From Phaeobacter sp. CECT 5382 (GTDB lineage: Bacteria; Pseudomonadota; Alphaproteobacteria; Rhodobacterales; Rhodobacteraceae): 64,000 bases of DNA. Position 1 is the first letter of the stretch, and the number at the start of each line of letters is the position of its first letter. Below the pieces are notes generated by a model, which saw only the letters and a program-made list of their open reading frames with translations, was not told where the DNA came from and did not search any database. Below are positions 1-64,000 of this stretch, piece by piece. The stretch is taken from NCBI RefSeq assembly GCF_001457775.1, contig NZ_CYSG01000003.1, positions 1 through 64,000 on the forward strand, given 5' to 3'. The translations under genes were made by a program, and so were the position numbers.

Positions 1-55
1 CGATGGTGCCGATGTTGACGTGCGGCTTATTACGTTCAAACTTTTCCTTAGCCAT
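1..55 (-). CDS. tuf: Elongation factor Tu, N-terminal fragment (cut by window edge)
   Basis: The minus strand reads MAKEKFERNKPHVNIGTI from the ATG at 53-55 to the edge of the window. This is the strongly conserved start of EF-Tu, the GTPase that carries aminoacyl-tRNA to the ribosome. Only the first 18 codons are present; the G1 P-loop lies outside the window. Many proteobacteria carry two tuf copies, and which copy this is cannot be told here. Confidence 0.9.
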   Translation of the reverse strand, partial: MAKEKFERNKPHVNIGTI

Positions 56-248
56 TCTGTTAGGCGCCCTTTTGAAATAGAGGGTCGACAGCCGACCCAA
101 GTTACCTCTGCGCGCGCGGCGTACTTGGTTTAAAGGTAAAAATCAAGCCGTTCCTGCTTGGCCAGAGTGGTTTTGGCCAAACTAGGCCTGCGACCTGCTG
201 TTCCGTCGCGGCACAGCAGGTCAGGTTTCCCCAATTGCTCCGGCGCAA

Positions 249-833
249 TCAGCTTTCTTCAGGGGCTGCAGACGATTGCGCAGTGGCAGGATCCTTCGGG
301 GCAAACCAGCCATGTTCTGCGTGCTGTTCAGCCATATATTCTTCGAGCGCATCAATGATGCGCAGCGACAGCCCGTCGATTTGCTCTTCCTTGGTGCGAC
401 TGTAGCCGGACCCGATGATGGCGCTTTCGCCGGTGGTGTCTTCAAAGATCTTCATCTGGTGCTCTTTGGCGAGATAGGTCTTTGTCTTCACATCATAGAC
501 AAAGACATTCACCACAGCGGCGCTTTTGGGATTGACCAGAACCGGGATGCCGCCGGTCGCCAGAAGGAACCCTTCGAGGGTGACGGCGACGTCATATTTG
601 CCGGTACCATTGTAGCGGCCCAGGCGTGCCTCCATGGCCCGCTCAATCGGCGCGTTCCATTCCGAAGGCTCGGCGGCGCGCGACAGCGGCCATTGCAGCG
701 CCTTGTCCGTGTAAACAAAGGAGACCCGCATATTGAAATCGCCAAGATCCTCCGGCGCTTCGTTCAGGGTCGTCTCGCCACAGGCGGTCAGCAGGACCAG
801 CATCGCGGCCAGGAAAGCAAAAATTCGGAACAT
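249..833 (-). CDS. Hypothetical lipoprotein
   Basis: A 194-residue protein that I do not recognise by family. I chose the ATG at 833 because it opens a type II signal peptide, MFRIFAFLAAMLVLLTACGE, with lipobox LTAC, so Cys17 should be lipidated and membrane-anchored. Longer upstream starts would bury this signal. The mature part is acidic and mixed alpha/beta, with no repeats or obvious catalytic motif, and ends in a low-complexity Ala/Ser/Glu tail. It follows parC on the same strand about 140 bp downstream, separated by a strong hairpin, so co-transcription is uncertain. The function is unknown. Confidence 0.8.
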   Translation of the reverse strand: MFRIFAFLAAMLVLLTACGETTLNEAPEDLGDFNMRVSFVYTDKALQWPLSRAAEPSEWNAPIERAMEARLGRYNGTGKYDVAVTLEGFLLATGGIPVLVNPKSAAVVNVFVYDVKTKTYLAKEHQMKIFEDTTGESAIIGSGYSRTKEEQIDGLSLRIIDALEEYMAEQHAEHGWFAPKDPATAQSSAAPEES

Positions 834-886
834 CAGGGCCTCATGCAGGTCGAAGGAATGGATCTGCCTTTGGGATAGACCAGAGC

Positions 887-912
887 ACACTCTCTGGCAA
901 ACCAGAGAGTGT
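887..912 (-). other. Strong hairpin between parC and the lipoprotein gene
   Basis: A perfect 11-bp stem (887-897 with 902-912) closes a 4-nt loop in the gap downstream of parC on the minus strand. No T-run follows in the minus direction, so it is not a standard intrinsic terminator. It may be a factor-assisted stop, an mRNA 3' stabiliser, or an inverted binding site for the gene below. Confidence 0.5.
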
Positions 913-970
913 CGCTGCCCGCACCAAGGTGGCGCGAGAGTCACAGATCACTTGCGGCTTTCTGCTCAAA

Positions 971-3316
971 TCACTTGAACTTGTAGTTCCGCGGGAAGCC
1001 ATAAGGTGGACGTTTGCCCACGCCGGCACGTTTGCCCAGCCACTGGCTGAGATCAGTTTCATGGCGGGTCTTGCCGCCACCCATTTCCCAGGAGATGCCA
1101 TCATCCCAGTTGAAGGTGGTGACATCACTGAGCCCACCATCCAGCTCCAGCGAGCCCTGCTTGCCGCGCGCCATATTGTATTTCTGTAGTCGCACGCCCT
1201 TGCCACGGGTCAGCTCCGGCATTTCTTCGACCGAGAAAACCAGGAACTTGCCGTTTTCCGAGACAATCGCCACGTGATCGCCGGTAACCGGAATACAGAT
1301 CTGTGCGCGGTCGTCATCCTTGACGTTCAACACCTGTTTGCCACTGCGGGTCTGCGCCACGATTTCCTTTTCGGCGCAGATAAAGCCATTCCCCGCCGAG
1401 GATGCCACCAGCAGACGGCCCTCAGGATTGTAAATGAGGATATCGACGATTTCGACCTCATTGGGCAGATCCACCATCAGGCGTAGGGGTTCGCCCATGC
1501 CACGGCCACCGGGCAGATTCGCGGCGCTGACGGTGTAGAACCGGCCATTGCTGCCAAAGACCAACAACCGGTCGGTGGTTTCAGCGTGAAAGATGAAGCG
1601 TGGCCCGTCGCCATCCTTGAACTTTAACTCACGCGCCAGATCGATATGGCCAGTCATTGCCCGGATCCAGCCCATCTGCGAGCAGACAACCGTGATCGGC
1701 TCGCGGTCGATCATCGCCTCCAGCGGCACCTCTTCGACTTCGCCAGCCTCAGCAAAGAGCGTGCGGCGCGCGCCGCCCTCGTAATCCTTGCCGAACTGCT
1801 TTTTGGTGTCGCGCAACTGATCGGTGATTTTGTTCCATTGCAGATCGTCCGACCCCAGCAGCTCCACCAGTCCCGCGCGCTCATCGCGTAGCGCATCACG
1901 TTCGCGGGTCAGCTCCATTTCCTCAAGGCGGCGCAACGATCGCAGCCGCATGTTGAGAATCGCTTCGGCCTGCACCTCGCTCAGCTCACCCGGACCCTTG
2001 GCCGGGCTGGTATAGTCCGCATCGCTAAGGGCACGCGGATGATCGAGATCCCAGTTTTCCCGCATCAGAGCGGCTTTGGGATCGTCATCGTAGCGGATGA
2101 TATCGATCACCCGGTCCAGATTTAGGAAGGCGATGATGAAACCATCCAGCACCTCAAGCCGGTGGTCGATCTTAGCCATGCGGTGGCGCGAGCGGCGCTG
2201 CAACACGTCACGGCGGTGATCGAGGAAGGCGCGCAGCACTTCCTTCATCGAGCAGACCTTGGGCGTGACCCCATCGATCAGCACATTCATGTTGAGGCTG
2301 AAACGCACTTCCAGATCGGAATTGCGGAACATCATGTTCATCAGCACATCCGGGTCGACGTTCTTCGACTTCGGCTCCAGCACGATGCGGACATCTTCGG
2401 CCGATTCGTCACGGATATCCGCAAGGATCGGCACCTTCTTGGTCTGGATCAGCTCAGCGATCTTCTCGATGAGCTTGGATTTTTGCACCTGATAAGGGAT
2501 CTCGGTGACCACGATCTGCCACTGGCCACGACCCAGGTCTTCGACTTCATGGGTGCTGCGCAGACGGAAAGATCCGCGCCCGGTGCGATAGGCCTTGGCG
2601 ATGTTTTCGCGTGGCTCGACAATGATGCCCCCCGTCGGAAAATCCGGTCCCGGCACATATTTCAGCAGGGTGTCATCATCCGCACCCGGCGCTTTGATCA
2701 AGTGGATACAGGCATCGATCAGTTCAGCTATGTTATGCGGCGGAATATTGGTCGCCATACCAACCGCAATCCCCGTCGAGCCATTGGCAAGAATATTGGG
2801 AAAAGTCGCAGGCAGAACCGCAGGTTCCGTCAAACGGCCGTCATAGTTATCCCTGAAATCAACGGCGTCCTCAGATAGGCCGTCCAGCATCGCCTCGGCG
2901 ATGAAGGTCATGCGCGCTTCTGTATAGCGCGAGGCCGCCGGGTTATCGCCGTCGATATTGCCAAAGTTGCCCTGACCATCGACCAGCGGGTAGCGCACGT
3001 TGAAATCCTGCGCCAGACGCGCCATCGCGTCATAGATCGCCGCATCACCATGGGGGTGGAAGTCACCCATGGTGTCGCCGGAAATCTTGGCAGATTTCAA
3101 AAACCCACCCGAAGAGCTGAGCCGCAGGCGACTCATGGCGTAGAGAATGCGCCGGTGCACCGGTTTCAGACCGTCGCGCGCATCGGGCAGCGCCCGGTGC
3201 ATGATCGTGCTCAGCGCATAGGTCAGGTACCGCTCACCAATGGCGCGGCGCAGGGGTTCCATGATCTCGCCGTTTTGCGGCAGCGGGGCGTCGGGGTCAT
3301 CTACCAAGTCGTTCAT
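971..3316 (-). CDS. parC: DNA topoisomerase IV subunit A
   Basis: ParC is the DNA-cleaving subunit of topoisomerase IV, which unlinks daughter chromosomes together with ParE. The product is 781 residues. The N-terminal breakage-reunion domain includes GDFHPHGDAAIYDAM near residue 85 and the active-site tyrosine Tyr131 in AASRYTEARM. A tower and coiled-coil region follows, then a C-terminal beta-propeller that lacks the repeated GyrA-box of gyrase. I start at the ATG at 3316 (MNDLVDDPDAPLP); an in-frame ATG at 3379 with an upstream GGAG is the alternative and adds 21 residues. It is transcribed divergently from the SH3 gene. Confidence 0.95.
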   Translation of the reverse strand: MNDLVDDPDAPLPQNGEIMEPLRRAIGERYLTYALSTIMHRALPDARDGLKPVHRRILYAMSRLRLSSSGGFLKSAKISGDTMGDFHPHGDAAIYDAMARLAQDFNVRYPLVDGQGNFGNIDGDNPAASRYTEARMTFIAEAMLDGLSEDAVDFRDNYDGRLTEPAVLPATFPNILANGSTGIAVGMATNIPPHNIAELIDACIHLIKAPGADDDTLLKYVPGPDFPTGGIIVEPRENIAKAYRTGRGSFRLRSTHEVEDLGRGQWQIVVTEIPYQVQKSKLIEKIAELIQTKKVPILADIRDESAEDVRIVLEPKSKNVDPDVLMNMMFRNSDLEVRFSLNMNVLIDGVTPKVCSMKEVLRAFLDHRRDVLQRRSRHRMAKIDHRLEVLDGFIIAFLNLDRVIDIIRYDDDPKAALMRENWDLDHPRALSDADYTSPAKGPGELSEVQAEAILNMRLRSLRRLEEMELTRERDALRDERAGLVELLGSDDLQWNKITDQLRDTKKQFGKDYEGGARRTLFAEAGEVEEVPLEAMIDREPITVVCSQMGWIRAMTGHIDLARELKFKDGDGPRFIFHAETTDRLLVFGSNGRFYTVSAANLPGGRGMGEPLRLMVDLPNEVEIVDILIYNPEGRLLVASSAGNGFICAEKEIVAQTRSGKQVLNVKDDDRAQICIPVTGDHVAIVSENGKFLVFSVEEMPELTRGKGVRLQKYNMARGKQGSLELDGGLSDVTTFNWDDGISWEMGGGKTRHETDLSQWLGKRAGVGKRPPYGFPRNYKFK

Positions 3317-3628
3317 GCTTTGGTGATACTTCCCCCGCCTGCCGCGGTAAAGCGATGGTTCCGATTTATCCACCGCCATCCCTGAATTCTCCAGTATTCG
3401 GAGAAGATCGCTGCCAGACGAACGCAGCCGGAAACAGTCTGTTGCGCCCCAAAGGGGGAGAAGGCGCAGGACTCTCCCCTGTGCTTCGTGCTAATTTGAA
3501 ATGTATTAACGTAACTTATCTACTATGGCGGCTCGAATTCTGCCGCAGTGGTTCAGGCCGGTGTTCCAACCTTTTAGGGTCTGCCACCACTCATTGCCGC
3601 TATTGATTTTGTTGTGGGGGGATGCGCT
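3317..3628. promoter_or_regulatory. Divergent intergenic region, parC / SH3-domain gene
   Basis: These 312 bp separate two divergent genes and must hold both promoters. A GC-rich inverted repeat (GGGGAG at 3455-3460 with CTCCCC at 3474-3479) is the only structure I see. No gene or recognised operator is evident. Confidence 0.4.
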
Positions 3629-4357
3629 ATGTCGCGTTTTGTAATGGTGTCCTTTGCCTTTTTGGGCTGGGGCTTTTTTGAGCTGAGTGGCGGTCTCGAT
3701 TTCACACCGCTTAACCGTCCAACAGATGAGCCCCGCCAGATTGCGCAGCAAACCGCAGCTGTGCCGACAGCAGGAGCTACAAAATTCCGTCAGTCCGCGA
3801 AACAGCGTGCCGCTGCCCTGGTCGGATCCAAGGTCTTGCAAGAAGCCCCCACACCCGCTGTCATTTCGCAGCGCCCTGCCGCTGACCCCAACCACCGCCA
3901 GACCATTGCACTGGCAAAAATCGTCTCGGCGGGTGCCACATTGCAGGACAGCCGAAACGCCTTTGCCACTGGGGATGCAGTCGGCACGACAGCGCGCCCC
4001 TTGCAGCTGGACGTCATTCAAGGCGGGCTCGTCGCCCTGACCGCCAACTATGATCGTGAAACAAATACCAGCACGCAAAACACGGGGGCACAAACCGCGA
4101 GCCTCGCCGGGCTCGACACGACCGGAAACACCAATACCGGTAGCGAAGACTACCTAGATCTGCGCCAAATTCGGGCCTCCCGGGTCAATATGCGCCAGGG
4201 ACCAGGCACCATCTACCCTGTGCTCGCCCGCCTGCTGGCCGGAGACGAGGTTCTGGTAATCGAGGACAGCGGCACCGGCTGGCTGCAGCTGCGCACCAAG
4301 AAAGGCAACAAGGTAGGCTGGGTTGCCGCTTCCCTCGTGGGCAAGAAACGCTCATAA
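3629..4357 (+). CDS. Exported SH3-domain protein
   Basis: The product is 242 residues. The ATG at 3629 is preceded by the G-rich RBS at 3616-3621. The N-terminus MSRFVMVSFAFLGWGFFEL is hydrophobic and may be a signal anchor. A long Ala/Thr/Gln-rich, probably disordered linker covers roughly residues 30-175. The last ~60 residues form a bacterial SH3 domain (SH3b), with the typical VNMRQGPGTIYPVLARL start and VGWVAASLV end. Such domains usually bind peptidoglycan or its stem peptides. Its role is probably in the envelope, but no enzymatic domain is present and the exact function is unknown. Confidence 0.85.
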   Translation: MSRFVMVSFAFLGWGFFELSGGLDFTPLNRPTDEPRQIAQQTAAVPTAGATKFRQSAKQRAAALVGSKVLQEAPTPAVISQRPAADPNHRQTIALAKIVSAGATLQDSRNAFATGDAVGTTARPLQLDVIQGGLVALTANYDRETNTSTQNTGAQTASLAGLDTTGNTNTGSEDYLDLRQIRASRVNMRQGPGTIYPVLARLLAGDEVLVIEDSGTGWLQLRTKKGNKVGWVAASLVGKKRS

Positions 4358-4404
4358 ACACCTGACGTGGATCCCCTATCGATCCAGTCAGGTAAGAGAC
4401 ATTG

Positions 4405-5235
4405 ATGCAAAAATCCATTCTGATCACTGGCTGCTCCTCCGGGATCGGCCTGGACGCTGCACGCAGTATGCGCAATCGCGGCTGGCGGGTCTTTGCCTCC
4501 TGCCGCCAACAGCGCGATTGCGACCGGATGCGCACCGAAGGCTTTGACGCCCCGCGCATCGACTATTGCGACGCCGATAGCATCACCACGGGCCTTGCTG
4601 AAGTGCTCGCCGCGACCGGCGGCACGCTGGACGCACTTTTTAACAATGGCGCGCATGGCTTGCCTGGTGCGATTGAAGATCTTGCCACAGACGGGCTGCG
4701 CGAAATCTTTGAAACCAATGTCTTTGGCTGGCATGAACTCACCAGGCAGGTGCTGCCGGTGATGCGCGCGCAGGGACATGGCCGCATTGTGCAGAACTCG
4801 TCCATATTGGGCCTTGTCTCCTTTCCTTGGCGTGGCGCCTATGTAGCGACAAAATATGCCCTCGAAGGGCTATCGGACACACTGCGAGTCGAGTTGAGCG
4901 ATACCGACATCAAGGTGGTGTTGATCGAGCCTGGGCCTGTGACCTCGAAATTTCGCGAAAATGCGATTCCCCACTTTGAACGCCATATTGACTGGGAGAA
5001 TTCTGCCCTGCGCCAACGCTATGAAAACAGCCTGCTGAAGCGGCTCTATGAAAGCGCCGGGCCAGACCGGTTTGAGCTTCCCGCATCGGCGGTAACTACC
5101 AAGCTGATCCATGCCTGCGAATCGCGCCACCCCCGGCCGCGTTACTATGTGACGACCCCCACATATATCGCCGGTTTTCTGCGCCGCATCCTCACAACCC
5201 GGGCAATTGACCGCATCCTTGCACGGCTGAAATAA
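4405..5235 (+). CDS. Short-chain dehydrogenase/reductase family protein
   Basis: A 276-residue classical SDR oxidoreductase. The Rossmann motif GCSSGIG is at residues 8-14, the NNG structural motif lies near residue 80, and the catalytic triad is in SSILG (Ser) and YVATKYALEG (Tyr-x3-Lys). PGPV after the sixth strand is also typical. The ATG at 4405 sits behind the RBS-like AGGTAAGAG; a TTG directly before it is not needed. The substrate cannot be read from sequence. It lies 47 bp after the SH3 gene and 70 bp before the HIG1-like gene. Confidence 0.9.
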   Translation: MQKSILITGCSSGIGLDAARSMRNRGWRVFASCRQQRDCDRMRTEGFDAPRIDYCDADSITTGLAEVLAATGGTLDALFNNGAHGLPGAIEDLATDGLREIFETNVFGWHELTRQVLPVMRAQGHGRIVQNSSILGLVSFPWRGAYVATKYALEGLSDTLRVELSDTDIKVVLIEPGPVTSKFRENAIPHFERHIDWENSALRQRYENSLLKRLYESAGPDRFELPASAVTTKLIHACESRHPRPRYYVTTPTYIAGFLRRILTTRAIDRILARLK

Positions 5236-5305
5236 CCAATTCCCTGTCGCCAATCAGGTCGCCAAAGGCTAGACCTGCAGCAGCAAAACGCAAAGGAAAT
5301 GCGCA

Positions 5306-5512
5306 ATGGGTGATCCGCTTTATATTCTTGCCGTTATGGCCATGGCGGCTGTCGTGGTGGTTCTGGTGCTCGGCCTTGGCGGCTTTGGCAAAGGCGGTGC
5401 CTTCAACCACAAATACGCCAACAAACTGATGCGGCTGCGGCTGCTGCTCCAGTTTCTCGCGGTGGTTCTGCTGGTCGCCTATGTCTATTTCCGCGGTCAG
5501 GGAGGTCAGTAA
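5306..5512 (+). CDS. Twin-transmembrane small protein (HIG1-like)
   Basis: A 68-residue protein with two predicted transmembrane helices: PLYILAVMAMAAVVVVLVLG and LLQFLAVVLLVAYVYF. They are joined by a short loop containing HKYANKLMRLR. This arrangement matches the bacterial HIG1/RCF1-type domain, whose mitochondrial relatives associate with cytochrome c oxidase. A role in respiratory complex assembly is inference. The gene ends 3 bp before the adenosyltransferase start, so the two are probably co-transcribed. Confidence 0.85.
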   Translation: MGDPLYILAVMAMAAVVVVLVLGLGGFGKGGAFNHKYANKLMRLRLLLQFLAVVLLVAYVYFRGQGGQ

Positions 5513-5515
5513 TCC

Positions 5516-6088
5516 ATGGTGGTCCTGAACAAGATTTACACCCGCACCGGTGACAAAGGCGATACAGCGCTTGGCAATGGCACACGGGTTGCCAAACATG
5601 ATGCCCGCGTCAACGCCTATGGCCCCTCGGATGAGCTCAACGCCTTTATCGGGGTCGCCCGCTTGCAGGCCGCGGATAAAAGGGACGCCGCCCTGTCGCG
5701 CATCCAGAACGATCTTTTTGATCTGGGCGCCGACCTGTGCCGCCCCGACATGGCGCAGGACGCTGAGGCCGAATCCCCGCCACTGCGCGTGGTGCAGGCC
5801 CAGGTAGACCGGCTCGAAGCTGAAATCGATGCGATGAACAAGGACCTGTCAGCGCTGCGCAGTTTTGTCCTGCCCGGCGGCAGTGCACTGGCGGCGCATC
5901 TGCATGTCTGTCGCACTGTGGCACGGCGCGGTGAACGCCTTGCGACCGAACTAGCCAGTGTCGAAGCCATCAACCCTATTGCGGTGACCTACCTCAACCG
6001 GCTGTCCGACTGGTTCTTCGTGGCCTCGAGGGCGGCTAATGACAACGGCGCCAAAGACGTGCTCTGGGTGCCAGGCGCCAATCGCTGA
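5516..6088 (+). CDS. PduO-type cob(I)alamin adenosyltransferase
   Basis: This enzyme transfers adenosyl from ATP to cob(I)alamin (or cob(I)yrinic acid diamide), giving the coenzyme needed by methylmalonyl- and ethylmalonyl-CoA mutases. The 190-residue product shows the N-terminal ATP-binding signature KIYTRTGDKGDTALGNG and the helix-bundle motifs NAFIGVAR, LPGGS near residue 120, CRTVARRGER and YLNRLSDWFFVASR. These define the PduO/MMAB family rather than the unrelated CobA family. Two cobalamin-biosynthesis genes at 47-49 kb and methylsuccinyl-CoA dehydrogenase at 21 kb fit a B12-dependent central metabolism. Confidence 0.95.
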   Translation: MVVLNKIYTRTGDKGDTALGNGTRVAKHDARVNAYGPSDELNAFIGVARLQAADKRDAALSRIQNDLFDLGADLCRPDMAQDAEAESPPLRVVQAQVDRLEAEIDAMNKDLSALRSFVLPGGSALAAHLHVCRTVARRGERLATELASVEAINPIAVTYLNRLSDWFFVASRAANDNGAKDVLWVPGANR

Positions 6089-6485
6089 TAGCGCGACACG
6101 CAAGCGGGCGGCTCGCAGGCCGCTTATTGGCCGCGCACAGGCTGCAGTCACGTCACATGCTGCGTCGCAGCGTCACCCGCAGGCAAACCCCATCGACAGA
6201 GGGCCGATTCGCCCCTACCACTAACCTGCGCAGGTTTGGTCACAGCCCGCGCAGGCAGCCAGCATGGTTTCGGGTCTTTTGCAAAGGGACACCAAAGGAA
6301 ATGCGAGCAGCCCTCACGAAACATTCTTGCAAGATTGTCGTGGCAAACAGCCAAACGCGACGTCTGCGAACTACAACGTGACGATTTTTCCCTGTTGTGA
6401 CCCGGGCTGAGCCGGTATCAACAGCGCGAGAGCATAGAGGGCAGCCGTTCCGGCGGTGTGCCGTTTGTTAAGGAGAGAACGTAAA
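6089..6485. promoter_or_regulatory. Intergenic region upstream of etfBA
   Basis: This 397-bp gap holds no credible gene. It must contain the etfBA promoter. The near-palindrome TTTTGCAAAG at 6277-6286 and the RBS AAGGAGAG directly before etfB are the only elements I would point to. The operator idea for the former is weak. Confidence 0.35.
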
Positions 6486-7244
6486 ATGAAGGTACTTGTG
6501 CCTGTCAAACGCGTGATTGACTATAACGTGAAGGTCCGCGTCAAAGCGGACGGAAGCGGTGTCGATCTCGCCAACGTCAAAATGTCGATGAACCCCTTCG
6601 ACGAAATCGCCGTGGAAGAGGCCATCCGCCTCAAGGAAGCGGGCAAGGCTGACGAAGTCGTTGCCGTTTCAATCGGCGTAAAGCAGGCCCAGGAAACGCT
6701 GCGCACCGCGCTGGCCATGGGCGCTGACCGCGCCATCCTGGTGGTTGCTGCTGATGACGTTCACACCGACATCGAACCGCTTGCCGTTGCCAAGATCCTC
6801 AAAGGCATCGTCGATGAAGAGCAGCCTGGCATCGTTCTGGCTGGCAAACAGGCGATCGACAACGACATGAACGCAACTGGTCAGATGCTGTCCGCCCTTC
6901 TGGGCTGGTCGCAGGGTACCTTTGCCTCTGAGCTGGACATCGATGGCGACACCGCCAAAGTGACCCGCGAAGTTGACGGCGGTCTGCAGACTATCAGCGT
7001 GAAGATGCCTGCCATCGTCACCGTTGATCTGCGCCTGAACGAGCCACGCTATGCGTCGCTGCCGAACATCATGAAAGCCAAGAAAAAGCCGCTGGCCGAA
7101 AAGACCGCTGCTGACTACGGCGTCGATGTCACCCCGCGTCTCGAAGTGGTGTCCACCACCGAGCCTGCGGCCCGTGCCGCCGGCATCATGGTTGGCTCTG
7201 TTGATGAGCTGGTCGAGAAACTCAAAGAAGCGGGGGCTGTGTAA
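6486..7244 (+). CDS. etfB: Electron transfer flavoprotein subunit beta
   Basis: EtfB binds AMP and pairs with EtfA to take electrons from acyl-CoA dehydrogenases and pass them to ETF-ubiquinone oxidoreductase. The 252-residue product begins [19 protein letters not shown] at 6486, behind a clear AAGGAGAG. It has the family pattern [19 protein letters not shown] and the [21 protein letters not shown] region that contacts the partner subunit and AMP. The stop codon overlaps the etfA start by one base (TAATG), so translation is coupled. A natural electron donor, methylsuccinyl-CoA dehydrogenase, is encoded at 21 kb. Confidence 0.97.
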
Positions 7245-8173
7245 TGGCTGTTCTTCTCCTTGCTGAAGTCACCGACGGCGCCCTGGCGCTGGACGCAACT
7301 GCAAAGGCCGTGACCGCTGCTGGCGCTCTGGGTGACGTGACTGTTCTGGCCGCTGGTGCCTCTGCTGCTGCAGCCGGTGCCGAAGCCGCCAAGATCGCTG
7401 GCGTTGCCAAGGTCCTGGTTGCCGAAGATGCATCGCTTGGCCACCGCCTGGCGGAACCCACAGCGGCGCTGATCGCCTCGCTGGCGGGTGACTACGAGCA
7501 CATCGTCGCCCCTGCGACCACCGACGCCAAGAACGTGCTGCCCCGCGTGGCCGCTCTGCTTGATGTCATGGTGATCTCGGATGTAACCGGCGTGATCGAC
7601 GGCTCTACCTTTGAGCGTCCAATCTATGCGGGTAACGCAATCCAGACCGTCAAATCCTCGGACGCAAAGAAAGTCATTTCTTTCCGCACCGCGACATTTG
7701 ACGCCGCTGGCGACGGTGGCTCTGCCTCAGTTGACACCATTGGTGCCGCTGAAAACCCGGGTCTGTCGGAATGGGTCGAAGACAAGGTTGCCGCATCGGA
7801 TCGTCCCGAGCTGACCTCGGCTGGTGTCGTGGTTTCCGGTGGTCGTGGCGTTGGCTCCGAAGAAGACTTCAAACTGATCGAAGGCCTCGCCGACAAGCTG
7901 GGTGCCGCTGTTGGCGCCTCGCGCGCAGCGGTCGATTCGGGCTATGCCCCGAACGATTGGCAGGTTGGTCAGACCGGCAAGGTCGTGGCACCGGATCTTT
8001 ATGTTGCCATCGGCATCTCGGGCGCCATTCAGCACCTGGCTGGCATGAAAGACTCCAAAGTGATCGTCGCGATCAACAAAGACGAAGAAGCACCGATCTT
8101 CCAGGTTGCTGACTTTGGTCTGGTTGCCGATCTCTTTGCCGCCGTACCTGAACTGACCGAAAAACTCGGCTAA
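7244..8173 (+). CDS. etfA: Electron transfer flavoprotein subunit alpha
   Basis: The FAD-carrying subunit of ETF, 309 residues. The N-terminal half matches the EtfB-like domain. The C-terminal FAD domain has the signature around [21 protein letters not shown], then [45 protein letters not shown] and the closing [13 protein letters not shown]. It forms a two-gene operon with etfB and ends at an intrinsic terminator (8229-8264). Confidence 0.97.
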
Positions 8174-8228
8174 GCAGACGGAACATCAGGGTGCAGGTCT
8201 GACCTGCGGCCTGATAAATCAAAAGTAG

Positions 8229-8264
8229 AAAACGGGGCGCGCTGTTTCAGCGGGCCCCGTTTTT
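8229..8264 (+). terminator. Intrinsic terminator of etfBA
   Basis: A 10-bp outer stem (8229-8238 with 8254-8263) encloses a smaller CGCTG/CAGCG stem, and a T-run at 8260-8264 follows. It sits 55 bp after etfA and before the convergent DUF6473 gene. Confidence 0.85.
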
Positions 8265-8367
8265 CTTACATGGATCGCTTTCTTGGTTTGACAGCTTTCT
8301 TGATTTGGCAGCGCGCCTTGGTGGCAACAGATCGCCCAGTCTAAAAGCCGACTCCTTGGCGATACAG

Positions 8368-9192
8368 TCAGCTGCGTTTGGCAAACCGATGCAACGTTTC
8401 TGCCAACAGACAGCCAATGCGCTCATGCTCCCGCGGGCCCAGCATGTGCTGCGCCGCCGGGAAATCCAGCTCTCCCATGGCCATGCCTTCGAAGTCATCG
8501 ACCTGCCCTGCCGTGGCGACATCGACTTCAAGCAGGCCCATGGTCTGCGATTCGAGCGATTTGACCATAGCGCGATCCACCAGAACCGGCTCATGCCCAA
8601 AGACGGCGTTCCCGACCAGATCATAGGTAATCCAGAGCATGACCACATGGCCCTGCAGGGCCTCTATCACCTGCTGCATGCGCGACAGCCAGGTTTCTTG
8701 CAGATGGTCCTGTAGGATCGCGAAACGCTCCTCTGACAGCGCCTGCAACGTAGTCAGAAGGTGCTTGTTGAAATGGAATTCGGTATAGTCCACCTCAGGG
8801 TAGAGCTGCATGAGCGCCGGATGCGCCTGCAGGAAACGGTCATTGCGCCGCGGATGTACCCGGTAATAGCGGTTGGAAATATTCTGCGCCCCCAGAAGCT
8901 GAACCACCGCCACCTCTGCCTCGCCCGCAACCTTCAGCAAGGCCTCGTCGGTCATAAAGGCATCAAGGCCCGCATTGACCCCCGCCAGGTTGACACAGGG
9001 AAACTGCAGCAAGGATTCGGTCACATCCGAAAAGGGCGTTTTGACAAAACGGCCAAACACCTCGGTACCACCAAGGAACGCGATATATGGAGTCGTTAAG
9101 TCTCGTCTGGGGCCTCGTACTGGCAGCCGTGATCCGGCATAACAGCACGTACCCCCCGAAAGCGCGCCCGCGCTTTTGAGTTCGTAGCTCAT
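8368..9192 (-). CDS. DUF6473 family protein
   Basis: A 274-residue protein of a family I know only from Rhodobacterales-type genomes. The N-terminal region MSYELKSAGALSGGTCCYAGSR followed by RGPRRDLTTPYIAFLGGTEVFG is its hallmark. I start at the ATG at 9192, behind GGGAGCT; the longer reading to 9267 adds an unlikely 25 residues. No catalytic motif is obvious. The family may be SGNH-like or linked to sulfated polysaccharides, but that is speculation. It lies alone on the minus strand between etfA and hbd. Confidence 0.8.
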   Translation of the reverse strand: MSYELKSAGALSGGTCCYAGSRLPVRGPRRDLTTPYIAFLGGTEVFGRFVKTPFSDVTESLLQFPCVNLAGVNAGLDAFMTDEALLKVAGEAEVAVVQLLGAQNISNRYYRVHPRRNDRFLQAHPALMQLYPEVDYTEFHFNKHLLTTLQALSEERFAILQDHLQETWLSRMQQVIEALQGHVVMLWITYDLVGNAVFGHEPVLVDRAMVKSLESQTMGLLEVDVATAGQVDDFEGMAMGELDFPAAQHMLGPREHERIGCLLAETLHRFAKRS

Positions 9193-9349
9193 AGCTCCCA
9201 CCAATTTATTCACCCAAGGATCACTTTGCGCGCCAAAGATTGCAAATTTCCTAAAGTTAAATTTCACCTAAAATTCCAAAGGCACAGCCTTGTGCCCGCC
9301 CCGAAGCAGTCGCTAAGGTCACGGCGCAGGCAAACCAGGAGCCATCGGC

Positions 9350-10225
9350 ATGGATATCAAGAAAATTGGCGTAATTGGCGCAGGTCAGATGGGCAATGGT
9401 ATCGCCCACGTCATGGCCCTTGCAGGCTATGAGGTTGTTTTAAATGACGTAAATCAGCAGGCACTTGATGCCGCCGTCAGCGCCGTTCACAAAAATCTAG
9501 CCCGTCAGGCCAGCCGCGGCAAGATCAGCGAAATCGAAGTGACAGAGGCGGTTGCCCGCATCACGCCAACGCTATCGCTGGCTGATATTGGCGCTACTGA
9601 TCTGGTGATCGAGGCCGCGACTGAGCGTGAAACCGTCAAGCAGGCGATCTTTGAAGACCTGCAACCGCATCTGCAGCCACATACGATTCTCACCTCGAAC
9701 ACCTCTTCGATCTCGATCACCCGTCTGGCCAGCCGCACGGATCGCCCTGAACGCTTCATGGGATTTCACTTCATGAACCCGGTGCCGGTGATGCAGCTGG
9801 TCGAGTTGATCCGCGGCATTGCCACCGATGAAGAGACATTCGCCAGCTGCCGCACCGTGGTGGAACGCCTGGGCAAGACCGCCGCCAGCGCCGAAGATTT
9901 TCCTGCCTTCATCGTCAACCGGATCCTGATGCCGATGATCAACGAGGCGGTTTATACCCTGTATGAAGGGGTCGGATCGGTCAAATCCATCGACGAATCG
10001 ATGAAGCTGGGCGCCAATCATCCCATGGGCCCGTTGGAACTGGCAGATTTCATCGGCCTCGACACCTGCCTTGCGATTATGAACGTGCTGCATGACGGGT
10101 TGGCTGACACCAAATACCGCCCCTGCCCGCTGCTGACCAAATATGTCGAGGCTGGCTGGCTGGGTCGCAAGACACAGCGCGGCTTCTATGACTACCGCGG
10201 TGAAGAGCCTGTACCGACCCGGTAG
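9350..10225 (+). CDS. hbdA: 3-hydroxybutyryl-CoA dehydrogenase
   Basis: It interconverts 3-hydroxybutyryl-CoA and acetoacetyl-CoA with NAD(P) in butyrate and fatty-acid metabolism. The 291-residue product has the NAD-binding GAGQMGNGIAHVMALAGYEV (residues 9-28), NTSSISIT, the active-site HFMNPVPVMQLVE with its catalytic His, and the C-terminal helical domain with NRILMPMINEAVYTLYEG and HPMGPLELADFIGLD. The length is standard for the stand-alone enzyme. It sits close to etfBA, which fits a shared role in CoA-ester oxidation. An intrinsic terminator follows. Confidence 0.95.
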   Translation: MDIKKIGVIGAGQMGNGIAHVMALAGYEVVLNDVNQQALDAAVSAVHKNLARQASRGKISEIEVTEAVARITPTLSLADIGATDLVIEAATERETVKQAIFEDLQPHLQPHTILTSNTSSISITRLASRTDRPERFMGFHFMNPVPVMQLVELIRGIATDEETFASCRTVVERLGKTAASAEDFPAFIVNRILMPMINEAVYTLYEGVGSVKSIDESMKLGANHPMGPLELADFIGLDTCLAIMNVLHDGLADTKYRPCPLLTKYVEAGWLGRKTQRGFYDYRGEEPVPTR

Positions 10226-10258
10226 GCCATTCGCCACCTTGTGCCGGATCACAAATGC

Positions 10259-10291
10259 AAAAAGCGCCCTCTGACAGGGCGCTTTTTTTTT
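10259..10291 (+). terminator. Intrinsic terminator after hbdA
   Basis: The stem AGCGCCCT/AGGGCGCT (10263-10270 with 10276-10283) has loop CTGAC, a 5' A-tract and a T-run at 10283-10291. It lies between hbdA and the convergent acyltransferase gene and could serve both strands because of the flanking A and T tracts. Confidence 0.9.
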
Positions 10292-10324
10292 GCAAACCCT
10301 GGTAACTTACAGCGACTGCTCAGC

Positions 10325-11248
10325 TCAGTCTTTGTTCCCCAGCTTCAACGTATGTTCCCGCAACCAGGCCATGAAACCGCGTGGATCGCTGTGCAGCTGC
10401 TCCATCTGGGCCTCGCTCAGCGGCTCTCCGACCACTGGCGCCTGAGGTTTATTGCAGGACCGCACGATTTCATGCAGCAAAAGCCCCTGACGCAGGATCG
10501 GGGAGATCTTGTTGGCGATCTGATAGCTGCGAGAGTTGTTGCCGGGAAAGAAGATCGGCACCACCCGCGCGCCGGAGCGGCGGATCAGCTGGGCCGTAAA
10601 AACATTCCACTCCTGCTCGATGGCGGGGCCAAACCAGGTCTCGGATGACATCACCACGCCCGAGGGAAACAATGCCACAACGCCTCCCGCCTTCAGGTGG
10701 GTCATGGTCTTGGCGCGCATTTCAACCATCTTCTTTTGCGCATCCGGGTCATGCGGAAACGGCACCGGAATCATGAAAGAGGTCGCGGCCTCATCCAGGC
10801 CAGTCAGGACCGAGCGGGTCAGGATCCGGTAGTCCTGCCGCACCCGGCCGATCAGATCGGCAAAGATCATCCCATCCACCATCCCGTGCGGATGGTTGGC
10901 GACAATCACCACCGGGCCGTCACCAGGAATGCGTTTGATCTGCTCTTCGGGGGTCATCAGATTGATGCCCATGATATTCAGCGCCCCACGCCAGAATTTT
11001 TGGCCGCGGTATTCTGCGTTTTGGCTTTCGAATTTCTTGACCATGCGCAGGATGGTCAGCTTGCCTGTCATCCATTCGATGGCCTTGATGGTCAGCGAGG
11101 TCCAGCGATCATCAAAGGAATTGGCATAGGTCAACGTGCGTCGGTCATAGACCTCGCCATTTGCGTCCTCAGCCTCCGGCGTCAGGCCGGTATTTTGCTC
11201 ATGTGCGGTATCCGCCACTGTGCCATTCCCGTCATTTCGAGGGGCCAT
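10325..11248 (-). CDS. Lysophospholipid / 1-acylglycerol-phosphate acyltransferase family protein
   Basis: A 307-residue PlsC-like acyltransferase. The catalytic HxxxxD-type motif is in VANHPHGMVDGMIF near residue 115, and the acceptor-binding region is ALFPSGVVMSSETW. Such enzymes acylate lysophosphatidic acid, lysophospholipids or lyso-ornithine lipid at the inner membrane; which one cannot be decided. The start lies 5 bp after the HPr stop codon, with the RBS (GAAGG) inside the end of the HPr gene, so it is the last gene of the PTS block transcript. Confidence 0.85.
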   Translation of the reverse strand: MAPRNDGNGTVADTAHEQNTGLTPEAEDANGEVYDRRTLTYANSFDDRWTSLTIKAIEWMTGKLTILRMVKKFESQNAEYRGQKFWRGALNIMGINLMTPEEQIKRIPGDGPVVIVANHPHGMVDGMIFADLIGRVRQDYRILTRSVLTGLDEAATSFMIPVPFPHDPDAQKKMVEMRAKTMTHLKAGGVVALFPSGVVMSSETWFGPAIEQEWNVFTAQLIRRSGARVVPIFFPGNNSRSYQIANKISPILRQGLLLHEIVRSCNKPQAPVVGEPLSEAQMEQLHSDPRGFMAWLREHTLKLGNKD

Positions 11249-11253
11249 GCGAT

Positions 11254-11523
11254 TTAGAAACCTTCGCCGAATTTATCTGCCACCAGGGCTTCCACTGCAT
11301 CAGCAAGGGCACCAGCATCCGGCCCCGAAGTCTCGACGTCAATAGTCGTTCCTTTCGAGGCTGCCAACATTAAAAGACCCATAATACTATCGCCAGAAGC
11401 CGACATCCCGTCCTTTGAGACCTCTGCCGTGGCGTCGAACCCTTCGACGACCTCCACCAATTTAGCCGAGGCTCGAGCATGAAGCCCTTTTTCATTCACG
11501 ATTTTCAGTGTCTTCAAAGTCAT
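11254..11523 (-). CDS. ptsH: HPr family phosphocarrier protein
   Basis: HPr carries phosphate on His15 in the phosphotransferase relay. The 89-residue product shows EKGLHARASAKLV with His15 and the regulatory Ser46 in GDSIMGLLMLAAS. Ser46 is the target of HPr kinase, encoded three genes upstream. No sugar permease (EIIB/C) or EI is in the window, so this is a regulatory, PTS-Ntr-like relay rather than a transport system. It abuts the EIIA gene with no gap. Confidence 0.95.
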   Translation of the reverse strand: MTLKTLKIVNEKGLHARASAKLVEVVEGFDATAEVSKDGMSASGDSIMGLLMLAASKGTTIDVETSGPDAGALADAVEALVADKFGEGF

Positions 11524-11931
11524 TTAGCGCGCCTGTTCCCCTTCGGGATTAACATTTTGAGAGTTGATATACTTGCGCCCAGCTTCCATCGCCTGACGGA
11601 CCGCCTCGCCAACGGCAAGATGACGGGATTTGGCCAGCTTGATCAAAAGGGGCAAATTCGCTCCGTATAAAATGCGTCGATTGACCGGAGCGCAGGCTCT
11701 GAGGCTCAGGTTCGAGGGGGAACCACCAAACAGATCCGTGACAACCACAACACCATCCCCGCTGTCGACGATGTCGGCGGCAGCGCAGATTTCGCCTTGC
11801 TTGTCTTCGCGGTCATCCTCTGGCCCGATGGCAATCGCCATCAGATTGGGCTGCGGACCCACAACATGCTCAACAGCCGCCAGATACTCTCTGGCCAGCC
11901 CGCCATGCGCCACGATCACAATACCGATCAA
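11524..11931 (-). CDS. PTS EIIA component, mannose/fructose (EIIA-Man) type
   Basis: A 135-residue EIIA domain with the phospho-acceptor His9 in IVIVAHGGLA and the family motif VVVVTDLFGGSPSNLSLRA. EIIA-Man normally receives phosphate from HPr. Here no EIIB or EIIC partner is present, and in alphaproteobacteria this gene sits in a conserved block with HPr and HPrK. It probably acts by phosphorylation-dependent binding to regulatory partners (inference). Confidence 0.93.
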   Translation of the reverse strand: MIGIVIVAHGGLAREYLAAVEHVVGPQPNLMAIAIGPEDDREDKQGEICAAADIVDSGDGVVVVTDLFGGSPSNLSLRACAPVNRRILYGANLPLLIKLAKSRHLAVGEAVRQAMEAGRKYINSQNVNPEGEQAR

Positions 11932-11953
11932 CCCTGCCTACTCCGTGTTTTTG

Positions 11954-12820
11954 CTAGCTTTGCAGCTCGCGATGTCTAATTGACACCTGCTGCCCCTCTT
12001 CCGCAAGGGCTTTCGCCAGAGTTTCTGCCAGGGTGACGGATCGATGCTGCCCGCCGGTACAGCCAAAGGCGATGGAGAGATGCGATTTGCCTTCTTCGCG
12101 GTAGGCTGGCAGCAAGAACCGTGTGAGATCCAGCACCCGGTCAAAAAAGCCCTGATAACGAGGGTCGGCCTGAACATGGGTCTGCACCGCCTCGTCCCGT
12201 CCATTCAGGGGGCGCAGGGCCTCTTTCCAGTAGGGATTGGATAAAAACCGACAGTCAAACACCATATCAATACTGCGCGGCACCCCGCGCTTGTAAGAGA
12301 AGCTCTGCACGGAAAGCGCCAGCTTGCGGCCCTGTGGCGCAAACAGGTGTTCGATCTCGGCCTTCAGCTGATGCACATTCATGTCTGATGTGTCGAGCAG
12401 CAAACTAGCCCGCTCACGGATTGGGGCCATCAGGTTGAGTTCACGCTGCACCCCGACCTCGGGCGTCTCTGCCGGCGCTAGCGGATGACGACGGCGCGTT
12501 TCGGAATAGCGCCGCAACAACACATCGGGGCGCGATTCAAGATAGAGCACCGACAGGTCCGTGTTTGCTTGTGCCTCCAGCATATCAATGACATCCAGCA
12601 GTGCCGCCGGTGAAAAATCCCGGTTGCGACTGTCCAGTCCCAGCGCCATGGGGCGCGACGCACCTGCGGCCTCCACAAGCCCCGGCAAAAGTCGCAAGGG
12701 CAGGTTATCAATGGCTTCAAAACCAAGATCTTCGAGCACATTGATCGCCGTAGTGCGCCCGGCACCGGAAGGGCCGGTAACCAGAACAGTTGGTGTTATC
12801 TTCAGGTCAGGTTCAGACAT
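11954..12820 (-). CDS. rapZ: RapZ-like nucleotide-binding protein (RNase adapter family)
   Basis: A 288-residue member of the RapZ/YvcJ family. The N-terminal P-loop ATPase domain reads GPSGAGRTTAINVLEDLGFEAIDNLP (16-41), and the conserved C-terminal domain has FSYKRGVPRSIDMVFDCRFLSNPYW and FGCTGGQHRSV. In E. coli RapZ guides RNase E to the GlmZ sRNA; the role in alphaproteobacteria is not established. The Walker A lysine is replaced by Arg22. The start overlaps the hprK stop by 8 bp. Confidence 0.92.
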   Translation of the reverse strand: MSEPDLKITPTVLVTGPSGAGRTTAINVLEDLGFEAIDNLPLRLLPGLVEAAGASRPMALGLDSRNRDFSPAALLDVIDMLEAQANTDLSVLYLESRPDVLLRRYSETRRRHPLAPAETPEVGVQRELNLMAPIRERASLLLDTSDMNVHQLKAEIEHLFAPQGRKLALSVQSFSYKRGVPRSIDMVFDCRFLSNPYWKEALRPLNGRDEAVQTHVQADPRYQGFFDRVLDLTRFLLPAYREEGKSHLSIAFGCTGGQHRSVTLAETLAKALAEEGQQVSIRHRELQS

Positions 12821-13271
12821 CGGCGTCCAGAGCTCCGGCTTTGAGATATTGCATCAGGGCAGCTGCGAAATGAGGACTGTCCACACGGTGAAACAGCGCA
12901 AATTCATGGTCCAGAACGGTTGTGTGCATTTGAACCGGAAGCCGTTCGGTTTCAACCCTGTCCATATCCGCAACAGCACAGAGCGGCACAGGCGGCTGCA
13001 AATCAGCCCGGAGCAGACCAACATGACGCGCCTCGATCAGCGCTGGTAGCCCATCCGGTGCCCCGGCCATCACCTGCGCCTCTCGGCGCGCGTGATCCGC
13101 CTGCACCCATAGTTCCACCCGGTCATCCGCGACCAACCCGGCGCCATAGCCCATCAACTGCAAGGCAAGTCCAGATTTCCCGCTGCCAGACCGTCCGCAG
13201 ATCAGCAGCCCACGCCCCGCGACCACCACACAAGAGGCATGCAGAATAACACGGGGCAAGGAATGTGTCAT
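12813..13271 (-). CDS. hprK: Short HPr kinase/phosphorylase (C-terminal domain only)
   Basis: HprK phosphorylates HPr on Ser46 and can reverse this. The 152-residue product consists only of the kinase domain, about half the Gram-positive length, as is usual in alphaproteobacteria. Visible motifs are the P-loop GRSGSGKSGLALQLMG and GLVADDRVEL. I chose the ATG at 13271 (MTHSLPRVILHAS); a longer frame to 13307 would overlap chvG. It starts 4 bp after the chvG stop, so the two are co-translated. Confidence 0.92.
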   Translation of the reverse strand: MTHSLPRVILHASCVVVAGRGLLICGRSGSGKSGLALQLMGYGAGLVADDRVELWVQADHARREAQVMAGAPDGLPALIEARHVGLLRADLQPPVPLCAVADMDRVETERLPVQMHTTVLDHEFALFHRVDSPHFAAALMQYLKAGALDADV

Positions 13272-13275
13272 AAGC

Positions 13276-14991
13276 TCAGACGGGCAGACCCACGACAAAA
13301 CGCGCACCCAGCGGTTCAGAGGTCACATCGGCCTCGGTGGGGCGAATGTTTTCGGCCCAGACCACCCCGCCATGGGCCTCTACGATCTGCTTCGAGATCG
13401 CCAGACCAAGGCCTGAGTTGTTGCCGAAGTGTTCAACCGGACGCTGGGAATAGAACCGCTTAAAGATCTTGGCCAGGGCCTGTTCGGGAATGCCGGGGCC
13501 GGTGTCTTCGACCACGATCAAGACCCGATTGTCACGTCTGCGCGCCCAGACCCGGATGGCATCGCCTTCATCGCAGAACGAAATCGCATTGGTGATCAGG
13601 TTGACAAAAACCTGCGCCAGACGGGCCTCAAGCCCTTGAATCATCACAGGTCGTTGCGGCAGGTCTGTGATGTAGTCGATATGCTTGGCGCGGGCGTCCT
13701 CACCAAGGTATTGATTGAGATTGCCCAGCATATTGAGGAGGTCGAATTCCTCTTCTTCCTCTTTGACCAATTCCGCATCCAGCCGCGAGGCATTGGAAAT
13801 ATCACTGACGAGCCGATCAAGACGGCGCACGTCGTGCTCGATCACCTCCATGAGTTTTTCGCGCTGATCATCGCGTTTGACCATGCGCAGGGTGCCGACG
13901 GCAGATTGCAGACTGGCCAAAGGATTTTTGATTTCATGCGCCACATCGGCGGCAAATTGTTCGTTGCTGTCAATCCGGCTATAGAGCGCCTTGACCATGC
14001 CACGCAGGGCTCGGCTCAACCGGCCGATTTCATCCGGGCGCGCCGACAGGTCCGGAATGCGAATGCGCCCGGATTGCGCCTTACGCGCATCCCTGTCACG
14101 CCCCAGTTCAGCCGCTTCGGCAAGGTCCGCCAGAGGATTAGCAATCGTCGAGGCCAGCACCAGGCTCAATCCAACAGAGACCAGAAGTGCCACGATGAAC
14201 ATCTGCAGCACCCGCTCGCGTTCGCTGCGGACTAAAGCATCAATTTCACCAATCGGGGAGGCTAGAGCAACGACACCAATAGCCGTTCCATTGCTCAGAA
14301 TCGGTGCCACCGCCGAAAACACGGTGCCACCGCTGGTATCCGCCACCACTTCGATCTGGGCAGCATCAGTCAGGGATTTCTGCGCCAAGGCGCGCAGCTG
14401 TTCTTCAAGGGGCAGAATCTGAGCGCTGCCCGAATCCGCTGATTTGAACACCCCGCCAACCGTGGACCACAGGCTCGACAGAGCATCCGTGATCAGAGTT
14501 CGGCTTTTGGTGCCTTCATTCAACGCATTCAGCAGGTCAGAACGACCCACGCCGGTCACCTTTGCGACCAGGACACCAGAGGTATCAAAAACAAAGGCCT
14601 CTACCCCGCCGCGCAGGGTCAGCTGCGACAGTGTTTCCTCAACATCAATGCCATCCCCAGTGGTGAGACTGACCGCCCCAGCCGAGGGCAGCACCGCCTC
14701 AAAAACATCCGCAATCAGCGCAACCTCGGAAACCAGGGCACCGGCGCGCTGTTTGGTCAGGCTCTGACGGGAGGAATTGAGATAGAGAATCCCGGCAACC
14801 ATGATGATCAGAGCGATCAGGTTGAAAGTGATGATTTTGCGGGTGAGGGGCGAGCCTTTCAACGAGAAGAAGCCGCGCCGCGCCCGTTTCACCTGCATTT
14901 CAGCCGCAACAGTGCGGTCTGGCGCGACCCAATCGTCACCCAGAACCACATCTCCATCACGCTGGTTTTGTCCTAGACCAGTGTCACGCAT
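13276..14991 (-). CDS. chvG: Membrane sensor histidine kinase, ChvG/ExoS family
   Basis: A 571-residue sensor kinase. A transmembrane helix near residues 53-70 is followed by a periplasmic region of about 200 residues, a second helix (MFIVALLVSVGLSLVLASTIA), a HAMP linker, the H-box FAADVAHEIKNPLASL with the phospho-His, and the ATPase domain with NAISFCDEG, VVEDTGPGIP and NSGLGLAISKQIVEAHGG. ChvG homologues control the response to acid and host or envelope signals. It lies 33 bp downstream of its regulator chvI and directly upstream of hprK, a conserved order. Confidence 0.95.
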   Translation of the reverse strand: MRDTGLGQNQRDGDVVLGDDWVAPDRTVAAEMQVKRARRGFFSLKGSPLTRKIITFNLIALIIMVAGILYLNSSRQSLTKQRAGALVSEVALIADVFEAVLPSAGAVSLTTGDGIDVEETLSQLTLRGGVEAFVFDTSGVLVAKVTGVGRSDLLNALNEGTKSRTLITDALSSLWSTVGGVFKSADSGSAQILPLEEQLRALAQKSLTDAAQIEVVADTSGGTVFSAVAPILSNGTAIGVVALASPIGEIDALVRSERERVLQMFIVALLVSVGLSLVLASTIANPLADLAEAAELGRDRDARKAQSGRIRIPDLSARPDEIGRLSRALRGMVKALYSRIDSNEQFAADVAHEIKNPLASLQSAVGTLRMVKRDDQREKLMEVIEHDVRRLDRLVSDISNASRLDAELVKEEEEEFDLLNMLGNLNQYLGEDARAKHIDYITDLPQRPVMIQGLEARLAQVFVNLITNAISFCDEGDAIRVWARRRDNRVLIVVEDTGPGIPEQALAKIFKRFYSQRPVEHFGNNSGLGLAISKQIVEAHGGVVWAENIRPTEADVTSEPLGARFVVGLPV

Positions 14992-15024
14992 CTTTTGCAG
15001 CCCCCCTGGACCCGAATGCAGACC

Positions 15025-15729
15025 TTATTCCTCATTGTAGCGATAGCCGATCCCGTAAAGGGTCTCGATCGCAGCAAAATCCCCATCCGCCGAGCGCATC
15101 TTTTTGCGCAGGCGTTTGATGTGGCTGTCGATGGTCCGGTCATCCACATAGACCTGATCATCATAGGCCACATCCATCAGCTGATCGCGGCTTTTGACAA
15201 ACCCGGGACGCTGCGCCAGTGCCTGCAACAGCAGGAATTCTGTCACCGTGAGCGAGACATCATTGCCCTTCCAGCTGACCGCATGACGCAGCGGATCCAT
15301 GCGCAGATTGCCCCGGTCCATGACCTTGGTCTCTGGGCTGGGGGTGCCCGCCTCGTCACTGCTGATGGCTTCCTGGCGCCGCAACAACGAGCGAATCCGT
15401 TCGACCAAAAGGCGCTGTGAAAATGGCTTTTTGACATAGTCATCCGCGCCCATGCGCAGGCCCAGAACCTCGTCGATCTCATCATCCTTGGAGGTGAGAA
15501 AGATCACCGGCATCTGGGTTTTCTGACGCAGTCGCTGCAACAGATCCATCCCGTCCATGCGCGGCATTTTAATGTCGAGCACAGCCATGTCTGGCAGTTT
15601 CTTGTTAAAGGCATCCAGCGCGGCCTGCCCATCGTTGTAGGTTTCCACCTCAAACCCTTCGGCCTCGAGCGTCATTGCCACGGAGGTCAAAATGTTGCGG
15701 TCATCATCCACCAAAGCAATCTTCGACAT
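15025..15729 (-). CDS. chvI: Response regulator ChvI, OmpR/PhoB family
   Basis: A 234-residue DNA-binding regulator with an N-terminal receiver domain (VDDDRN at 7-12, phospho-acceptor Asp52 in [12 protein letters not shown], Lys in DYVKKPF) and a C-terminal winged helix with [16 protein letters not shown] and [16 protein letters not shown]. It heads the chvI-chvG-hprK-rapZ-EIIA-HPr transcript and is divergent from pckA. In Rhizobiales the same regulator affects pckA-linked metabolism; whether it does so here is inference. Confidence 0.95.
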
Positions 15730-16083
15730 TGGATTTGCCCCTAAATCTGCTCGGTTATAGCCTGTATTTTTTTTACCTTAATCGCTGTTTTCAACCATCG
15801 AATCAATCCCCATTGGCGAATCACGGCATTCTTTGGGCCCAATTAGGGCAAAAATGTCTTATCATTGGTTGAAGAACCGCTACCGCTGCACGGTTCCAAA
15901 CAATGGTTGCGCTAAACTCCGCCTTGATGGCGCTAACTGCGCCAAACCGTCCTGTTCAGTCATGGAAACGTCATGTTAAGACCCGCCTAACCGGTGTCGC
16001 TACCGGCACTTCTGCCCCGATTTGCCTTGGGGCGCAGCTTTTAATGTATGCGGCGCGCATCGCCGCCACAGGAGAGAGAACAC
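15730..16083. promoter_or_regulatory. Divergent promoter region, chvI / pckA
   Basis: This 354-bp gap must contain the promoters of chvI (minus) and pckA (plus). The part near chvI is AT-rich, with a T9 run at 15769-15777. Immediately before pckA is a good RBS, GGAGAGAG. I see no gene and no operator that I can name. Confidence 0.5.
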
Positions 16084-17682
16084 ATGGCATCTGGACGGGT
16101 TAACCCGAATTTCCGCCTCGAGGATCAAGGTATCGAGGGTCTGGGCAATGTCCATTACAACCTCATGGAGCCTGCTCTTGTTGAGGCAGCTCTGAAGCGC
16201 GACGAAGGCACCCTGGGCAATGGCGGCGCTTTCCTCGTCACCACCGGCAAGTTCACCGGCCGCTCCCCCAAAGATAAACACGTGGTCAAATCCGACAGCG
16301 TGAAAGACACCATCTGGTGGGAAAACAACGCCGAGATGTCGCCCGAGGGTTTCGACAATCTTTATGTCGATATGCTGGAGCACATGAAGGGTGGCGACTA
16401 CCACGTACAGGATCTGGTTGGTGGCGCTGACCCCAAGCATTCGATCAACGTACGCATGGTCACCGAACTTGCTTGGCACGGGCTGTTCATCCGCACCATG
16501 TTGCGTCGCCCCGAACGCGAAGATCTGAATGATTTTGTGGCTGACTTCACTGTCATCAACTGCCCCAGCTTCCAGGCCGATCCCAAGCGTCATGATTGCC
16601 GGTCGGAAACCGTCATCGCGATGAACTTTGATCGCAAGATGATCCTGATCGGTGGCACCGAATATGCTGGTGAGAACAAGAAATCGGTCTTTACCCTGCT
16701 GAACTACTTGCTGCCCGAAAAAGGCATCATGCCGATGCACTGCTCGGCCAACCACGCCAAGGGCAATCCCGTCGACACCGCCGTGTTCTTTGGCCTCTCT
16801 GGCACCGGTAAAACCACCCTGTCGGCTGATCCCGACCGTGTGCTGATCGGCGACGATGAACACGGCTGGGCCGACAACGGCACCTTCAACTTTGAAGGCG
16901 GCTGCTACGCCAAGACCATCAGCCTCAACCCCGAGGCAGAGCCTGAAATCTACGCAACCACCTCGAAATTCGGCACCGTGATCGAAAACATGGTCTTTGA
17001 CGAAGAGACCAAAGAGCTGGATTTCGAGGACGACAGCCTGACGGCCAACATGCGTTGCGCCTATCCGCTGCACTATATCTCCAACGCCTCTGACACCGCG
17101 ATTGGTGGCCACCCCAAGAACATCATCATGCTGACATGTGATGCCTTTGGTGTGCTGCCTCCCATCGCCCGTCTGACCCCGGCGCAGGCGATGTACCACT
17201 TCCTGTCTGGTTTCACCTCCAAGGTGGCCGGCACAGAGCGTGGCGTGACCGAGCCCGAGCCGACATTTTCGACCTGCTTTGGCGCGCCTTTCATGCCACG
17301 TCGCCCCGAAGTCTACGGCAACCTGCTGCGCGACAAGATCGCCCAGCATGGCGCAACCTGCTGGTTGGTCAACACCGGCTGGACCGGTGGGGCCTACGGC
17401 GTTGGCTCGCGCATGCCGATCCGCGCCACCCGCGCCCTGCTGACGGCAGCGCTCGAAGGCTCGCTGGCTGAGGCAGAGTTCCGCAAGGACAGCAACTTTG
17501 GCTTTGATGTGCCCGTCTCGGTTCCTGGCGTTGCCGAAGTGCTGCTGGACCCGCGCCGCACCTGGGACGACCAAGCCGCCTATGACAAGCAGGCCGCCAA
17601 ACTGGTCGAGATGTTCTCCAACAACTTCCAGCAGTATCTGCCCTACATCGACGAAGACGTAAAAGCCGCCGCAATCGGCTAA
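16084..17682 (+). CDS. pckA: Phosphoenolpyruvate carboxykinase (ATP)
   Basis: It converts oxaloacetate and ATP to PEP and CO2, the entry step of gluconeogenesis. The 532-residue product has the substrate motif [12 protein letters not shown] near residue 58, the metal and kinase motifs around [10 protein letters not shown], the P-loop [13 protein letters not shown] (~239-251), and [10 protein letters not shown] start at the ATG at 16084 ([10 protein letters not shown]), which follows GGAGAGAG by the right spacing; 16048 is an upstream in-frame ATG without such support. The gene is monocistronic, with a perfect terminator after it. Confidence 0.97.
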
Positions 17683-17705
17683 GGCTTCCACTTTGTCAGA
17701 AACAG

Positions 17706-17732
17706 AAAACCCGGCCACTGGCCGGGTTTTTT
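17706..17732 (+). terminator. Intrinsic terminator of pckA
   Basis: A perfect 11-bp stem (17706-17716 with 17720-17730) with a 3-nt loop is followed by Ts to 17732. The A-rich start makes it symmetric, so it may also stop the convergent dGTPase gene. Confidence 0.92.
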
Positions 17733-17760
17733 ATTGGGCAGCGGTCGGTGATTTGTGCCT

Positions 17761-19116
17761 TCAGATCCGTCCAGCCACCATATCACGCACCTTGACGGCA
17801 TAACGGTCTGTCATACCTGAAACAAAATCCGCAAGGCTGTGCATTGCAGTGTATTCATCGGTAATGCCGCGCAGATCCAGATCCACCGCCCGCACCAGTT
17901 TAGCCCAATAGCCATGCTGCTCCAGGAAGGTTTCGACCTCCCAGTCACAGGCCCGCAGATCCCGATACAGCCCGTGAAAATGGTCCAGCACCGCAAAGAT
18001 CACCTGACGCCCGGCGATCTCCAGTTCTGTCTTGCGCTGCGCCGTGAAAATCCGCGCGTTGGAGATCTCCTTCATCTGGTCAAAGGCAGCAGCCTTCGAG
18101 GACACCTCCATTAACCCGTCGTTAAAATCACCTGCCATGATCGCATCATAATTTTCCATGAAGGCCCCGACTGCGGCCTCAATCGCCTGATGAATGGCAC
18201 CAGCGCGACGCATCGACACGATTTCACGGACCGTCATCATGGGATCATCGGCTCGGTTGGGCTTGCCTGCGATCTCTTCCAGGCAGTCGATCACCTGCTG
18301 GCTGCTGAGATCGCCCACCGTGGCGGCATCCTCCAGATCCAGGATCCGGTAGCAAATGTCATCCGCAGCCTCGACCAGAAAGGCTAGCGGGTGGCGGCGC
18401 CAGCATTTTGCTGCACCCGCCCCGACAGCCCGCAGCCCCAGCGCCTCGGCTACTTCGGCAAACAGGGTCGCCTCAGAGCCGAACACGCCGAATTTCTTCA
18501 GCCCCACATAGCCCGGCTCAGCCAGCTGACGCGCCTCGGCGGTACAGGGGTATTTCATAAAGGCTCCCAGCGTGGCGTAGGACAGCCGCATGCCGCCTTC
18601 GCGTCGCGCCATCTCCAGTCGGGCAGCAATGCGAAAGCCTTGGGCGTTACCTTCGAATTCTTCAAACTCGGCCTGTTGCGCCTTGGGGATCGCGCCAGCC
18701 ACACCGGTACTGCTTTGAAACTGCGCGGCAAACCACTGGCCGATGCTGTCTTCGCCGGAATGGCCAAAGGGTGGGTTGCCGATATCATGCACAAGGCACG
18801 CGGCCTGAATGGTGCCGGCCACCACATCTCGTTGCGCCTGCGTGATATATCCGGCATCCAGCATCGCCTGCCCTGCCAATACCCCCAATGACCGCCCCGC
18901 GCTGGCGGTTTCAAGGCTGTGGATCATCCGGTGATGCACATGGTCGTGTTCATAAAGCGGATGCACCTGGGTTTTCTGCGCCAGACGGCGGAAGGGTTCA
19001 GAAAACAGAATCCGGTCATAGTCCTGCAGATAGGCGGGCCGCCCTGGAGCCTCAGGAAAGTCTGGCCGACACAGCCGCCCCGGGTTCAACAACCTGTCCC
19101 ATTGCATCACCATCAT
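17761..19116 (-). CDS. dgt: Deoxyguanosinetriphosphate triphosphohydrolase-like protein
   Basis: An HD-domain dNTP triphosphohydrolase (dGTPase family, 451 residues) that splits dNTP to deoxynucleoside and triphosphate, which may control dNTP pools. Metal ligands are visible in HHRMIHSLETA (His), the HD pair in LVHDIGNPPFGHSGE, and a later Asp in VEAADDICYRILDLEDA. Three closely spaced in-frame ATGs exist (19116, 19113, 19107); the first has AGGAGCAC upstream and I use it. Nucleotide preference cannot be told. Confidence 0.9.
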   Translation of the reverse strand: MMVMQWDRLLNPGRLCRPDFPEAPGRPAYLQDYDRILFSEPFRRLAQKTQVHPLYEHDHVHHRMIHSLETASAGRSLGVLAGQAMLDAGYITQAQRDVVAGTIQAACLVHDIGNPPFGHSGEDSIGQWFAAQFQSSTGVAGAIPKAQQAEFEEFEGNAQGFRIAARLEMARREGGMRLSYATLGAFMKYPCTAEARQLAEPGYVGLKKFGVFGSEATLFAEVAEALGLRAVGAGAAKCWRRHPLAFLVEAADDICYRILDLEDAATVGDLSSQQVIDCLEEIAGKPNRADDPMMTVREIVSMRRAGAIHQAIEAAVGAFMENYDAIMAGDFNDGLMEVSSKAAAFDQMKEISNARIFTAQRKTELEIAGRQVIFAVLDHFHGLYRDLRACDWEVETFLEQHGYWAKLVRAVDLDLRGITDEYTAMHSLADFVSGMTDRYAVKVRDMVAGRI

Positions 19117-19235
19117 CTGTGCTCCTGTGCCTGTGCTTTGTGGTTCGACCTGTCGAATTCAGCTGCGCTTTAACGGGAGCCAGCGACGAAATGCAAATAC
19201 TTCGCCACGCGTCTCACCGATGCGTCACCAATACG

Positions 19236-20123
19236 TCAGCCCGGCGCAATCCCCGAAGGTTCCAACTTGTGCTCAGGTTCCACATGGATATTCACCTGCG
19301 CCTCTGGCAGCTCTGCCTGGATCGCGTCTTCGATATGGTCGCAGATCGCATGCGAAGCCTGCACCGTCATCGTCCCCTCCACCACCATGTGGAATTCGAC
19401 AAACAGCGCCACCCCGGCACGACGGGTCTTGAGCCCATGCACCTGCAGTGCCCCTTCGGCCGCTCGGTGCAAAATCTCTTCAATCTTGGCGCGCTCTTCC
19501 GGCGGAGCAGCGGAATCCATCAGCCCATTCACCGATGAAACCACAACAGCGTAGCCTTCGCGCAGGATATTCAGGGCCACCAGCAGCGCCAAAAGCGGGT
19601 CCAGGATAACCCACCCGGTTATCAGCGCCAGGATCAGCCCACCCAGCACCCCGACCGAAGTCCAGACATCGCTCATCAAATGACGCCCACCCGCAGTCAA
19701 AGCCGGAGAATTGAGCGCACCACCGCGCTTGATCAACACCCGCGCCCACAACAGGTTCAACGCCAAAGCAAGGGCATTCACCCAGAGCCCCGCCTGCCCC
19801 CAATCGGCGGTCGAGCGGAGGTTCGCAAGCGCATGAATGGATTGTTCGACGATCAACAGCGCGGCGATGATGATCATGATACCTTCGACCACCGCCGAGA
19901 AATACTCCGCCTTGTGGTGCCCGAAGGGGTGTCCCGCATCCGCTGGTCGTTTGGCATAGTGCACGGCCATCCAGGCCATCACCGCGCCACCCACATTGAC
20001 CAGGGATTCCAGCGCATCCGACAGCAAGGCGACCGAACTTGTCAGCCACCAGGCCGCCAGTTTCAGCCCCAGCACCACCAGCGCAATCAGGATCGATCCG
20101 AGGGCAAGTCGCTCTGCATTCAT
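19236..20123 (-). CDS. Cation diffusion facilitator (CDF) family transporter
   Basis: A 295-residue inner-membrane metal/proton antiporter with about six transmembrane helices and a C-terminal cytosolic domain (LQVHGLKTRRAGVALFVEFHMVV). The TM2 site reads SDALESLVNVGG, so the common HxxxD metal pair is ExxxN here, while TM5 keeps HLMSD. HPFGHHKAEYFSAVVEG is the family loop. The metal is therefore uncertain (Fe, Mn and Zn are all possible). The start at 20123 has GGGGAGAC upstream; the reading to 20153 is longer without support. Confidence 0.88.
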   Translation of the reverse strand: MNAERLALGSILIALVVLGLKLAAWWLTSSVALLSDALESLVNVGGAVMAWMAVHYAKRPADAGHPFGHHKAEYFSAVVEGIMIIIAALLIVEQSIHALANLRSTADWGQAGLWVNALALALNLLWARVLIKRGGALNSPALTAGGRHLMSDVWTSVGVLGGLILALITGWVILDPLLALLVALNILREGYAVVVSSVNGLMDSAAPPEERAKIEEILHRAAEGALQVHGLKTRRAGVALFVEFHMVVEGTMTVQASHAICDHIEDAIQAELPEAQVNIHVEPEHKLEPSGIAPG

Positions 20124-20248
20124 TCCGCTTGTCTCCCCACACCAATGGCCCATCCCAATATCCTGATCCAGGCCTCACCTGTACTCAATTCGCGCGCTTT
20201 GCCCCGGATTAGAGCCCGCTTAGTGCCAGGCTACCCCCCAAAACTGAC

Positions 20249-21016
20249 CTATAGCATCAAGCCGCGGCGCAGCAGATTCACTCCGGCCAGCAAAAGCACA
20301 ATAAGCGTTGCGCGCTTAAAAACCGATTGATCAATTCGGTCGTGCAATTTGCCGCCAATCCACATCCCAATCACCGCAGGCAGAACCAGAGCGATCGAAA
20401 ACGGCAGTGTCTCTGCTCGCACCACACCTGATCCCACATGTGCCACCAGCAAAGCGACCGCTCCCATGCCGTAGATTACGCCTTGCACTCGGATCTGTTC
20501 GCTCTTTTCCGTGCCGAGCGCGGTCAGATAGGCCACCGTTGGCGGCCCCCACACACCTGACACTCCACCAATCAGCCCGGCAAAAGCCCCGACCAGTATC
20601 TCTGTGCGGGGGGTCGGTTTGGCAAGCGTCAGTGCCACTCCGAATAGCTGCAACAGCACGAACACCGTCACCGGAATTCCGATCACCAGGAACATCACCT
20701 GCTGCGGCAGCACCCGGACCATCTGGGCACTGGCCAACAAAAACACCAATCCAGCCAGCAGAAAGATCCTGAACCGTTTCAACGAGGCAAAGGCGGCCCC
20801 CGCCCCTTGCCGCAGGGCCTGCATCCAATTGGTTACCAGCGTGGGCAGAATCAGTCCCGCCAGCGCCAGTTCGGGTGAAATGAACAGGCTCAACCCTGAC
20901 ACAAGGATCATCGGCAGCGCAAAACCGACCATGCCCTTGACCGTGCCGGCAAGCAGCGCAACCGCAAAGGCAATGGATAGATCAGTGGGGGAGATCAGGC
21001 TGAAAAACTGGCTCAT
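20249..21016 (-). CDS. TauE/SafE (TSUP) family membrane transporter
   Basis: A 255-residue protein with about eight hydrophobic helices in two halves. Each half starts with the family pattern: AVALLAGTVKGMVGFALPMI and LVGAFAGLIGGVSGVWGPP. TSUP proteins move sulfite, sulfoacetate or other small organosulfur and carboxylic anions. No sulfonate genes adjoin, so the substrate is open. It lies upstream of the CDF gene on the same strand with a 125-bp gap. Confidence 0.88.
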   Translation of the reverse strand: MSQFFSLISPTDLSIAFAVALLAGTVKGMVGFALPMILVSGLSLFISPELALAGLILPTLVTNWMQALRQGAGAAFASLKRFRIFLLAGLVFLLASAQMVRVLPQQVMFLVIGIPVTVFVLLQLFGVALTLAKPTPRTEILVGAFAGLIGGVSGVWGPPTVAYLTALGTEKSEQIRVQGVIYGMGAVALLVAHVGSGVVRAETLPFSIALVLPAVIGMWIGGKLHDRIDQSVFKRATLIVLLLAGVNLLRRGLML

Positions 21017-21174
21017 ACCCCTGCTCTATCACTGCAGTCAGGCAGATTGAACCGACCGCATCAGAAGAATTCCGTCACGCAACATTTTATCACATTGCCG
21101 CAGTGCGGCGTATTTTTGTTGCGCTGCACCTGCAAAGTGATTTACCACCAAGCGACGGAATAAGGACGTGATTC

Positions 21175-22860
21175 ATGGCTCATGACGGACAGGACCTGCA
21201 AATGAAACCGATTGTGCTCCCCGAACTGCTGACGCTGACTGCCGCAGCACTTGCCCCGCTGGACGCCACGCTGGAGGCCGCCCGTGATGCGGTACGCACG
21301 CTGGTTAGCCAAGAGGGCCGGGTGTCGGGTCAGCTGATCGAAGCAAACCAGACGGCGGCCCATGGGCTGTCCTGGCTGGCAACCTATGTCTACAGCCTGC
21401 GCCAGATGCAGCAATGGGCCGATAAACTGAGCAGTGACGGCGGCTTCAACGAGATGGAGCAATTGATTCACCAGATCGCCTTTGGCGAATATCTGGCTCA
21501 GGTGCAGGGCGGCATTCAGATGAACCAAGGTGAAATCCTGCGCCTGCAGGATCTTGGCCTTGGACAGGACACTGTCGATGCGCTGCGCACCCCGGCCGTG
21601 ACCACTCTGATGGCCGAGGGCAACACACAGGCCGCGCGCAGCCGACTGGCCGAGCTGATGCAGGAACAGGCAGGCGCCACCATGTTCGGTGCCTCCGGTC
21701 TAGAGGATGAGCTGGAAATGATTCGCGACCAGTTCCGCCGCTACGCGGTTGAGAAGGTCGAACCCCACGCCCATGACTGGCACCTGAAGGATGAGCTGAT
21801 CCCGATGGAGGTCATCGAGGAGCTGGCAGAGTTGGGCGTCTTTGGCCTGACCATTCCAGAAGAGTTCGGCGGCTTTGGCCTGTCCAAAGCCTCGATGGTT
21901 GTGGTCTCCGAAGAACTGTCACGCGGCTATATCGGTGTTGGCTCGCTGGCTACACGGTCCGAGATCGCCGCCGAGCTGATCCTTTGCGGAGGCACCGACG
22001 ACCAGAAGGCGCAGTGGTTGCCCAAAATTTCCAGCGCCGAAATCCTGCCAACGGCCGTCTTTACCGAGCCGAATACCGGATCTGACCTGGGATCCCTGCG
22101 CACTCGTGCAGTCAAAGACGACAATGGCGACTACGCGGTGACCGGCAATAAGACCTGGATCACCCACGCGGCGCGCACCCATGTCATGACCCTGCTGGCA
22201 CGAACCGACCCCGAAACCAGCGACCATCGTGGTCTGTCGATGTTCCTGGCGGAAAAGACCCCCGGCACCGATGCCGAGCCTTTCCCGACGCCCGGCATGA
22301 CCGGCGGCGAGATCGAAGTTCTGGGCTATCGCGGCATGAAGGAATACGAGCTGGGTTTTGACGGCTTTGCCGTGAAGAAAGAAAACCTGCTGGGCGGCGA
22401 AGAAGGCAAGGGCTTTAAACAGCTGATGGAGACCTTCGAGAGCGCGCGTATCCAAACTGCAGCGCGTGCCATTGGTGTGGCGCAATCGGCCCTGGATATT
22501 GCCATGCAATACGCTCAGGACCGCAAGCAGTTCGGCAAAAGCCTGATCAATTTCCCCCGTGTGTCGGGCAAGCTGGCAATGATGGCGGTTGAGATCATGG
22601 TGGCGCGTCAGCTCACCTATTTCTCGGCCTGGGAAAAGGACCACGGACACCGTTGCGATCTTGAAGCCGGTATGGCCAAGCTGCTGGGCGCACGCGTTGC
22701 CTGGGCCGCTGCCGACAACGGCTTGCAGATCCACGGTGGCAACGGCTTTGCGCTGGAATACAAGATCAGCCGTGTGCTTTGCGATGCGCGAATCCTCAAT
22801 ATCTTTGAAGGTGCCGCCGAGATCCAGGCGCAGGTGATCGCCCGTCGTCTGCTGGCCTGA
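21175..22860 (+). CDS. mcd: (2S)-methylsuccinyl-CoA dehydrogenase
   Basis: A 561-residue acyl-CoA dehydrogenase with an N-terminal extension of about 170 residues before the core. This extended form is typical of Mcd of the ethylmalonyl-CoA pathway, which oxidises methylsuccinyl-CoA to mesaconyl-CoA. Core motifs are FGLTIPEEFGGFGLSK, FTEPNTGSDLGSLRTRA (FAD/substrate), WITHAARTHVMTLLART, QDRKQFGKSLINFP and LQIHGGNGFALEY. ETF, encoded at 6.5-8.2 kb, is the expected acceptor. The start at 21175 follows AAGGACG. A broader acyl-CoA dehydrogenase remains the alternative. Confidence 0.9.
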   Translation: MAHDGQDLQMKPIVLPELLTLTAAALAPLDATLEAARDAVRTLVSQEGRVSGQLIEANQTAAHGLSWLATYVYSLRQMQQWADKLSSDGGFNEMEQLIHQIAFGEYLAQVQGGIQMNQGEILRLQDLGLGQDTVDALRTPAVTTLMAEGNTQAARSRLAELMQEQAGATMFGASGLEDELEMIRDQFRRYAVEKVEPHAHDWHLKDELIPMEVIEELAELGVFGLTIPEEFGGFGLSKASMVVVSEELSRGYIGVGSLATRSEIAAELILCGGTDDQKAQWLPKISSAEILPTAVFTEPNTGSDLGSLRTRAVKDDNGDYAVTGNKTWITHAARTHVMTLLARTDPETSDHRGLSMFLAEKTPGTDAEPFPTPGMTGGEIEVLGYRGMKEYELGFDGFAVKKENLLGGEEGKGFKQLMETFESARIQTAARAIGVAQSALDIAMQYAQDRKQFGKSLINFPRVSGKLAMMAVEIMVARQLTYFSAWEKDHGHRCDLEAGMAKLLGARVAWAAADNGLQIHGGNGFALEYKISRVLCDARILNIFEGAAEIQAQVIARRLLA

Positions 22861-22911
22861 TGTCAATCTGATCCGAAAGGTCCGATTGTAAAAAACCGAA
22901 AAAACTCGAAC

Positions 22912-22940
22912 AGCCCGGCCTTCTGGTCGGGCTTTTGCTT
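22912..22940 (+). terminator. Intrinsic terminator of mcd
   Basis: The stem AGCCCGGCC/GGTCGGGCT (22912-22920 with 22925-22933, one G-T pair) has loop TTCT and is followed by a T-rich tract to 22940. It sits about 50 bp after the mcd stop. Confidence 0.85.
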
Positions 22941-23087
22941 TTAGGGCCGACTAAGGTTTGACGGCCGCGGCGCCTTGGTCGCCAAATAGCCACTTGATCG
23001 CCATCTTCTCTCCGCCTGTCTTGTTAAAATTCGAAGGGTTCCAGATCCGGTATTTCTTCCGCCCTCTAGCCCCGATAGATTTGTCCC

Positions 23088-23804
23088 ATGTTTCAGCTTA
23101 TTTCCAGAACTCTGCTCACCTGTATCGCCCTGCTATCGCTGGCCGGATGCGGTGAAACCGTCACCCGCGGCAGCAGCTCGCCGGTGCTGGTGATGGGTGA
23201 TTCCCTGATGGCCTGGAATGGTGGCTCCAACCGGGCCATTTCCGACGTGATGGAGCGCGAGCTGAAGCAGGAGGTGGTGGACCGTTCGGTCTCTTCGGCC
23301 CGCATCGTTTACAACCTGCCCCTGACCGGCGCGGCAGGGTTGAGCATTCCCAAACAATACCGCGCAGGCGACTGGGACTGGGTTGTCGTCAATGGCGGCG
23401 GCAACGACCTTTGGCTCGGTTGCGGCTGCTTTGCCTGCAAACGCAAGATGAACCGTTTGGTCGCGCAGGATGGCAGCTACGGGGCAATCCCCGATCTAGT
23501 GGCAAAGCTGCGTTCCACTGGTGCCCGTGTGATCTATACCGGCTATCTGCGCAGCCCCGGCACAGGATCACCAATTGAATACTGCAAAGACGAAGGTCAG
23601 GAGCTGGACCGCCGCATCGCCCGCATGGCGAAGCAGGACGATGGCGTCTTTTTCCTGTCTCTGGCGGATCTGGTGCCCAATGGTGACCGGTCCTACCATG
23701 CGCTGGATATGATCCACCCCTCGGTCAAGGGCAGTGCTGCCATCGCCAGCCGCATCACCGGTCTGATGCGCCAGAACAGCGCCAAGCCGCACGCGACGAA
23801 TTAG
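23088..23804 (+). CDS. SGNH/GDSL-type hydrolase, lipoprotein
   Basis: A 238-residue secreted esterase-like protein. It starts MFQLISRTLLTCIALLSLAGC, a lipoprotein signal with lipobox LAGC, so it is probably anchored at a membrane facing the periplasm. The SGNH blocks are present: VMGDSLMAW (catalytic Ser), VVNGGGNDLWLG (Asn) and the final ALDMIHPSVKG with the Asp-x-x-His dyad. A Cys-rich insert, CGCFACKRK, follows block III. The substrate is unknown. It ends 6 bp before the next lipoprotein gene. Confidence 0.88.
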   Translation: MFQLISRTLLTCIALLSLAGCGETVTRGSSSPVLVMGDSLMAWNGGSNRAISDVMERELKQEVVDRSVSSARIVYNLPLTGAAGLSIPKQYRAGDWDWVVVNGGGNDLWLGCGCFACKRKMNRLVAQDGSYGAIPDLVAKLRSTGARVIYTGYLRSPGTGSPIEYCKDEGQELDRRIARMAKQDDGVFFLSLADLVPNGDRSYHALDMIHPSVKGSAAIASRITGLMRQNSAKPHATN

Positions 23805-23810
23805 CCTCGC

Positions 23811-24200
23811 ATGCGTCTTTTGCTGCCTCTTTTCCTTGCTGTTCCTCTGATGTCGGGCTGCAGCGGTGATGAAAGCCTTAGCGCCTATGGCGGCGCCGGA
23901 GAAAGCTGGACCTTGAAAGAGCTGAACCAGACAGCCTTTGAGACACCGGCAACACTGAACCTGACCACCCCCGGAGAGATCAGCGGTCAGGCCCCGTGCA
24001 ACAGTTACCGCGCTCAGCAAACTGCGCCTTATCCCTGGTTCGAGGTCAAAGCCCTCGTCACCACCCGCAAGGCCTGCCCGGTGCTGGAGCAGGAAAGGGC
24101 CTATCTCAGCGCGCTTCAGTCCATGTCAGAGGCCGAGATCGCCGGGGATGTACTGATCCTGCGTAATGACAGCGGTCAGGAAATGATCTTTACCAGATAG
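23811..24200 (+). CDS. META-domain lipoprotein (HslJ-like)
   Basis: A 129-residue protein. Signal MRLLLPLFLAVPLMSGC ends in lipobox MSGC. The mature part resembles the META/HslJ domain: WTLKELNQTAF, then GQAPCNSYRAQ, then a conserved TRKACPVLEQERAYLSAL. HslJ of E. coli is a heat-inducible outer-membrane protein linked to novobiocin resistance; the domain's activity is not known. The two Cys could form a disulfide. It is probably co-transcribed with the upstream hydrolase. Confidence 0.85.
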   Translation: MRLLLPLFLAVPLMSGCSGDESLSAYGGAGESWTLKELNQTAFETPATLNLTTPGEISGQAPCNSYRAQQTAPYPWFEVKALVTTRKACPVLEQERAYLSALQSMSEAEIAGDVLILRNDSGQEMIFTR

Positions 24201-24237
24201 CCCCGTCTATGCGCTGGGATTGTCATTTCCGCCGGGA

Positions 24238-24963
24238 TCAAAGCCTGCGCGCAAAGGCATCCAAGAACCGACCACGCGCTTCGGGCAATGGGCGGTTGCC
24301 AAGGCTTGGTGCCAATCTCGCCTCCAGAAAATGCCCGGTAGTCCGCAGCCCCGCAGCAACCTCATGATCAGGTGCGTCGCCCTGCCCCAGCATAACTGGT
24401 GGCAAGGGCAACAAGCGTGCGACCCATTGCCCGGCCTCTTGCCTAGATACCGCCCGTCCGGTCTTTGGCGAGACATAGGCAAGTTCCTCGTTGCGACCCG
24501 ACACGGCACAGGCGCTGAGGTCGAGGCCAAAGCCCAGCTCCTCTAGCAGTGCCATTTCCCAGCGCAGATAGGCCAACGGCCAGACTTCCTCTTCTGCAAG
24601 CAGATCCAGCAATTGTTCGGAGCGTTTATAAAGCGCGGGGTGAGGCTCGCGCTCTGGCAGGCAAAACCCCAAAAGGGCTGTCACCGCATTCAGCCCTGCC
24701 AGCGCCAGACGCCCTGAGAGCGCTGCGGCGGCACGACTGCGCAACGGCTCTGCCTTATAGCTGCCCAAATGATCTTCGAGCCGGGCACGCCACAGCAAAT
24801 CCAACTGGGCTCCGGGTTGCAGCACCGGGGCTTTCTTGCGACTGGCACCACCATGCACGATGCCCGCGTGGCGCCCGTGGCCTTCGGTGAAGACATCAAT
24901 AATCGCAGCGCCTTCGCCATGGCGCCGCCGTGTCAGCAGGATGCCGTGATCACGCCACTCCAA
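24238..24963 (-). CDS. recO: DNA repair protein RecO
   Basis: RecO helps load RecA onto SSB-coated single-stranded DNA with RecR. The 241-residue product has the N-terminal OB fold with [25 protein letters not shown] and a helical C-terminal domain. I use the TTG at 24963 as start: it reads MEWRD as in homologues and has AGGAG nine bases upstream. An ATG-like start farther upstream (25059) would add 32 non-homologous residues. It is the last gene of the minus-strand run from folK/rpoZ, next to era as is usual. Confidence 0.92.
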
Positions 24964-25077
24964 AGCTTCGCTCTCCTGATCGCATGGGTTCCCGTTGCAA
25001 ATACCAGACCTCAAGCGGGTCAAAACAGCAAGCGCGCGGTTCGCGCAGGACGGACCCAAGCGCGCGGGCTTGTCAGA

Positions 25078-25407
25078 CTATTCCAGGCCCGGTTCATCCA
25101 GCAAGTGACGGCCTTCACGGTCCTCGACCTCAATCACCCAGAGATCGGGGTCAAACTCCTGTTGGCGTCGGATAGCCGCATCAACATCGGCCTCAACACC
25201 GCTGGCATGCTCAACCCATTTGCGCGCGCCACTCATCAGATCATACGAACGGTGAAAGCTCTGCGCCTGTCCGTTCAGAGTGTTGAGCTTGACCAGAACC
25301 GCACCGGCCGTGTCATCGCCATGGGCAGTGACAAAGGCCGGGATGTCCTGAAAGCGCAGACGGGCAAGATAGGCATCAACCCAGAACCGGGCGGTAAGTC
25401 GGGTCAT
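25078..25407 (-). CDS. DUF1491 family protein
   Basis: A 109-residue protein of an alphaproteobacterial family of unknown function. Typical features are the start MTRLTARFWVDAYLARL, the central HGDDTAGAVLVKLN and the end EFDPDLWVIEVEDREGRHLLDEPGL. It is soluble with no signal. It lies between era and recO on the same strand, so it is probably co-expressed with rRNA maturation and DNA repair genes. Confidence 0.85.
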   Translation of the reverse strand: MTRLTARFWVDAYLARLRFQDIPAFVTAHGDDTAGAVLVKLNTLNGQAQSFHRSYDLMSGARKWVEHASGVEADVDAAIRRQQEFDPDLWVIEVEDREGRHLLDEPGLE

Positions 25408-25540
25408 TCAGGCCTCTGTCGTGATCTGGTCCGTAGGTTACGGATTTGTGGGATACCGAAGGAGCCTCCGGCAGCAATATTTCTGGAAAGATGAAACGGC
25501 GTTACGTGCCTGCTGGAAAGGCCGGAGAACCAGGCAAGCA

Positions 25541-26446
25541 TCAGTTTCCGTCTTTGAAGTCCAAGCCCATTTCGGAGTAGCGCTCGGACTCTTCGAGCCA
25601 GTTGGGGCGGACTTTGACCTGCAAAAACAGATGCACCTTACGACCCAAAAATTCGCTAAGCTCTTCGCGTGCTGCCTGCGAAACGGCTTTGATAGTTTCG
25701 CCCCGTTTGCCCAGAACAATGCCCTTGTGACCGTCCCGCACCACATAGATGACCTGGTCGATCTTAGCTGAACCGTCCTTGCGCTCTTCCCAGTTTTCGG
25801 TTTCCACCGTCATCTGGTAGGGCAGTTCCTGATGCAGCCGCAGGGTCAGCTTTTCGCGGGTCATTTCAGCCGCGATCATCCGCATTGGCAGATCAGAGAT
25901 CTGGTCTTCGGGGTAGAACCACGGACCTTCGGGCAGCTCGGTCGCCAGCCAGAGGCGCAGCGCATCCACCCCATGCCCCCGTTCAGCCGAGATCAGGAAG
26001 GTCTCAGCAAAATCATAGCGGTCATTCAGGTCTTTGGTCAGACCAAGCAAGGTCTCGGATTGGACCCGGTCGATCTTATTGATCACCAGCGCCACTTTAC
26101 GCCCCTTGCCGAGCTCAGCGAGCCCTTCAAGGATACGTTCAACACCTTCAGTGACGCCACGGGTGGCCTCGATCAGCAGCATCACCACATCCGCATCGGC
26201 TGCACCACCCCAGGCGGCCGCGACCATGGCGCGATCCAGCCTGCGACGAGGTTGAAACAGGCCTGGCGTGTCGACAAAAACGATCTGGCTCTCGCCCTCC
26301 ATCACGATCCCGCGCACACGGGTGCGCGTGGTCTGAACCTTGTGGGTGACGATCGAGACCTTGGCCCCAACCATACGGTTCAACAGAGTGGATTTACCCG
26401 CGTTGGGCTCTCCGATCAGGGCGACGAAGCCGGCGCGTGTTGTCAT
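25541..26446 (-). CDS. era: GTPase Era
   Basis: Era is an essential GTPase that binds the 3' end of 16S rRNA and assists 30S maturation. The 301-residue product has G1 [12 protein letters not shown] (12-23), G3 DTPGLF, G4 NKID, and a C-terminal KH domain with [23 protein letters not shown]. Its ATG overlaps the rnc stop by 4 bp, so the RNase III and Era genes are translationally coupled. The length is standard. Confidence 0.97.
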
Positions 26447-27129
26447 GTTTCTTGCTCCAAACGTGCCAAGAGCGCCTTGGCTGCGGCCTGTTCTGCGAGG
26501 CGTTTTGAGCCTGCAGCGGCGCGTTCTTCAGTGCCGTCTTCCAGCCGTACGGCAATGGTAAAGACGGGTTGATGGTCAGGGCCCTCGCGGGCGACCTGTA
26601 CATAATCAGGCGGGGTCTGGCGGCGGGCTTGTACGTATTCCTGCAGGGCCGTTTTGGGATCGCGGGCGTCGTCTTCGACCTGAAAGATCCGTTGCCCCCA
26701 AAGTCGCAGGATCATCGCCTGAGCAACCTCAAAGCCCGCATCTTTATAGACCGCAGCAATCACCGCTTCCATTCCATCGCCCAGCAGGGCCAACTTGCGC
26801 CGCCCGCCTGACATCATTTCGGAACGGCCCAGTTTGAGTACCCCCCCAAGATCAATCTCGCGGGCGACGTCGGCGCAGGCCTCTTTGCGCACCAGCGCAT
26901 TGAAGCGCGGCGCCAGCTGGCCTTCGCTCGCGATCTTGTCATGTTCCAGCAGGGCAGTTGCCATGACCAATCCTAGCACACGATCGCCCAGAAACTCCAA
27001 ACGCTGGTTGTCTTTGCGATTGGGGGACGAGACCGATGGGTGGGTCAAAGCGCGCACCAATAGTTCAGGCCGGGTAAATCTATGCCCGATCCGCTCTTCA
27101 AAAATGCGCATTTCCTTAGAGAGTTTCAC
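26443..27129 (-). CDS. rnc: Ribonuclease III
   Basis: A double-strand RNA endonuclease that processes rRNA precursors and regulates mRNAs. The 228-residue product shows the signature [18 protein letters not shown] with the first acidic residues, the second catalytic pair in [18 protein letters not shown] (Asp, Glu), and a C-terminal dsRBD ending [18 protein letters not shown]. It overlaps lepB upstream and era downstream by 4 bp each. Confidence 0.96.
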
Positions 27130-27962
27130 TCGATCCCCTTGAAGTAACGATCAGAACGCCAGGTCCAGAAGAACAGCATCGACCGGCCCGCAGAGGAGAA
27201 CATGATGCGGTCAGCCCGACCGATCAGGTTCTCCAGCGGCACAAAGCCAACCCCACCGGCAGATTGCGGCAGGCGGCTGTCGCTGGAGTTGTCACGGTTG
27301 TCACCCATGAAAAAGAAATGACCCGCAGGGACCTGGTAGACACCCGTGTGATCCATGCTTTGGTTAGCGATATTGAGGATCACGTGCTCATTGCCACCGG
27401 GAAGCGTTTCGATCTGGCGGGATTTCAGGCAAGAGCCGCCCTGGCCGACTGGCGCGTTTTCGCAGCGCGGGTAAGACCCCTGTGGCCCTTGACGGTCCAT
27501 CAGCTCTTCGAAATTACCTGCATCTTTCAGGCCAACAGCCGCGCCATTGATGAACAACACACCATTTTTCACCTGGATTTTGTCACCCGGCAGACCGATC
27601 AGCCGCTTGATGAAATCGGTGCCCGTGACAGGATGTCGAAAAACCACGACATCACCGCGCTCCGGGTCAGATCCCAGCAGCCGTGTGTTGTCGCCATCAA
27701 GGAAGCCGCAGATGTCTTTTGAATCGATATCAACCCCCACGGATGCGATGCGCACGCTGGGACAGGAGGCATAGGAATAGCCATAGGCCATCTTGTTCAC
27801 AAAGAGGAAATCACCAATCAATAGTGTTTCCTTCATGGACCCAGACGGGATCCAGAAGGGTTGAAAAAACAGGGTCCGGAAGACCCCTGCGATCAGCAAG
27901 GCATAAACAATGGTTTTTACCGTTTCGAGGATCGATTGTCCGGCGGTGGCTTTTGCCGTCAT
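27126..27962 (-). CDS. lepB: Signal peptidase I
   Basis: An inner-membrane serine protease that removes signal peptides from exported proteins. The 278-residue product has a single N-terminal transmembrane helix ([20 protein letters not shown]), the catalytic Ser42 in PSGSMKETL, the catalytic Lys119 in [13 protein letters not shown], and box [13 protein letters not shown]. An insert with several Cys (YASCPSV, CGFLDGD) precedes the Lys box. It overlaps the rnc start by 4 bp and lies 62 bp after acpS. Confidence 0.96.
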
Positions 27963-28024
27963 CAGGCTCTCCGGGTTTTAAAAATAAAGGGACCGGCGCT
28001 ACATGAGGGCGCAAGGGGCGCGAG

Positions 28025-28456
28025 TCAAGCTATCCTGCCGGTTTCCCCCTCTTCAGGCGAAATTGGGCGTGCTTCGATCATGACAAAAGCCTGCGCCCAG
28101 GGGTGATCATCCGTCAAAGTTACGTGAATGATGGCTTCATGGCCCGGCGGCGTCATCTTGGCCAGCCGGTCCGCCGCCCAGCCAGTGACATGCATCACGG
28201 GTTGGCCCGTTCGCAGATTGCTGACGGCCATGTCTTTCCAGGCGATACCCATGCGCAGGCCTGTTCCCAGGGCTTTGGAGCAGGCTTCCTTGGCGGCCCA
28301 GCGTTTGGCATAGGTCCCCGCCACATCGCGACGCCGCTCCGCCTTGCGCTGTTCGGTTTTGGTGAAAACACGGTTGCGGAAGCGATCTCCGAACCGGTCC
28401 AGGGTGCCCTGGATGCGCTCGATATTGGCGAGATCGGTTCCGATGCCAAGGATCAT
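28025..28456 (-). CDS. acpS: Holo-[acyl-carrier-protein] synthase
   Basis: It transfers 4'-phosphopantetheine from CoA to apo-ACP. The 143-residue product has the two family blocks: [14 protein letters not shown] at the N-terminus with the Mg-binding Asp8, and [18 protein letters not shown] with the second metal ligand Glu. The length is typical of alphaproteobacteria. It overlaps the membrane-protein gene upstream by 4 bp. The order pdxJ-acpS-lepB-rnc-era is widespread in proteobacteria. Confidence 0.96.
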
Positions 28457-28896
28457 TTACCAGCAGCCGCTTTGGCGCGTGCTTTGAGTTGACTGTTGAG
28501 GCCAAGACGGAGAAAGGCCGCATTGCAGACATAGGTCACCAGCGCGATCAGGGAGAGAACCAAGGCCCAACCAGATAAGCCAATTGTGGTGATAATTCGT
28601 ATCTCTGTCTCACCGCCGAAAACGACTACGAACAGAACACTTGCCGCAAAGGCCACAGCGACACCACAAACAGTCATCGGAATGGCCGCCTTCCAGGCAG
28701 CCCCCCAGCCCAACGGTTGCTGTTGAGTACCTGCTTGCCGCTGTCCCTCGACCATTGCAGCCATCATTGCCGGTAGCAGCGTTGAGAGGCTGGCAGGTAT
28801 GGTAATCCCCGCAAGAGCCAGTAGCGTCGTGACCAGCATCAACACAACAACCGTCGTCACATAGATCAAGGCATAGCGTTTTAGATTGATAGTCAT
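28453..28896 (-). CDS. ABZJ_00895-type four-helix membrane protein
   Basis: A 147-residue protein with four predicted transmembrane helices (about residues 8-28, 32-50, 70-92 and 102-128), short loops and a basic tail, [10 protein letters not shown]. It resembles the small ABZJ_00895 family of unknown function. It overlaps pdxJ upstream and acpS downstream by 4 bp each, so it is translationally coupled into the operon, although other proteobacteria usually have pdxJ and acpS adjacent without it. Confidence 0.75.
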
Positions 28897-29639
28897 GGGC
28901 GCGCGGCGTCCATCAGGCGGCGCATTTCCTGGATCGCAGGTGTCAGGCCGCTAAAGATCGCTTCTCCAATCAGGAAATGCCCGATGTTCAACTCCTTGAC
29001 CTCGGGCAGACCCGCGATGGGCTGGACACAATCAAAAGTCAGACCATGGCCTGCGTGCACCTCCAGCCCCAGGGAATGGGCAAACGTTGCCATCTCCCGC
29101 AGGGCTTCGAATTCGCGGTCGCGCTCTTCAAAACGGCCCTCGGCATGGAAATCGCAATAGGCACCGGTATGCAGCTCGATCACCTCGGCGCCGATCCGGT
29201 TCGCCGCCTCGATCTGGCGCTGGTCGGCGGCGATAAAAATCGACACCCGGCAGCCCGCATCGCGCAATGGTGCAATGTAATGCGCCAGCTTGTTTTCTTC
29301 GCGCGCCACTTCCAGCCCGCCCTCAGTCGTGCGCTCTTCCCGCTTTTCCGGCACGATGCAAACCGCATGCGGCTTGTGACGCAGGGCGATTTTCTGCATC
29401 TCTTCGGTGGCGGCCATTTCAAAATTCAGCGGCACAGTCAAAGCATTCATCAGCCCTTCGATATCGGCGTCGACGATGTGACGGCGATCTTCGCGCAGAT
29501 GCGCGGTGATGCCATCGGCGCCGGCCTCTTGCGCCAGAACGGCAGCGCGCACCGGATCCGGGTAGGCGCCCCCACGGGCATTGCGCACGGTGGCAACGTG
29601 ATCGATATTTACACCCAACCGCAAAGCGTTCTGAGCCAT
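28893..29639 (-). CDS. pdxJ: Pyridoxine 5'-phosphate synthase
   Basis: It closes the pyridoxine ring from 3-amino-1-hydroxyacetone phosphate and deoxyxylulose 5-phosphate, the last assembly step of vitamin B6. The 248-residue TIM barrel shows LGVNIDHVATVRNARGG, GADGITAHLREDRRHI, FEMAATEEM, IELHTGAYCDF and HAGHGLTFDCVQPIA. I start at the ATG at 29639 (MAQNALRLGVNID), after AGGACAG; the longer frame to 29690 is not supported. Confidence 0.96.
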   Translation of the reverse strand: MAQNALRLGVNIDHVATVRNARGGAYPDPVRAAVLAQEAGADGITAHLREDRRHIVDADIEGLMNALTVPLNFEMAATEEMQKIALRHKPHAVCIVPEKREERTTEGGLEVAREENKLAHYIAPLRDAGCRVSIFIAADQRQIEAANRIGAEVIELHTGAYCDFHAEGRFEERDREFEALREMATFAHSLGLEVHAGHGLTFDCVQPIAGLPEVKELNIGHFLIGEAIFSGLTPAIQEMRRLMDAARP

Positions 29640-29723
29640 GTCATCTGTCCTGGTATCTGAAACTGTTGGGCTGAGACTAGACAGCGCCACGCCAAGGGCA
29701 ACCCCCTGCGGGGCTCTGCCGTG

Positions 29724-30434
29724 CTATTTTACCTTGCGCACCCGCGGCAGCGAGAGCTTCGGCTTAGCTTTCAGCTCAGGCGTGATCACCTGCACACCTG
29801 CAGCTTCCATCTCCGCACGTTTCCTGATCGCTTCAAACTTGGCCTTGATCCGGCTACGACGGTGCTGCTGATAGGCACGGATCACCGGGAGGCTGATCAT
29901 ATAGCAAATTGTCGCCGTGATGACGCCCGGCACGACACCACCAACCAGATAGGGAAAGAAAACCTCATCATAGAACAGGTGGAGCCCATCCCAATCGGCT
30001 GGCTGGTCGCGGAACAAAGCAAAAAGATTGTCTTTGAGGTCTTTGCCGGCATCGATGAACTTGCCGATCAATGACGTATCCACGTCTTCGTCAAATTCGG
30101 TGCCCAGCATCCAGTGACCCGTCTGCAGCGCCGCAACGCCAATCGGCACATAGGTCAGCGGATTGCCAAAGAATGTCCCGCTGAGGGCGGCCAGAATATT
30201 GCCGTTGATCAGCCGCGCGATCAGGGCGGCAACGACAAAATGCATGGCATAAAACGGCGTGAAGGTGGTGAAGACCCCCGCCCAAACCCCGCGCGCGATA
30301 CGTTCAGGCGAATCAGGCAGGCGACGTACGCGGTGTTTTACGTAATGAAATGCGCGCGCCCAGCCCCCACGGGGCCAGACGAAATCCGCAACCGCTCTGT
30401 GGAGCGGGCGTCTATCCCGGCGCCTGAATACCAA
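29724..30434 (-). CDS. DUF2062 family membrane protein
   Basis: A 236-residue protein with the DUF2062 pattern: GGWARAFHYVKHRVRRLPDSPERIARGVWAGVF, then FTPFYAMHF, NPLTYVPIG, and a C-terminal hydrophobic helix LVGGVVPGVITATICYMISL. The start is a TTG at 30434, reading MVFRRRDRRPL as in homologues, with GGAAGG upstream. It lies 30 bp after the rsh stop, so it is co-transcribed with it. The function is unknown; a role in the envelope is possible. Confidence 0.85.
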   Translation of the reverse strand: MVFRRRDRRPLHRAVADFVWPRGGWARAFHYVKHRVRRLPDSPERIARGVWAGVFTTFTPFYAMHFVVAALIARLINGNILAALSGTFFGNPLTYVPIGVAALQTGHWMLGTEFDEDVDTSLIGKFIDAGKDLKDNLFALFRDQPADWDGLHLFYDEVFFPYLVGGVVPGVITATICYMISLPVIRAYQQHRRSRIKAKFEAIRKRAEMEAAGVQVITPELKAKPKLSLPRVRKVK

Positions 30435-30464
30435 AGCCCTGCGTCCTTCCTATTTCCAACCGAG

Positions 30465-32597
30465 CTATCCCGAAATCGAGCGTGTCTCCGGCTTCTCCCG
30501 GAACCGCGCAACCTCTGCCACATCACTCTCGGCTTCCAATGTCAGCATCAGCGAATGCAGCTGTTCCACATCCCTCAGCTCTACATTGACCATAAGCCGG
30601 TAAAAGTCTGGTTTCCGATCGACAAATTCCAGGTCCGAGATATTGGCCTTTTTCTCGCCAATCAATGTGCAAATACGTCCCAGTACACCTGCGTCATTGC
30701 CAATGGTCAGCCCCAGCGTCACGCCATAGGCCGCCTGATGCATGCCGCTGTGCCAATGCACATCCACCCAGCGCTCTGGCTGGCTTTCAAATTCGCTGAG
30801 GCGGTCGCAATCGGCGGCATGCACCACAACTCCGCGGCCACGGTAGGTGATACCAATGATGCGTTCTCCAGGCAGCGGCTGGCAGCAGGGCGCACGCTCA
30901 AAACTTTGCCCGGCCTCAAGGCCGATCACCGCGCGACGCGGAGAAATGACATCGCCTTCTTGCGAGGTGAGTTCAGGATAAACCGCCTGCACAACATCAT
31001 GCGCAGTAATTTCAGCAGCGCCAAGACGCGCCAGAAGTTCATTCACAGTACCTACCCGCAGGGCGCGGGCAGCGGTTTCCAGAACCTTGTCGGTCGCCTT
31101 GCGGTCGACATGCTCAAAGGCGGAGCGCGCAAGTTCATGCCCCAGTTTGACAAAACGTTCGCGATCAACCGCCCGCAGCGCACGCCGAATAGCGGTGCGC
31201 GCCTTGCCGGTAGTGGCGATATCGAGCCAGCTCACCTGTGGCGTCTGACCCTCGGCGGTGATGACTTCGACCGACTGACCATTGCGGATCCGTGTCCACA
31301 GCGGCACCCGGATGCCGTCAATCTTGGCACCGACGCAAGCGTGACCGATTCGGGTGTGAATGGCATAGGCAAAATCAATTGGCGTCGCGCCCTTGGGCAG
31401 CTTGGTGACATCGCCCTTTGGTGTGAAGCAAAAGACCTGGTCAGAATACATCTCCAGTTTGACCGCCTCGAGGAATTCATCGTGGTCCTCCTCGGCGTCA
31501 AACTGTTCCGTCAGCGAGGCGATCCATTTCGCCGGATCCACCGCAAAGGGGTTTTCGCTGCGTACACCATCGCGGTAGGACCAATGCGCCGCAACGCCGG
31601 TTTCGGCAACATCGTGCATTTGACGGGTACGGATCTGCACCTCGACCCTCTTGCCATCGCGTCCCGACACCGTGGTGTGGATCGACCGGTAGCCGTTGGA
31701 TTTTGGCTGGCTGATGTAGTCCTTGAACCGCCCCGGAACCGCGCGCCAGCGCTGATGGATGGCGCCGAGTGCGCGGTAGCTATCTTCTTCGCACTGGGTA
31801 ATGACGCGAAAGCCGTAGATGTCTGAGAGCCGCGAAAACCCCTGATCCTTGGCCTGCATTTTGCGCCAGATCGAATAGGGCTTTTTTGCCCGACCAAAGA
31901 CCTCGGCCTCGATACCGGCTTTTTCCAGCTCAATGCGCATATCACCAGTGATGCGATGGATCACATCGCCGGTCTCGCGTTGCAGGGTGACAAAGCGGCG
32001 GATGATCGACTGGCGGCCTTCGGGGTTCAGCACCTTGAAGGCTAGGTCTTCCAGCTCTTCGCGCATCCATTGCATCCCCATGCGCCCGGCAAGTGGCGCA
32101 TAGATATCCATGGTTTCGCGGGCTTTTTGCGCCTGTTTATCCGGGCGCATCGCCTTGATCGTGCGCATATTGTGCAGCCGGTCAGCGAGTTTGACCAGAA
32201 TGACCCGCAGGTCCTTGGACATCGCCATGAACAGCTTGCGGAAATTCTCGGCCTGTTTGGTCTCACGGCTCGACAGCTGAAGATTGGTCAGCTTGGTGAC
32301 GCCATCGACCAGCTCGGCCACTTCGACACCAAACCGCGTCGCAACCTCCTCGTAAGAGGCTTTGGTGTCTTCGATTGTGTCGTGCAAAAGGGCAGTGATG
32401 ATGGTTGCATCATCCAACCGTTGCTCTGTCAGGATCGCGGCGACGGCAACGGGGTGGGTAAAATAGGGCTCGCCCGAGTGACGAAACTGCCCCTCGTGCA
32501 TCGCTTCGCCATAGGCAAAGGCGTCGGCGATTTTATCGGCGTTGGTCTTTGGGTTGTAGTTGCGGACCAGAGCAATCAGGTCTTCTGGTGAAATCAT
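30465..32597 (-). CDS. rsh: Bifunctional (p)ppGpp synthetase/hydrolase, RelA/SpoT family
   Basis: It makes and degrades the alarmone (p)ppGpp. The 710-residue product has an intact HD hydrolase domain (GEPYFTHPVAVAAIL, ALLHDTIEDT), a synthetase domain with YGFRVIT and PGRFKDYISQPKSNGYRSIH, where the RFKD (RXKD) motif marks bifunctional enzymes, then TGS (FCFTPKGDVTKLPKGATPIDFAYAIH) and a C-terminal ACT domain. It is the only RSH in the window and lies downstream of rpoZ, as in most proteobacteria. Confidence 0.96.
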   Translation of the reverse strand: MISPEDLIALVRNYNPKTNADKIADAFAYGEAMHEGQFRHSGEPYFTHPVAVAAILTEQRLDDATIITALLHDTIEDTKASYEEVATRFGVEVAELVDGVTKLTNLQLSSRETKQAENFRKLFMAMSKDLRVILVKLADRLHNMRTIKAMRPDKQAQKARETMDIYAPLAGRMGMQWMREELEDLAFKVLNPEGRQSIIRRFVTLQRETGDVIHRITGDMRIELEKAGIEAEVFGRAKKPYSIWRKMQAKDQGFSRLSDIYGFRVITQCEEDSYRALGAIHQRWRAVPGRFKDYISQPKSNGYRSIHTTVSGRDGKRVEVQIRTRQMHDVAETGVAAHWSYRDGVRSENPFAVDPAKWIASLTEQFDAEEDHDEFLEAVKLEMYSDQVFCFTPKGDVTKLPKGATPIDFAYAIHTRIGHACVGAKIDGIRVPLWTRIRNGQSVEVITAEGQTPQVSWLDIATTGKARTAIRRALRAVDRERFVKLGHELARSAFEHVDRKATDKVLETAARALRVGTVNELLARLGAAEITAHDVVQAVYPELTSQEGDVISPRRAVIGLEAGQSFERAPCCQPLPGERIIGITYRGRGVVVHAADCDRLSEFESQPERWVDVHWHSGMHQAAYGVTLGLTIGNDAGVLGRICTLIGEKKANISDLEFVDRKPDFYRLMVNVELRDVEQLHSLMLTLEAESDVAEVARFREKPETRSISG

Positions 32598-32633
32598 ATC
32601 CGGTCCGCAGCCTCAGAACGGGTAGTGCCGGTG

Positions 32634-32987
32634 TCAGCCCTGCCCCTGGGCCTCCATCAGTGCGCGCAGCAGTTTTTCTTCCGACATGTCGTCGTCTGCG
32701 GGCTTGTCGTTTTCGGCGCCCATCAGCAGAGCCATCGAATCTTCTTCGGGCTCATCGACTTCGATCTGGCTCTGATTGTTTTCGATCAGACGCTCACGCA
32801 GATCATCAGCGCTTTGGGTTTCTTCGGCGATCTCGCGCAGCGACACGACAGGGTTCTTGTCGTTGTCACGCTCAACGGTCAGCTCAGCTCCAGCGGCGAT
32901 TTCGCGGGCGCGATGGGCGGCCAGCATCACCAGCTCAAAGCGGTTCGGAACTTTGTCTACGCAGTCTTCAACCGTCACGCGGGCCAT
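32634..32987 (-). CDS. rpoZ: DNA-directed RNA polymerase subunit omega
   Basis: Omega assists RNA polymerase assembly by clamping beta-prime. The 117-residue product begins [33 protein letters not shown], the conserved fold, followed by an acidic tail of about 50 residues that is longer than in E. coli. It lies 36 bp before rsh on the same strand, a common pairing that links RNAP and ppGpp. Confidence 0.95.
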
Positions 32988-33078
32988 AGGCGACTCTCCA
33001 AAATCAATGTGGGTCCGGAAGGGCGACTTTTACGCCCAAATCTTTTTATTGACAAGCGCAGAAAGCACCCCGTGGCAG

Positions 33079-33663
33079 TCATTCGACCGGCAATACCGCT
33101 TCCAGCTCGCTTTTTGGCAATGCATCGCGCAATTCCAAGATGGTTTTCCCCAAAACCGGGTGCCGCCAATCGGGGCAGATGTCACAAAGCGGAACCAGAA
33201 CAAAAGCGCGGTCCTGCAGGCGCGGGTGCGGAAGAATCAGCTCTTTCGGCGCCTCCTTCATCTGCTGCTCCACTGCCAGGTCGTACCAATACATGTAGCC
33301 TGCGTTATCAGGCAGAACCTGATCACCGACAGCAATCAGGTCGAGATCAAGGGTCCGCATCCCCCAACGCTGCTCGCGCAGACGTGAAAACTGCTGCTCA
33401 ATGCCATGCAGATGCTGCAATAAATCGGATGGAGAAAGCGTGGTTTCAACCGTCATGGCCGCATTCACATAGTCGGGCCCGGCTCCCACCGGAAAACAAG
33501 GGGTTTGAAAAAGTCGCGAAACTTGGCATAGTTCACCCAATAGGAGAGTGAGTTCTTTGATTGCAGCCAGAAGGATGTCGCGCGGCAACATTTCGCCCAG
33601 CGGCAGGTTAGCGCCCAGCGCTATAATCGCTTTTGTTCGTAAAATGGTCACTTTTGACCTCAT
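33079..33663 (-). CDS. folK: 2-amino-4-hydroxy-6-hydroxymethyldihydropteridine pyrophosphokinase
   Basis: HPPK transfers pyrophosphate from ATP to 6-hydroxymethyl-dihydropterin in folate synthesis. The 194-residue product shows IALGANLPLGE, the pterin/Mg site WGMRTLDLDLIAVG with the two catalytic Asp, and ILPHPRLQDRAFVLVPLCDI. It is probably the first gene of the rpoZ-rsh run and is divergent from the NYN-domain gene. Confidence 0.94.
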   Translation of the reverse strand: MRSKVTILRTKAIIALGANLPLGEMLPRDILLAAIKELTLLLGELCQVSRLFQTPCFPVGAGPDYVNAAMTVETTLSPSDLLQHLHGIEQQFSRLREQRWGMRTLDLDLIAVGDQVLPDNAGYMYWYDLAVEQQMKEAPKELILPHPRLQDRAFVLVPLCDICPDWRHPVLGKTILELRDALPKSELEAVLPVE

Positions 33664-33786
33664 TTAGGAAAACCCGTACACTTGAAGCAGGTGCCAAAGT
33701 ACTTACAATATGTCCACCCGTTTCGCCGCACCACATTCACTCACGGATCATTTGGCGAATTCGGATTTACCGGAAGGACACTTTAG

Positions 33787-34359
33787 ATGTTTTACAAAGA
33801 CGAACGGCTTGCGCTGTTCATTGACGGTTCAAATCTCTATGCCGCTGCCAAGGCGCTGGGGTTTGATATCGACTACAAGCTTTTGCGGCAGGAATTTATG
33901 CGCCGCGGTAAGCTGCTGCGTGCCTTTTATTATACGGCCCTGCTGGAAAACGACGAATACTCCCCCATCCGCCCCCTGGTGGATTGGCTGAACTACAATG
34001 GTTTCACCATGGTAACCAAGCCCGCCAAGGAATACACCGACAGCATGGGCCGCCGTAAAGTCAAAGGCAATATGGATATCGAACTCGCAGTCGATGCTAT
34101 GGAACTGGCCCCACGCGTGGATCATATTGTGCTGTTTTCAGGGGATGGCGATTTCCGCCCACTGATTGCCAGCCTGCAGCGTCAGGGTGTTCGGGTCTCT
34201 GTCGTCTCGACCATTAGCAGTCAACCGCCAATGATCTCAGATGAGTTGCGCCGTCAGGCCGATAACTTCATCGAACTGGAAGAGCTGAAGGATGTGATCG
34301 GACGTCCACCACGCGAACATCCCGTCGACACCCGCCCTGTCACGGCCGTTCAAGGCTGA
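33787..34359 (+). CDS. NYN-domain (LabA-like/PIN-fold) putative nuclease
   Basis: A 190-residue protein of the NYN/LabA-like family, a PIN-related fold expected to cut RNA. Visible acidic active-site residues are in LFIDGSNLYAAAK (Asp13), GNMDIELAVDAME and LFSGDGDFRPLIASLQRQG. The ATG at 33787 follows GGAAGG. Its substrate is not known. It is a single gene between divergent folK and the broken kinase gene. Confidence 0.88.
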   Translation: MFYKDERLALFIDGSNLYAAAKALGFDIDYKLLRQEFMRRGKLLRAFYYTALLENDEYSPIRPLVDWLNYNGFTMVTKPAKEYTDSMGRRKVKGNMDIELAVDAMELAPRVDHIVLFSGDGDFRPLIASLQRQGVRVSVVSTISSQPPMISDELRRQADNFIELEELKDVIGRPPREHPVDTRPVTAVQG

Positions 34360-34691
34360 GAACTCGGCAACTGCTAGACCATCAGGTTTTCGGTGCACAC
34401 AGACTGAGCCTGCAACGTCAGCAGGTAAAGTCAGAACGAACCTGAAAAGGCTGTCAGTGATTTCTTGTGCGAGATTTTCTGTCAGGCTCTCGAGCGCCCA
34501 CTCATACGCCCGAGGTCACCTGGCAGAGCTTGCCCGGCTGCGTTCACCGGCCCAAGTTCACTGGCCTAAGTTCACTGGCCCCGACCTTAGGGTCAACTTT
34601 TCCTGTACCTCTGATTCAGGCGCCTCTCACTCGGGGCGCCTGCTCTTCACTTAGTAGGTACGCCCCGGCTCACCTCCGAGACAACGCCTAA
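34360..34691. other. Intergenic region between NYN gene and kinase remnant
   Basis: These 332 bp carry no credible gene. They hold three imperfect 14-bp tandem copies (34543-34584) and an 8-bp inverted repeat (34617-34624 with 34635-34642, loop 10 nt) that could form a hairpin after the kinase gene but lacks a T-run. Confidence 0.5.
34543..34584. repeat. Three 14-bp imperfect tandem repeats
   Basis: Units at 34543-34556, 34557-34570 and 34571-34584 share the core TTCACYGGCC and differ at a few bases, mostly at the 3' end. They lie outside any gene. Three units is too few for CRISPR and there are no spacers. Confidence 0.6.
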
Positions 34692-34847
34692 CTAGCCTGC
34701 AGCCGAGGCCCCACGTTTTTGGACAAGATCCGGGATGTGCTGTCGCAACGCTTGCTCCAGGGCCGCGATGGTCACCGGCTTTGAGACATAGCCATCCATA
34801 CCTTCGGCATGGCAGCGATCCGCTTCCCCCTCCAACGTTTTTTTTTT
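34692..34847 (-). pseudogene. C-terminal part of the hybrid kinase receiver domain, cut off by an artefactual stop
   Basis: Reading on in the same minus-strand frame after the TGA at 34848-34850 gives KKKT (from the A-run) and then LEGEADRCHAEGMDGYVSKP and on to a TAG at 34692-34694. This is the normal end of a receiver domain, including the conserved Lys of SKP. So the gene really extends to 34692. Only about eight codons, where homologues have an IIALTANA-like stretch with the conserved Thr, are replaced by adapter sequence. Confidence 0.85.
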
Positions 34848-34872
34848 TCAAGCAGAAGACGGCATACGAGAT
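34838..34872. other. Illumina P7 adapter plus poly-T embedded in the sequence (artefact)
   Basis: Positions 34849-34872 are identical to the 24-nt Illumina P7 flow-cell primer (CAAGCAGAAG...ACGAGAT), preceded by 11 Ts at 34838-34848. Read on the minus strand this is the classic adapter read-through end followed by poly-A. The match is seen directly; that it is an assembly error and not biology follows from what this primer is. Confidence 0.97.
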
Positions 34873-36890
34873 AGTCCTTGGTCGGCTTCAGCCTGGCGAA
34901 TGGCCCGGGTCAGTTCGAACCCATCCATGACCGGCATTTGGCAGTCCGTCAGGATCACTTCATAGTTGCCGCTCCGCCAGGCCTCGAGGCATTCGGCCCC
35001 ATCGCGTACAATCGTCACTTCACAGCCCAATAGAGCCAGCTGACGCTCGATCACCGCGCGATTGATCTCGTTGTCTTCGGCCACCAAAACGCGTTTTGAC
35101 ACCTGATCAATCGCAGCGACCTCTTTCACGGCTTCTTGCCCAGACCCGATTTTCGCACCCCGCCCTCCCAAACTGGCCAGCGCTTCCCAGAACTCGCTGG
35201 GCAGGATGGGTACGGCCTGAACTGAGATGCACCTGTCAGTCACACAGCCGGACACACCCCGGGCACCAATATCATAGTCAAGTTCCAGAACATTGAGGTG
35301 GGGCGCTTCAGCTGCCAACTGTTCCCGGAACCAGATTTCGCGACGATCCCCGCGATCCATAGCCGAAAGAACAAAGACCACATCCCGGCCGGCCTGACGT
35401 GCCAGAGACATGAACTCATCCCGGTTAGAAACCCATTTAAGGTCGCAATCTGCCGCCATAACATAGCTTGGCCAGGTACAGCATTCCCCCGACTGGGGCA
35501 TCAGTGCGACCACTTTAGTTCCCGCAAGTTTTGGCACCTTGATCGGCCCTGACGGATCCACAATGGGCAGACGCACAGAAAACAGCGAGCCCTCACCAAC
35601 GGTGCTCTCGACAGAAATGTCACCACCCATTGTGGTCACCAGCTGCCGAACGATCGTCAACCCCAGCCCATTGCCCTGAATCATCCGCTTGGTCACCACG
35701 CCGGATCGTTCAAACGGCGAAAAAATGACTTCCTGCACGTCTTTTTCGATACCAATACCATTGTCCTGCACCAAAAACTCGACCCAGCCCGGCTCATTCA
35801 TATGAACCCGAAGACTGACACGGCCAGGGTCTTCATTTGGCATCGGCTCGGAAAATTTGATGGCATTCCCCAGCAGATTTAGCAGAATTTGCCGCAACCG
35901 GCCCGCATCGCCAGTCATCGTATCAGGCAAATCGGGCTGCACTGACAGGGCAAGACTCACCTGAAGCTGGCTTGCATGTGGTCGCAGCGTGGCCAAGGCG
36001 CTCTCGATTACTGAAAGCGGCCGCATCGGGGCCTGTACTAGCTCCATCTTGCCCGCTTCGATCTTTGACACATCCAGAATATCGTCAATGATCCACAAAA
36101 GTGAGGTGGAAGATTCGCGGATTGTATGCAGGATACGGCGCTGCTCCGGCGTGAGCTCGGTGTTTTCCAGGATTTCGACCATGCCGATCACCCCATTCAT
36201 CGGGGTCCGGATTTCATGGCTCATGGCGGCGAGGAATTCGCTTTTGGCTCGATTTGCCTTTTGTTCATCCTGATGCGCCCGAACCAGATCATCGCTGTAG
36301 TTGTCGGCCAGTTGGCCAAAGGCCATGGTTTCAAAGATGATAATCGCAAAGGTGGTCAAAAGCACACCACCGGACAGATAGGCCTGTCCGAATTCCATGC
36401 CCAGTATTGGTGGGCCAAAGAAGTCATGGCCCAGGTATCGATACATCAGCCAGCTCAGCAGAATGCTGGCAAGCAAGGCAAGAATCACTGACCTTTCTCG
36501 TCGCATGGAAAAGGTCATGAACGGCCCCCCGAGAAGGGCCGCAAACAGCAGTTCCACATTGCTGGCGGGATGGATCGTAAACACTGCGCCGATCACTGAC
36601 ATCAAGCCGGTACCGAACCATGTCAGCCGCGCCACCATTTTGTATTTGGTCCGGATCAGGAAACTGGCCGTGGTGGAACCAACGACAGCAATGGAGGCAA
36701 TCGCCACCACCACAGGTTCTTGGAATGAAACACCAAAAATGATCCAGAAGATCCCAAGGAGAACCACAAGATTGGAGGTGGTGCGTACCGTTCGGAACCG
36801 CCGATCCATCAGGGCGGTATGTTGCTGCAACACGACGCGTTCCTGCTTTTCGGACGCGGCCTGTTCACTGTGAACCTTTGCTTCAGACAC
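34848..36890 (-). CDS. Hybrid sensor histidine kinase/response regulator, 3' end broken by adapter artefact
   Basis: As it stands 680 residues; the intact protein would be about 732 and end at 34692. The start is the GTG at 36890, six bases after GGAGG; a 17-residue longer frame lacks an RBS. Five or six N-terminal transmembrane helices come first, then an H-box [19 protein letters not shown], the ATPase domain ([34 protein letters not shown]), a degenerate region of about 100 residues, and a receiver domain ([11 protein letters not shown], phospho-Asp in [12 protein letters not shown]). No periplasmic sensor domain is evident. The signal is unknown. Confidence 0.9.
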
Positions 36891-37250
36891 GTGACCTCCT
36901 AAAAAACTTTTGCGACCTCTAAATACGGGCCGCCGTGCCACTCAACGAAAACGAGATCCGCACAGCCTAACACCGTGCGAACCACGACCCTCTGCCATGA
37001 CGCAAAACGCGCGCAACAACCTCAAGGTGTCGAGAGAATGCGCACAACGGGTTAACATTCCCTGTTTTGCCGACATATTTCAGCGGCCCGCTAGGAAATA
37101 TTCGAAGTACCCGGAAACCTACTCTGCACTCGGGGCCATTCTGGCCTCAGATCCTGGGCAACCATGATCGTATTTGCAGTGCCGCCCTACGTCGCAGTCT
37201 GGACCTTGAACCAGGAAAGCCTTAGATCTTCACGCAAGGAGACGCCCGCT
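36891..37250. promoter_or_regulatory. Divergent intergenic region, hybrid kinase / ispH
   Basis: These 360 bp lie between two divergent genes and must hold both promoters. An AT-rich stretch lies around 37075-37105. A good RBS (AAGGAGACG) precedes ispH. I see no gene and no operator that I can name. Confidence 0.4.
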
Positions 37251-38204
37251 ATGACCAAACCTGCCCTGACCCTATATCTGGCCGCACCGCGTGGCTTTTG
37301 CGCCGGTGTTGATCGCGCTATCAAGATCGTCGAGCTGGCGCTGGAGAAATGGGGGGCACCGGTCTATGTGCGCCACGAAATCGTGCACAATAAATATGTG
37401 GTGGACGGGCTGCGCGACAAAGGCGCCATCTTTGTCGAAGAGCTGGACGAATGCCCCGAAGACCGCCCGGTGATCTTTTCCGCCCATGGTGTGCCGAAAT
37501 CGGTGCCTGCCGCCGCAGAGGCCCGTCAGATGGTCTATGTCGATGCCACCTGCCCGCTGGTCAGCAAGGTCCATATCGAAGCCCAGCGTCACGCGGAAAA
37601 CGGCCTCCAGATGATCATGATCGGCCACAAGGGACATCCCGAAACCGTCGGCACCATGGGCCAACTACCCGAAGGCGAAGTCATCCTGGTGGAAACCCCC
37701 GAGGATGTCGCCCATGTCACCGTGCGCGACCCAGCCCAGCTGGCCTATGTCACCCAGACGACCCTGTCGGTGGATGACACCAAAGGGATAGTAGCAGCCC
37801 TCGAGGCCCGCTTTCCCGCCATAGTCGGCCCGCACAAGGAAGACATCTGCTATGCCACCACCAACCGCCAGGAAGCGGTCAAGGCAGTCGCCCCGAAATC
37901 GGATGCGATGCTGGTGGTGGGGGCACCCAACTCCTCCAACTCGCGTCGGCTGGTAGAGGTCGGCTCCAAAGCAGGCTGTAAATACGCGCAATTGGTGCAG
38001 CGTGCCGAAAACATCGACTGGCGCGCCCTCGACGGTATTTCGAGCATTGCCATTACCGCGGGGGCTTCGGCACCAGAACTGCTGGTGAACGAGGTGATCG
38101 ACGCCTTTCGCGCCCGCTATGAAGTCACCGTCGAAGTGGTTGAAACCGCTGTCGAGCGGGTCGAGTTCAAAGTGCCGCGCGTGCTGCGTCAAGCAGCGCA
38201 ATAG
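37251..38204 (+). CDS. ispH: 4-hydroxy-3-methylbut-2-enyl diphosphate reductase
   Basis: The last enzyme of the MEP isoprenoid route, a 4Fe-4S protein making IPP and DMAPP. The 317-residue product has the three cluster cysteines in [22 protein letters not shown] and [11 protein letters not shown], plus [20 protein letters not shown] and [12 protein letters not shown] start at the ATG at 37251 ([11 protein letters not shown]) after AAGGAGACG; a longer frame from 37164 adds 29 residues without homology. Confidence 0.96.
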
Positions 38205-38336
38205 TCATCAATCCACTGTCCAGTCTCTCAGAGATCTGCACTGAAATTGGCTGGAAACTGACTGTTTACCGCCGCCCTCCTTCCCCCTAGGCTGAGCAAA
38301 ATCAAGCTCTCGATCCATAGGCGGAAGGCGCGACCC

Positions 38337-38951
38337 ATGATAACTCTGCAGTTCCTGATCACGGCTATCGTGGTGGTTTTAGCCCCCGGCACCGGGGTTC
38401 TTTACACTCTGGCGCTGGGTCTTGGTCAGGGCAGTCGCGCCGCTGTCTGGGCCGCCTTGGGCTGCACCTTCGGGATCCTGCCGCATCTGATGGCGGCCAC
38501 CCTTGGGCTGGCCGCCCTGTTGCACAGTTCTGCATTGCTGTTTCAGATCGTCAAAACCCTCGGGGTTCTCTATCTGCTCTACCTCGCTTGGCAGGCGCTC
38601 CGGTCCGGTGGCGCTTTGGCGGTGTCTTCTCAGACTAGATCCCAGTCGCCGTGGCGCATTGCCCAACGAGGCGCGCTAATCAATATTCTCAATCCAAAAC
38701 TATCCGTGTTTTTCCTGGCCCTGTTGCCGCCTTTCCTGTCAGGTAATCCGGAAACCGCAACGCTTGAGATGGCCTCCCTTGGCGGTGTCTTCATGGCGCT
38801 GACCTTTGGCGTCTTTGTGCTCTACGGTTTTTTTGCAGCGCAGGCCCGTCAGTTTGTGCTGGGCTCCGAGACGGTTTTGAAATGGCTCAATCGCGGCTTT
38901 GCCAGTATCTTTGCCGCCCTTGCTGCCCGACTGGCTGTTGAACGCGCCTAG
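38337..38951 (+). CDS. LysE family translocator
   Basis: A 204-residue inner-membrane exporter of the LysE/RhtB family, which expels amino acids or related metabolites. About six hydrophobic helices; the signature near the N-terminus is VLAPGTGVLYTLALGLGQGSRAAVWAALG, followed by KTLGVLYLLYLAWQALRSGG and the central NILNPKLSVFFLALLPPFL. The substrate cannot be told. The gene is followed by a methyltransferase gene 62 bp on. Confidence 0.9.
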   Translation: MITLQFLITAIVVVLAPGTGVLYTLALGLGQGSRAAVWAALGCTFGILPHLMAATLGLAALLHSSALLFQIVKTLGVLYLLYLAWQALRSGGALAVSSQTRSQSPWRIAQRGALINILNPKLSVFFLALLPPFLSGNPETATLEMASLGGVFMALTFGVFVLYGFFAAQARQFVLGSETVLKWLNRGFASIFAALAARLAVERA

Positions 38952-39013
38952 CGTTTGCGCAGCTGTGCACCCCCTCTTTCCCCGACTTTCCCCCTGACGA
39001 GCAAGGCCCCCGA

Positions 39014-39607
39014 ATGAGCGACGCCGAAACCCTTCGCATCTATGATGCCCATGCCGCAGATTATGCGCAAAAGAACCAAAGCTATCTCAGCAATGATCCC
39101 CGGCTGCTGGAATTCATCACCGCTTGTCCCGCAGGCGGGCGGGTTCTGGATCTTGGGTGCGGCCCCGGCACCTCGGCCGCAGTTATGGCCAAGGCAGGTC
39201 TTTTGGCGGAGGCGACCGATGCTTCTGCCGAAATGGTTGCTCTGGCAAATCAGCAGACAGGTGTCGCAGCACGGCTGGCGCAGTTCGAAGACCTGAAGGC
39301 GCGATTCATCTATGATGGCATCTGGGCCAATTTCTGCCTGCTGCACGCCCCGCGCAGCGCCTTTTCCAGCCATCTTGCCGCGATAAAACAGGCACTCAAA
39401 CCCGGTGGTGCCTTTTACATTGCGCTCAAGACCGGTAAAGGCGAGGCCCGCGACACATTGGGGCGGCTGTATACCTACTACGAGGAAGATGAATTGAACG
39501 ACCTGCTCGCGCGCGAAGGCTTTACCGTGCTGAACTCTACCCATGGTAGCAGCGAAGGCCTGGATGGCCAGATTGCCCCCTGGATCTCGGTGGCGACACA
39601 TGCCTGA
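39014..39607 (+). CDS. Class I SAM-dependent methyltransferase
   Basis: A 197-residue methyltransferase with the SAM-binding motif [20 protein letters not shown] (~residues 44-62), an acidic end of strand 2 (ATDAS), and a post-motif [11 protein letters not shown]. The acceptor substrate is unknown. Its stop codon overlaps the rnhA start by 8 bp, indicating coupled translation. Confidence 0.9.
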
Positions 39608-40067
39608 TCTCTATGCCTACACCGATGGCGCCTGCTCCGGCAATCCCGGCCCCGGCGGCTGGGGTGCCCTGCTGCAGGCCATGGATGGCGACACCGTGGT
39701 CAAGGAAAAGGAGTTGCAGGGCGGCGAGGCCAATACCACCAACAACCGGATGGAACTGCTGGCGGCAATCAACGCACTGGAAAGCCTCGCCCGTCCCTCT
39801 GCCCTGACCGTCGTCACCGATAGCAACTACGTCAAGAACGGCATTACCGGCTGGATTCACGGCTGGAAAAAGAACGGCTGGAAAAACGCCGCGAAAAAGC
39901 CCGTCAAGAATGCCGAACTTTGGCAGCGCCTGGACGAAGCCCAGCGCCGCCATCAGGTCACCTGGGAATGGGTCAAGGGCCACGCAGGCCATCCTGAAAA
40001 CGAACGCGCGGATGAGCTGGCCCGGGCCGGCATGGCCCCGTTCAAGAAAGGTCAGTCAAAGGCATGA
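39600..40067 (+). CDS. rnhA: Ribonuclease HI
   Basis: RNase HI degrades RNA in RNA-DNA hybrids. The 155-residue product carries all four catalytic acids: Asp9 in [16 protein letters not shown], Glu in [10 protein letters not shown], Asp in [12 protein letters not shown] and Asp in [10 protein letters not shown], plus the basic handle [18 protein letters not shown] start at the ATG at 39600 ([10 protein letters not shown]), which overlaps the methyltransferase end. Confidence 0.96.
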
Positions 40068-40098
40068 GGGTCCGATACAGATCCGAGGGCATTCAGGC

Positions 40099-40722
40099 AT
40101 GACCTTTCTCACCCTGCTCGACTATGCCTCGGTTCTGGTCTTTGCGCTGACAGGTGCATTGGTCGCCAGTCGGGCTCAGCTGGATATCGTCGGCTTTGCC
40201 TTCGTGTCCTGCCTCACGGCAGTTGGCGGTGGCACGGTGCGCGATCTTCTGCTCAATCGGGACGAGGTCTTTTGGGTCGCTGACCCCAATTCGGTCCTGC
40301 TGGCCGCAGGGGCTGCCGTTGTGGTGTTCTTCACCGCACATCTAGTTGAAAGTCGGCTGCGCTGGGTGATCTGGCTCGATAGTTTTGCACTGGCGATTGC
40401 GGTTTCAGCGGGCACAGGCGCTGCCATGGCGCTCGATAAACCGGCGGTTATTGTGGTGCTGATGGGGATGGCGACCGGCAGTCTTGGCGGATTGATGCGT
40501 GACGTGGTGGTCGGTGAAGTGCCTCTGGTGTTGAAACAAGGTGAGCTCTACATCACCTGCGCTATGAGTGGCGCGATCTCGGCTGTTGCCGCCGTCTCTA
40601 TTGGTGTGCCTACAGGGTTAGCACTGATCCTTTGTGCCGGGGTCTGCTGGGTATTGCGGGCAGGCTCCATCGCATTTGGCTGGCATCTGCCAGTCTACAA
40701 AAGTCGCCCGCCACGCAGTTGA
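40099..40722 (+). CDS. Trimeric intracellular cation channel (TRIC/UPF0126) family protein
   Basis: A 207-residue protein with about seven transmembrane helices in two repeats. Each has the family glycine-rich motif: TAVGGGTVRDLLL and MATGSLGGLMRDVVVGEVP. Bacterial TRIC homologues form homotrimeric potassium channels. The ATG at 40099 opens MTFLTLLDYASVLVFALTGAL. It follows rnhA by 31 bp and is convergent with the small membrane protein genes. Confidence 0.92.
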   Translation: MTFLTLLDYASVLVFALTGALVASRAQLDIVGFAFVSCLTAVGGGTVRDLLLNRDEVFWVADPNSVLLAAGAAVVVFFTAHLVESRLRWVIWLDSFALAIAVSAGTGAAMALDKPAVIVVLMGMATGSLGGLMRDVVVGEVPLVLKQGELYITCAMSGAISAVAAVSIGVPTGLALILCAGVCWVLRAGSIAFGWHLPVYKSRPPRS

Positions 40723-40769
40723 CCGCCGCTGGCCTGCGGCCTTGCCCCCCTACTGAACAGAAGTCGTGG

Positions 40770-41006
40770 TCAGCGTTTGATATAGGTCTGCCACAGCCAG
40801 ATCAGCGCCAGCGCGCCAAGAACCGCACCGACCAGCCCCGCCATCATGCCCATCACCGCAAGCAACGTGCGCAAGACCAGCCCGCCAATCAGCGCGCCTG
40901 CGATGCCGATCACCACAGTGGTGATGATATCCGCCTCGATGCGCATCAGACGCGTCGCCAGAAACCCTGCGGCTGCACCAATAATGATCAGAAATACAAT
41001 GTTCAT
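40770..41006 (-). CDS. GlsB/YeaQ/YmgE-like small membrane protein
   Basis: A 78-residue protein with three hydrophobic helices and the Gly-rich pattern IIIGAAAGFLATRLM...TTVVIGIAGALIGGLVL of the transglycosylase-associated (GlsB/YeaQ/YmgE) family, often stress-induced. I start at the ATG at 41006, behind GGAGATCTTC; an upstream reading to 41030 runs into the neighbour. It sits 11 bp after a second 78-residue membrane protein. Confidence 0.8.
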   Translation of the reverse strand: MNIVFLIIIGAAAGFLATRLMRIEADIITTVVIGIAGALIGGLVLRTLLAVMGMMAGLVGAVLGALALIWLWQTYIKR

Positions 41007-41017
41007 GAAGATCTCCG

Positions 41018-41254
41018 CTAACGTCGCCAATGAAACGGCACGATGACCAGCGCGCCGATTGACGACACGATAGCATTCAGCCCCGGCGCGCCAAAGCCCA
41101 CCCCAAACATGATGCGGACAAAATAAAACAGAAAGGCACCGCCAACACAGATAATGATCGAAGGCAGATAGCCATTATGGGTGAAGCCGCTCTTTTCAGA
41201 GGCGTAGCCAGTTATCCCGGCGATCACCACGGTGCCCATCAGGGTCAGAAACAT
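41018..41254 (-). CDS. Small membrane protein, possibly GlsB/YeaQ-like
   Basis: A 78-residue protein starting MFLTLMGTVVIAGITGYASEK at 41254, behind AGGAGAGCC. Two further hydrophobic segments follow (PSIIICVGGAFLFYFVRIM and LNAIVSSIGALVIVPF). It has the size and layout of the next gene, so they may be diverged paralogues, but identity is low. It follows fmt by 13 bp and is probably the fifth gene of the def-fmt transcript. The function is unknown. Confidence 0.75.
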   Translation of the reverse strand: MFLTLMGTVVIAGITGYASEKSGFTHNGYLPSIIICVGGAFLFYFVRIMFGVGFGAPGLNAIVSSIGALVIVPFHWRR

Positions 41255-41267
41255 CCCGGCTCTCCTG

Positions 41268-42188
41268 CTACAGCTGTTGCCCAGTCGCGAGCGGGAACCC
41301 CCGCACAAAGATCTCACGATCCTGCGCGCCTTTGCCTGCGCGTTGCAAGCGCAACAGCTCCACCGCCCCCGTGCCGCAGGCAACAACCAGGCGGTCGCCA
41401 TCCAGCACCTGCCCCGGATTGCCCTGCCCAGAGTCCCCGCCGGTGGCCAGACGTGAGGCCAGTAGTTTCACCCGCTGACCGTCAATTTCGACCCAGGCAC
41501 CGGGAAAGGGTGACAGGCCCCGGATCTTGCGATCCACCTCCTCGGCCGTCTTGGCCCAGTCGATCTGCGCCTCGCCCTTGTCAATTTTGGCGGCATAGGT
41601 CACCCCCTCTTCGGGCTGCGGACCCGGCGCCAGCCCGTCGAGATGGCGCAGGGCGGTGACAATCAGCGAGGCACCCATTTCTGACAGGCGGTCATGCAGC
41701 GCACTGGTGGTTTCTTCCTCGCCAATGGGCGTGGCTTCGCGCAGCAGTACCGGGCCGGTGTCCAGCCCTGCCTCCATCTGCATGATGCAAATGCCAGTCT
41801 GCTCATCGCCCGCCATGATGGCGCGATGGATCGGGGCGGCCCCACGCCAGCGCGGCAGAAGGCTTGCGTGAATATTCAAACAGCCTTTGGCAGGGGCATC
41901 CAGAACTGCCTGCGGCAGGATCAGCCCATAGGCGACAACCACGGCGACATCTGCACCAAGTGCTGCAAACTCCACCTGTTCCGCCGCGCCTTTCAGCGAC
42001 ACCGGGTGACGCACCTCCAACCCCAGTTCCAACGCTCGGGCGTGTACGGGTGTCGGGCGATCTTTCTTGCCGCGGCCTGCCGGACGCGGCGGCTGGCAAT
42101 AGACCGCTGCAATCTCGTGGCCCGCTGTCACCAGCGCATCCAGTACCGGCACCGAGAAGTCCGGCGTTCCCATGAAGATGACGCGCAT
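41268..42188 (-). CDS. fmt: Methionyl-tRNA formyltransferase
   Basis: It formylates initiator Met-tRNA. The 306-residue product has [19 protein letters not shown], the catalytic block [21 protein letters not shown] with Asn and His, and the Asp of DTGPVLL, followed by the C-terminal OB-like domain. It lies directly after three deformylase genes, which remove the formyl group it adds, a classical partnership. Confidence 0.96.
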
Positions 42189-42204
42189 AGTGTGTCTCCC
42201 AGCC

Positions 42205-42702
42205 TTAGCCGTTCAGTTTCTTGGATTTCTTGATCAGCATATCGCGCTTCACCTTGCTCAAGTGGTCAAAATAGAGCTTGCCGTTCAAGTGGTCGATCTG
42301 GTGCTGTACGCTTGTGGCCTCGATACCAACAAAATCACGCTCGGTGATCTCCCCGGTCTCATCCATGTAGCGCACGGTGACCGCACGCGGGCGTTTGATC
42401 TTGGCCGAAACACCAGGCAGGTTCGGGCTGGCCTCTTCGTGTTCGCGCAGCTGAGTCGAGGCATGCAGCACTTCGGGGTTGGCCATGCGCACAGCGCGAC
42501 CGCGCTCTTTGGAGCCATCCACCACCGCGAGACGGAGCATCACGCCAATCTGATTGGCGCCAAGGCCCACACCGGGCATTGCCTCCATCGTATCGATCAT
42601 ATCGGTCCAGATCTGGCGAATCTCGTCGGTGATTTCGCTCACCTCAGCGGCAGCAGTGCGCAGGCGTTTGTCGGGCCAGGGCAGACAGATACGTGCAGTC
42701 AT
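42205..42702 (-). CDS. Peptide deformylase-like protein lacking catalytic residues
   Basis: A 165-residue member of the deformylase fold: motif 1 is [10 protein letters not shown] (44-53). Motif 2, normally EGCLS with the metal-binding Cys, reads EASPN with Ser92 in the Cys position. Motif 3, normally HEIDH, reads HQIDH (134-138), so the catalytic Glu is Gln. It should not be an active metallo-deformylase, yet the fold is whole and the frame open. It overlaps the second def gene by 4 bp and precedes fmt by 16 bp. Confidence 0.9.
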
Positions 42703-43205
42703 GGGGCAGTCTCCTGAAAACGGGCGAATTCGGCCTCGGCGCGGGCGCGGTCTGCCGCTGCCAGCCGGTCAAAGGTCACAAGGCCTTCGAGATGGTCATA
42801 TTCATGCTGGATACAGCGGGCGGCAAAACCGTCAAACTCCCCCTGCTGTTGTGCGCCATGCTGGTCTTGCCAGCGCAGCTCCACAGTCGAAGGGCGCAGC
42901 ACCGGGGTCACAACGCCGGGGATCGAAAGACAACCCTCGTCGCCGAGTTCTTCTACCGGGCCAAAGGACAGTATTTCGGGATTGATCATCGCCAGAGGCT
43001 TTCCCGCCCCCTCCTTCCAGGTGGCGTCCATCACGAAAAGGCGTTTCAACACCCCAACCTGCGGCGCCGCCAGCCCCCGTCCGGGGGCGGCATACATGGT
43101 TTCAAACATATCGGCGATCAGCGCACTCAGGTCCTCCTCCCCGACCGGGGCACAGGGTGTGGACAGCGCGGCCTCGGGCCAGTGCAGGATCGGCAGCAGC
43201 GCCAT
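42699..43205 (-). CDS. def: Peptide deformylase, second copy
   Basis: A 168-residue deformylase with motif 1 GRGLAAPQVG (Arg in place of the usual Ile), motif 2 EGCLSIPG with the metal Cys92, and motif 3 QHEYDHLEG with Glu135. All metal and catalytic residues are present, so activity is expected. It starts 5 bp after the first copy and overlaps the third. The surrounding residues differ from copy one, so peptide preference may differ. Confidence 0.93.
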   Translation of the reverse strand: MALLPILHWPEAALSTPCAPVGEEDLSALIADMFETMYAAPGRGLAAPQVGVLKRLFVMDATWKEGAGKPLAMINPEILSFGPVEELGDEGCLSIPGVVTPVLRPSTVELRWQDQHGAQQQGEFDGFAARCIQHEYDHLEGLVTFDRLAAADRARAEAEFARFQETAP

Positions 43206-43210
43206 ACCCG

Positions 43211-43729
43211 TCAGCCCCGCGCCCGCTCACGTTTGAGCTTTTGCATCTTGCGGGTGATCATCTGACGTTTCAGTGGCTTGAGGTAGTCGATAAACAGCTT
43301 GCCATCGAGATGGTCTATCTCGTGCTGAACACAGGTGGCCCAAAGCCCATCAAAGGTCTCGCGCTGCGGGTTGCCATCGCGATCCATCCATTCGACCTCG
43401 ACATCCCTTGGGCGGGTGACTTCGGCGTATTGGTCCGGGATCGACAGGCAGCCTTCCTCGTAGACGTTGGTTTCGTCCGAGGTGGCGATGATTTCGGGGT
43501 TGAACATAACCAGCGGCCTGCCAGCTGTGCCTTCTTCCTTTTCGCAATCCAGCACGATCAGACGGTCCAGAATACCGATCTGGGGTGCCGCCAGGCCAAT
43601 ACCGGGCGCCGTATACATGGTTTCCAGCATGTCATCGGCCAATACGCGCAGCTCATCAGAGACATCGGCAAGCGGCGCACAGGCCTTTTTCAGGCGGGGA
43701 TCGGGATGGATCAGGATCGGGTGTTTCAT
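43211..43729 (-). CDS. def: Peptide deformylase, first copy
   Basis: It removes formyl from the N-terminal Met of new proteins. The 172-residue product is the canonical one of the three: GIGLAAPQIG (43-52), EEGCLSIPDQ with Cys94, and QHEIDHLDG with His136, Glu137 and His140 binding Fe/Zn. It opens the def-def-def-like-fmt operon and is divergent from the patB gene. Confidence 0.96.
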   Translation of the reverse strand: MKHPILIHPDPRLKKACAPLADVSDELRVLADDMLETMYTAPGIGLAAPQIGILDRLIVLDCEKEEGTAGRPLVMFNPEIIATSDETNVYEEGCLSIPDQYAEVTRPRDVEVEWMDRDGNPQRETFDGLWATCVQHEIDHLDGKLFIDYLKPLKRQMITRKMQKLKRERARG

Positions 43730-43919
43730 GGGCCTGATTTAGGACATTGCCCCTGCCACTGCAACGCCCCCGTGACATCGCGTCCCGCGCGTGGCTTTCC
43801 GGTCTGTTTTCGCCCAGGAACTCCGCGACCTCACGCGCAGTTGAACACCCCGTTACGGATCCTCTTGCACATGGCGCAATTCCCGCTAGCTTCGCTGGCA
43901 AACAAGCGGAGTTTTCCTT

Positions 43920-45092
43920 ATGGATTTTGACAGCATCATCGACCGTCGCGGCACCCACAGCGTGAAATGGGACAATATGGAGGGCCTCTATGGCGTCTCG
44001 CCGGATGATGGGTTGTCAATGTGGGTGGCCGACATGGATTTCGCCGTGCCCCCGGCTGTCAGCAACAAAATGCGCGAGATGGCGGATCATGGCATCTATG
44101 GCTATGTCAATTGTGACACGCCCTACAAGGATGCGATCCGCTGGTGGATGCAGAACCGCCATGGCTGGCAGGTCGAGGCGGATGCGATTTTCACCACCAC
44201 AGGCCTCGTGAATGGTGTCGGCATGTGTCTCGACACCTTTACCCAGCCCGGCGATGGCATTGTGCTGTTCACACCAGTCTATCATGCCTTTGCTAAGGTC
44301 ATTAACAATGCCGGGCGCGATGTCGTCGAATGCGAGATGATCAATCGTGACGGTCGTTACGAGATGGACATGGCGGCCTATGACGCGCAGATGACCGGCA
44401 AGGAAAAGATGGTCATCCTCTGTTCGCCGCATAACCCTGGTGGGCGGGTCTGGACCCAGGACGAATTGCAGGCGGTGGCCGATTTTGCTAGACGCCATGA
44501 CCTGGTCCTGCTGTCGGATGAGATCCACCATGATCTGGTATTTGATGGAGCGACGCATATTGCGATGCAGAACGCCGTGCCTGAGATCACCGACCGGCTG
44601 TTGATGCTCACCGCGCCGTCCAAGACCTTCAACTTTGCAGGGCTGCACACAGGTCAGGTGATCATTCCTGACCCGCATCTGCGCGAGCAGTTCCGCCGCC
44701 GCATGCTGGCGCTGGCACTGTCACCCAACTCAGCGGGGCAGCTGGCTACTGCAGCGGCCTATTCCCCGGAAGGGGCCGAATGGGCCGACGCGCTGGTCAG
44801 CTATATTGACGGCAACCGTCAGGCTTTTGACGCGGCGATCGCCGATATTCCCGGTCTAAATTCGATGAAACTGCAGGCGACCTACCTGTCTTGGGTCGAT
44901 TTCTCCGGCACCGGTATGAGCCGCGAGGAATTCACCAACCGTGTGGAACAGGGCGCAGGTATTGCGGCCAACCACGGCACCACCTTTGGCACCGGCGGCG
45001 AAAGCTTTTTGCGGTTCAACATGGGCACTCAGCGCAGTCGTATCATCGAAGCAGGCGAGCGTCTGGCCAAGGCATTTGAAGATCTGCAATAG
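43920..45092 (+). CDS. patB: PatB/MalY-type cystathionine beta-lyase, PLP enzyme
   Basis: A 390-residue fold-type I PLP enzyme that cleaves C-S bonds in cystathionine or cysteine conjugates. The MalY/PatB start MDFDSIIDRRGTHSVKWD is followed by LSMWVADMDFAVPP, SPHNPGGRVW, LLSDEIHHDLVF and the PLP lysine in LTAPSKTFNFAGL. In Phaeobacter a PatB-type lyase contributes sulfur to tropodithietic acid; no other genes of that pathway are here, so a general C-S lyase is the safer call. Confidence 0.9.
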   Translation: MDFDSIIDRRGTHSVKWDNMEGLYGVSPDDGLSMWVADMDFAVPPAVSNKMREMADHGIYGYVNCDTPYKDAIRWWMQNRHGWQVEADAIFTTTGLVNGVGMCLDTFTQPGDGIVLFTPVYHAFAKVINNAGRDVVECEMINRDGRYEMDMAAYDAQMTGKEKMVILCSPHNPGGRVWTQDELQAVADFARRHDLVLLSDEIHHDLVFDGATHIAMQNAVPEITDRLLMLTAPSKTFNFAGLHTGQVIIPDPHLREQFRRRMLALALSPNSAGQLATAAAYSPEGAEWADALVSYIDGNRQAFDAAIADIPGLNSMKLQATYLSWVDFSGTGMSREEFTNRVEQGAGIAANHGTTFGTGGESFLRFNMGTQRSRIIEAGERLAKAFEDLQ

Positions 45093-45095
45093 CGC

Positions 45096-45629
45096 ATGCT
45101 CAAGCGCCTTTTCAAACTGGTTGCACTCTGTCTAATTGCAGCCCTTGGCTGGGGAATATGGCAGAGCTACGGCCCCCAGCCCGCCCCACCTGATCTGGCG
45201 GCTGCCGCGGATCGGGTGGATCGCATCCTGATCGAGAAATCCGCCCGCCGCCTGACCGCAAGCCGACAAGGGGAAACGGTATTGGAGTACAATATCGCGC
45301 TTGGCTTTGAACCACGCGGGGACAAATTTCAGGAGGGCGACGGCAAAACCCCGGAAGGGCTGTTCAAAGTCAACCGGCGCAATGAGCAAAGCAGCTACCA
45401 CCTGTCGCTTGGCCTGGACTACCCTCATGCAGAGCACAAAACACTTGCCGCCGCGGCCGGTGTCAGTCCAGGCGGCGATATCTTCATCCATGGGCAGCCC
45501 AATACCCTGGGCGGGGTTCTCATCCTGCCCGGCGACTGGACCGCAGGCTGCATCGCCATCAGCGATGCAGAGATGGACGTGCTCTGGGAATTGGTCGAGC
45601 TGGGAACCGTGGTGGAAATCAGACCCTAA
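45096..45629 (+). CDS. L,D-transpeptidase family protein (YkuD/ErfK)
   Basis: A 177-residue exported enzyme with one N-terminal hydrophobic signal/anchor (LVALCLIAALGWGIW). The YkuD catalytic signature is IFIHGQPN...GDWTAGCIAIS with His and the catalytic Cys. L,D-transpeptidases cross-link peptidoglycan or attach lipoproteins. It starts 3 bp after patB, so the two are co-transcribed; no functional link is obvious. Confidence 0.9.
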   Translation: MLKRLFKLVALCLIAALGWGIWQSYGPQPAPPDLAAAADRVDRILIEKSARRLTASRQGETVLEYNIALGFEPRGDKFQEGDGKTPEGLFKVNRRNEQSSYHLSLGLDYPHAEHKTLAAAAGVSPGGDIFIHGQPNTLGGVLILPGDWTAGCIAISDAEMDVLWELVELGTVVEIRP

Positions 45630-45659
45630 AGCTGGGCATCTGGTGCAAAAGGCCAGGCA

Positions 45660-46028
45660 TCAAAGACGACCCTCGGCACCGTCATTACCCAGCAGGCCAA
45701 CCGGCGCATCCGGCGCGCGGTAGAAATCAAGCGGGGCCGTTTCGGCGGCAGGTGTGGCGCGCTTGAACTCATAGCGCATCTCGCCGCCTTCGGCCTCGGA
45801 GGCGACGATCAGACACTGCGACAGGTGCCGCGCCCCATCGTAAAGATCTACCAGACCACGCAGTTGCGGCGCAGTCTCCTCTTCGACAGAAAACCCGGTT
45901 TTCCAAGTCCGCAGAACCCGGAAAAACTCCCCATCCGCAGCCACCCGCAGGCGGCTTTTCTTTTTCAGGCCGGAAACACGCGCGGCATCCAGGGCCTCTT
46001 GAACAGCTTTTGGCACATAGGTGGTCAT
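45660..46028 (-). CDS. Hypothetical protein
   Basis: A 122-residue soluble protein I do not recognise. It starts MTTYVPKAVQEALDAARVSGLKKKSRLRV at 46028 behind AAGG; the frame open to 46280 has no codon support upstream. The middle part, LRTWKTGFSVEEETAPQLRGLVDLYDG, may be a compact alpha/beta domain. The Ala/Pro-rich end is probably disordered. It is convergent with the transpeptidase gene and divergent from the reductase gene. Confidence 0.7.
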   Translation of the reverse strand: MTTYVPKAVQEALDAARVSGLKKKSRLRVAADGEFFRVLRTWKTGFSVEEETAPQLRGLVDLYDGARHLSQCLIVASEAEGGEMRYEFKRATPAAETAPLDFYRAPDAPVGLLGNDGAEGRL

Positions 46029-46286
46029 GGCAGTGGCCTTTTTTGGCAAACGAGTGCGCGAAGAGATTCGCATCCAGGCATGACCTTGCGGCCACCTCCT
46101 AAAGGTGACCGACAAATAGATAAAATCAAGTGAACATTTTGAAACAGGCTGCGACCAAATGGAGAGGGCACCAGCTTGTGATGTGCACCCGCGCAGAGCG
46201 GCTGCGCGGCGGCGGGGGTAGGACCGGCGACCGGCGCCGCCTAGCTTGTTTTTCAGCCAAAACGACAGCGTAAGGAGCAAAGTGAG

Positions 46287-47261
46287 ATGGGACTACTGGT
46301 TGATGGGATCTGGCAAGATCAGTGGTATGATACCAAATCCACCGGCGGCGCCTTCAAGCGCTCCGAAGCACAGTTTCGCAACTGGCTGACAGCAGACGGC
46401 AGCCCCGGCCCTACAGGGCGCGGTGGCTTTGCAGCCGAAAGTGGGCGCTACCATCTTTATGTTTCGCTGGCCTGTCCCTGGGCGCATCGCACGCTGATCT
46501 TTCGCAAGCTGAAGAATCTCGAAGATCATATCTCTGTCTCTGTGGTGCATCCCGATATGCTGGACCATGGTTGGACCTTTGAAAAAGACGACCATGGCGC
46601 TACCGGCGATCACCTTTTTGACAGCGTCTTTGCCCATCAGATCTATACCCGCGCCGACCCGAACTATACGGGCCGTGTCACCGTGCCTATTCTCTGGGAC
46701 AAACAGGGCGAGACCATCGTCTCCAATGAAAGCGCCGATATTATCCGGATGTTCAACTCCGCTTTTGACGGGTTAACCGGCAACACCCTGGATTTTTGGC
46801 CGGAAGAGCTGCGTGAACCCATCGAGGCCGTCAATGCGCGCATCTATGACACCGTTAACAATGGCGTCTACAAATGCGGCTTTGCCACCAGCCAGGCCGC
46901 CTATGACGCAGCAGTTGCCCCACTTTTTGAATCCCTTGACTGGCTGGAAGATTTGCTGTCGCAGCATCGCTACCTGCTGGGCGACCGCCTAACCGAGGCC
47001 GACTGGCGGCTTTTCACCACGTTGGCCCGGTTTGATCCGGTCTATCACCTACACTTTAAATGCAACTTTAAGCGGATCGCGGACTACCCTAACCTCTGGG
47101 CCTATTGCCGTGAGCTGTACCAGCATCCCGGCGTTTCCGAGACCGTCGGCATGCAGCATATCGTCCGCCACTATCACTACAGCCACGCGACGATTAACCC
47201 CAACCGGATCATACCCGTGAACCCGGACATCAACTGGCAGGAGGCGCACCGGCGCGACTAG
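46287..47261 (+). CDS. yqjG: Glutathionyl-hydroquinone reductase (Xi-class GST)
   Basis: It reduces glutathionyl-hydroquinones with glutathione. The 324-residue product has the Xi-class pattern: GGAFKRSEAQFRNWL, catalytic Cys63 in SLACPWAHRTLIFRKLK, DLFDSVFAHQIY-like helix (here HLFDSVFAHQIYTRADP), TVPILWDKQGETIVSNESADIIRM and the C-terminal FTTLARFDPVYHLHFKCN. The length and motifs are standard for YqjG/ECM4 proteins. Confidence 0.95.
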   Translation: MGLLVDGIWQDQWYDTKSTGGAFKRSEAQFRNWLTADGSPGPTGRGGFAAESGRYHLYVSLACPWAHRTLIFRKLKNLEDHISVSVVHPDMLDHGWTFEKDDHGATGDHLFDSVFAHQIYTRADPNYTGRVTVPILWDKQGETIVSNESADIIRMFNSAFDGLTGNTLDFWPEELREPIEAVNARIYDTVNNGVYKCGFATSQAAYDAAVAPLFESLDWLEDLLSQHRYLLGDRLTEADWRLFTTLARFDPVYHLHFKCNFKRIADYPNLWAYCRELYQHPGVSETVGMQHIVRHYHYSHATINPNRIIPVNPDINWQEAHRRD

Positions 47262-47409
47262 GTATCGCCCACAAACTGCCGCTGCGGCGCCTGTTAACAA
47301 TTTGCCCCCATAGATTGTGAAGCATACTTGCCTTATACGCTCCACTGTTCCATACGCAAAGGATACAGGGCGCAACGCGCAGTAAGTGTCAGCAGGTCAG
47401 GGCCAGCTC

Positions 47410-48384
47410 ATGTCGGCAAGAGTTTCAGATTACCCAGTCGAAACCGGGGCCACGGTGCGGGATCATGGCGGCAATCTGAGCGCCGCCATCCAGCGCTATG
47501 GCGGCAGTCGCTGCAATTGGATTGATCTGTCGACCGGGATCAACCCGCGGCCCTACCCACTGCCGGATTTCACGCCGAATGATTGGACTGCGCTGCCCGA
47601 TAGTGCCGCCTTTGATGATCTGCAGATTGCCGCAAGGCAGTTCTGGAACATTCCCGATCAGGCGGCTGTGCTGCCAGCGCCGGGTGCTTCGGCGCTGATT
47701 GCCCAGGTGCCGGGCCTCGCCGCCCCGCGCTGGGTCAAGATCGAGACACCAACCTACAACGAACATGCCGCTGCCTTTGCCAACCACGGCTGGGCCATCG
47801 CCGAAGGAGAGCCCGCCGAAGCCCGCGTCGCCGTACACCCCAACAATCCGGATGGCCGCCTGTGGCGGGCAGAAGAGCTGGTCGCGCCGCTTACCGTGAT
47901 CGACGAAAGCTTCTGCGATGTCTGCCCGGACCAAAGCCATATCAATCTGGCCACTCGTCCCGGCACCATCATCCTGAAGAGCTTTGGCAAATTCTGGGGT
48001 CTTGCTGGCCTGCGGCTGGGCTTTGCCATTGGCGATCCCGCATTGATACAACAGCTGGCCAATTTGCAGGGGCCCTGGGCCGTATCCGGCCCTGCCCTGA
48101 AGACCGGTATTCAGGCCTTGCAGGACCATGAATGGGCCGACGCAACCCGGCAGTCGCTGGCACAGGACACCAAACGCCTTGATCAACTGGCCGCTGCCCG
48201 TGGCGCCCGTCTGGTCGGCGGCAGTGATCTGTTCCGGCTCTATGAGGTTAGCGATGCCGCAGCCTGGCAGGACCGGCTGGCCCACGCCCATATCTGGAGC
48301 CGTATCTTCCCCTATTCCGAAAACTTTCTGCGTCTTGGCCTGCCACCGGAAAACGGCTGGGAGCGGCTGGAGGCAACGCTATGA
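47410..48384 (+). CDS. cobC: Threonine-phosphate decarboxylase (cobalamin aminopropanol arm)
   Basis: A 324-residue PLP enzyme of the CobC/CobD class that makes (R)-1-aminopropan-2-ol phosphate for cobalamin. Motifs: [15 protein letters not shown] and [13 protein letters not shown] at the start, [23 protein letters not shown] and the PLP lysine in [18 protein letters not shown]. Start ATG 47410. It overlaps the next gene, the cobinamide synthase, by 4 bp. Naming varies: cobC in Pseudomonas, cobD in Salmonella. Confidence 0.93.
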
Positions 48385-49292
48385 ATCTGGCCTGGGTCCT
48401 CGTCTTTGCACTGCTGCTCGATGCTCTTCTGGGTGAGCCGGACTGGCTATGGGCGCGCGTAACACACCCGGCAGTGCTCATGGGCAAAGTGGTGTCCTGG
48501 TTGGATAAACGGCTGAACCAAGGCACCGGCAAGCGTGTCAAAGGGTCTTTGGCTATTTTTGCGTTGGTTCTTGTAGGGCTGGCGGCCGGTTGGGTCTTGT
48601 CGCTCTTTGGCCCCATTGTCGAATGTCTGGTCGCGGCGGTGTTGCTGGCGCAACGTTCGCTGGTCGAGCATTTGCGCGCTGTCGCGACGGGTCTGGCGCG
48701 CGGCCTGCAGGACGGGCGACGTGCTGTGGCAATGATTGTCAGCCGTGACACCGAGACAATGACTGGTCCGCAGGTGGCACGATCGGCCATCGAAAGCGGC
48801 TCCGAGAATATGTCGGATGGGGTGATCGCACCTGCGTTTTGGTTTCTGGTCGCAGGGCTGCCGGGAATTATCGCCTACAAGCTGATCAATACCGGTGACA
48901 GTATGATCGGCTATCGCAATGATCGGTATGAGGATTTCGGCTGGGCCACTGCCCGGCTGGACGATCTGGTCAACCTGATCCCCGCCCGACTGACCGGCCT
49001 GCTGGTGGCGCTGGCCGGGGGCTGTCTGCGTGACTGGCCCGCCATTCGCCGCGATGCCCGCCTGCACCGCTCGCCGAATGCCGGTTGGCCAGAGGCTGCC
49101 ATGGCGCGGGCGCTTGGCCTGTCACTGGCAGGGCCCCGATCCTACGATGGCGAGATGCGCGAGTTTCCCTGGGTCAATGCGGCTGGCACCAAAAGCATAA
49201 CCGGCCCGGCAATTCTGCGCTGCACCGAGGTGCTCTGGCAGGCCTGGGCACTTGGGCTGGTGCTAGTGGTTGCTTTTGCACTCATCTTTTAG
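48381..49292 (+). CDS. cbiB: Adenosylcobinamide-phosphate synthase, CbiB/CobD type
   Basis: A membrane protein of 303 residues that joins aminopropanol phosphate to adenosylcobyric acid. It starts [36 protein letters not shown], a family hallmark, then has [33 protein letters not shown] and [27 protein letters not shown]. Four or five hydrophobic segments. It is coupled to the decarboxylase gene that makes its substrate. Confidence 0.95.
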
Positions 49293-49330
49293 CACATACA
49301 GGGACAAGCCACCTGAATAGGACTGTCCCC

Positions 49331-50500
49331 ATGCGCATATTGCCCCTTGCCCTCATTGCCTGTTTGATGCCGGTTGCCGGATTTTCTCAGTGCGGCGGCA
49401 AATTCACGAGCTTTGTGCAGTCTCTCAAACAGGAGGCGGTGACAGCGGGCTATGACACCGCCACCGTCAATGGATTTTTCAAAGGCGCGCGGCAGGACCC
49501 TAAGGTGCTGAAAGCAGACCGCGCCCAAGGCGTGTTCCAGAAACCCTTCATCGAGTTCTCCCGCCGCCTGATTTCGCAAAGCCGCATCGACCGTGGCCGC
49601 GCAATGGCCAAAAAATACGACAGCACCTTCCGCCGTATCGAGGCCACCTATGGCATCAATCGCGGCGTGCTTCTGGCCTTTTGGGCCTTTGAGACCGACT
49701 ACGGCAGCTTTCAGGGGGATTTCAACACCCGCAACGCGCTGATCACCCTGGCCCATGATTGCCGCCGCCCCGAACTGTTCCGACCACAGATTTTTGCAGC
49801 ACTTGAACTGTATAAGCGGGGCAATTTCGACCCTGCCCGCACCACCGGAGCCTGGGCCGGGGAAATCGGCATGGTGCAGATGTTGCCGCGCGATATTCTT
49901 GACAATGGCGTCGATGCTGATGGCGATGGCCATGTCAGCCTCAAGACCTCAGCCCCGGATGCGCTGATGTCAGGCGGCAAGATGCTGTCTCATCTGGGCT
50001 GGCAGGCGGGGCAACCCTGGCTGCAGGAAGTGACGATCCCCAAAGGTTTGGATCTGTCCCAAACCGGCACCGGCAGCAAGCTTGCGGCCAAGGAATGGCA
50101 GCGCCTTGGTGTGCGCGCCAAGGATGGCGCATTGGCGGCGCCTGGCTTGCAGGCATCCCTTCTGCTGCCGCAGGGACACAAGGGGCCGGCCTTTCTCGCC
50201 TACCCCAATTTCGACGTCTATTTCGAATGGAACCAAAGCTTTACCTACGTGCTGACCGCTGCCTATTTTGCCAACCGCCTGGAAAGCGGCGCAATCTATG
50301 ACGCAGGATCGCCAGATCAGGGGCTGACCAGTTCACAGATGAAACAGCTGCAGAAAAAACTTCAAGCGCGCGGCCATGATGTTGGCAAGGTGGATGGTAT
50401 TCTCGGGGCCAAGACCCGTCAGGCCATCCAGAGCGAACAGCAGCGTCTGGGTCTGCCGGCAGATGCCTGGCCGACCCCGGCCCTGCTAAAACGGCTCTGA
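49331..50500 (+). CDS. MltB-type lytic murein transglycosylase with peptidoglycan-binding domain
   Basis: A 389-residue exported enzyme that cleaves the glycan chain of peptidoglycan. Signal MRILPLALIACLMPVAGFSQ is followed by an SLT_2 catalytic domain with Glu121 in LLAFWAFETDYGSFQGDF, GAWAGEIGMVQMLPRD and GGKMLSHLGW. The C-terminal PG_binding_1 domain runs from TSSQMKQLQKKLQARGHDVG to the end. I start at the ATG at 49331; earlier starts overlap cbiB. Confidence 0.93.
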   Translation: MRILPLALIACLMPVAGFSQCGGKFTSFVQSLKQEAVTAGYDTATVNGFFKGARQDPKVLKADRAQGVFQKPFIEFSRRLISQSRIDRGRAMAKKYDSTFRRIEATYGINRGVLLAFWAFETDYGSFQGDFNTRNALITLAHDCRRPELFRPQIFAALELYKRGNFDPARTTGAWAGEIGMVQMLPRDILDNGVDADGDGHVSLKTSAPDALMSGGKMLSHLGWQAGQPWLQEVTIPKGLDLSQTGTGSKLAAKEWQRLGVRAKDGALAAPGLQASLLLPQGHKGPAFLAYPNFDVYFEWNQSFTYVLTAAYFANRLESGAIYDAGSPDQGLTSSQMKQLQKKLQARGHDVGKVDGILGAKTRQAIQSEQQRLGLPADAWPTPALLKRL

Positions 50501-50530
50501 CCCCTGCCCTGCAATGCCCGGGACAAGCTG

Positions 50531-50923
50531 CTATCGGACCGGGTAGCGCTCTCCATCGGATGTAATCAAGACGATGCGTGCACCGCTGTGAACATAGAGA
50601 TCACAGCGCGCCAGGCCATTGGCATAGTCCACACAGACCGATCCATCCGCTGCGATGTGGTAGCTCCCCCAGGCAGTGCCGCCACCATTGGCGACAGAAT
50701 AGGTGTAGGCATAGGCCCCGCCCAGGGCGAAATGGGCCTCGCCATCGTCATAAAACACAAACGACTGTCCCGGCAGCTCCGCCAGTTCACTGTGATCGAA
50801 CGGGACATCGCCGGGGCGAAGCGGCCAATTAGTGTCCCTGCCAGCGTCCCTGTCAGCTGCCAAAGCCGCCGACGACAGTATGAAATTGGCGAGACAACAA
50901 AAAAGGGGCATGAGAGATTTCAT
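50531..50923 (-). CDS. Hypothetical exported protein
   Basis: A 130-residue protein with signal peptide MKSLMPLFCCLANFILSSAALA. The mature part has two Cys (SVCVDYANGLARCDLYV) that may form a disulfide and a beta-rich, lipocalin-like pattern (SFVFYDDGEAHFALGGAYAYTYS, GTAWGSYHIAADGS). I do not know the family. It is convergent with the transglycosylase gene. Confidence 0.75.
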   Translation of the reverse strand: MKSLMPLFCCLANFILSSAALAADRDAGRDTNWPLRPGDVPFDHSELAELPGQSFVFYDDGEAHFALGGAYAYTYSVANGGGTAWGSYHIAADGSVCVDYANGLARCDLYVHSGARIVLITSDGERYPVR

Positions 50924-51001
50924 GCCCCGATCCTAGACCGAATTGACCAGCCTGGCTGTCACAACTGAGTGACCCAGGCCAAGTCCAGCCTGTCGTCTTA
51001 T

Positions 51002-51472
51002 TTACCAGTCGATGAGGTCTTCAAATTCGCTCATCGAGCGTGACCAGAGGCTGACCATGGCTGCGAAATCATCCGCGCTCACCCCGTCATCTCCTAGGTA
51101 GATGTCCATTTCGATTCGCGCAGAGCCACTGTCAGAGACATAAGCCCGAGCGTAGCGGTTTTCAGCGTTCCAGGTGTTGATCTTGGACAGGCGCACGCTG
51201 CCATCGGTTTTGTAGCCAGAAAAGAACTGAACCGCGTCGCAGTTTCTGTTGTCATCGCAGCCATAGTAATAGACCGAGAATTCATTGCCGTAATAGGTGA
51301 CGTCCAGTTTCGGATCCCCGACGTTGTCCACCGTCGCGTCAACTTCCGCACCTTCGTTCTGAAAATAGCGTTCCAGGCTGCTAGCACTTTTTGCCACGAC
51401 ATTCTGCGCCTGGGCCACTACCGGGCTGGTAACAAGCAAGGCTGCAACTGCAATGTGTTTTGTGAATTTCAT
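51002..51472 (-). CDS. YbjN-domain exported protein
   Basis: A 156-residue protein with signal peptide MKFTKHIAVAALLVTSPVVAQAQ and a domain resembling YbjN: DVTYYGNEFSVYYYGCDDNRNCDAVQFFSGY, then NTWNAENRYARAYVSDSGSARIEMDIYL. The start at 51472 has GGAGGAACAT in front. YbjN is a fold of type III secretion chaperone type with unclear role in E. coli. The exported form is common in Rhodobacterales (from memory). Confidence 0.8.
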   Translation of the reverse strand: MKFTKHIAVAALLVTSPVVAQAQNVVAKSASSLERYFQNEGAEVDATVDNVGDPKLDVTYYGNEFSVYYYGCDDNRNCDAVQFFSGYKTDGSVRLSKINTWNAENRYARAYVSDSGSARIEMDIYLGDDGVSADDFAAMVSLWSRSMSEFEDLIDW

Positions 51473-51628
51473 ATGTTCCTCCAATCAATTTTGGTATCGC
51501 GGGCCAAATTTTGGCTATCTCAGTACAGGCCTTCAGCCTCGTTGTGCAAGCGGCCGTTTTTTTCTTCATGCCCCCTGAAGTACGAGCCAAGGGGTGTGTT
51601 TCATTTGTAAATCTTGCGTGATTTTGGC

Positions 51629-54600
51629 CTAGGCGACAAGGGCCTCTGCCTTCTTCAGATCGACTGATACCAGCTGGCTAACCCCTTTTTCCTGCATCGT
51701 TACCCCAAAGAGGCGATCCATCCGCGCCATGGTCACCGCATGGTGAGTGATGATCAGGAAACGCGTGTCGGTCTGGCGGCACATCTCGTCCAGCAGATCG
51801 CAGAACCGGGTCACATTGGCATCATCCAGCGGCGCGTCCACCTCGTCGAGCACACAGATCGGCGCCGGGTTGGACAAAAACACAGCAAAGATCAGCGCCA
51901 TGGCGGTCAGGGTCTGTTCGCCGCCTGAAAGCAACGACAGCGTCGAGAGTTTCTTCCCCGGAGGCTGACACATGATCTCTAGCCCCGCATCAAGCGGGTC
52001 GTCGCTTTCGACCATCACCAGATTGGCCTCGCCGCCGCCGAACAGATGGGTGAACAGATTGGCAAAGCTGGCGTTCACCTCCTCAAAGGCCGTCAACAGC
52101 CGCTCGCGCCCTTCGCGGTTGAGGCTGGCAATGCCACTGCGCAGGGTCTTGATCGCTTCTTCCAGATCGGATTTTTCCGAAACCAATTCATCATGCTCAG
52201 TCTGGATCTCGCGGGCATCTTCCTCGGCGCGCAGGTTCACTGCACCCAGGGCATCGCGCTGGCGTTTATGGCGGTTGACTTCGGCCTCCAGCTCTTCGGC
52301 ACCGGGCATGTCTTCGGGCATCACATCAAGCTGCGCCAGCAGCGCCTGTGGCGTGCAGTCCTGGTCTTCGCTGATCCGTTCTGCCGCATGAGTCACAGTT
52401 TCGCGTGCCGCCTCGCACAGCGCTTCTGAACGCGCCCGCGCCTCGCGCCCTTCCGATGCCAGACGTTCAGCATCGCGCTCGGTCTGCACCATCTCACGCA
52501 GGGCGGTTTCAGCCGTGATCAAAGCCTCGGAGGCGCCCGTTTTACGCGCTTCGGATTCTTCGATCGCTTCGTTCAGTTCTTCGCGTTTTTCAGCGATCTC
52601 GGCTGGCACGGCATGGGCATCTTCCAGCTCCTCCTGCGAGGCTTCGCGCCGTTCGGCCAGCTCGGCGATGCGGCGTTCTGCCGTCTCCAACCGGTGCCGC
52701 CAGCCGGACAGTTCTTTGGTCACTTGCTGTGCGCGTTTGGTACGTGCTTCGCCCTCGCGGCGCAGCTCATCATGGCTGGAACGATGCGTCAGCATGGTGA
52801 TGCGCGCCGCCTCGACGTTCTGTTTGATATCTTCGACAGCGGCACGCGCCGCATCCAGATCGCCAAGATCTGCCTGTGCAGTTTCCGCCTCTTTCAGCTG
52901 CAGGCGGGCATTCATCGCGTCTTCGCTGTGGCGGGCCACCGCAATGCCAAGTGTTTCCAACTTGCCCTCGGCAAGATTGCGCTCCGCCTCAGATCGGCTC
53001 AGCGCACGGGCGGCATCTGCAACGCGCTGGTCTGCGACCCGGCGCGCCTGACGCGCGTTCTGATCCGCCTGTGTCACCTCTTCGAGGCGACGCATCAGCA
53101 ACTCATGCGCCGACCGCATCCCGTCGGCCTTGGCCGTCAGTCGCTCCAGCTCCTGCTTAAGAGCCTCCAACCGGTTCAACTGTTCCAGTCGCAAGGCGGC
53201 TGCACTCGGCGCGTCTTCAGCCCAGGCGCGGTAGCCATCCCAGCGCCAGATGTCCCCTTCGAGCGTGACCAAACGCTGCCCCGGCTGCAGATCCGCCTGT
53301 AGAGCGCGGGCCGTGTCGCTGTCGACCAAACCGATCTGCCCAATACGTCGCGCCAGCGCATCTGGTCCAGAAACATGTTTAGCCAGCGGCTCCACCCCAT
53401 CAGGCAGCGGGACATCACGACTGTATGCAGGCAAGCTAACCCAGCCAGTCGGGCCATCCACCGCAGCCAGGGGCGCGCGCAGATCATCCGCCAGCGCCGC
53501 CCCAAGGGCCTTTTCATAACCCGGCGCCACGCTCAGCTCGTCAAGGATCTGTCCGCTTTCGGCAGTGTCGCGTTCCAGCAGTTTGGCCAGTGCCGTGGCC
53601 TCAGCCCGGATGGCACCCAGCTCGCCCTCAGCCTCTGAGCGATGCGCGCGGGCGGTGGATTCCAAAGACTGCGTTTCCGTGCGGACCTCATCTGCTGCAG
53701 CCAGAGCCTCTTCGGCCATCTCGACGGCTTCGCGGGCCTCTTCTTCGGCCACATAGGCGGTCTCATAGGTCTCACCTGCGACGTCCAGCGCTTCGGCAGC
53801 CTGATCCTGCGCGGCCTGCGCAGTGGCCCCTTCGGTTTCGGCGCGCGCCAGCGTCCGGCCACAATCCTCCACCAAACGCTGTGCCGACTGATAGCGTGCC
53901 GACAGCCGGGCGACATCTTCGTTCAGCTGGGTCAGGTGATCTTCGCGGCTTTCCAGGATCTTGGCGGCTTCTCGCGCCAGTTCCGCAGCCTCGGACAGGC
54001 GGTCCTCATGGCCATCGCTGGCCTTGGCCAGTTCCTTTTGCTCCCAGTCGAGCCGTTCAATCGTGTCGCCCGCGTCCCGGTTCAGGCCACCCTCACGGTC
54101 AATGTCATTGCCCAATTGCTGGATCCGGCTGACCAGACGTTCGATCGCCTGCCGTGCCTGCGCTTCCTGATCGCCAAGTGAATCGCGTTGCACCACAAGG
54201 CGCTGCAACACAGCCGCCGCGATAGCCTGCTCTTCGCGCAGGGGCGGCAGACCTTCTTCGGCTGCAGCGCGTTTGGCAGCAGCCGCACGCGACAGGGCCT
54301 CGCCCTTGGCAGCCTGTGTAACGCGGATGGTCAAATCCTGTTCGGCGCTAAGACGGGCATCATCCGCCTCGCGCCAGCGACGATATAGCAACATTCCTTC
54401 GGCCAGACGTAGCTTTTCGCCAATATCGCGATAGCGCTGCGCCTGCCGGGCCTGACGTGCCAGCTGCCCTAGCTGGCCGCCCAGCTGTTCCACCACATCA
54501 TCAACCCGCAGCAGGTTCTGTTCGGTATTCTTCAGCTTCAGCTCAGCCTCGTGACGTCGCTGATACAGTCCTGAAATGCCAGCCGCTTCTTCGAGAATGC

Positions 54601-55084
54601 GGCGGCGGGCCTTGGGCTTGGCGTTGATCAGTTCCGAAATCTGCCCCTGCCGCACCAGGGCCGGCGAATGCGCCCCGGTTGACGCATCGGCAAACAGCAT
54701 CTGCACATCGCGCGCACGCACGTCCTTGCCATTGGATTTATAGGCGCTGCCGGCATCCCGCGTGATGCGACGCACAATTTCAAGCTGATCCGCCTCGTTA
54801 AAACCAGAAGGCGCCAAGCGATCGGAATTATCGATCAGCAGGTTAACCTCTGCAAAGTTACGCGCTGAACGCGAGGAGGTACCGGCAAAGATCACATCCT
54901 CCATGCCGCCGCCGCGCATTGCCTTGGCACGGGTTTCTCCCATCACCCAGCGCAGTGCCTCCAGCAGGTTGGACTTGCCGCAGCCATTGGGCCCGACCAC
55001 ACCTGTCAGCCCGTCACCGATGATCAGATCGGTCGGGTCGACAAAGCTTTTGAAGCCATTGAGCCTGAGTTTGGAAAAGCGCAA
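51629..55084 (-). CDS. smc: Chromosome segregation protein SMC
   Basis: The main condensin ATPase, 1151 residues. The head begins MRFSKLRLNGFKSFVDPTDL with Walker A GPNGCGKSNLLEALRWVMGE (~32-51). Long Ala/Glu/Arg-rich coiled coils follow, a hinge lies around residues 500-640 (VDGPTGWVSLPAYSRDV region), and the C-terminal head has the ABC signature LSLLSGGEQTLTAMALIFAVFL and Walker B PICVLDEVDAPLDDANV. It is slightly shorter than E. coli-type MukB and of normal SMC length. Confidence 0.97.
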   Translation of the reverse strand: MRFSKLRLNGFKSFVDPTDLIIGDGLTGVVGPNGCGKSNLLEALRWVMGETRAKAMRGGGMEDVIFAGTSSRSARNFAEVNLLIDNSDRLAPSGFNEADQLEIVRRITRDAGSAYKSNGKDVRARDVQMLFADASTGAHSPALVRQGQISELINAKPKARRRILEEAAGISGLYQRRHEAELKLKNTEQNLLRVDDVVEQLGGQLGQLARQARQAQRYRDIGEKLRLAEGMLLYRRWREADDARLSAEQDLTIRVTQAAKGEALSRAAAAKRAAAEEGLPPLREEQAIAAAVLQRLVVQRDSLGDQEAQARQAIERLVSRIQQLGNDIDREGGLNRDAGDTIERLDWEQKELAKASDGHEDRLSEAAELAREAAKILESREDHLTQLNEDVARLSARYQSAQRLVEDCGRTLARAETEGATAQAAQDQAAEALDVAGETYETAYVAEEEAREAVEMAEEALAAADEVRTETQSLESTARAHRSEAEGELGAIRAEATALAKLLERDTAESGQILDELSVAPGYEKALGAALADDLRAPLAAVDGPTGWVSLPAYSRDVPLPDGVEPLAKHVSGPDALARRIGQIGLVDSDTARALQADLQPGQRLVTLEGDIWRWDGYRAWAEDAPSAAALRLEQLNRLEALKQELERLTAKADGMRSAHELLMRRLEEVTQADQNARQARRVADQRVADAARALSRSEAERNLAEGKLETLGIAVARHSEDAMNARLQLKEAETAQADLGDLDAARAAVEDIKQNVEAARITMLTHRSSHDELRREGEARTKRAQQVTKELSGWRHRLETAERRIAELAERREASQEELEDAHAVPAEIAEKREELNEAIEESEARKTGASEALITAETALREMVQTERDAERLASEGREARARSEALCEAARETVTHAAERISEDQDCTPQALLAQLDVMPEDMPGAEELEAEVNRHKRQRDALGAVNLRAEEDAREIQTEHDELVSEKSDLEEAIKTLRSGIASLNREGRERLLTAFEEVNASFANLFTHLFGGGEANLVMVESDDPLDAGLEIMCQPPGKKLSTLSLLSGGEQTLTAMALIFAVFLSNPAPICVLDEVDAPLDDANVTRFCDLLDEMCRQTDTRFLIITHHAVTMARMDRLFGVTMQEKGVSQLVSVDLKKAEALVA

Positions 55085-55214
55085 GATCGTCCCTGAGTGA
55101 TTCTTTTGAAGGAAGAGTGCAGCAGGTTCCGCGATCTGGAGTCAACGCTGCAACCTGCTAATGCCAGCGAGACGCCGCAAGAAGGCCACTATATCTTGTA
55201 GATACCCTGTGCAT

Positions 55215-55514
55215 TCAATCGGTTTCGGAAGAACAGTCCAGAATTCCCGTCATCACCGCCTGATCGCCAAGTACCCCCATCACCTGGCAACCACTCGCCG
55301 CCTGCATTGCCCGCGCTGCCCTAGCCCGCAACAGACCAAGACGTGGGGCATATTGCGGATTGATGCGGGTCGCTTCGGCGAGGTTGCCACGCAGACGCAC
55401 GTCAAAGCTACTGCCCTCAACCGTGACCCGCACTGCGGGCTGACCGCTGAAATGCGATATCTGGGCGCTGCAGCATCCCAGAAGCAGGGGCAGGCAGATC
55501 AAACAACGGTGCAT
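55215..55514 (-). CDS. Hypothetical small lipoprotein
   Basis: A 99-residue protein starting at the ATG at 55514, MHRCLICLPLLLGCCSAQ, a short lipoprotein-like signal with Cys at LLLGC. The rest is a compact, basic domain with a helix RLGLLRARAARAMQAASGCQVMGV and a possible disulfide (CQV...LDC). I do not recognise it. It lies between the aminotransferase and smc on the same strand. Confidence 0.6.
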   Translation of the reverse strand: MHRCLICLPLLLGCCSAQISHFSGQPAVRVTVEGSSFDVRLRGNLAEATRINPQYAPRLGLLRARAARAMQAASGCQVMGVLGDQAVMTGILDCSSETD

Positions 55515-55583
55515 GGTAGCACGAGCTTCGCGCAACCAAAGGGCGAATACCAGAAAAACCTACGATAATAAGTCGCGCCACTC

Positions 55584-56792
55584 TTAACCTTCGCGCAGCA
55601 AGATCCCCAACCTGCGGATGCCTTCCCGGATTTCTGCCTCCGGCAGCACCGAAAAGCTGAGCCGCAGAGTATTGGCATTTCCCCCTTCGGCATAAAACGC
55701 CTGCCCTGGCACAAAGGCGATGTTCTGACTTTCCAGCGCCCGTGCCAAAAGCTCCGCGCCATCCTGCCCATATGGAAGGGTGAGCCAAACAAACATGCCA
55801 CCCTCTGGCCGGGTCCAGTTGACACCTGCTGGCATGAAATCCTGCAGGGCCTGCAACATGGCATCCCGCCGCGCGCCATACACGCGTCGTAGCTTAGCGA
55901 CATGGCTATCAAAGCAGTGTTCCGCCACCTGATGCACTGCGATCTGGTTGATCGTCGCCGAATGCAGATCCGCTGCTTGCTTCATCAAAACCATCTGGGC
56001 GATCACCGGCTTGGCCGCCACCACCCAACCCACGCGCAGCCCCGGCGACAGAGTCTTTGAAAAGGACCCGCAGTATATCGTCCGGCAGCCCTCGATACTG
56101 CCGCGTCGCTGGATCTCCAGAGCCAGAATTGGCGCAACCGGTTCGCCGTCATATCGCAGCGCCTGATAGGCACCATCTTCGATCAGGGCACAGTCGAGAT
56201 CCTCGACCAGATCCAACAGCCCTTGGCGCTGCGGCAACCCAAGGGTTTCGCCGGTGGGGTTGGCAAAATCTGCCGACAGATAGGCAAATTTCACTTGGCT
56301 ATCCGCCGTTTGAGCCGCCTCCGCATAGCTGCCAGCCGTTCGATTGCCACCAGCGTTCAGCTGATCATAACGCGGCTCATAGGCGTTGAATGCCGCCAGT
56401 GCGCCCAGATAAGTCGGCCAGCCTACCAGTGCCGTGTCCCCGGGGGACAAAAACAGTTTGCCCAGATAGTCGAGCGCCTGCTGCGAGCCGGAGGTGATCA
56501 AGATATTGTCCACTTCGCAGGGCACACCGATGCGCGCCATCTCAACCTGGATCCACTCGCGTAGCGGCATGTAGCCTTCGCTGACGGAATATTGCAGGGC
56601 CTGTGCCTGATGCTCTGGCGTCAGCGCCTGCTGAAAGGCTTGCGCAAACTCCGCAGCCGGGAACAGTGCTGGATCAGGAATTCCGCCAGCAAAGGATAGC
56701 AGCCCCGGGCGATCCAACAGCTTGAGCAGTTCCCGAATTTCCGAAGCCTTCATCCGTAAGGACCGGCTGGCAAAGATCTGTTGCAGCGACAT
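55584..56792 (-). CDS. PLP-dependent aminotransferase (LysN/AadAT-like)
   Basis: A 402-residue class I/II aminotransferase of the 2-aminoadipate/MocR-C-terminal type: MKASEIRELLKLLDRPGLLSFAGGIPDPALFP, then ILITSGSQQALDYLGKLFLSPGD, SADFANPTGETL, LIEDGAYQALRYDG and the PLP lysine in YCGSFSKTLSPGLRVGW. It has no HTH domain. The amino donor is not clear. It is divergent from a GntR-type regulator that may control it. Confidence 0.92.
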   Translation of the reverse strand: MSLQQIFASRSLRMKASEIRELLKLLDRPGLLSFAGGIPDPALFPAAEFAQAFQQALTPEHQAQALQYSVSEGYMPLREWIQVEMARIGVPCEVDNILITSGSQQALDYLGKLFLSPGDTALVGWPTYLGALAAFNAYEPRYDQLNAGGNRTAGSYAEAAQTADSQVKFAYLSADFANPTGETLGLPQRQGLLDLVEDLDCALIEDGAYQALRYDGEPVAPILALEIQRRGSIEGCRTIYCGSFSKTLSPGLRVGWVVAAKPVIAQMVLMKQAADLHSATINQIAVHQVAEHCFDSHVAKLRRVYGARRDAMLQALQDFMPAGVNWTRPEGGMFVWLTLPYGQDGAELLARALESQNIAFVPGQAFYAEGGNANTLRLSFSVLPEAEIREGIRRLGILLREG

Positions 56793-56940
56793 AGAGGCCT
56801 CCTTTGAACTGTTGAATGTGGCAGCGCGTATATTAACTTATGAAAATTCCAAATAGAGTCAACATTACTGACCTTTTATTTCTACGATCGTGAACTGTTT
56901 TTGCACTTATTGCGCGCGCCTTGCAGCCTTGCGCCGGGCG

Positions 56941-56959
56941 TGGTCATATGTTTTGACCA
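56941..56959. promoter_or_regulatory. Putative operator of the FadR-type GntR regulator
   Basis: A perfect inverted repeat TGGTCA-N7-TGACCA lies 58 bp before the regulator start and in the shared region with the aminotransferase. FadR-subfamily GntR regulators bind TGGT...ACCA palindromes, usually with a shorter spacer, so binding is plausible but unproven. Confidence 0.5.
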
Positions 56960-57017
56960 ATTAGAGCGAGGCTCCCCAGCCTCTGTTTTCAAGCCCTGAC
57001 AGCACAAAGGCGTCTAA

Positions 57018-57788
57018 ATGCCGTTTCAGAAAGTCCAGCCCGAGAAACTCTCCGCCTCTGTGGTGCGCCAGATTGAGGAGTTGATTCTGCGCGGTATCCT
57101 GTCCCCCGGAGAGCGGCTGCCCTCCGAGAGAGAGCTGGCAGATCGTTTGGGGGTGTCACGCCCCTCACTGCGCGACGCCATCGCCGAACTGCAGGAAAGC
57201 GGGTTGCTAAGCGCCAAAGCCGGATCAGGGGTGTTTGTGGCCGATGTTCTGGGATCAGCCTTTTCGCCCGCTCTGATCCGGCTGTTTGCCAGCCATGATG
57301 AAGCAGTGTTCGACTACCTCAGCTTTCGCCGCGACATGGAAGGCCTGGCTGCCGAACGTGCCGCCAAGTTCGGATCCGACGCCGACCTGAAAGTGATCCA
57401 GAGGACATTTGACAAGATGGTGGCAGCAGGTGATCCGGCGCTATCGGATGCGGCCGCCAGTCTGGACGCACAGTTTCATTCGGCGATCATGGATGCCAGC
57501 CACAATGTGGTAATGCTGCATATGATGCGGTCGATGTTTGATCTGCTGCACGAAGGCGTCTTTTACAACCGTCGTATCATGTTCAGTCGTCACACCACCT
57601 ATGAAGCCCTGCTCGCCCAGCACAGTGCCATCAACGCCGCCTTGCAGGCCCGCGACCCCGAAGGTGCCCGTGCCGCTGTCGAGGCGCATCTGGACTATGT
57701 GAAACAATCACTGATCGACCACCAACGCGCAGAGCGCAACGCCGAGATCGCCCAGCAAAGGTTGGAGCATGAGAGCGCCAAAAGGTAA
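57018..57788 (+). CDS. FadR/PdhR-type GntR family transcriptional regulator
   Basis: A 256-residue regulator: N-terminal winged helix (VVRQIEELILRGILSPGERLPSERELADRLGVSRPSLRDAIAELQESGLL, ~14-65) and C-terminal FCD ligand domain with the metal-binding pattern DAQFHSAIMDASHN and EALLAQHSAINAALQARDPEGARAAVEAHLDYV. It resembles PdhR/LldR of organic-acid metabolism. The true effector is unknown. It is divergent from the aminotransferase. Confidence 0.9.
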   Translation: MPFQKVQPEKLSASVVRQIEELILRGILSPGERLPSERELADRLGVSRPSLRDAIAELQESGLLSAKAGSGVFVADVLGSAFSPALIRLFASHDEAVFDYLSFRRDMEGLAAERAAKFGSDADLKVIQRTFDKMVAAGDPALSDAAASLDAQFHSAIMDASHNVVMLHMMRSMFDLLHEGVFYNRRIMFSRHTTYEALLAQHSAINAALQARDPEGARAAVEAHLDYVKQSLIDHQRAERNAEIAQQRLEHESAKR

Positions 57789-57969
57789 ATCAGTGTTCTT
57801 GCCAAAGCAGGCAGGCTTCAACGCTGCAGCGCAAGTCCGGTTTGAGCCCAGACTGCGTGATGCTGCGATGCGCACGAATGTCGGCTGCAAATTCAATGTG
57901 TCCAAAGGTGTTTCCGGTTCACCTTAGGTTTTACAAAAGGTTTTTGCGCGGAAATTCCTAAAGGTTTTG

Positions 57970-57985
57970 TCGGTCGAACGACCGA
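57970..57985. promoter_or_regulatory. 7-2-7 palindrome, possible operator
   Basis: The 16-bp sequence TCGGTCGAACGACCGA has perfect 7-bp arms around AA. It has no T-run and lies about 180 bp after the GntR gene and 170 bp before the cytochrome gene, so it may be a binding site. The binding protein is unknown. Confidence 0.4.
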
Positions 57986-58062
57986 TGACCAAGACGTCAT
58001 TTGCCTTTGAGTGACAAAGCCCACAAGCGAGCGATCACGTATAAATTATGAATCATGATATC

Positions 58063-58095
58063 GCCAATGAAGCCAATGAAGCCAATGAAGCCAAT
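58063..58095. repeat. 9-bp tandem repeat GCCAATGAA, 3.7 copies
   Basis: Exact copies at 58063-58071, 58072-58080 and 58081-58089, with a partial GCCAAT at 58090-58095, directly upstream of the -35-like box. Repeat number may vary between strains and shift promoter strength or spacing. Confidence 0.8.
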
Positions 58096-58113
58096 TGTTG
58101 ACTCAGCAACTAC

Positions 58114-58129
58114 ATTCACTAGTGTGAAT
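58114..58129. promoter_or_regulatory. Putative SqrR/BigR operator (ATTC-N8-GAAT)
   Basis: ATTCACTAGTGTGAAT is a palindrome with perfect 6-bp arms and a TAGT centre. It fits ATTC-N8-GAAT, the site reported for SqrR in Rhodobacter capsulatus, a persulfide-sensing ArsR-family repressor related to BigR. It begins 10 bp after a TTGACT box (58098-58103), so a bound repressor would cover the -10 region. The genes that follow look like sulfide oxidation. Confidence 0.65.
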
Positions 58130-58156
58130 ATTTGAATAACCAACGATAGGTCAGTC

Positions 58157-58897
58157 GTGCCGATTGCAAAAGCCGAAAACGAACGGTGCTATTCTAATTG
58201 GGCGGGATCAATGGCCCTTGGCTTGATCCTCACATTTCCCGCCGCTGGAGCCTGTGCAGGCGAAATCGGCGACCCCGAAAACGGTGCCAAGGTCTTTCGC
58301 AAATGTTCGGCCTGCCACCAAATCGGTGATGGCGCGGTAAACAGGGTAGGCCCGCATTTGAACGGTGTCTTTGGTCGATTGGCTGGATCAGTAGAGGGGT
58401 TCAGGTATTCTGAATCGATGGATCGTGCCGGGTCTGACGGCGTCGTCTGGACCCGAGAGACGCTGGACGCGTTCTTGGAGAACCCAAAATCGCTGGTGTC
58501 CCGATCCCGAATGAATTTCAGAGGCTTGCCAGCCGCCGAAGACCGAGATGATCTCTTGGCTTATCTCAGAATTTTTTCCGATGACCCCGCCAATATTCCA
58601 GAGGCAGAGCCAACGGCTCAGGCAACGGATCACGGCCTTGATCCTGAAATTCTGGCGCTACAGGGCGACCCGGAATACGGTGAATACTTATCGACCGAAT
58701 GCACCACCTGCCATCAAATTGATGGTAGCAACGATGGCATCCCGGCGATCACCCAATGGCCCCAAGAGGACTTTGTGATCGCAATGCATGCCTACAAACG
58801 CAAACTGCGTCCGCATCCTGTGATGCAAATGATGGCCGGACGCTTATCAGACGACGAAATCGCGGCCCTTGCGGAGTATTTCAGTGAACTAAAATAA
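58157..58897 (+). CDS. soxE: Diheme cytochrome c, SoxE/FccA-like (sulfide dehydrogenase cytochrome subunit)
   Basis: A 246-residue exported protein with two heme c motifs. Domain 1 (~38-141) is of cytochrome c550/c2 type: GDPENGAKVFRKCSACHQ (C50-C53-H54), VGPHLNGVFGR, FRYSESM, and Met119 in RMNFRGL as sixth ligand. Domain 2 (~166-246) has CTTCH (182-186), GIPAITQWP and HPVMQMMAGRLSDDEIAALAEYF as in FccA/SoxE. The start is uncertain: GTG at 58157 gives a basic n-region, ATG at 58211 gives a shorter signal. It precedes the flavoprotein by 23 bp. Confidence 0.85.
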   Translation: MPIAKAENERCYSNWAGSMALGLILTFPAAGACAGEIGDPENGAKVFRKCSACHQIGDGAVNRVGPHLNGVFGRLAGSVEGFRYSESMDRAGSDGVVWTRETLDAFLENPKSLVSRSRMNFRGLPAAEDRDDLLAYLRIFSDDPANIPEAEPTAQATDHGLDPEILALQGDPEYGEYLSTECTTCHQIDGSNDGIPAITQWPQEDFVIAMHAYKRKLRPHPVMQMMAGRLSDDEIAALAEYFSELK

Positions 58898-58920
58898 AAA
58901 ATCTTAGGGAGGAAGACCAA

Positions 58921-60186
58921 ATGAAACTAGATAGACGTACCTTTTTGGGCACGGCCACTGCGGCGACTGCAGCTCTGTCGGCGCCAATGGCATTTGCGGC
59001 TGGTCACGGGAAACCAAACGTCGTGGTCGTAGGTGGCGGCGCAGGAGGCGCAACAGCCGCACGTTATATAGCCAAGGACAGCGCGGGTGAAATCAACGTC
59101 ACACTGATCGAGCCGAGCCGGGCATATTACACCTGCTTTTTTTCCAACCTCTATATCGGCGGTTTCCGCAACATCGATGACATCGGCCACACTTATGGCA
59201 CTTTGGCGTCCACTGGCGTGAACGTCCTGCATGACTGGGCCGTTGGCGTTGATCGCGACGCCAAGACCGTTTCTTTGGCTGGCGGCGGCTCTGTCCCTTA
59301 TGACAAGCTGATCCTTAGCCCCGGCATCGACTTTGTTGATGGCGCAGTAGAAGGTTGGGACATGAGCGCCCAGAACGCTATGCCCCATGCGTATAAGGCG
59401 GGATCCCAGACCGAGCTTTTGAAATCTCAGATCATGGCCATGCCTGCGGGCGGCACCTTTGCAATGGTCGCGCCGCCCAACCCCTATCGCTGCCCTCCTG
59501 GTCCGTATGAGCGGGTCTCTATGGTGGCGCATCTGTTAAAGGCTCACAATCCGACGGCAAAGATTATCGTCGCTGATCCAAAAGAGAAATTCTCTAAGAT
59601 GGCCTTGTTCCAAGAAGGTTGGGCAGACCACTACGGCGGCATGATCGACTGGATCGGGTCGGGCTTTGGGGGCGGCGAGGTTTCGGTAGACCCCAGCGCA
59701 ATGACCCTTACAATCGATGGCGAAGTCACGAAGGTGGACGTCTGCAATGTTATCCCGGCAATGAAGGCGGGGCAGATTGCTCATTCGGCGGGTGTCACTG
59801 ACGGAAATTGGGCGCCAGTCAATGCCGCGGACATGAGCAGCAAAGCGGACGCAGATATCTATGTCCTTGGCGATTCCAGCCAGCAAGGCGACATGCCCAA
59901 ATCGGGCTTTTCGGCCAACAGCCAGGCCAAGGTCTGTGCAAACGCTGTTCGGGGTGCTCTGACCGGCTCAAAGGTCTTCCCGGCCAAATTCTCCAATACA
60001 TGTTGGTCGCTGATCGACACCGACAATGGGGTCAAAGTTGGGGCAACCTATGAGGCAACTGAGGCCAAAATCGCCAAAGTTGACGGTTTCATTTCACAAA
60101 CCGGAGAGAGCGCCGAAGTCCGAAAGGCGACCTACGAGGAATCCGAGGGCTGGTATGCGGGTATAACCGCAGACATGTTTGGCTGA
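58921..60186 (+). CDS. soxF: FAD-dependent sulfide dehydrogenase flavoprotein, SoxF/FccB-like
   Basis: The flavoprotein subunit of flavocytochrome c sulfide dehydrogenase, 421 residues. It has a Tat signal (DRRTFLG) and the FAD Rossmann motif VVVVGGGAGGATAARYI (34-50). Cys72 in YYTCFFSN corresponds to the covalent FAD cysteine, and Cys191 in PYRCPPGPYER and Cys361 in SNTCWSL correspond to the active-site disulfide. It oxidises sulfide in the periplasm and passes electrons to the cytochrome upstream. No other sox genes are in the window. Confidence 0.9.
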   Translation: MKLDRRTFLGTATAATAALSAPMAFAAGHGKPNVVVVGGGAGGATAARYIAKDSAGEINVTLIEPSRAYYTCFFSNLYIGGFRNIDDIGHTYGTLASTGVNVLHDWAVGVDRDAKTVSLAGGGSVPYDKLILSPGIDFVDGAVEGWDMSAQNAMPHAYKAGSQTELLKSQIMAMPAGGTFAMVAPPNPYRCPPGPYERVSMVAHLLKAHNPTAKIIVADPKEKFSKMALFQEGWADHYGGMIDWIGSGFGGGEVSVDPSAMTLTIDGEVTKVDVCNVIPAMKAGQIAHSAGVTDGNWAPVNAADMSSKADADIYVLGDSSQQGDMPKSGFSANSQAKVCANAVRGALTGSKVFPAKFSNTCWSLIDTDNGVKVGATYEATEAKIAKVDGFISQTGESAEVRKATYEESEGWYAGITADMFG

Positions 60187-60195
60187 TAAATTGGC

Positions 60196-60219
60196 GGGGC
60201 TGGTCTCAGGACCGGCCCC
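60196..60219 (+). terminator. Hairpin after the soxF-like gene
   Basis: A 10-bp stem (60196-60205 with 60210-60219, one T-G pair) with loop TCAG lies 10 bp after the stop codon. No T-run follows, so it may end the transcript by a factor-dependent route or protect its 3' end. Confidence 0.55.
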
Positions 60220-60440
60220 GATCCAATTCGGGGAAATAGGCGCCAACAGATTTTGGTTTCGACCCGACGATTCAGGCGCTGAGATACCAATCAAATGGAT
60301 ACGACAATCAACAAGACGCGCTTTCGTAGTTTGCCAAAGCCGTCTTTGGTTCAGCTGTAGCGAATTGGCGCTTCGTCCGCTCAGCCGACCTTTAACCTCA
60401 GATACCAAAGCGCGCATTATGGAACGTCACGTTTCAGACC

Positions 60441-60473
60441 AAAACAAAAAACCCGGCCACGAAGGCCGGGTTT
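60441..60473 (-). terminator. Intrinsic terminator of the F0 ATP synthase operon
   Basis: The stem CCCGGCC/GGCCGGG (60452-60458 with 60464-60470), extended by A-T pairs, is followed on the minus strand by a T-rich run (60441-60451). It stands about 30 bp after the atpF stop. Confidence 0.85.
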
Positions 60474-60504
60474 CTTAACAGTCAGATACAATGATCTGGT
60501 TGGA

Positions 60505-61065
60505 TCAGTGCAGCTTATCGTTGACGTCGGTGATAGCCGCGTCGATCAGCTTGTTGGCTTCAGTTGCGGTCATCTGCTTGGCGATCACTTGATCGGCGGC
60601 AGCAACAGCAATCGAAATCGCTTGATCACGAACTTCCTTCACAGCCGAAGCTTCAGCAGAAGCAATCTGCTCTTCTGCGGCGGCCAGACGGCGGGCGATG
60701 GAAACTTCCAGCTCCGCCTTGGCGTCTTCGGCGGCAGCAGCAGCATCGTCACGGGCCGCAGCCACGATACGATCTGCCTGCGCCTGAACTTCCTGCTGCT
60801 TACGCTCGTAGGACGCCAGAATGGTCTGAGCTTCGTCACGCAGGGCGCGTGCCTCGTCCAGTTCTTTCTGGATACCTTCAGCGCGGGCGTCCAGCTGCCC
60901 ACCCAACAGGCTGGGGACTTTGACGAAGAGCAGGATGCCGACAAACAAAAGGAAGCCGAGCAGAACAACAAAGTTGGTGTTGCTCATCGACAGGAACGGA
61001 CCAGAGGCTGCGAAGGCCGGGCTGGTGGCCCCAAGGGTGAGGGCAATTGCCAGAACTGTGCGCAT
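60505..61065 (-). CDS. atpF: F0F1 ATP synthase subunit b
   Basis: Part of the peripheral stalk joining F0 to F1. The 186-residue product starts with an unusual signal-like segment ([22 protein letters not shown]), then the membrane helix [26 protein letters not shown] and a long Ala/Glu-rich coiled coil. It is the last gene of the atpI-B-E-F'-F operon and starts 4 bp after atpF'. Together with b' it forms a heterodimer, as in photosynthetic and other alphaproteobacteria. Confidence 0.95.
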
Positions 61066-61069
61066 GTCC

Positions 61070-61618
61070 TTATCCTTTCATCCGGTCAGCAACCGCGGCA
61101 GCGACTGCTTTTGTATCTGCTTTGCCACCAAGTGCTGCAACCAGTGCTTCGGCGGTATCGGCGGCCACAACTTTTACGCTTTCCAGCGCACCAGCTTTGA
61201 TCTCACCGATGGCTTTTTCAGATTCAGCCGCTTTGGCCGAAATCTGTACGTCTGCCTTGGCAATCGCTTCGTCCAGACCAACCTGGATTTCAGCGCGCGC
61301 CTCAGCCGCGATACGCTGTGCCTCGGCGCGGGCGTCTGCCAGGGCCTTGTTATAAGCGTCTTCGGCCTCAACTGCCTTGGCTTTCAGATCTTCAGCCGCG
61401 GCGAGGTCGTTTGTGATGGTCCCCTGACGCTCTGCCAGAACCGCAGCAATGCGGGGCAGCGCGACACGCGACAGAATGAGATAGATCGCGACGAGCGCGA
61501 TTGCCAGCCAGAAAATCTGGTTCCCGAAGGTCGAGAAATCCAGCTGCGGCATGCCCGGAGCAGAGCCGTGCGCGGCCTCGGCGGCGCCGTGAGCTGCGTC
61601 TTGCGTATTAGATGCCAT
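61070..61618 (-). CDS. atpF': F0F1 ATP synthase subunit b'
   Basis: The second stalk subunit, 182 residues. After a polar N-terminus ([27 protein letters not shown] region) comes a membrane helix ([27 protein letters not shown]) and an Ala/Glu-rich coiled coil. GGAGGACGAC before the ATG at 61618 is a strong RBS. It follows atpE after an 86-bp gap that contains a hairpin. Confidence 0.93.
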
Positions 61619-61647
61619 GTCGTCCTCCTAGGGAACTTGCCGTTACA

Positions 61648-61678
61648 TCGGGCGGCAGGGTTTGGGCCTACCGCCCGA
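61648..61678 (-). promoter_or_regulatory. Intercistronic hairpin between atpE and atpF'
   Basis: A 12-bp stem with one mismatch (61648-61659 with 61667-61678) and a 7-nt loop lies right after atpE. No T-run follows. It probably protects the upstream atpE message or lowers transcript going into the b-type genes, matching the need for many c subunits per complex (inference). Confidence 0.6.
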
Positions 61679-61704
61679 CCGTAAGGATAAAGTGTCCTAA
61701 GGTC

Positions 61705-61941
61705 TTAGACTGCGAACATCAGCAGCAGAGCAACCAGGAACGAGAAGATGCCCAGGGCTTCTGCAAAGGCGATGCCGATGAAGAGAGTAGCTGTCTGGCC
61801 GGCTGCTGCCGAAGGGTTGCGCAGTGCGCCTGCCAGGAAGTTGCCGGCTACGTGGCCAACACCGATCGCGGCTGCGCCGGAACCGATTGCTGCGAGGCCT
61901 GCGCCGATGAACTGACCGAGTTGTGCGATATCGCCTTCCAT
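61705..61941 (-). CDS. atpE: F0F1 ATP synthase subunit c
   Basis: The proton-carrying ring subunit, 78 residues in two helices: [22 protein letters not shown] and the second with the ion-binding Glu61 in [17 protein letters not shown]. The polar loop is [11 protein letters not shown]. No sodium-binding residues (Gln/Ser set of Na+ rings) are evident, so it should use protons. It lies 86 bp after atpB. Confidence 0.96.
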
Positions 61942-62027
61942 GGGTATTCTCCTTACGATGGAATGTGGTGATTTGGGATCCGGATGACCCAGGAACGGGC
62001 CCTCCGGTAACTTGTTGGATCTAGACC

Positions 62028-62828
62028 TTAGTGGCTCGGATGCAGGGCATCTTTCAGATACACGCAGGTCAGGATGGTAAAGACATAGGCCTGGATAAAG
62101 GCCACCAGAACTTCGAGAGCGTAGACTGCGGTGATGGCAAAGATCGGCAGGAAGCTGAACAGGCCCAATGCGCCTGCGAAACCTGCGAACACCTTCAGAA
62201 CCGCGTGGCCCGCCATGACGTTGCCAGCCAGACGAATGCTGTGGCTCACGGGGCGTACGAAGTAGGAAATGAGTTCAATGATGGCCAGGATGGGGCGCAG
62301 GGCCAGAGGCGCGCTGGAAACCCAGAATAGGCCAAGGAAGCCAACACCGTTTTTGACAAAGCCAACGATGGTAACGGTAAAGAACACCAGACCTGCAAGG
62401 ATCGCGGTAACGGCGATATGCGAGGTGGTGGTGAAGGACATCGGGATCAGGCCGAGGAAGTTGGCCATCAGGATGAACATGAACAGGGTCATGATGTAGG
62501 GGAAGAACTTGACGCCATCTTTACCGGCGACGTCTTCGACCATTTTGTAGATGAAACCGTAGGTCAGTTCCGCGATCGACTGAGCCCGGCCAGGCACGAT
62601 GGCGCGGCGTGAAGAACCGACGACCATCAACAGGAAGACACAGATCACGGCCAAGGCAAGCCACAGAGTGACATTGGTAATTGCGAAAGTGCTAACTGCG
62701 CCGCCAGTCAGGGAGGCCACGTTGAACTGATCCATCGGGTGGATCGCCAGAGCTGCGTGCTCAGGTGCAAAAAGCACGCCAGACACTACCACCAGCGCCA
62801 ATGCTACGTAAAAGAACAGCTTGCCCAT
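62028..62828 (-). CDS. atpB: F0F1 ATP synthase subunit a
   Basis: The static proton-channel subunit, 266 residues with five or six transmembrane helices. The essential Arg lies in [20 protein letters not shown], and the family N-terminal segment [11 protein letters not shown] precedes the first helix. It lies 38 bp after atpI and before atpE, the usual alphaproteobacterial order. Confidence 0.96.
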
Positions 62829-62866
62829 CGTTCCGCTTCTCCTGTCGTCGGGTGTTGATCCTGCGA

Positions 62867-63211
62867 TCAGTCCCGAGCCTTTGCATTTTCATCGGCCTCT
62901 TCGGCCAGTTTCTTTTCCTGGATCTCCTGCGCGGTGCGAAGCATCACCTTCACGCCAGCGGCAAGTCCCAGCATTATAAACAGCACCATAAAGATAGGCA
63001 GGGTCCCAAAGAGCAGGTCCAACCCGTATCCGATGCCAAAGCCGATCCCTAGACCGACCACCAATTCTATCACCATCCGCCAAGCCTGATTGGCCAGAGA
63101 GTAGTGTTCATCCGCGCGCGGCTTGGGCGCTTGCGCCTTACGCGCCGCTGCCAGTTTGGCCTCCAGCTGCGCCATGCGCTGCTTTTGGTCGTCATCTGTC
63201 ACCGGCGCCAT
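62867..63211 (-). CDS. atpI: ATP synthase protein I
   Basis: A 114-residue assembly factor with a charged N-terminus and two membrane helices ([23 protein letters not shown] and [19 protein letters not shown]). It helps form the c ring. I start at the ATG at 63211 ([11 protein letters not shown]) behind GTGAGG; a longer frame to 63298 has no support. It is the first gene of the operon. Confidence 0.9.
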
Positions 63212-63511
63212 CCTCACGCGAATTCTTGACAGTGTGCTAAGGCGCTGGGGCTTCAGAGTCAATTGTTCAAGCGTCGCAGGGAGAAATACCTCAAGCACAT
63301 GAAATTAAACCACTATTTTTGATGCGAATATGGCAAAGTTCGTGTCCCGGCAGACGGCACTCCGGGTTTCAGGCGATTTTCACATATTCAACCGATTGGT
63401 TGATTTTGAAATTGGCCGACTATTCTGCTCACCATACGCCGAAAACGGCTACATCTGAGAAGACACCCCTTGCCCCGGGATATCTGCCCGGAAGGCCCTT
63501 TGGAGATAACG
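63212..63511. promoter_or_regulatory. Divergent intergenic region, atpI / Nudix gene
   Basis: These 300 bp hold the promoters of the atp operon and the Nudix gene. A 6-4-6 palindrome, TCAACC-GATT-GGTTGA, at 63388-63403 is the only structure I would mark. There is no gene. Confidence 0.45.
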
Positions 63512-63925
63512 ATGAACGAATACGCCTGCGCGCTCATTATAGACCATGGACGATTGCTGCTCGGCAGACGTGCGCCCTACCGTAAAAGCTATGCGTCAAA
63601 GTGGGACCTCATCGGAGGTCGCATTGAAACAGGGGAAACCCAGTTGGAAGCCCTGACAAGAGAGCTGCAGGAGGAGATTGCGATCATCCCGCAGACCCCA
63701 GCCTATTTCGACTCCCTGCCAGACCCGCATGTTGCGCCGCAGGAGCCACCGCTCTATCACTTTTTCCGCGTTGAGACATGGTCCGGCACGCCCTGCATCA
63801 ACAACCATGAACACACGGAACTGGCCTGGGTCCCGCTGAGCCGAGCCGGGACTTGGCCCGATCTGGCGCTCCAAGAATACTCTGACCTCTTTCGTCGGCT
63901 TGCCGCCTTTTATTCAGTGCCATAG
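63512..63925 (+). CDS. Nudix family hydrolase
   Basis: A 137-residue hydrolase of nucleoside diphosphate-linked compounds. The Nudix box GGRIETGETQLEALTRELQEEI (~34-55) fits GX5EX7REUXEEXGU except at the end. The start at 63512 (MNEYACALIIDHGRLLLGRR) has GGAG upstream; a longer frame from 63470 does not. The substrate is unknown; it may clean damaged nucleotides. Confidence 0.88.
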   Translation: MNEYACALIIDHGRLLLGRRAPYRKSYASKWDLIGGRIETGETQLEALTRELQEEIAIIPQTPAYFDSLPDPHVAPQEPPLYHFFRVETWSGTPCINNHEHTELAWVPLSRAGTWPDLALQEYSDLFRRLAAFYSVP

Positions 63926-63944
63926 CAGGTTAGGATCTCTCCTG

Positions 63945-64000
63945 ATGTCCAGCGAACTTGATACCGTCTTTGCCGCCCTGGCCGATCCAACCCGTCGGGC
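63945..64000 (+). CDS. ArsR-type transcriptional regulator, N-terminal fragment (cut by window edge)
   Basis: The ATG at 63945 opens MSSELDTVFAALADPTRRA, 19 bp after the Nudix stop and possibly co-transcribed with it. ALADPTRR is the start of many ArsR-family winged-helix repressors. The rest lies outside the window. It is not the SqrR/BigR type, which has a different N-terminus, so no link with the sulfide operator is claimed. Confidence 0.75.
   Translation, partial: MSSELDTVFAALADPTRR

Follow-up and report, generated by a model that had tools for sequence, protein, structure and literature searches.

Indexed library primers consist of the P7 oligo followed by an index and a stub. Contamination with P7 is found in public genome contigs in at least 120 stretches. 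Among 124 P7 matches in the stretches listed, 68 carry a TruSeq stub and 50 a Nextera stub, one is too short to judge and five have no stub. Among the five, L023 has a Nextera stub missing a base, which brings the matches listed to 119 of 124 with a stub and four direct joins; besides a Paenibacillus case (L119) described below, the latter are L048, L083 and L095, all of which lie at contig ends. A run of at least eight T's stands directly before P7 in 80 of the 87 listed public matches that have at least 10 bases of room, so that a T run is a normal companion of P7 contamination and is not diagnostic of its kind.

A printed case of a length-preserving change comes from Cupriavidus metallidurans MSR33. 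For Rmet_5508 of this strain, the excerpted text of PMC6266692 describes a CTT insertion, a CGG deletion and two SNPs, which together keep the length and convert RFAQKPAYV to FAKQKTAYE, and ascribes the insertion to an unknown mutational event. Mispriming is treated in the excerpt of PMC3163567 for mixed sequencing primers only. The mechanism proposed here was not found among titles and abstract starts on flow-cell or P7 mispriming and on adapters in assemblies or databases, which is no proof of its absence in print. The 10-residue peptide encoded by the oligo, together with six other oligo-encoded peptides, was not found in the literature searched; the peptide KQKTAYE was found in two papers, PMC6266692 and PMC6162092.

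The scar in a hybrid histidine kinase gene

We analysed a window of 64,000 nucleotides, positions 1 to 64,000 of contig NZ_CYSG01000003.1 of Phaeobacter sp. CECT 5382. An earlier note on this DNA had claimed 11 T's and an exact 24-nt P7 primer inside a kinase gene, and both are present where it placed them. The features of the locus are as follows:

34838 to 34848, plus strand: run of 11 T's, resembling the T spacer ahead of P7 on the flow-cell oligo
34849 to 34872, plus strand: Illumina P7 oligo, exact 24 nt, CAAGCAGAAGACGGCATACGAGAT, abutting gene sequence directly at 34873
34848 to 34850, minus strand: false TGA stop arising at the junction of P7 and the T run
34851 to 36941, minus strand: hybrid histidine kinase frame as deposited, with HisKA, HATPase_c and Response_reg (profile positions 1-68 of 111)
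34692 to 34835, minus strand: in-frame remainder of the receiver domain, to a TAG at 34694-34692, similar to ten same-genus orthologues at their C-termini

The T spacer before P7 is presumably part of the flow-cell oligo. An exact P7 24-mer is expected about 3e-8 times on both strands of the 4.11-Mb genome and is observed twice, while the pattern read backwards has 0 matches in the same genome. In the excerpt of PMC11731217, an indexing primer has the letters of CAAGCAGAAGACGGCATACGAGAT as its P7 end. Neither index nor stub lies between the kinase gene and P7, which are joined directly at 34872/34873, and the scar is situated well within its 349,773-base contig.

The deposited ORF runs on the minus strand from 36941 to 34848 and encodes 697 aa, with the TGA at 34850-34848; this confirms the false stop that had been proposed in the receiver domain. 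HisKA, HATPase_c and Response_reg all exceed the Pfam cut-off, and the receiver match stops at profile position 68 of 111. Past the TGA, the frame stays in phase until the TAG at 34694-34692, again in agreement with the note, and encodes the rest of the receiver domain.

Comparison with orthologous genes, a check that had been suggested, was carried out in a genus set of 12 genomes including our own. The kinase gene is found in eleven same-genus relatives, of which ten were aligned and one (L139) was left out, its match being cut at a contig end with no usable frame. The codon number at the scar is equal in all ten aligned orthologues, and the natural bases were thus replaced one for one, in register. 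Specifically, the 12-residue scar peptide of our gene stands opposite LRHTPIVAVTANA and its variants in the orthologues, and mean identity to the relatives is 0.58 in the flanks but 0.38 within the 35-base scar. The earlier claim of a replacement of equal length without frameshift therefore stands, while its count of eight codons does not, since the 35 bases touch 13 orthologue codons. The relatives are rather distant: protein identity reaches at most 65% in the nearest, and the DNA matches, whole or partial, listed at the kinase gene in the genus set are 66-77% identical.

The 35 bases are almost certainly a sequencing artefact. Judged from its sequence, the kinase is not a naturally truncated, receiver-deficient one, because its stop is made of oligo sequence and, beyond it, the reading frame goes on with residues common to the orthologues. 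The earlier warning that a truncated-kinase annotation would be wrong is borne out by a stop that lies in oligo sequence and a scar that is in register, and the gene should be neither annotated nor studied in that form. The scar is not a real biological feature, and its modest interest is one of curation.

Two further scars in the same genome

At least two more oligo sequences are located in other genes of the genome:

C3 (the contig of the kinase), 239382 to 239405: second exact P7, with a run of nine T's, in gcvT; in frame, length kept
C13, 86747 to 86779 (P5 at 86751): P5 oligo, one mismatch (28 of 29 bases match over the extended length), in a membrane-protein-like gene; in register

In gcvT, a scar peptide of 14 residues stands where ten same-genus relatives have SRLGYTGEDGYEIS (10 of the 11 were aligned; G001, whose match falls into three pieces, was left out). 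The length at the scar is kept in comparison with these ten and with nine more distant relatives, and mean identity falls from 0.81 in the flank to 0.40 in the scar. P7 is joined to the gene directly, with neither index nor stub. The same holds for P5 in the membrane-protein-like gene, the protein of which reads YICFNDTATSEIYTLLFATW at the scar against, for example, YISASLLATYDVFSLVFATW in relatives; the alignment is ungapped in 14 of the 14 relatives shown, and mean identity goes from 0.72 in the flank to 0.48. The P5 scar includes one non-P5 base, and just four T's stand directly before the oligo. Since the lone non-P5 base is the base of 12 of 12 relatives, the P5 scar combines oligo and natural bases in a mosaic. 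Both alleles, that of gcvT and that of the membrane-protein gene, contain invented residues in this genome.

The oligo was not found at any of the three sites in the aligned same-genus genomes. In a draw of 295 genomes of the family, outside which the same-genus genomes stood, eight T's plus P7 occur in our genome alone (0 of 294 others). A search of our genome for partial scars (seven T's plus the start of P7, up to three mismatches) returned the two known sites and five places with three mismatches, which we take as chance (two control matches). Likewise, four T's plus the start of P5 returned the known site and C4:77243 (two mismatches, one control match), and the latter does not continue as P5.

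Origin of the scars

The observed part of our explanation comprises the oligo, the direct way in which it abuts the gene, the replacement in register and the presence of two more scars. Because index and stub follow P7 in an indexed primer, a join right after ...GAGAT would need an oligo that ends there, and its source may be a flow-cell oligo or a bare P7 primer. In our view it is likely that a bare oligo misprimed and that the consensus was then overwritten in register. The oligo, a bare P7 that was most probably the one grafted to the flow cell with its T spacer, would anneal to genomic library DNA resembling its 3' part and be extended. Reads from the extended molecules, ending in the P7 complement and A's, would align to the locus without gaps, since the oligo lies in register over the natural site. 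Such reads would win the consensus over the natural bases, and the outcome would be an overwrite of unchanged length together with the false stop.

Mispriming of this kind predicts that the natural sites resemble the 3' part of the oligo. For this test, the in-register matches of the natural relatives were set against those at the remaining positions of their sequences on the two strands, with six tail lengths per site. With overlapping positions as controls, and with the quoted tail lengths uncorrected for the six tried, the gcvT relatives match on average 7.1 of the last 8 P7 bases (0 of 2437 controls as high) and 10.7 of all 24 (28 of 2405), and the P5-gene relatives (12 of 14; L181 and L182 left out) match 12.7 of the last 20 P5 bases (1 of 4777) and, more poorly at the very end, 4.7 of the last 8 (47 of 4801). 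The distant relatives of the kinase give a weak signal, with 2.9 of the last 8 P7 bases, a value reached by 741 of 4477 controls, and 6.0 of the last 12, reached by 68 of 4469. As far as such base matching can tell, these data support mispriming at the level of the genome, though not by itself at the kinase site.

Ordinary adapter read-through of short inserts, left untrimmed and assembled, was the mechanism given in the earlier note. It would end in P7 with a T run on the far side, exactly the arrangement of the 80 public matches counted above, and P7 contamination is common in public contigs, which speaks for it. The join nevertheless speaks against the earlier reading: in the kinase, P7 follows the gene with neither index nor stub in between, as compared with 119 of the 124 public matches listed that have one, and the other two scars lack them as well. 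In a search restricted to the TruSeq stub core AGATCGGAAGAGC, no exact copy turned up in the genome, where four places match it with one mismatch. Moreover, read-through predicts no preference for sites like the 3' part of the oligo, which is seen at gcvT and the P5 gene and weakly at the kinase, and it would hardly yield direct joins of both P5 and P7. We therefore regard read-through as unlikely.

The missing stub would be accounted for if the library had been made with the bare 24-mer as its ligated adapter and then read through directly. Such adapters belong to old small-RNA kits and are unusual for genomic DNA. This origin predicts neither the site similarity at gcvT and the P5 gene nor a direct P5 join in the same genome, and we consider it very improbable. 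That the oligo truly belongs to the DNA of the organism and truncates the kinase is scarcely credible: the position far inside the contig would suit it, yet a synthetic 24-mer would have to occur twice and P5 once, each overwriting codons shared by the relatives at unchanged length, and the T run with P7 is absent from all 294 further genomes of the family draw.

Parallels and comparison with known systems

Bare-oligo mispriming may also apply to cases in other genomes. In E. coli, P7 is matched (E<=1) in 9 of 5426 genomes; six of the nine matches have index and stub (L186-L191), two are direct joins (L185 and L192) and one is a partial match of unclear type (L193). The first direct join consists of ten T's and P7 in the prophage tail sheath gene of NZ_CP157243.1. 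Compared with one close relative (of 215 matching genomes), it shows 22 mismatches over 601 ungapped positions, all within the footprint of the oligo. The natural site there shares 6 of the last 8 P7 bases (0 of 1185 controls) and 7 of the last 12 (24 of 1177), with an unbroken 3' match of 2 bases only. The second direct join, in kdpA of NZ_LR882052.1, is P7 without its last two bases in a gene annotated as frameshifted. Here 25 bases replace 12, out of register, in comparison with one relative of 5371 matching genomes; as its sequence stands, this site does not fit simple priming and register.

A further parallel is found in Paenibacillus sp. GM2 (NZ_LN831279.1; L119:6000-6240), in which P7 and 15 A's stand in one of two near-duplicate tracts. 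The last 13 bases of P7 also stand in the oligo-free near-duplicate, 128 bases on, and beyond P7 and the A run both tracts are back in register. This region holds an N and may be misassembled otherwise.

For MSR33, the site in the CH34 reference (NC_007974.2:2253540-2253568; L197) matches 18 of the last 20 P7 bases (0 of 561 controls). When the changes given in the excerpt of PMC6266692 are applied with the insertion before 2253560, they yield P7 in its exact 24-nt form as well as the peptide given in the paper; with the insertion after 2253560, they do not. As far as the excerpt of that paper describes them, the 'mutations' of Rmet_5508 are probably the same artefact in print.

Matches are also present in viral sequences. 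Among phage records, 64 of 50,697 match the oligo at E<=1, and 50 of these do so at 99% identity or more, whatever the type of join. In viral contigs, 11 stretches (L215-L225) match a pattern designed to exclude stubs, several of them far from the stretch ends; one (L219) additionally holds a second P7, with a stub.

It is likely, with somewhat less assurance than for our genome alone, that bare P5 and P7 oligos prime chance genomic sites sharing their 3' part and overwrite the consensus in register, and so create a recognisable kind of false allele, unchanged in length and able to get past checks of frame and length, of which one or more have been printed as mutations, with direct joins in isolates, complete E. 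coli genomes and viral contigs. In-register oligo scars can leave frames intact, so they may escape such checks and be printed as mutations, as the excerpt of PMC6266692 suggests. Screening for bare P7 and P5 joins in all frames should reveal them.

Set against known systems, the affected gene belongs to the hybrid histidine kinases (HisKA, HATPase_c, Response_reg), and the early stop of the deposited copy comes solely from the artefact. The scar resembles public adapter contamination in that P7 and a T run are embedded in a contig. It differs in being a direct join, whereas index and a TruSeq or Nextera stub are present in 119 of the 124 public matches listed. It also lies deep in its contig, whereas the listed public matches are mostly within 200 bases of a stretch end (exceptions L055, L063, L071 and L119; L069 is close to the end of its stretch, yet inside a longer contig). 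With Paenibacillus sp. GM2 it shares an internal direct P7 join, a long T run (A on the other strand) and the kept register; there, however, a 13-base 3' identity is visible, while the kinase can be compared through distant relatives only. With MSR33 it shares an exact P7 and no net length change, given one placement of the insertion; according to the excerpt of PMC6266692, the MSR33 changes were called as mutations in a resequencing project, whereas the kinase scar stands in an assembly.
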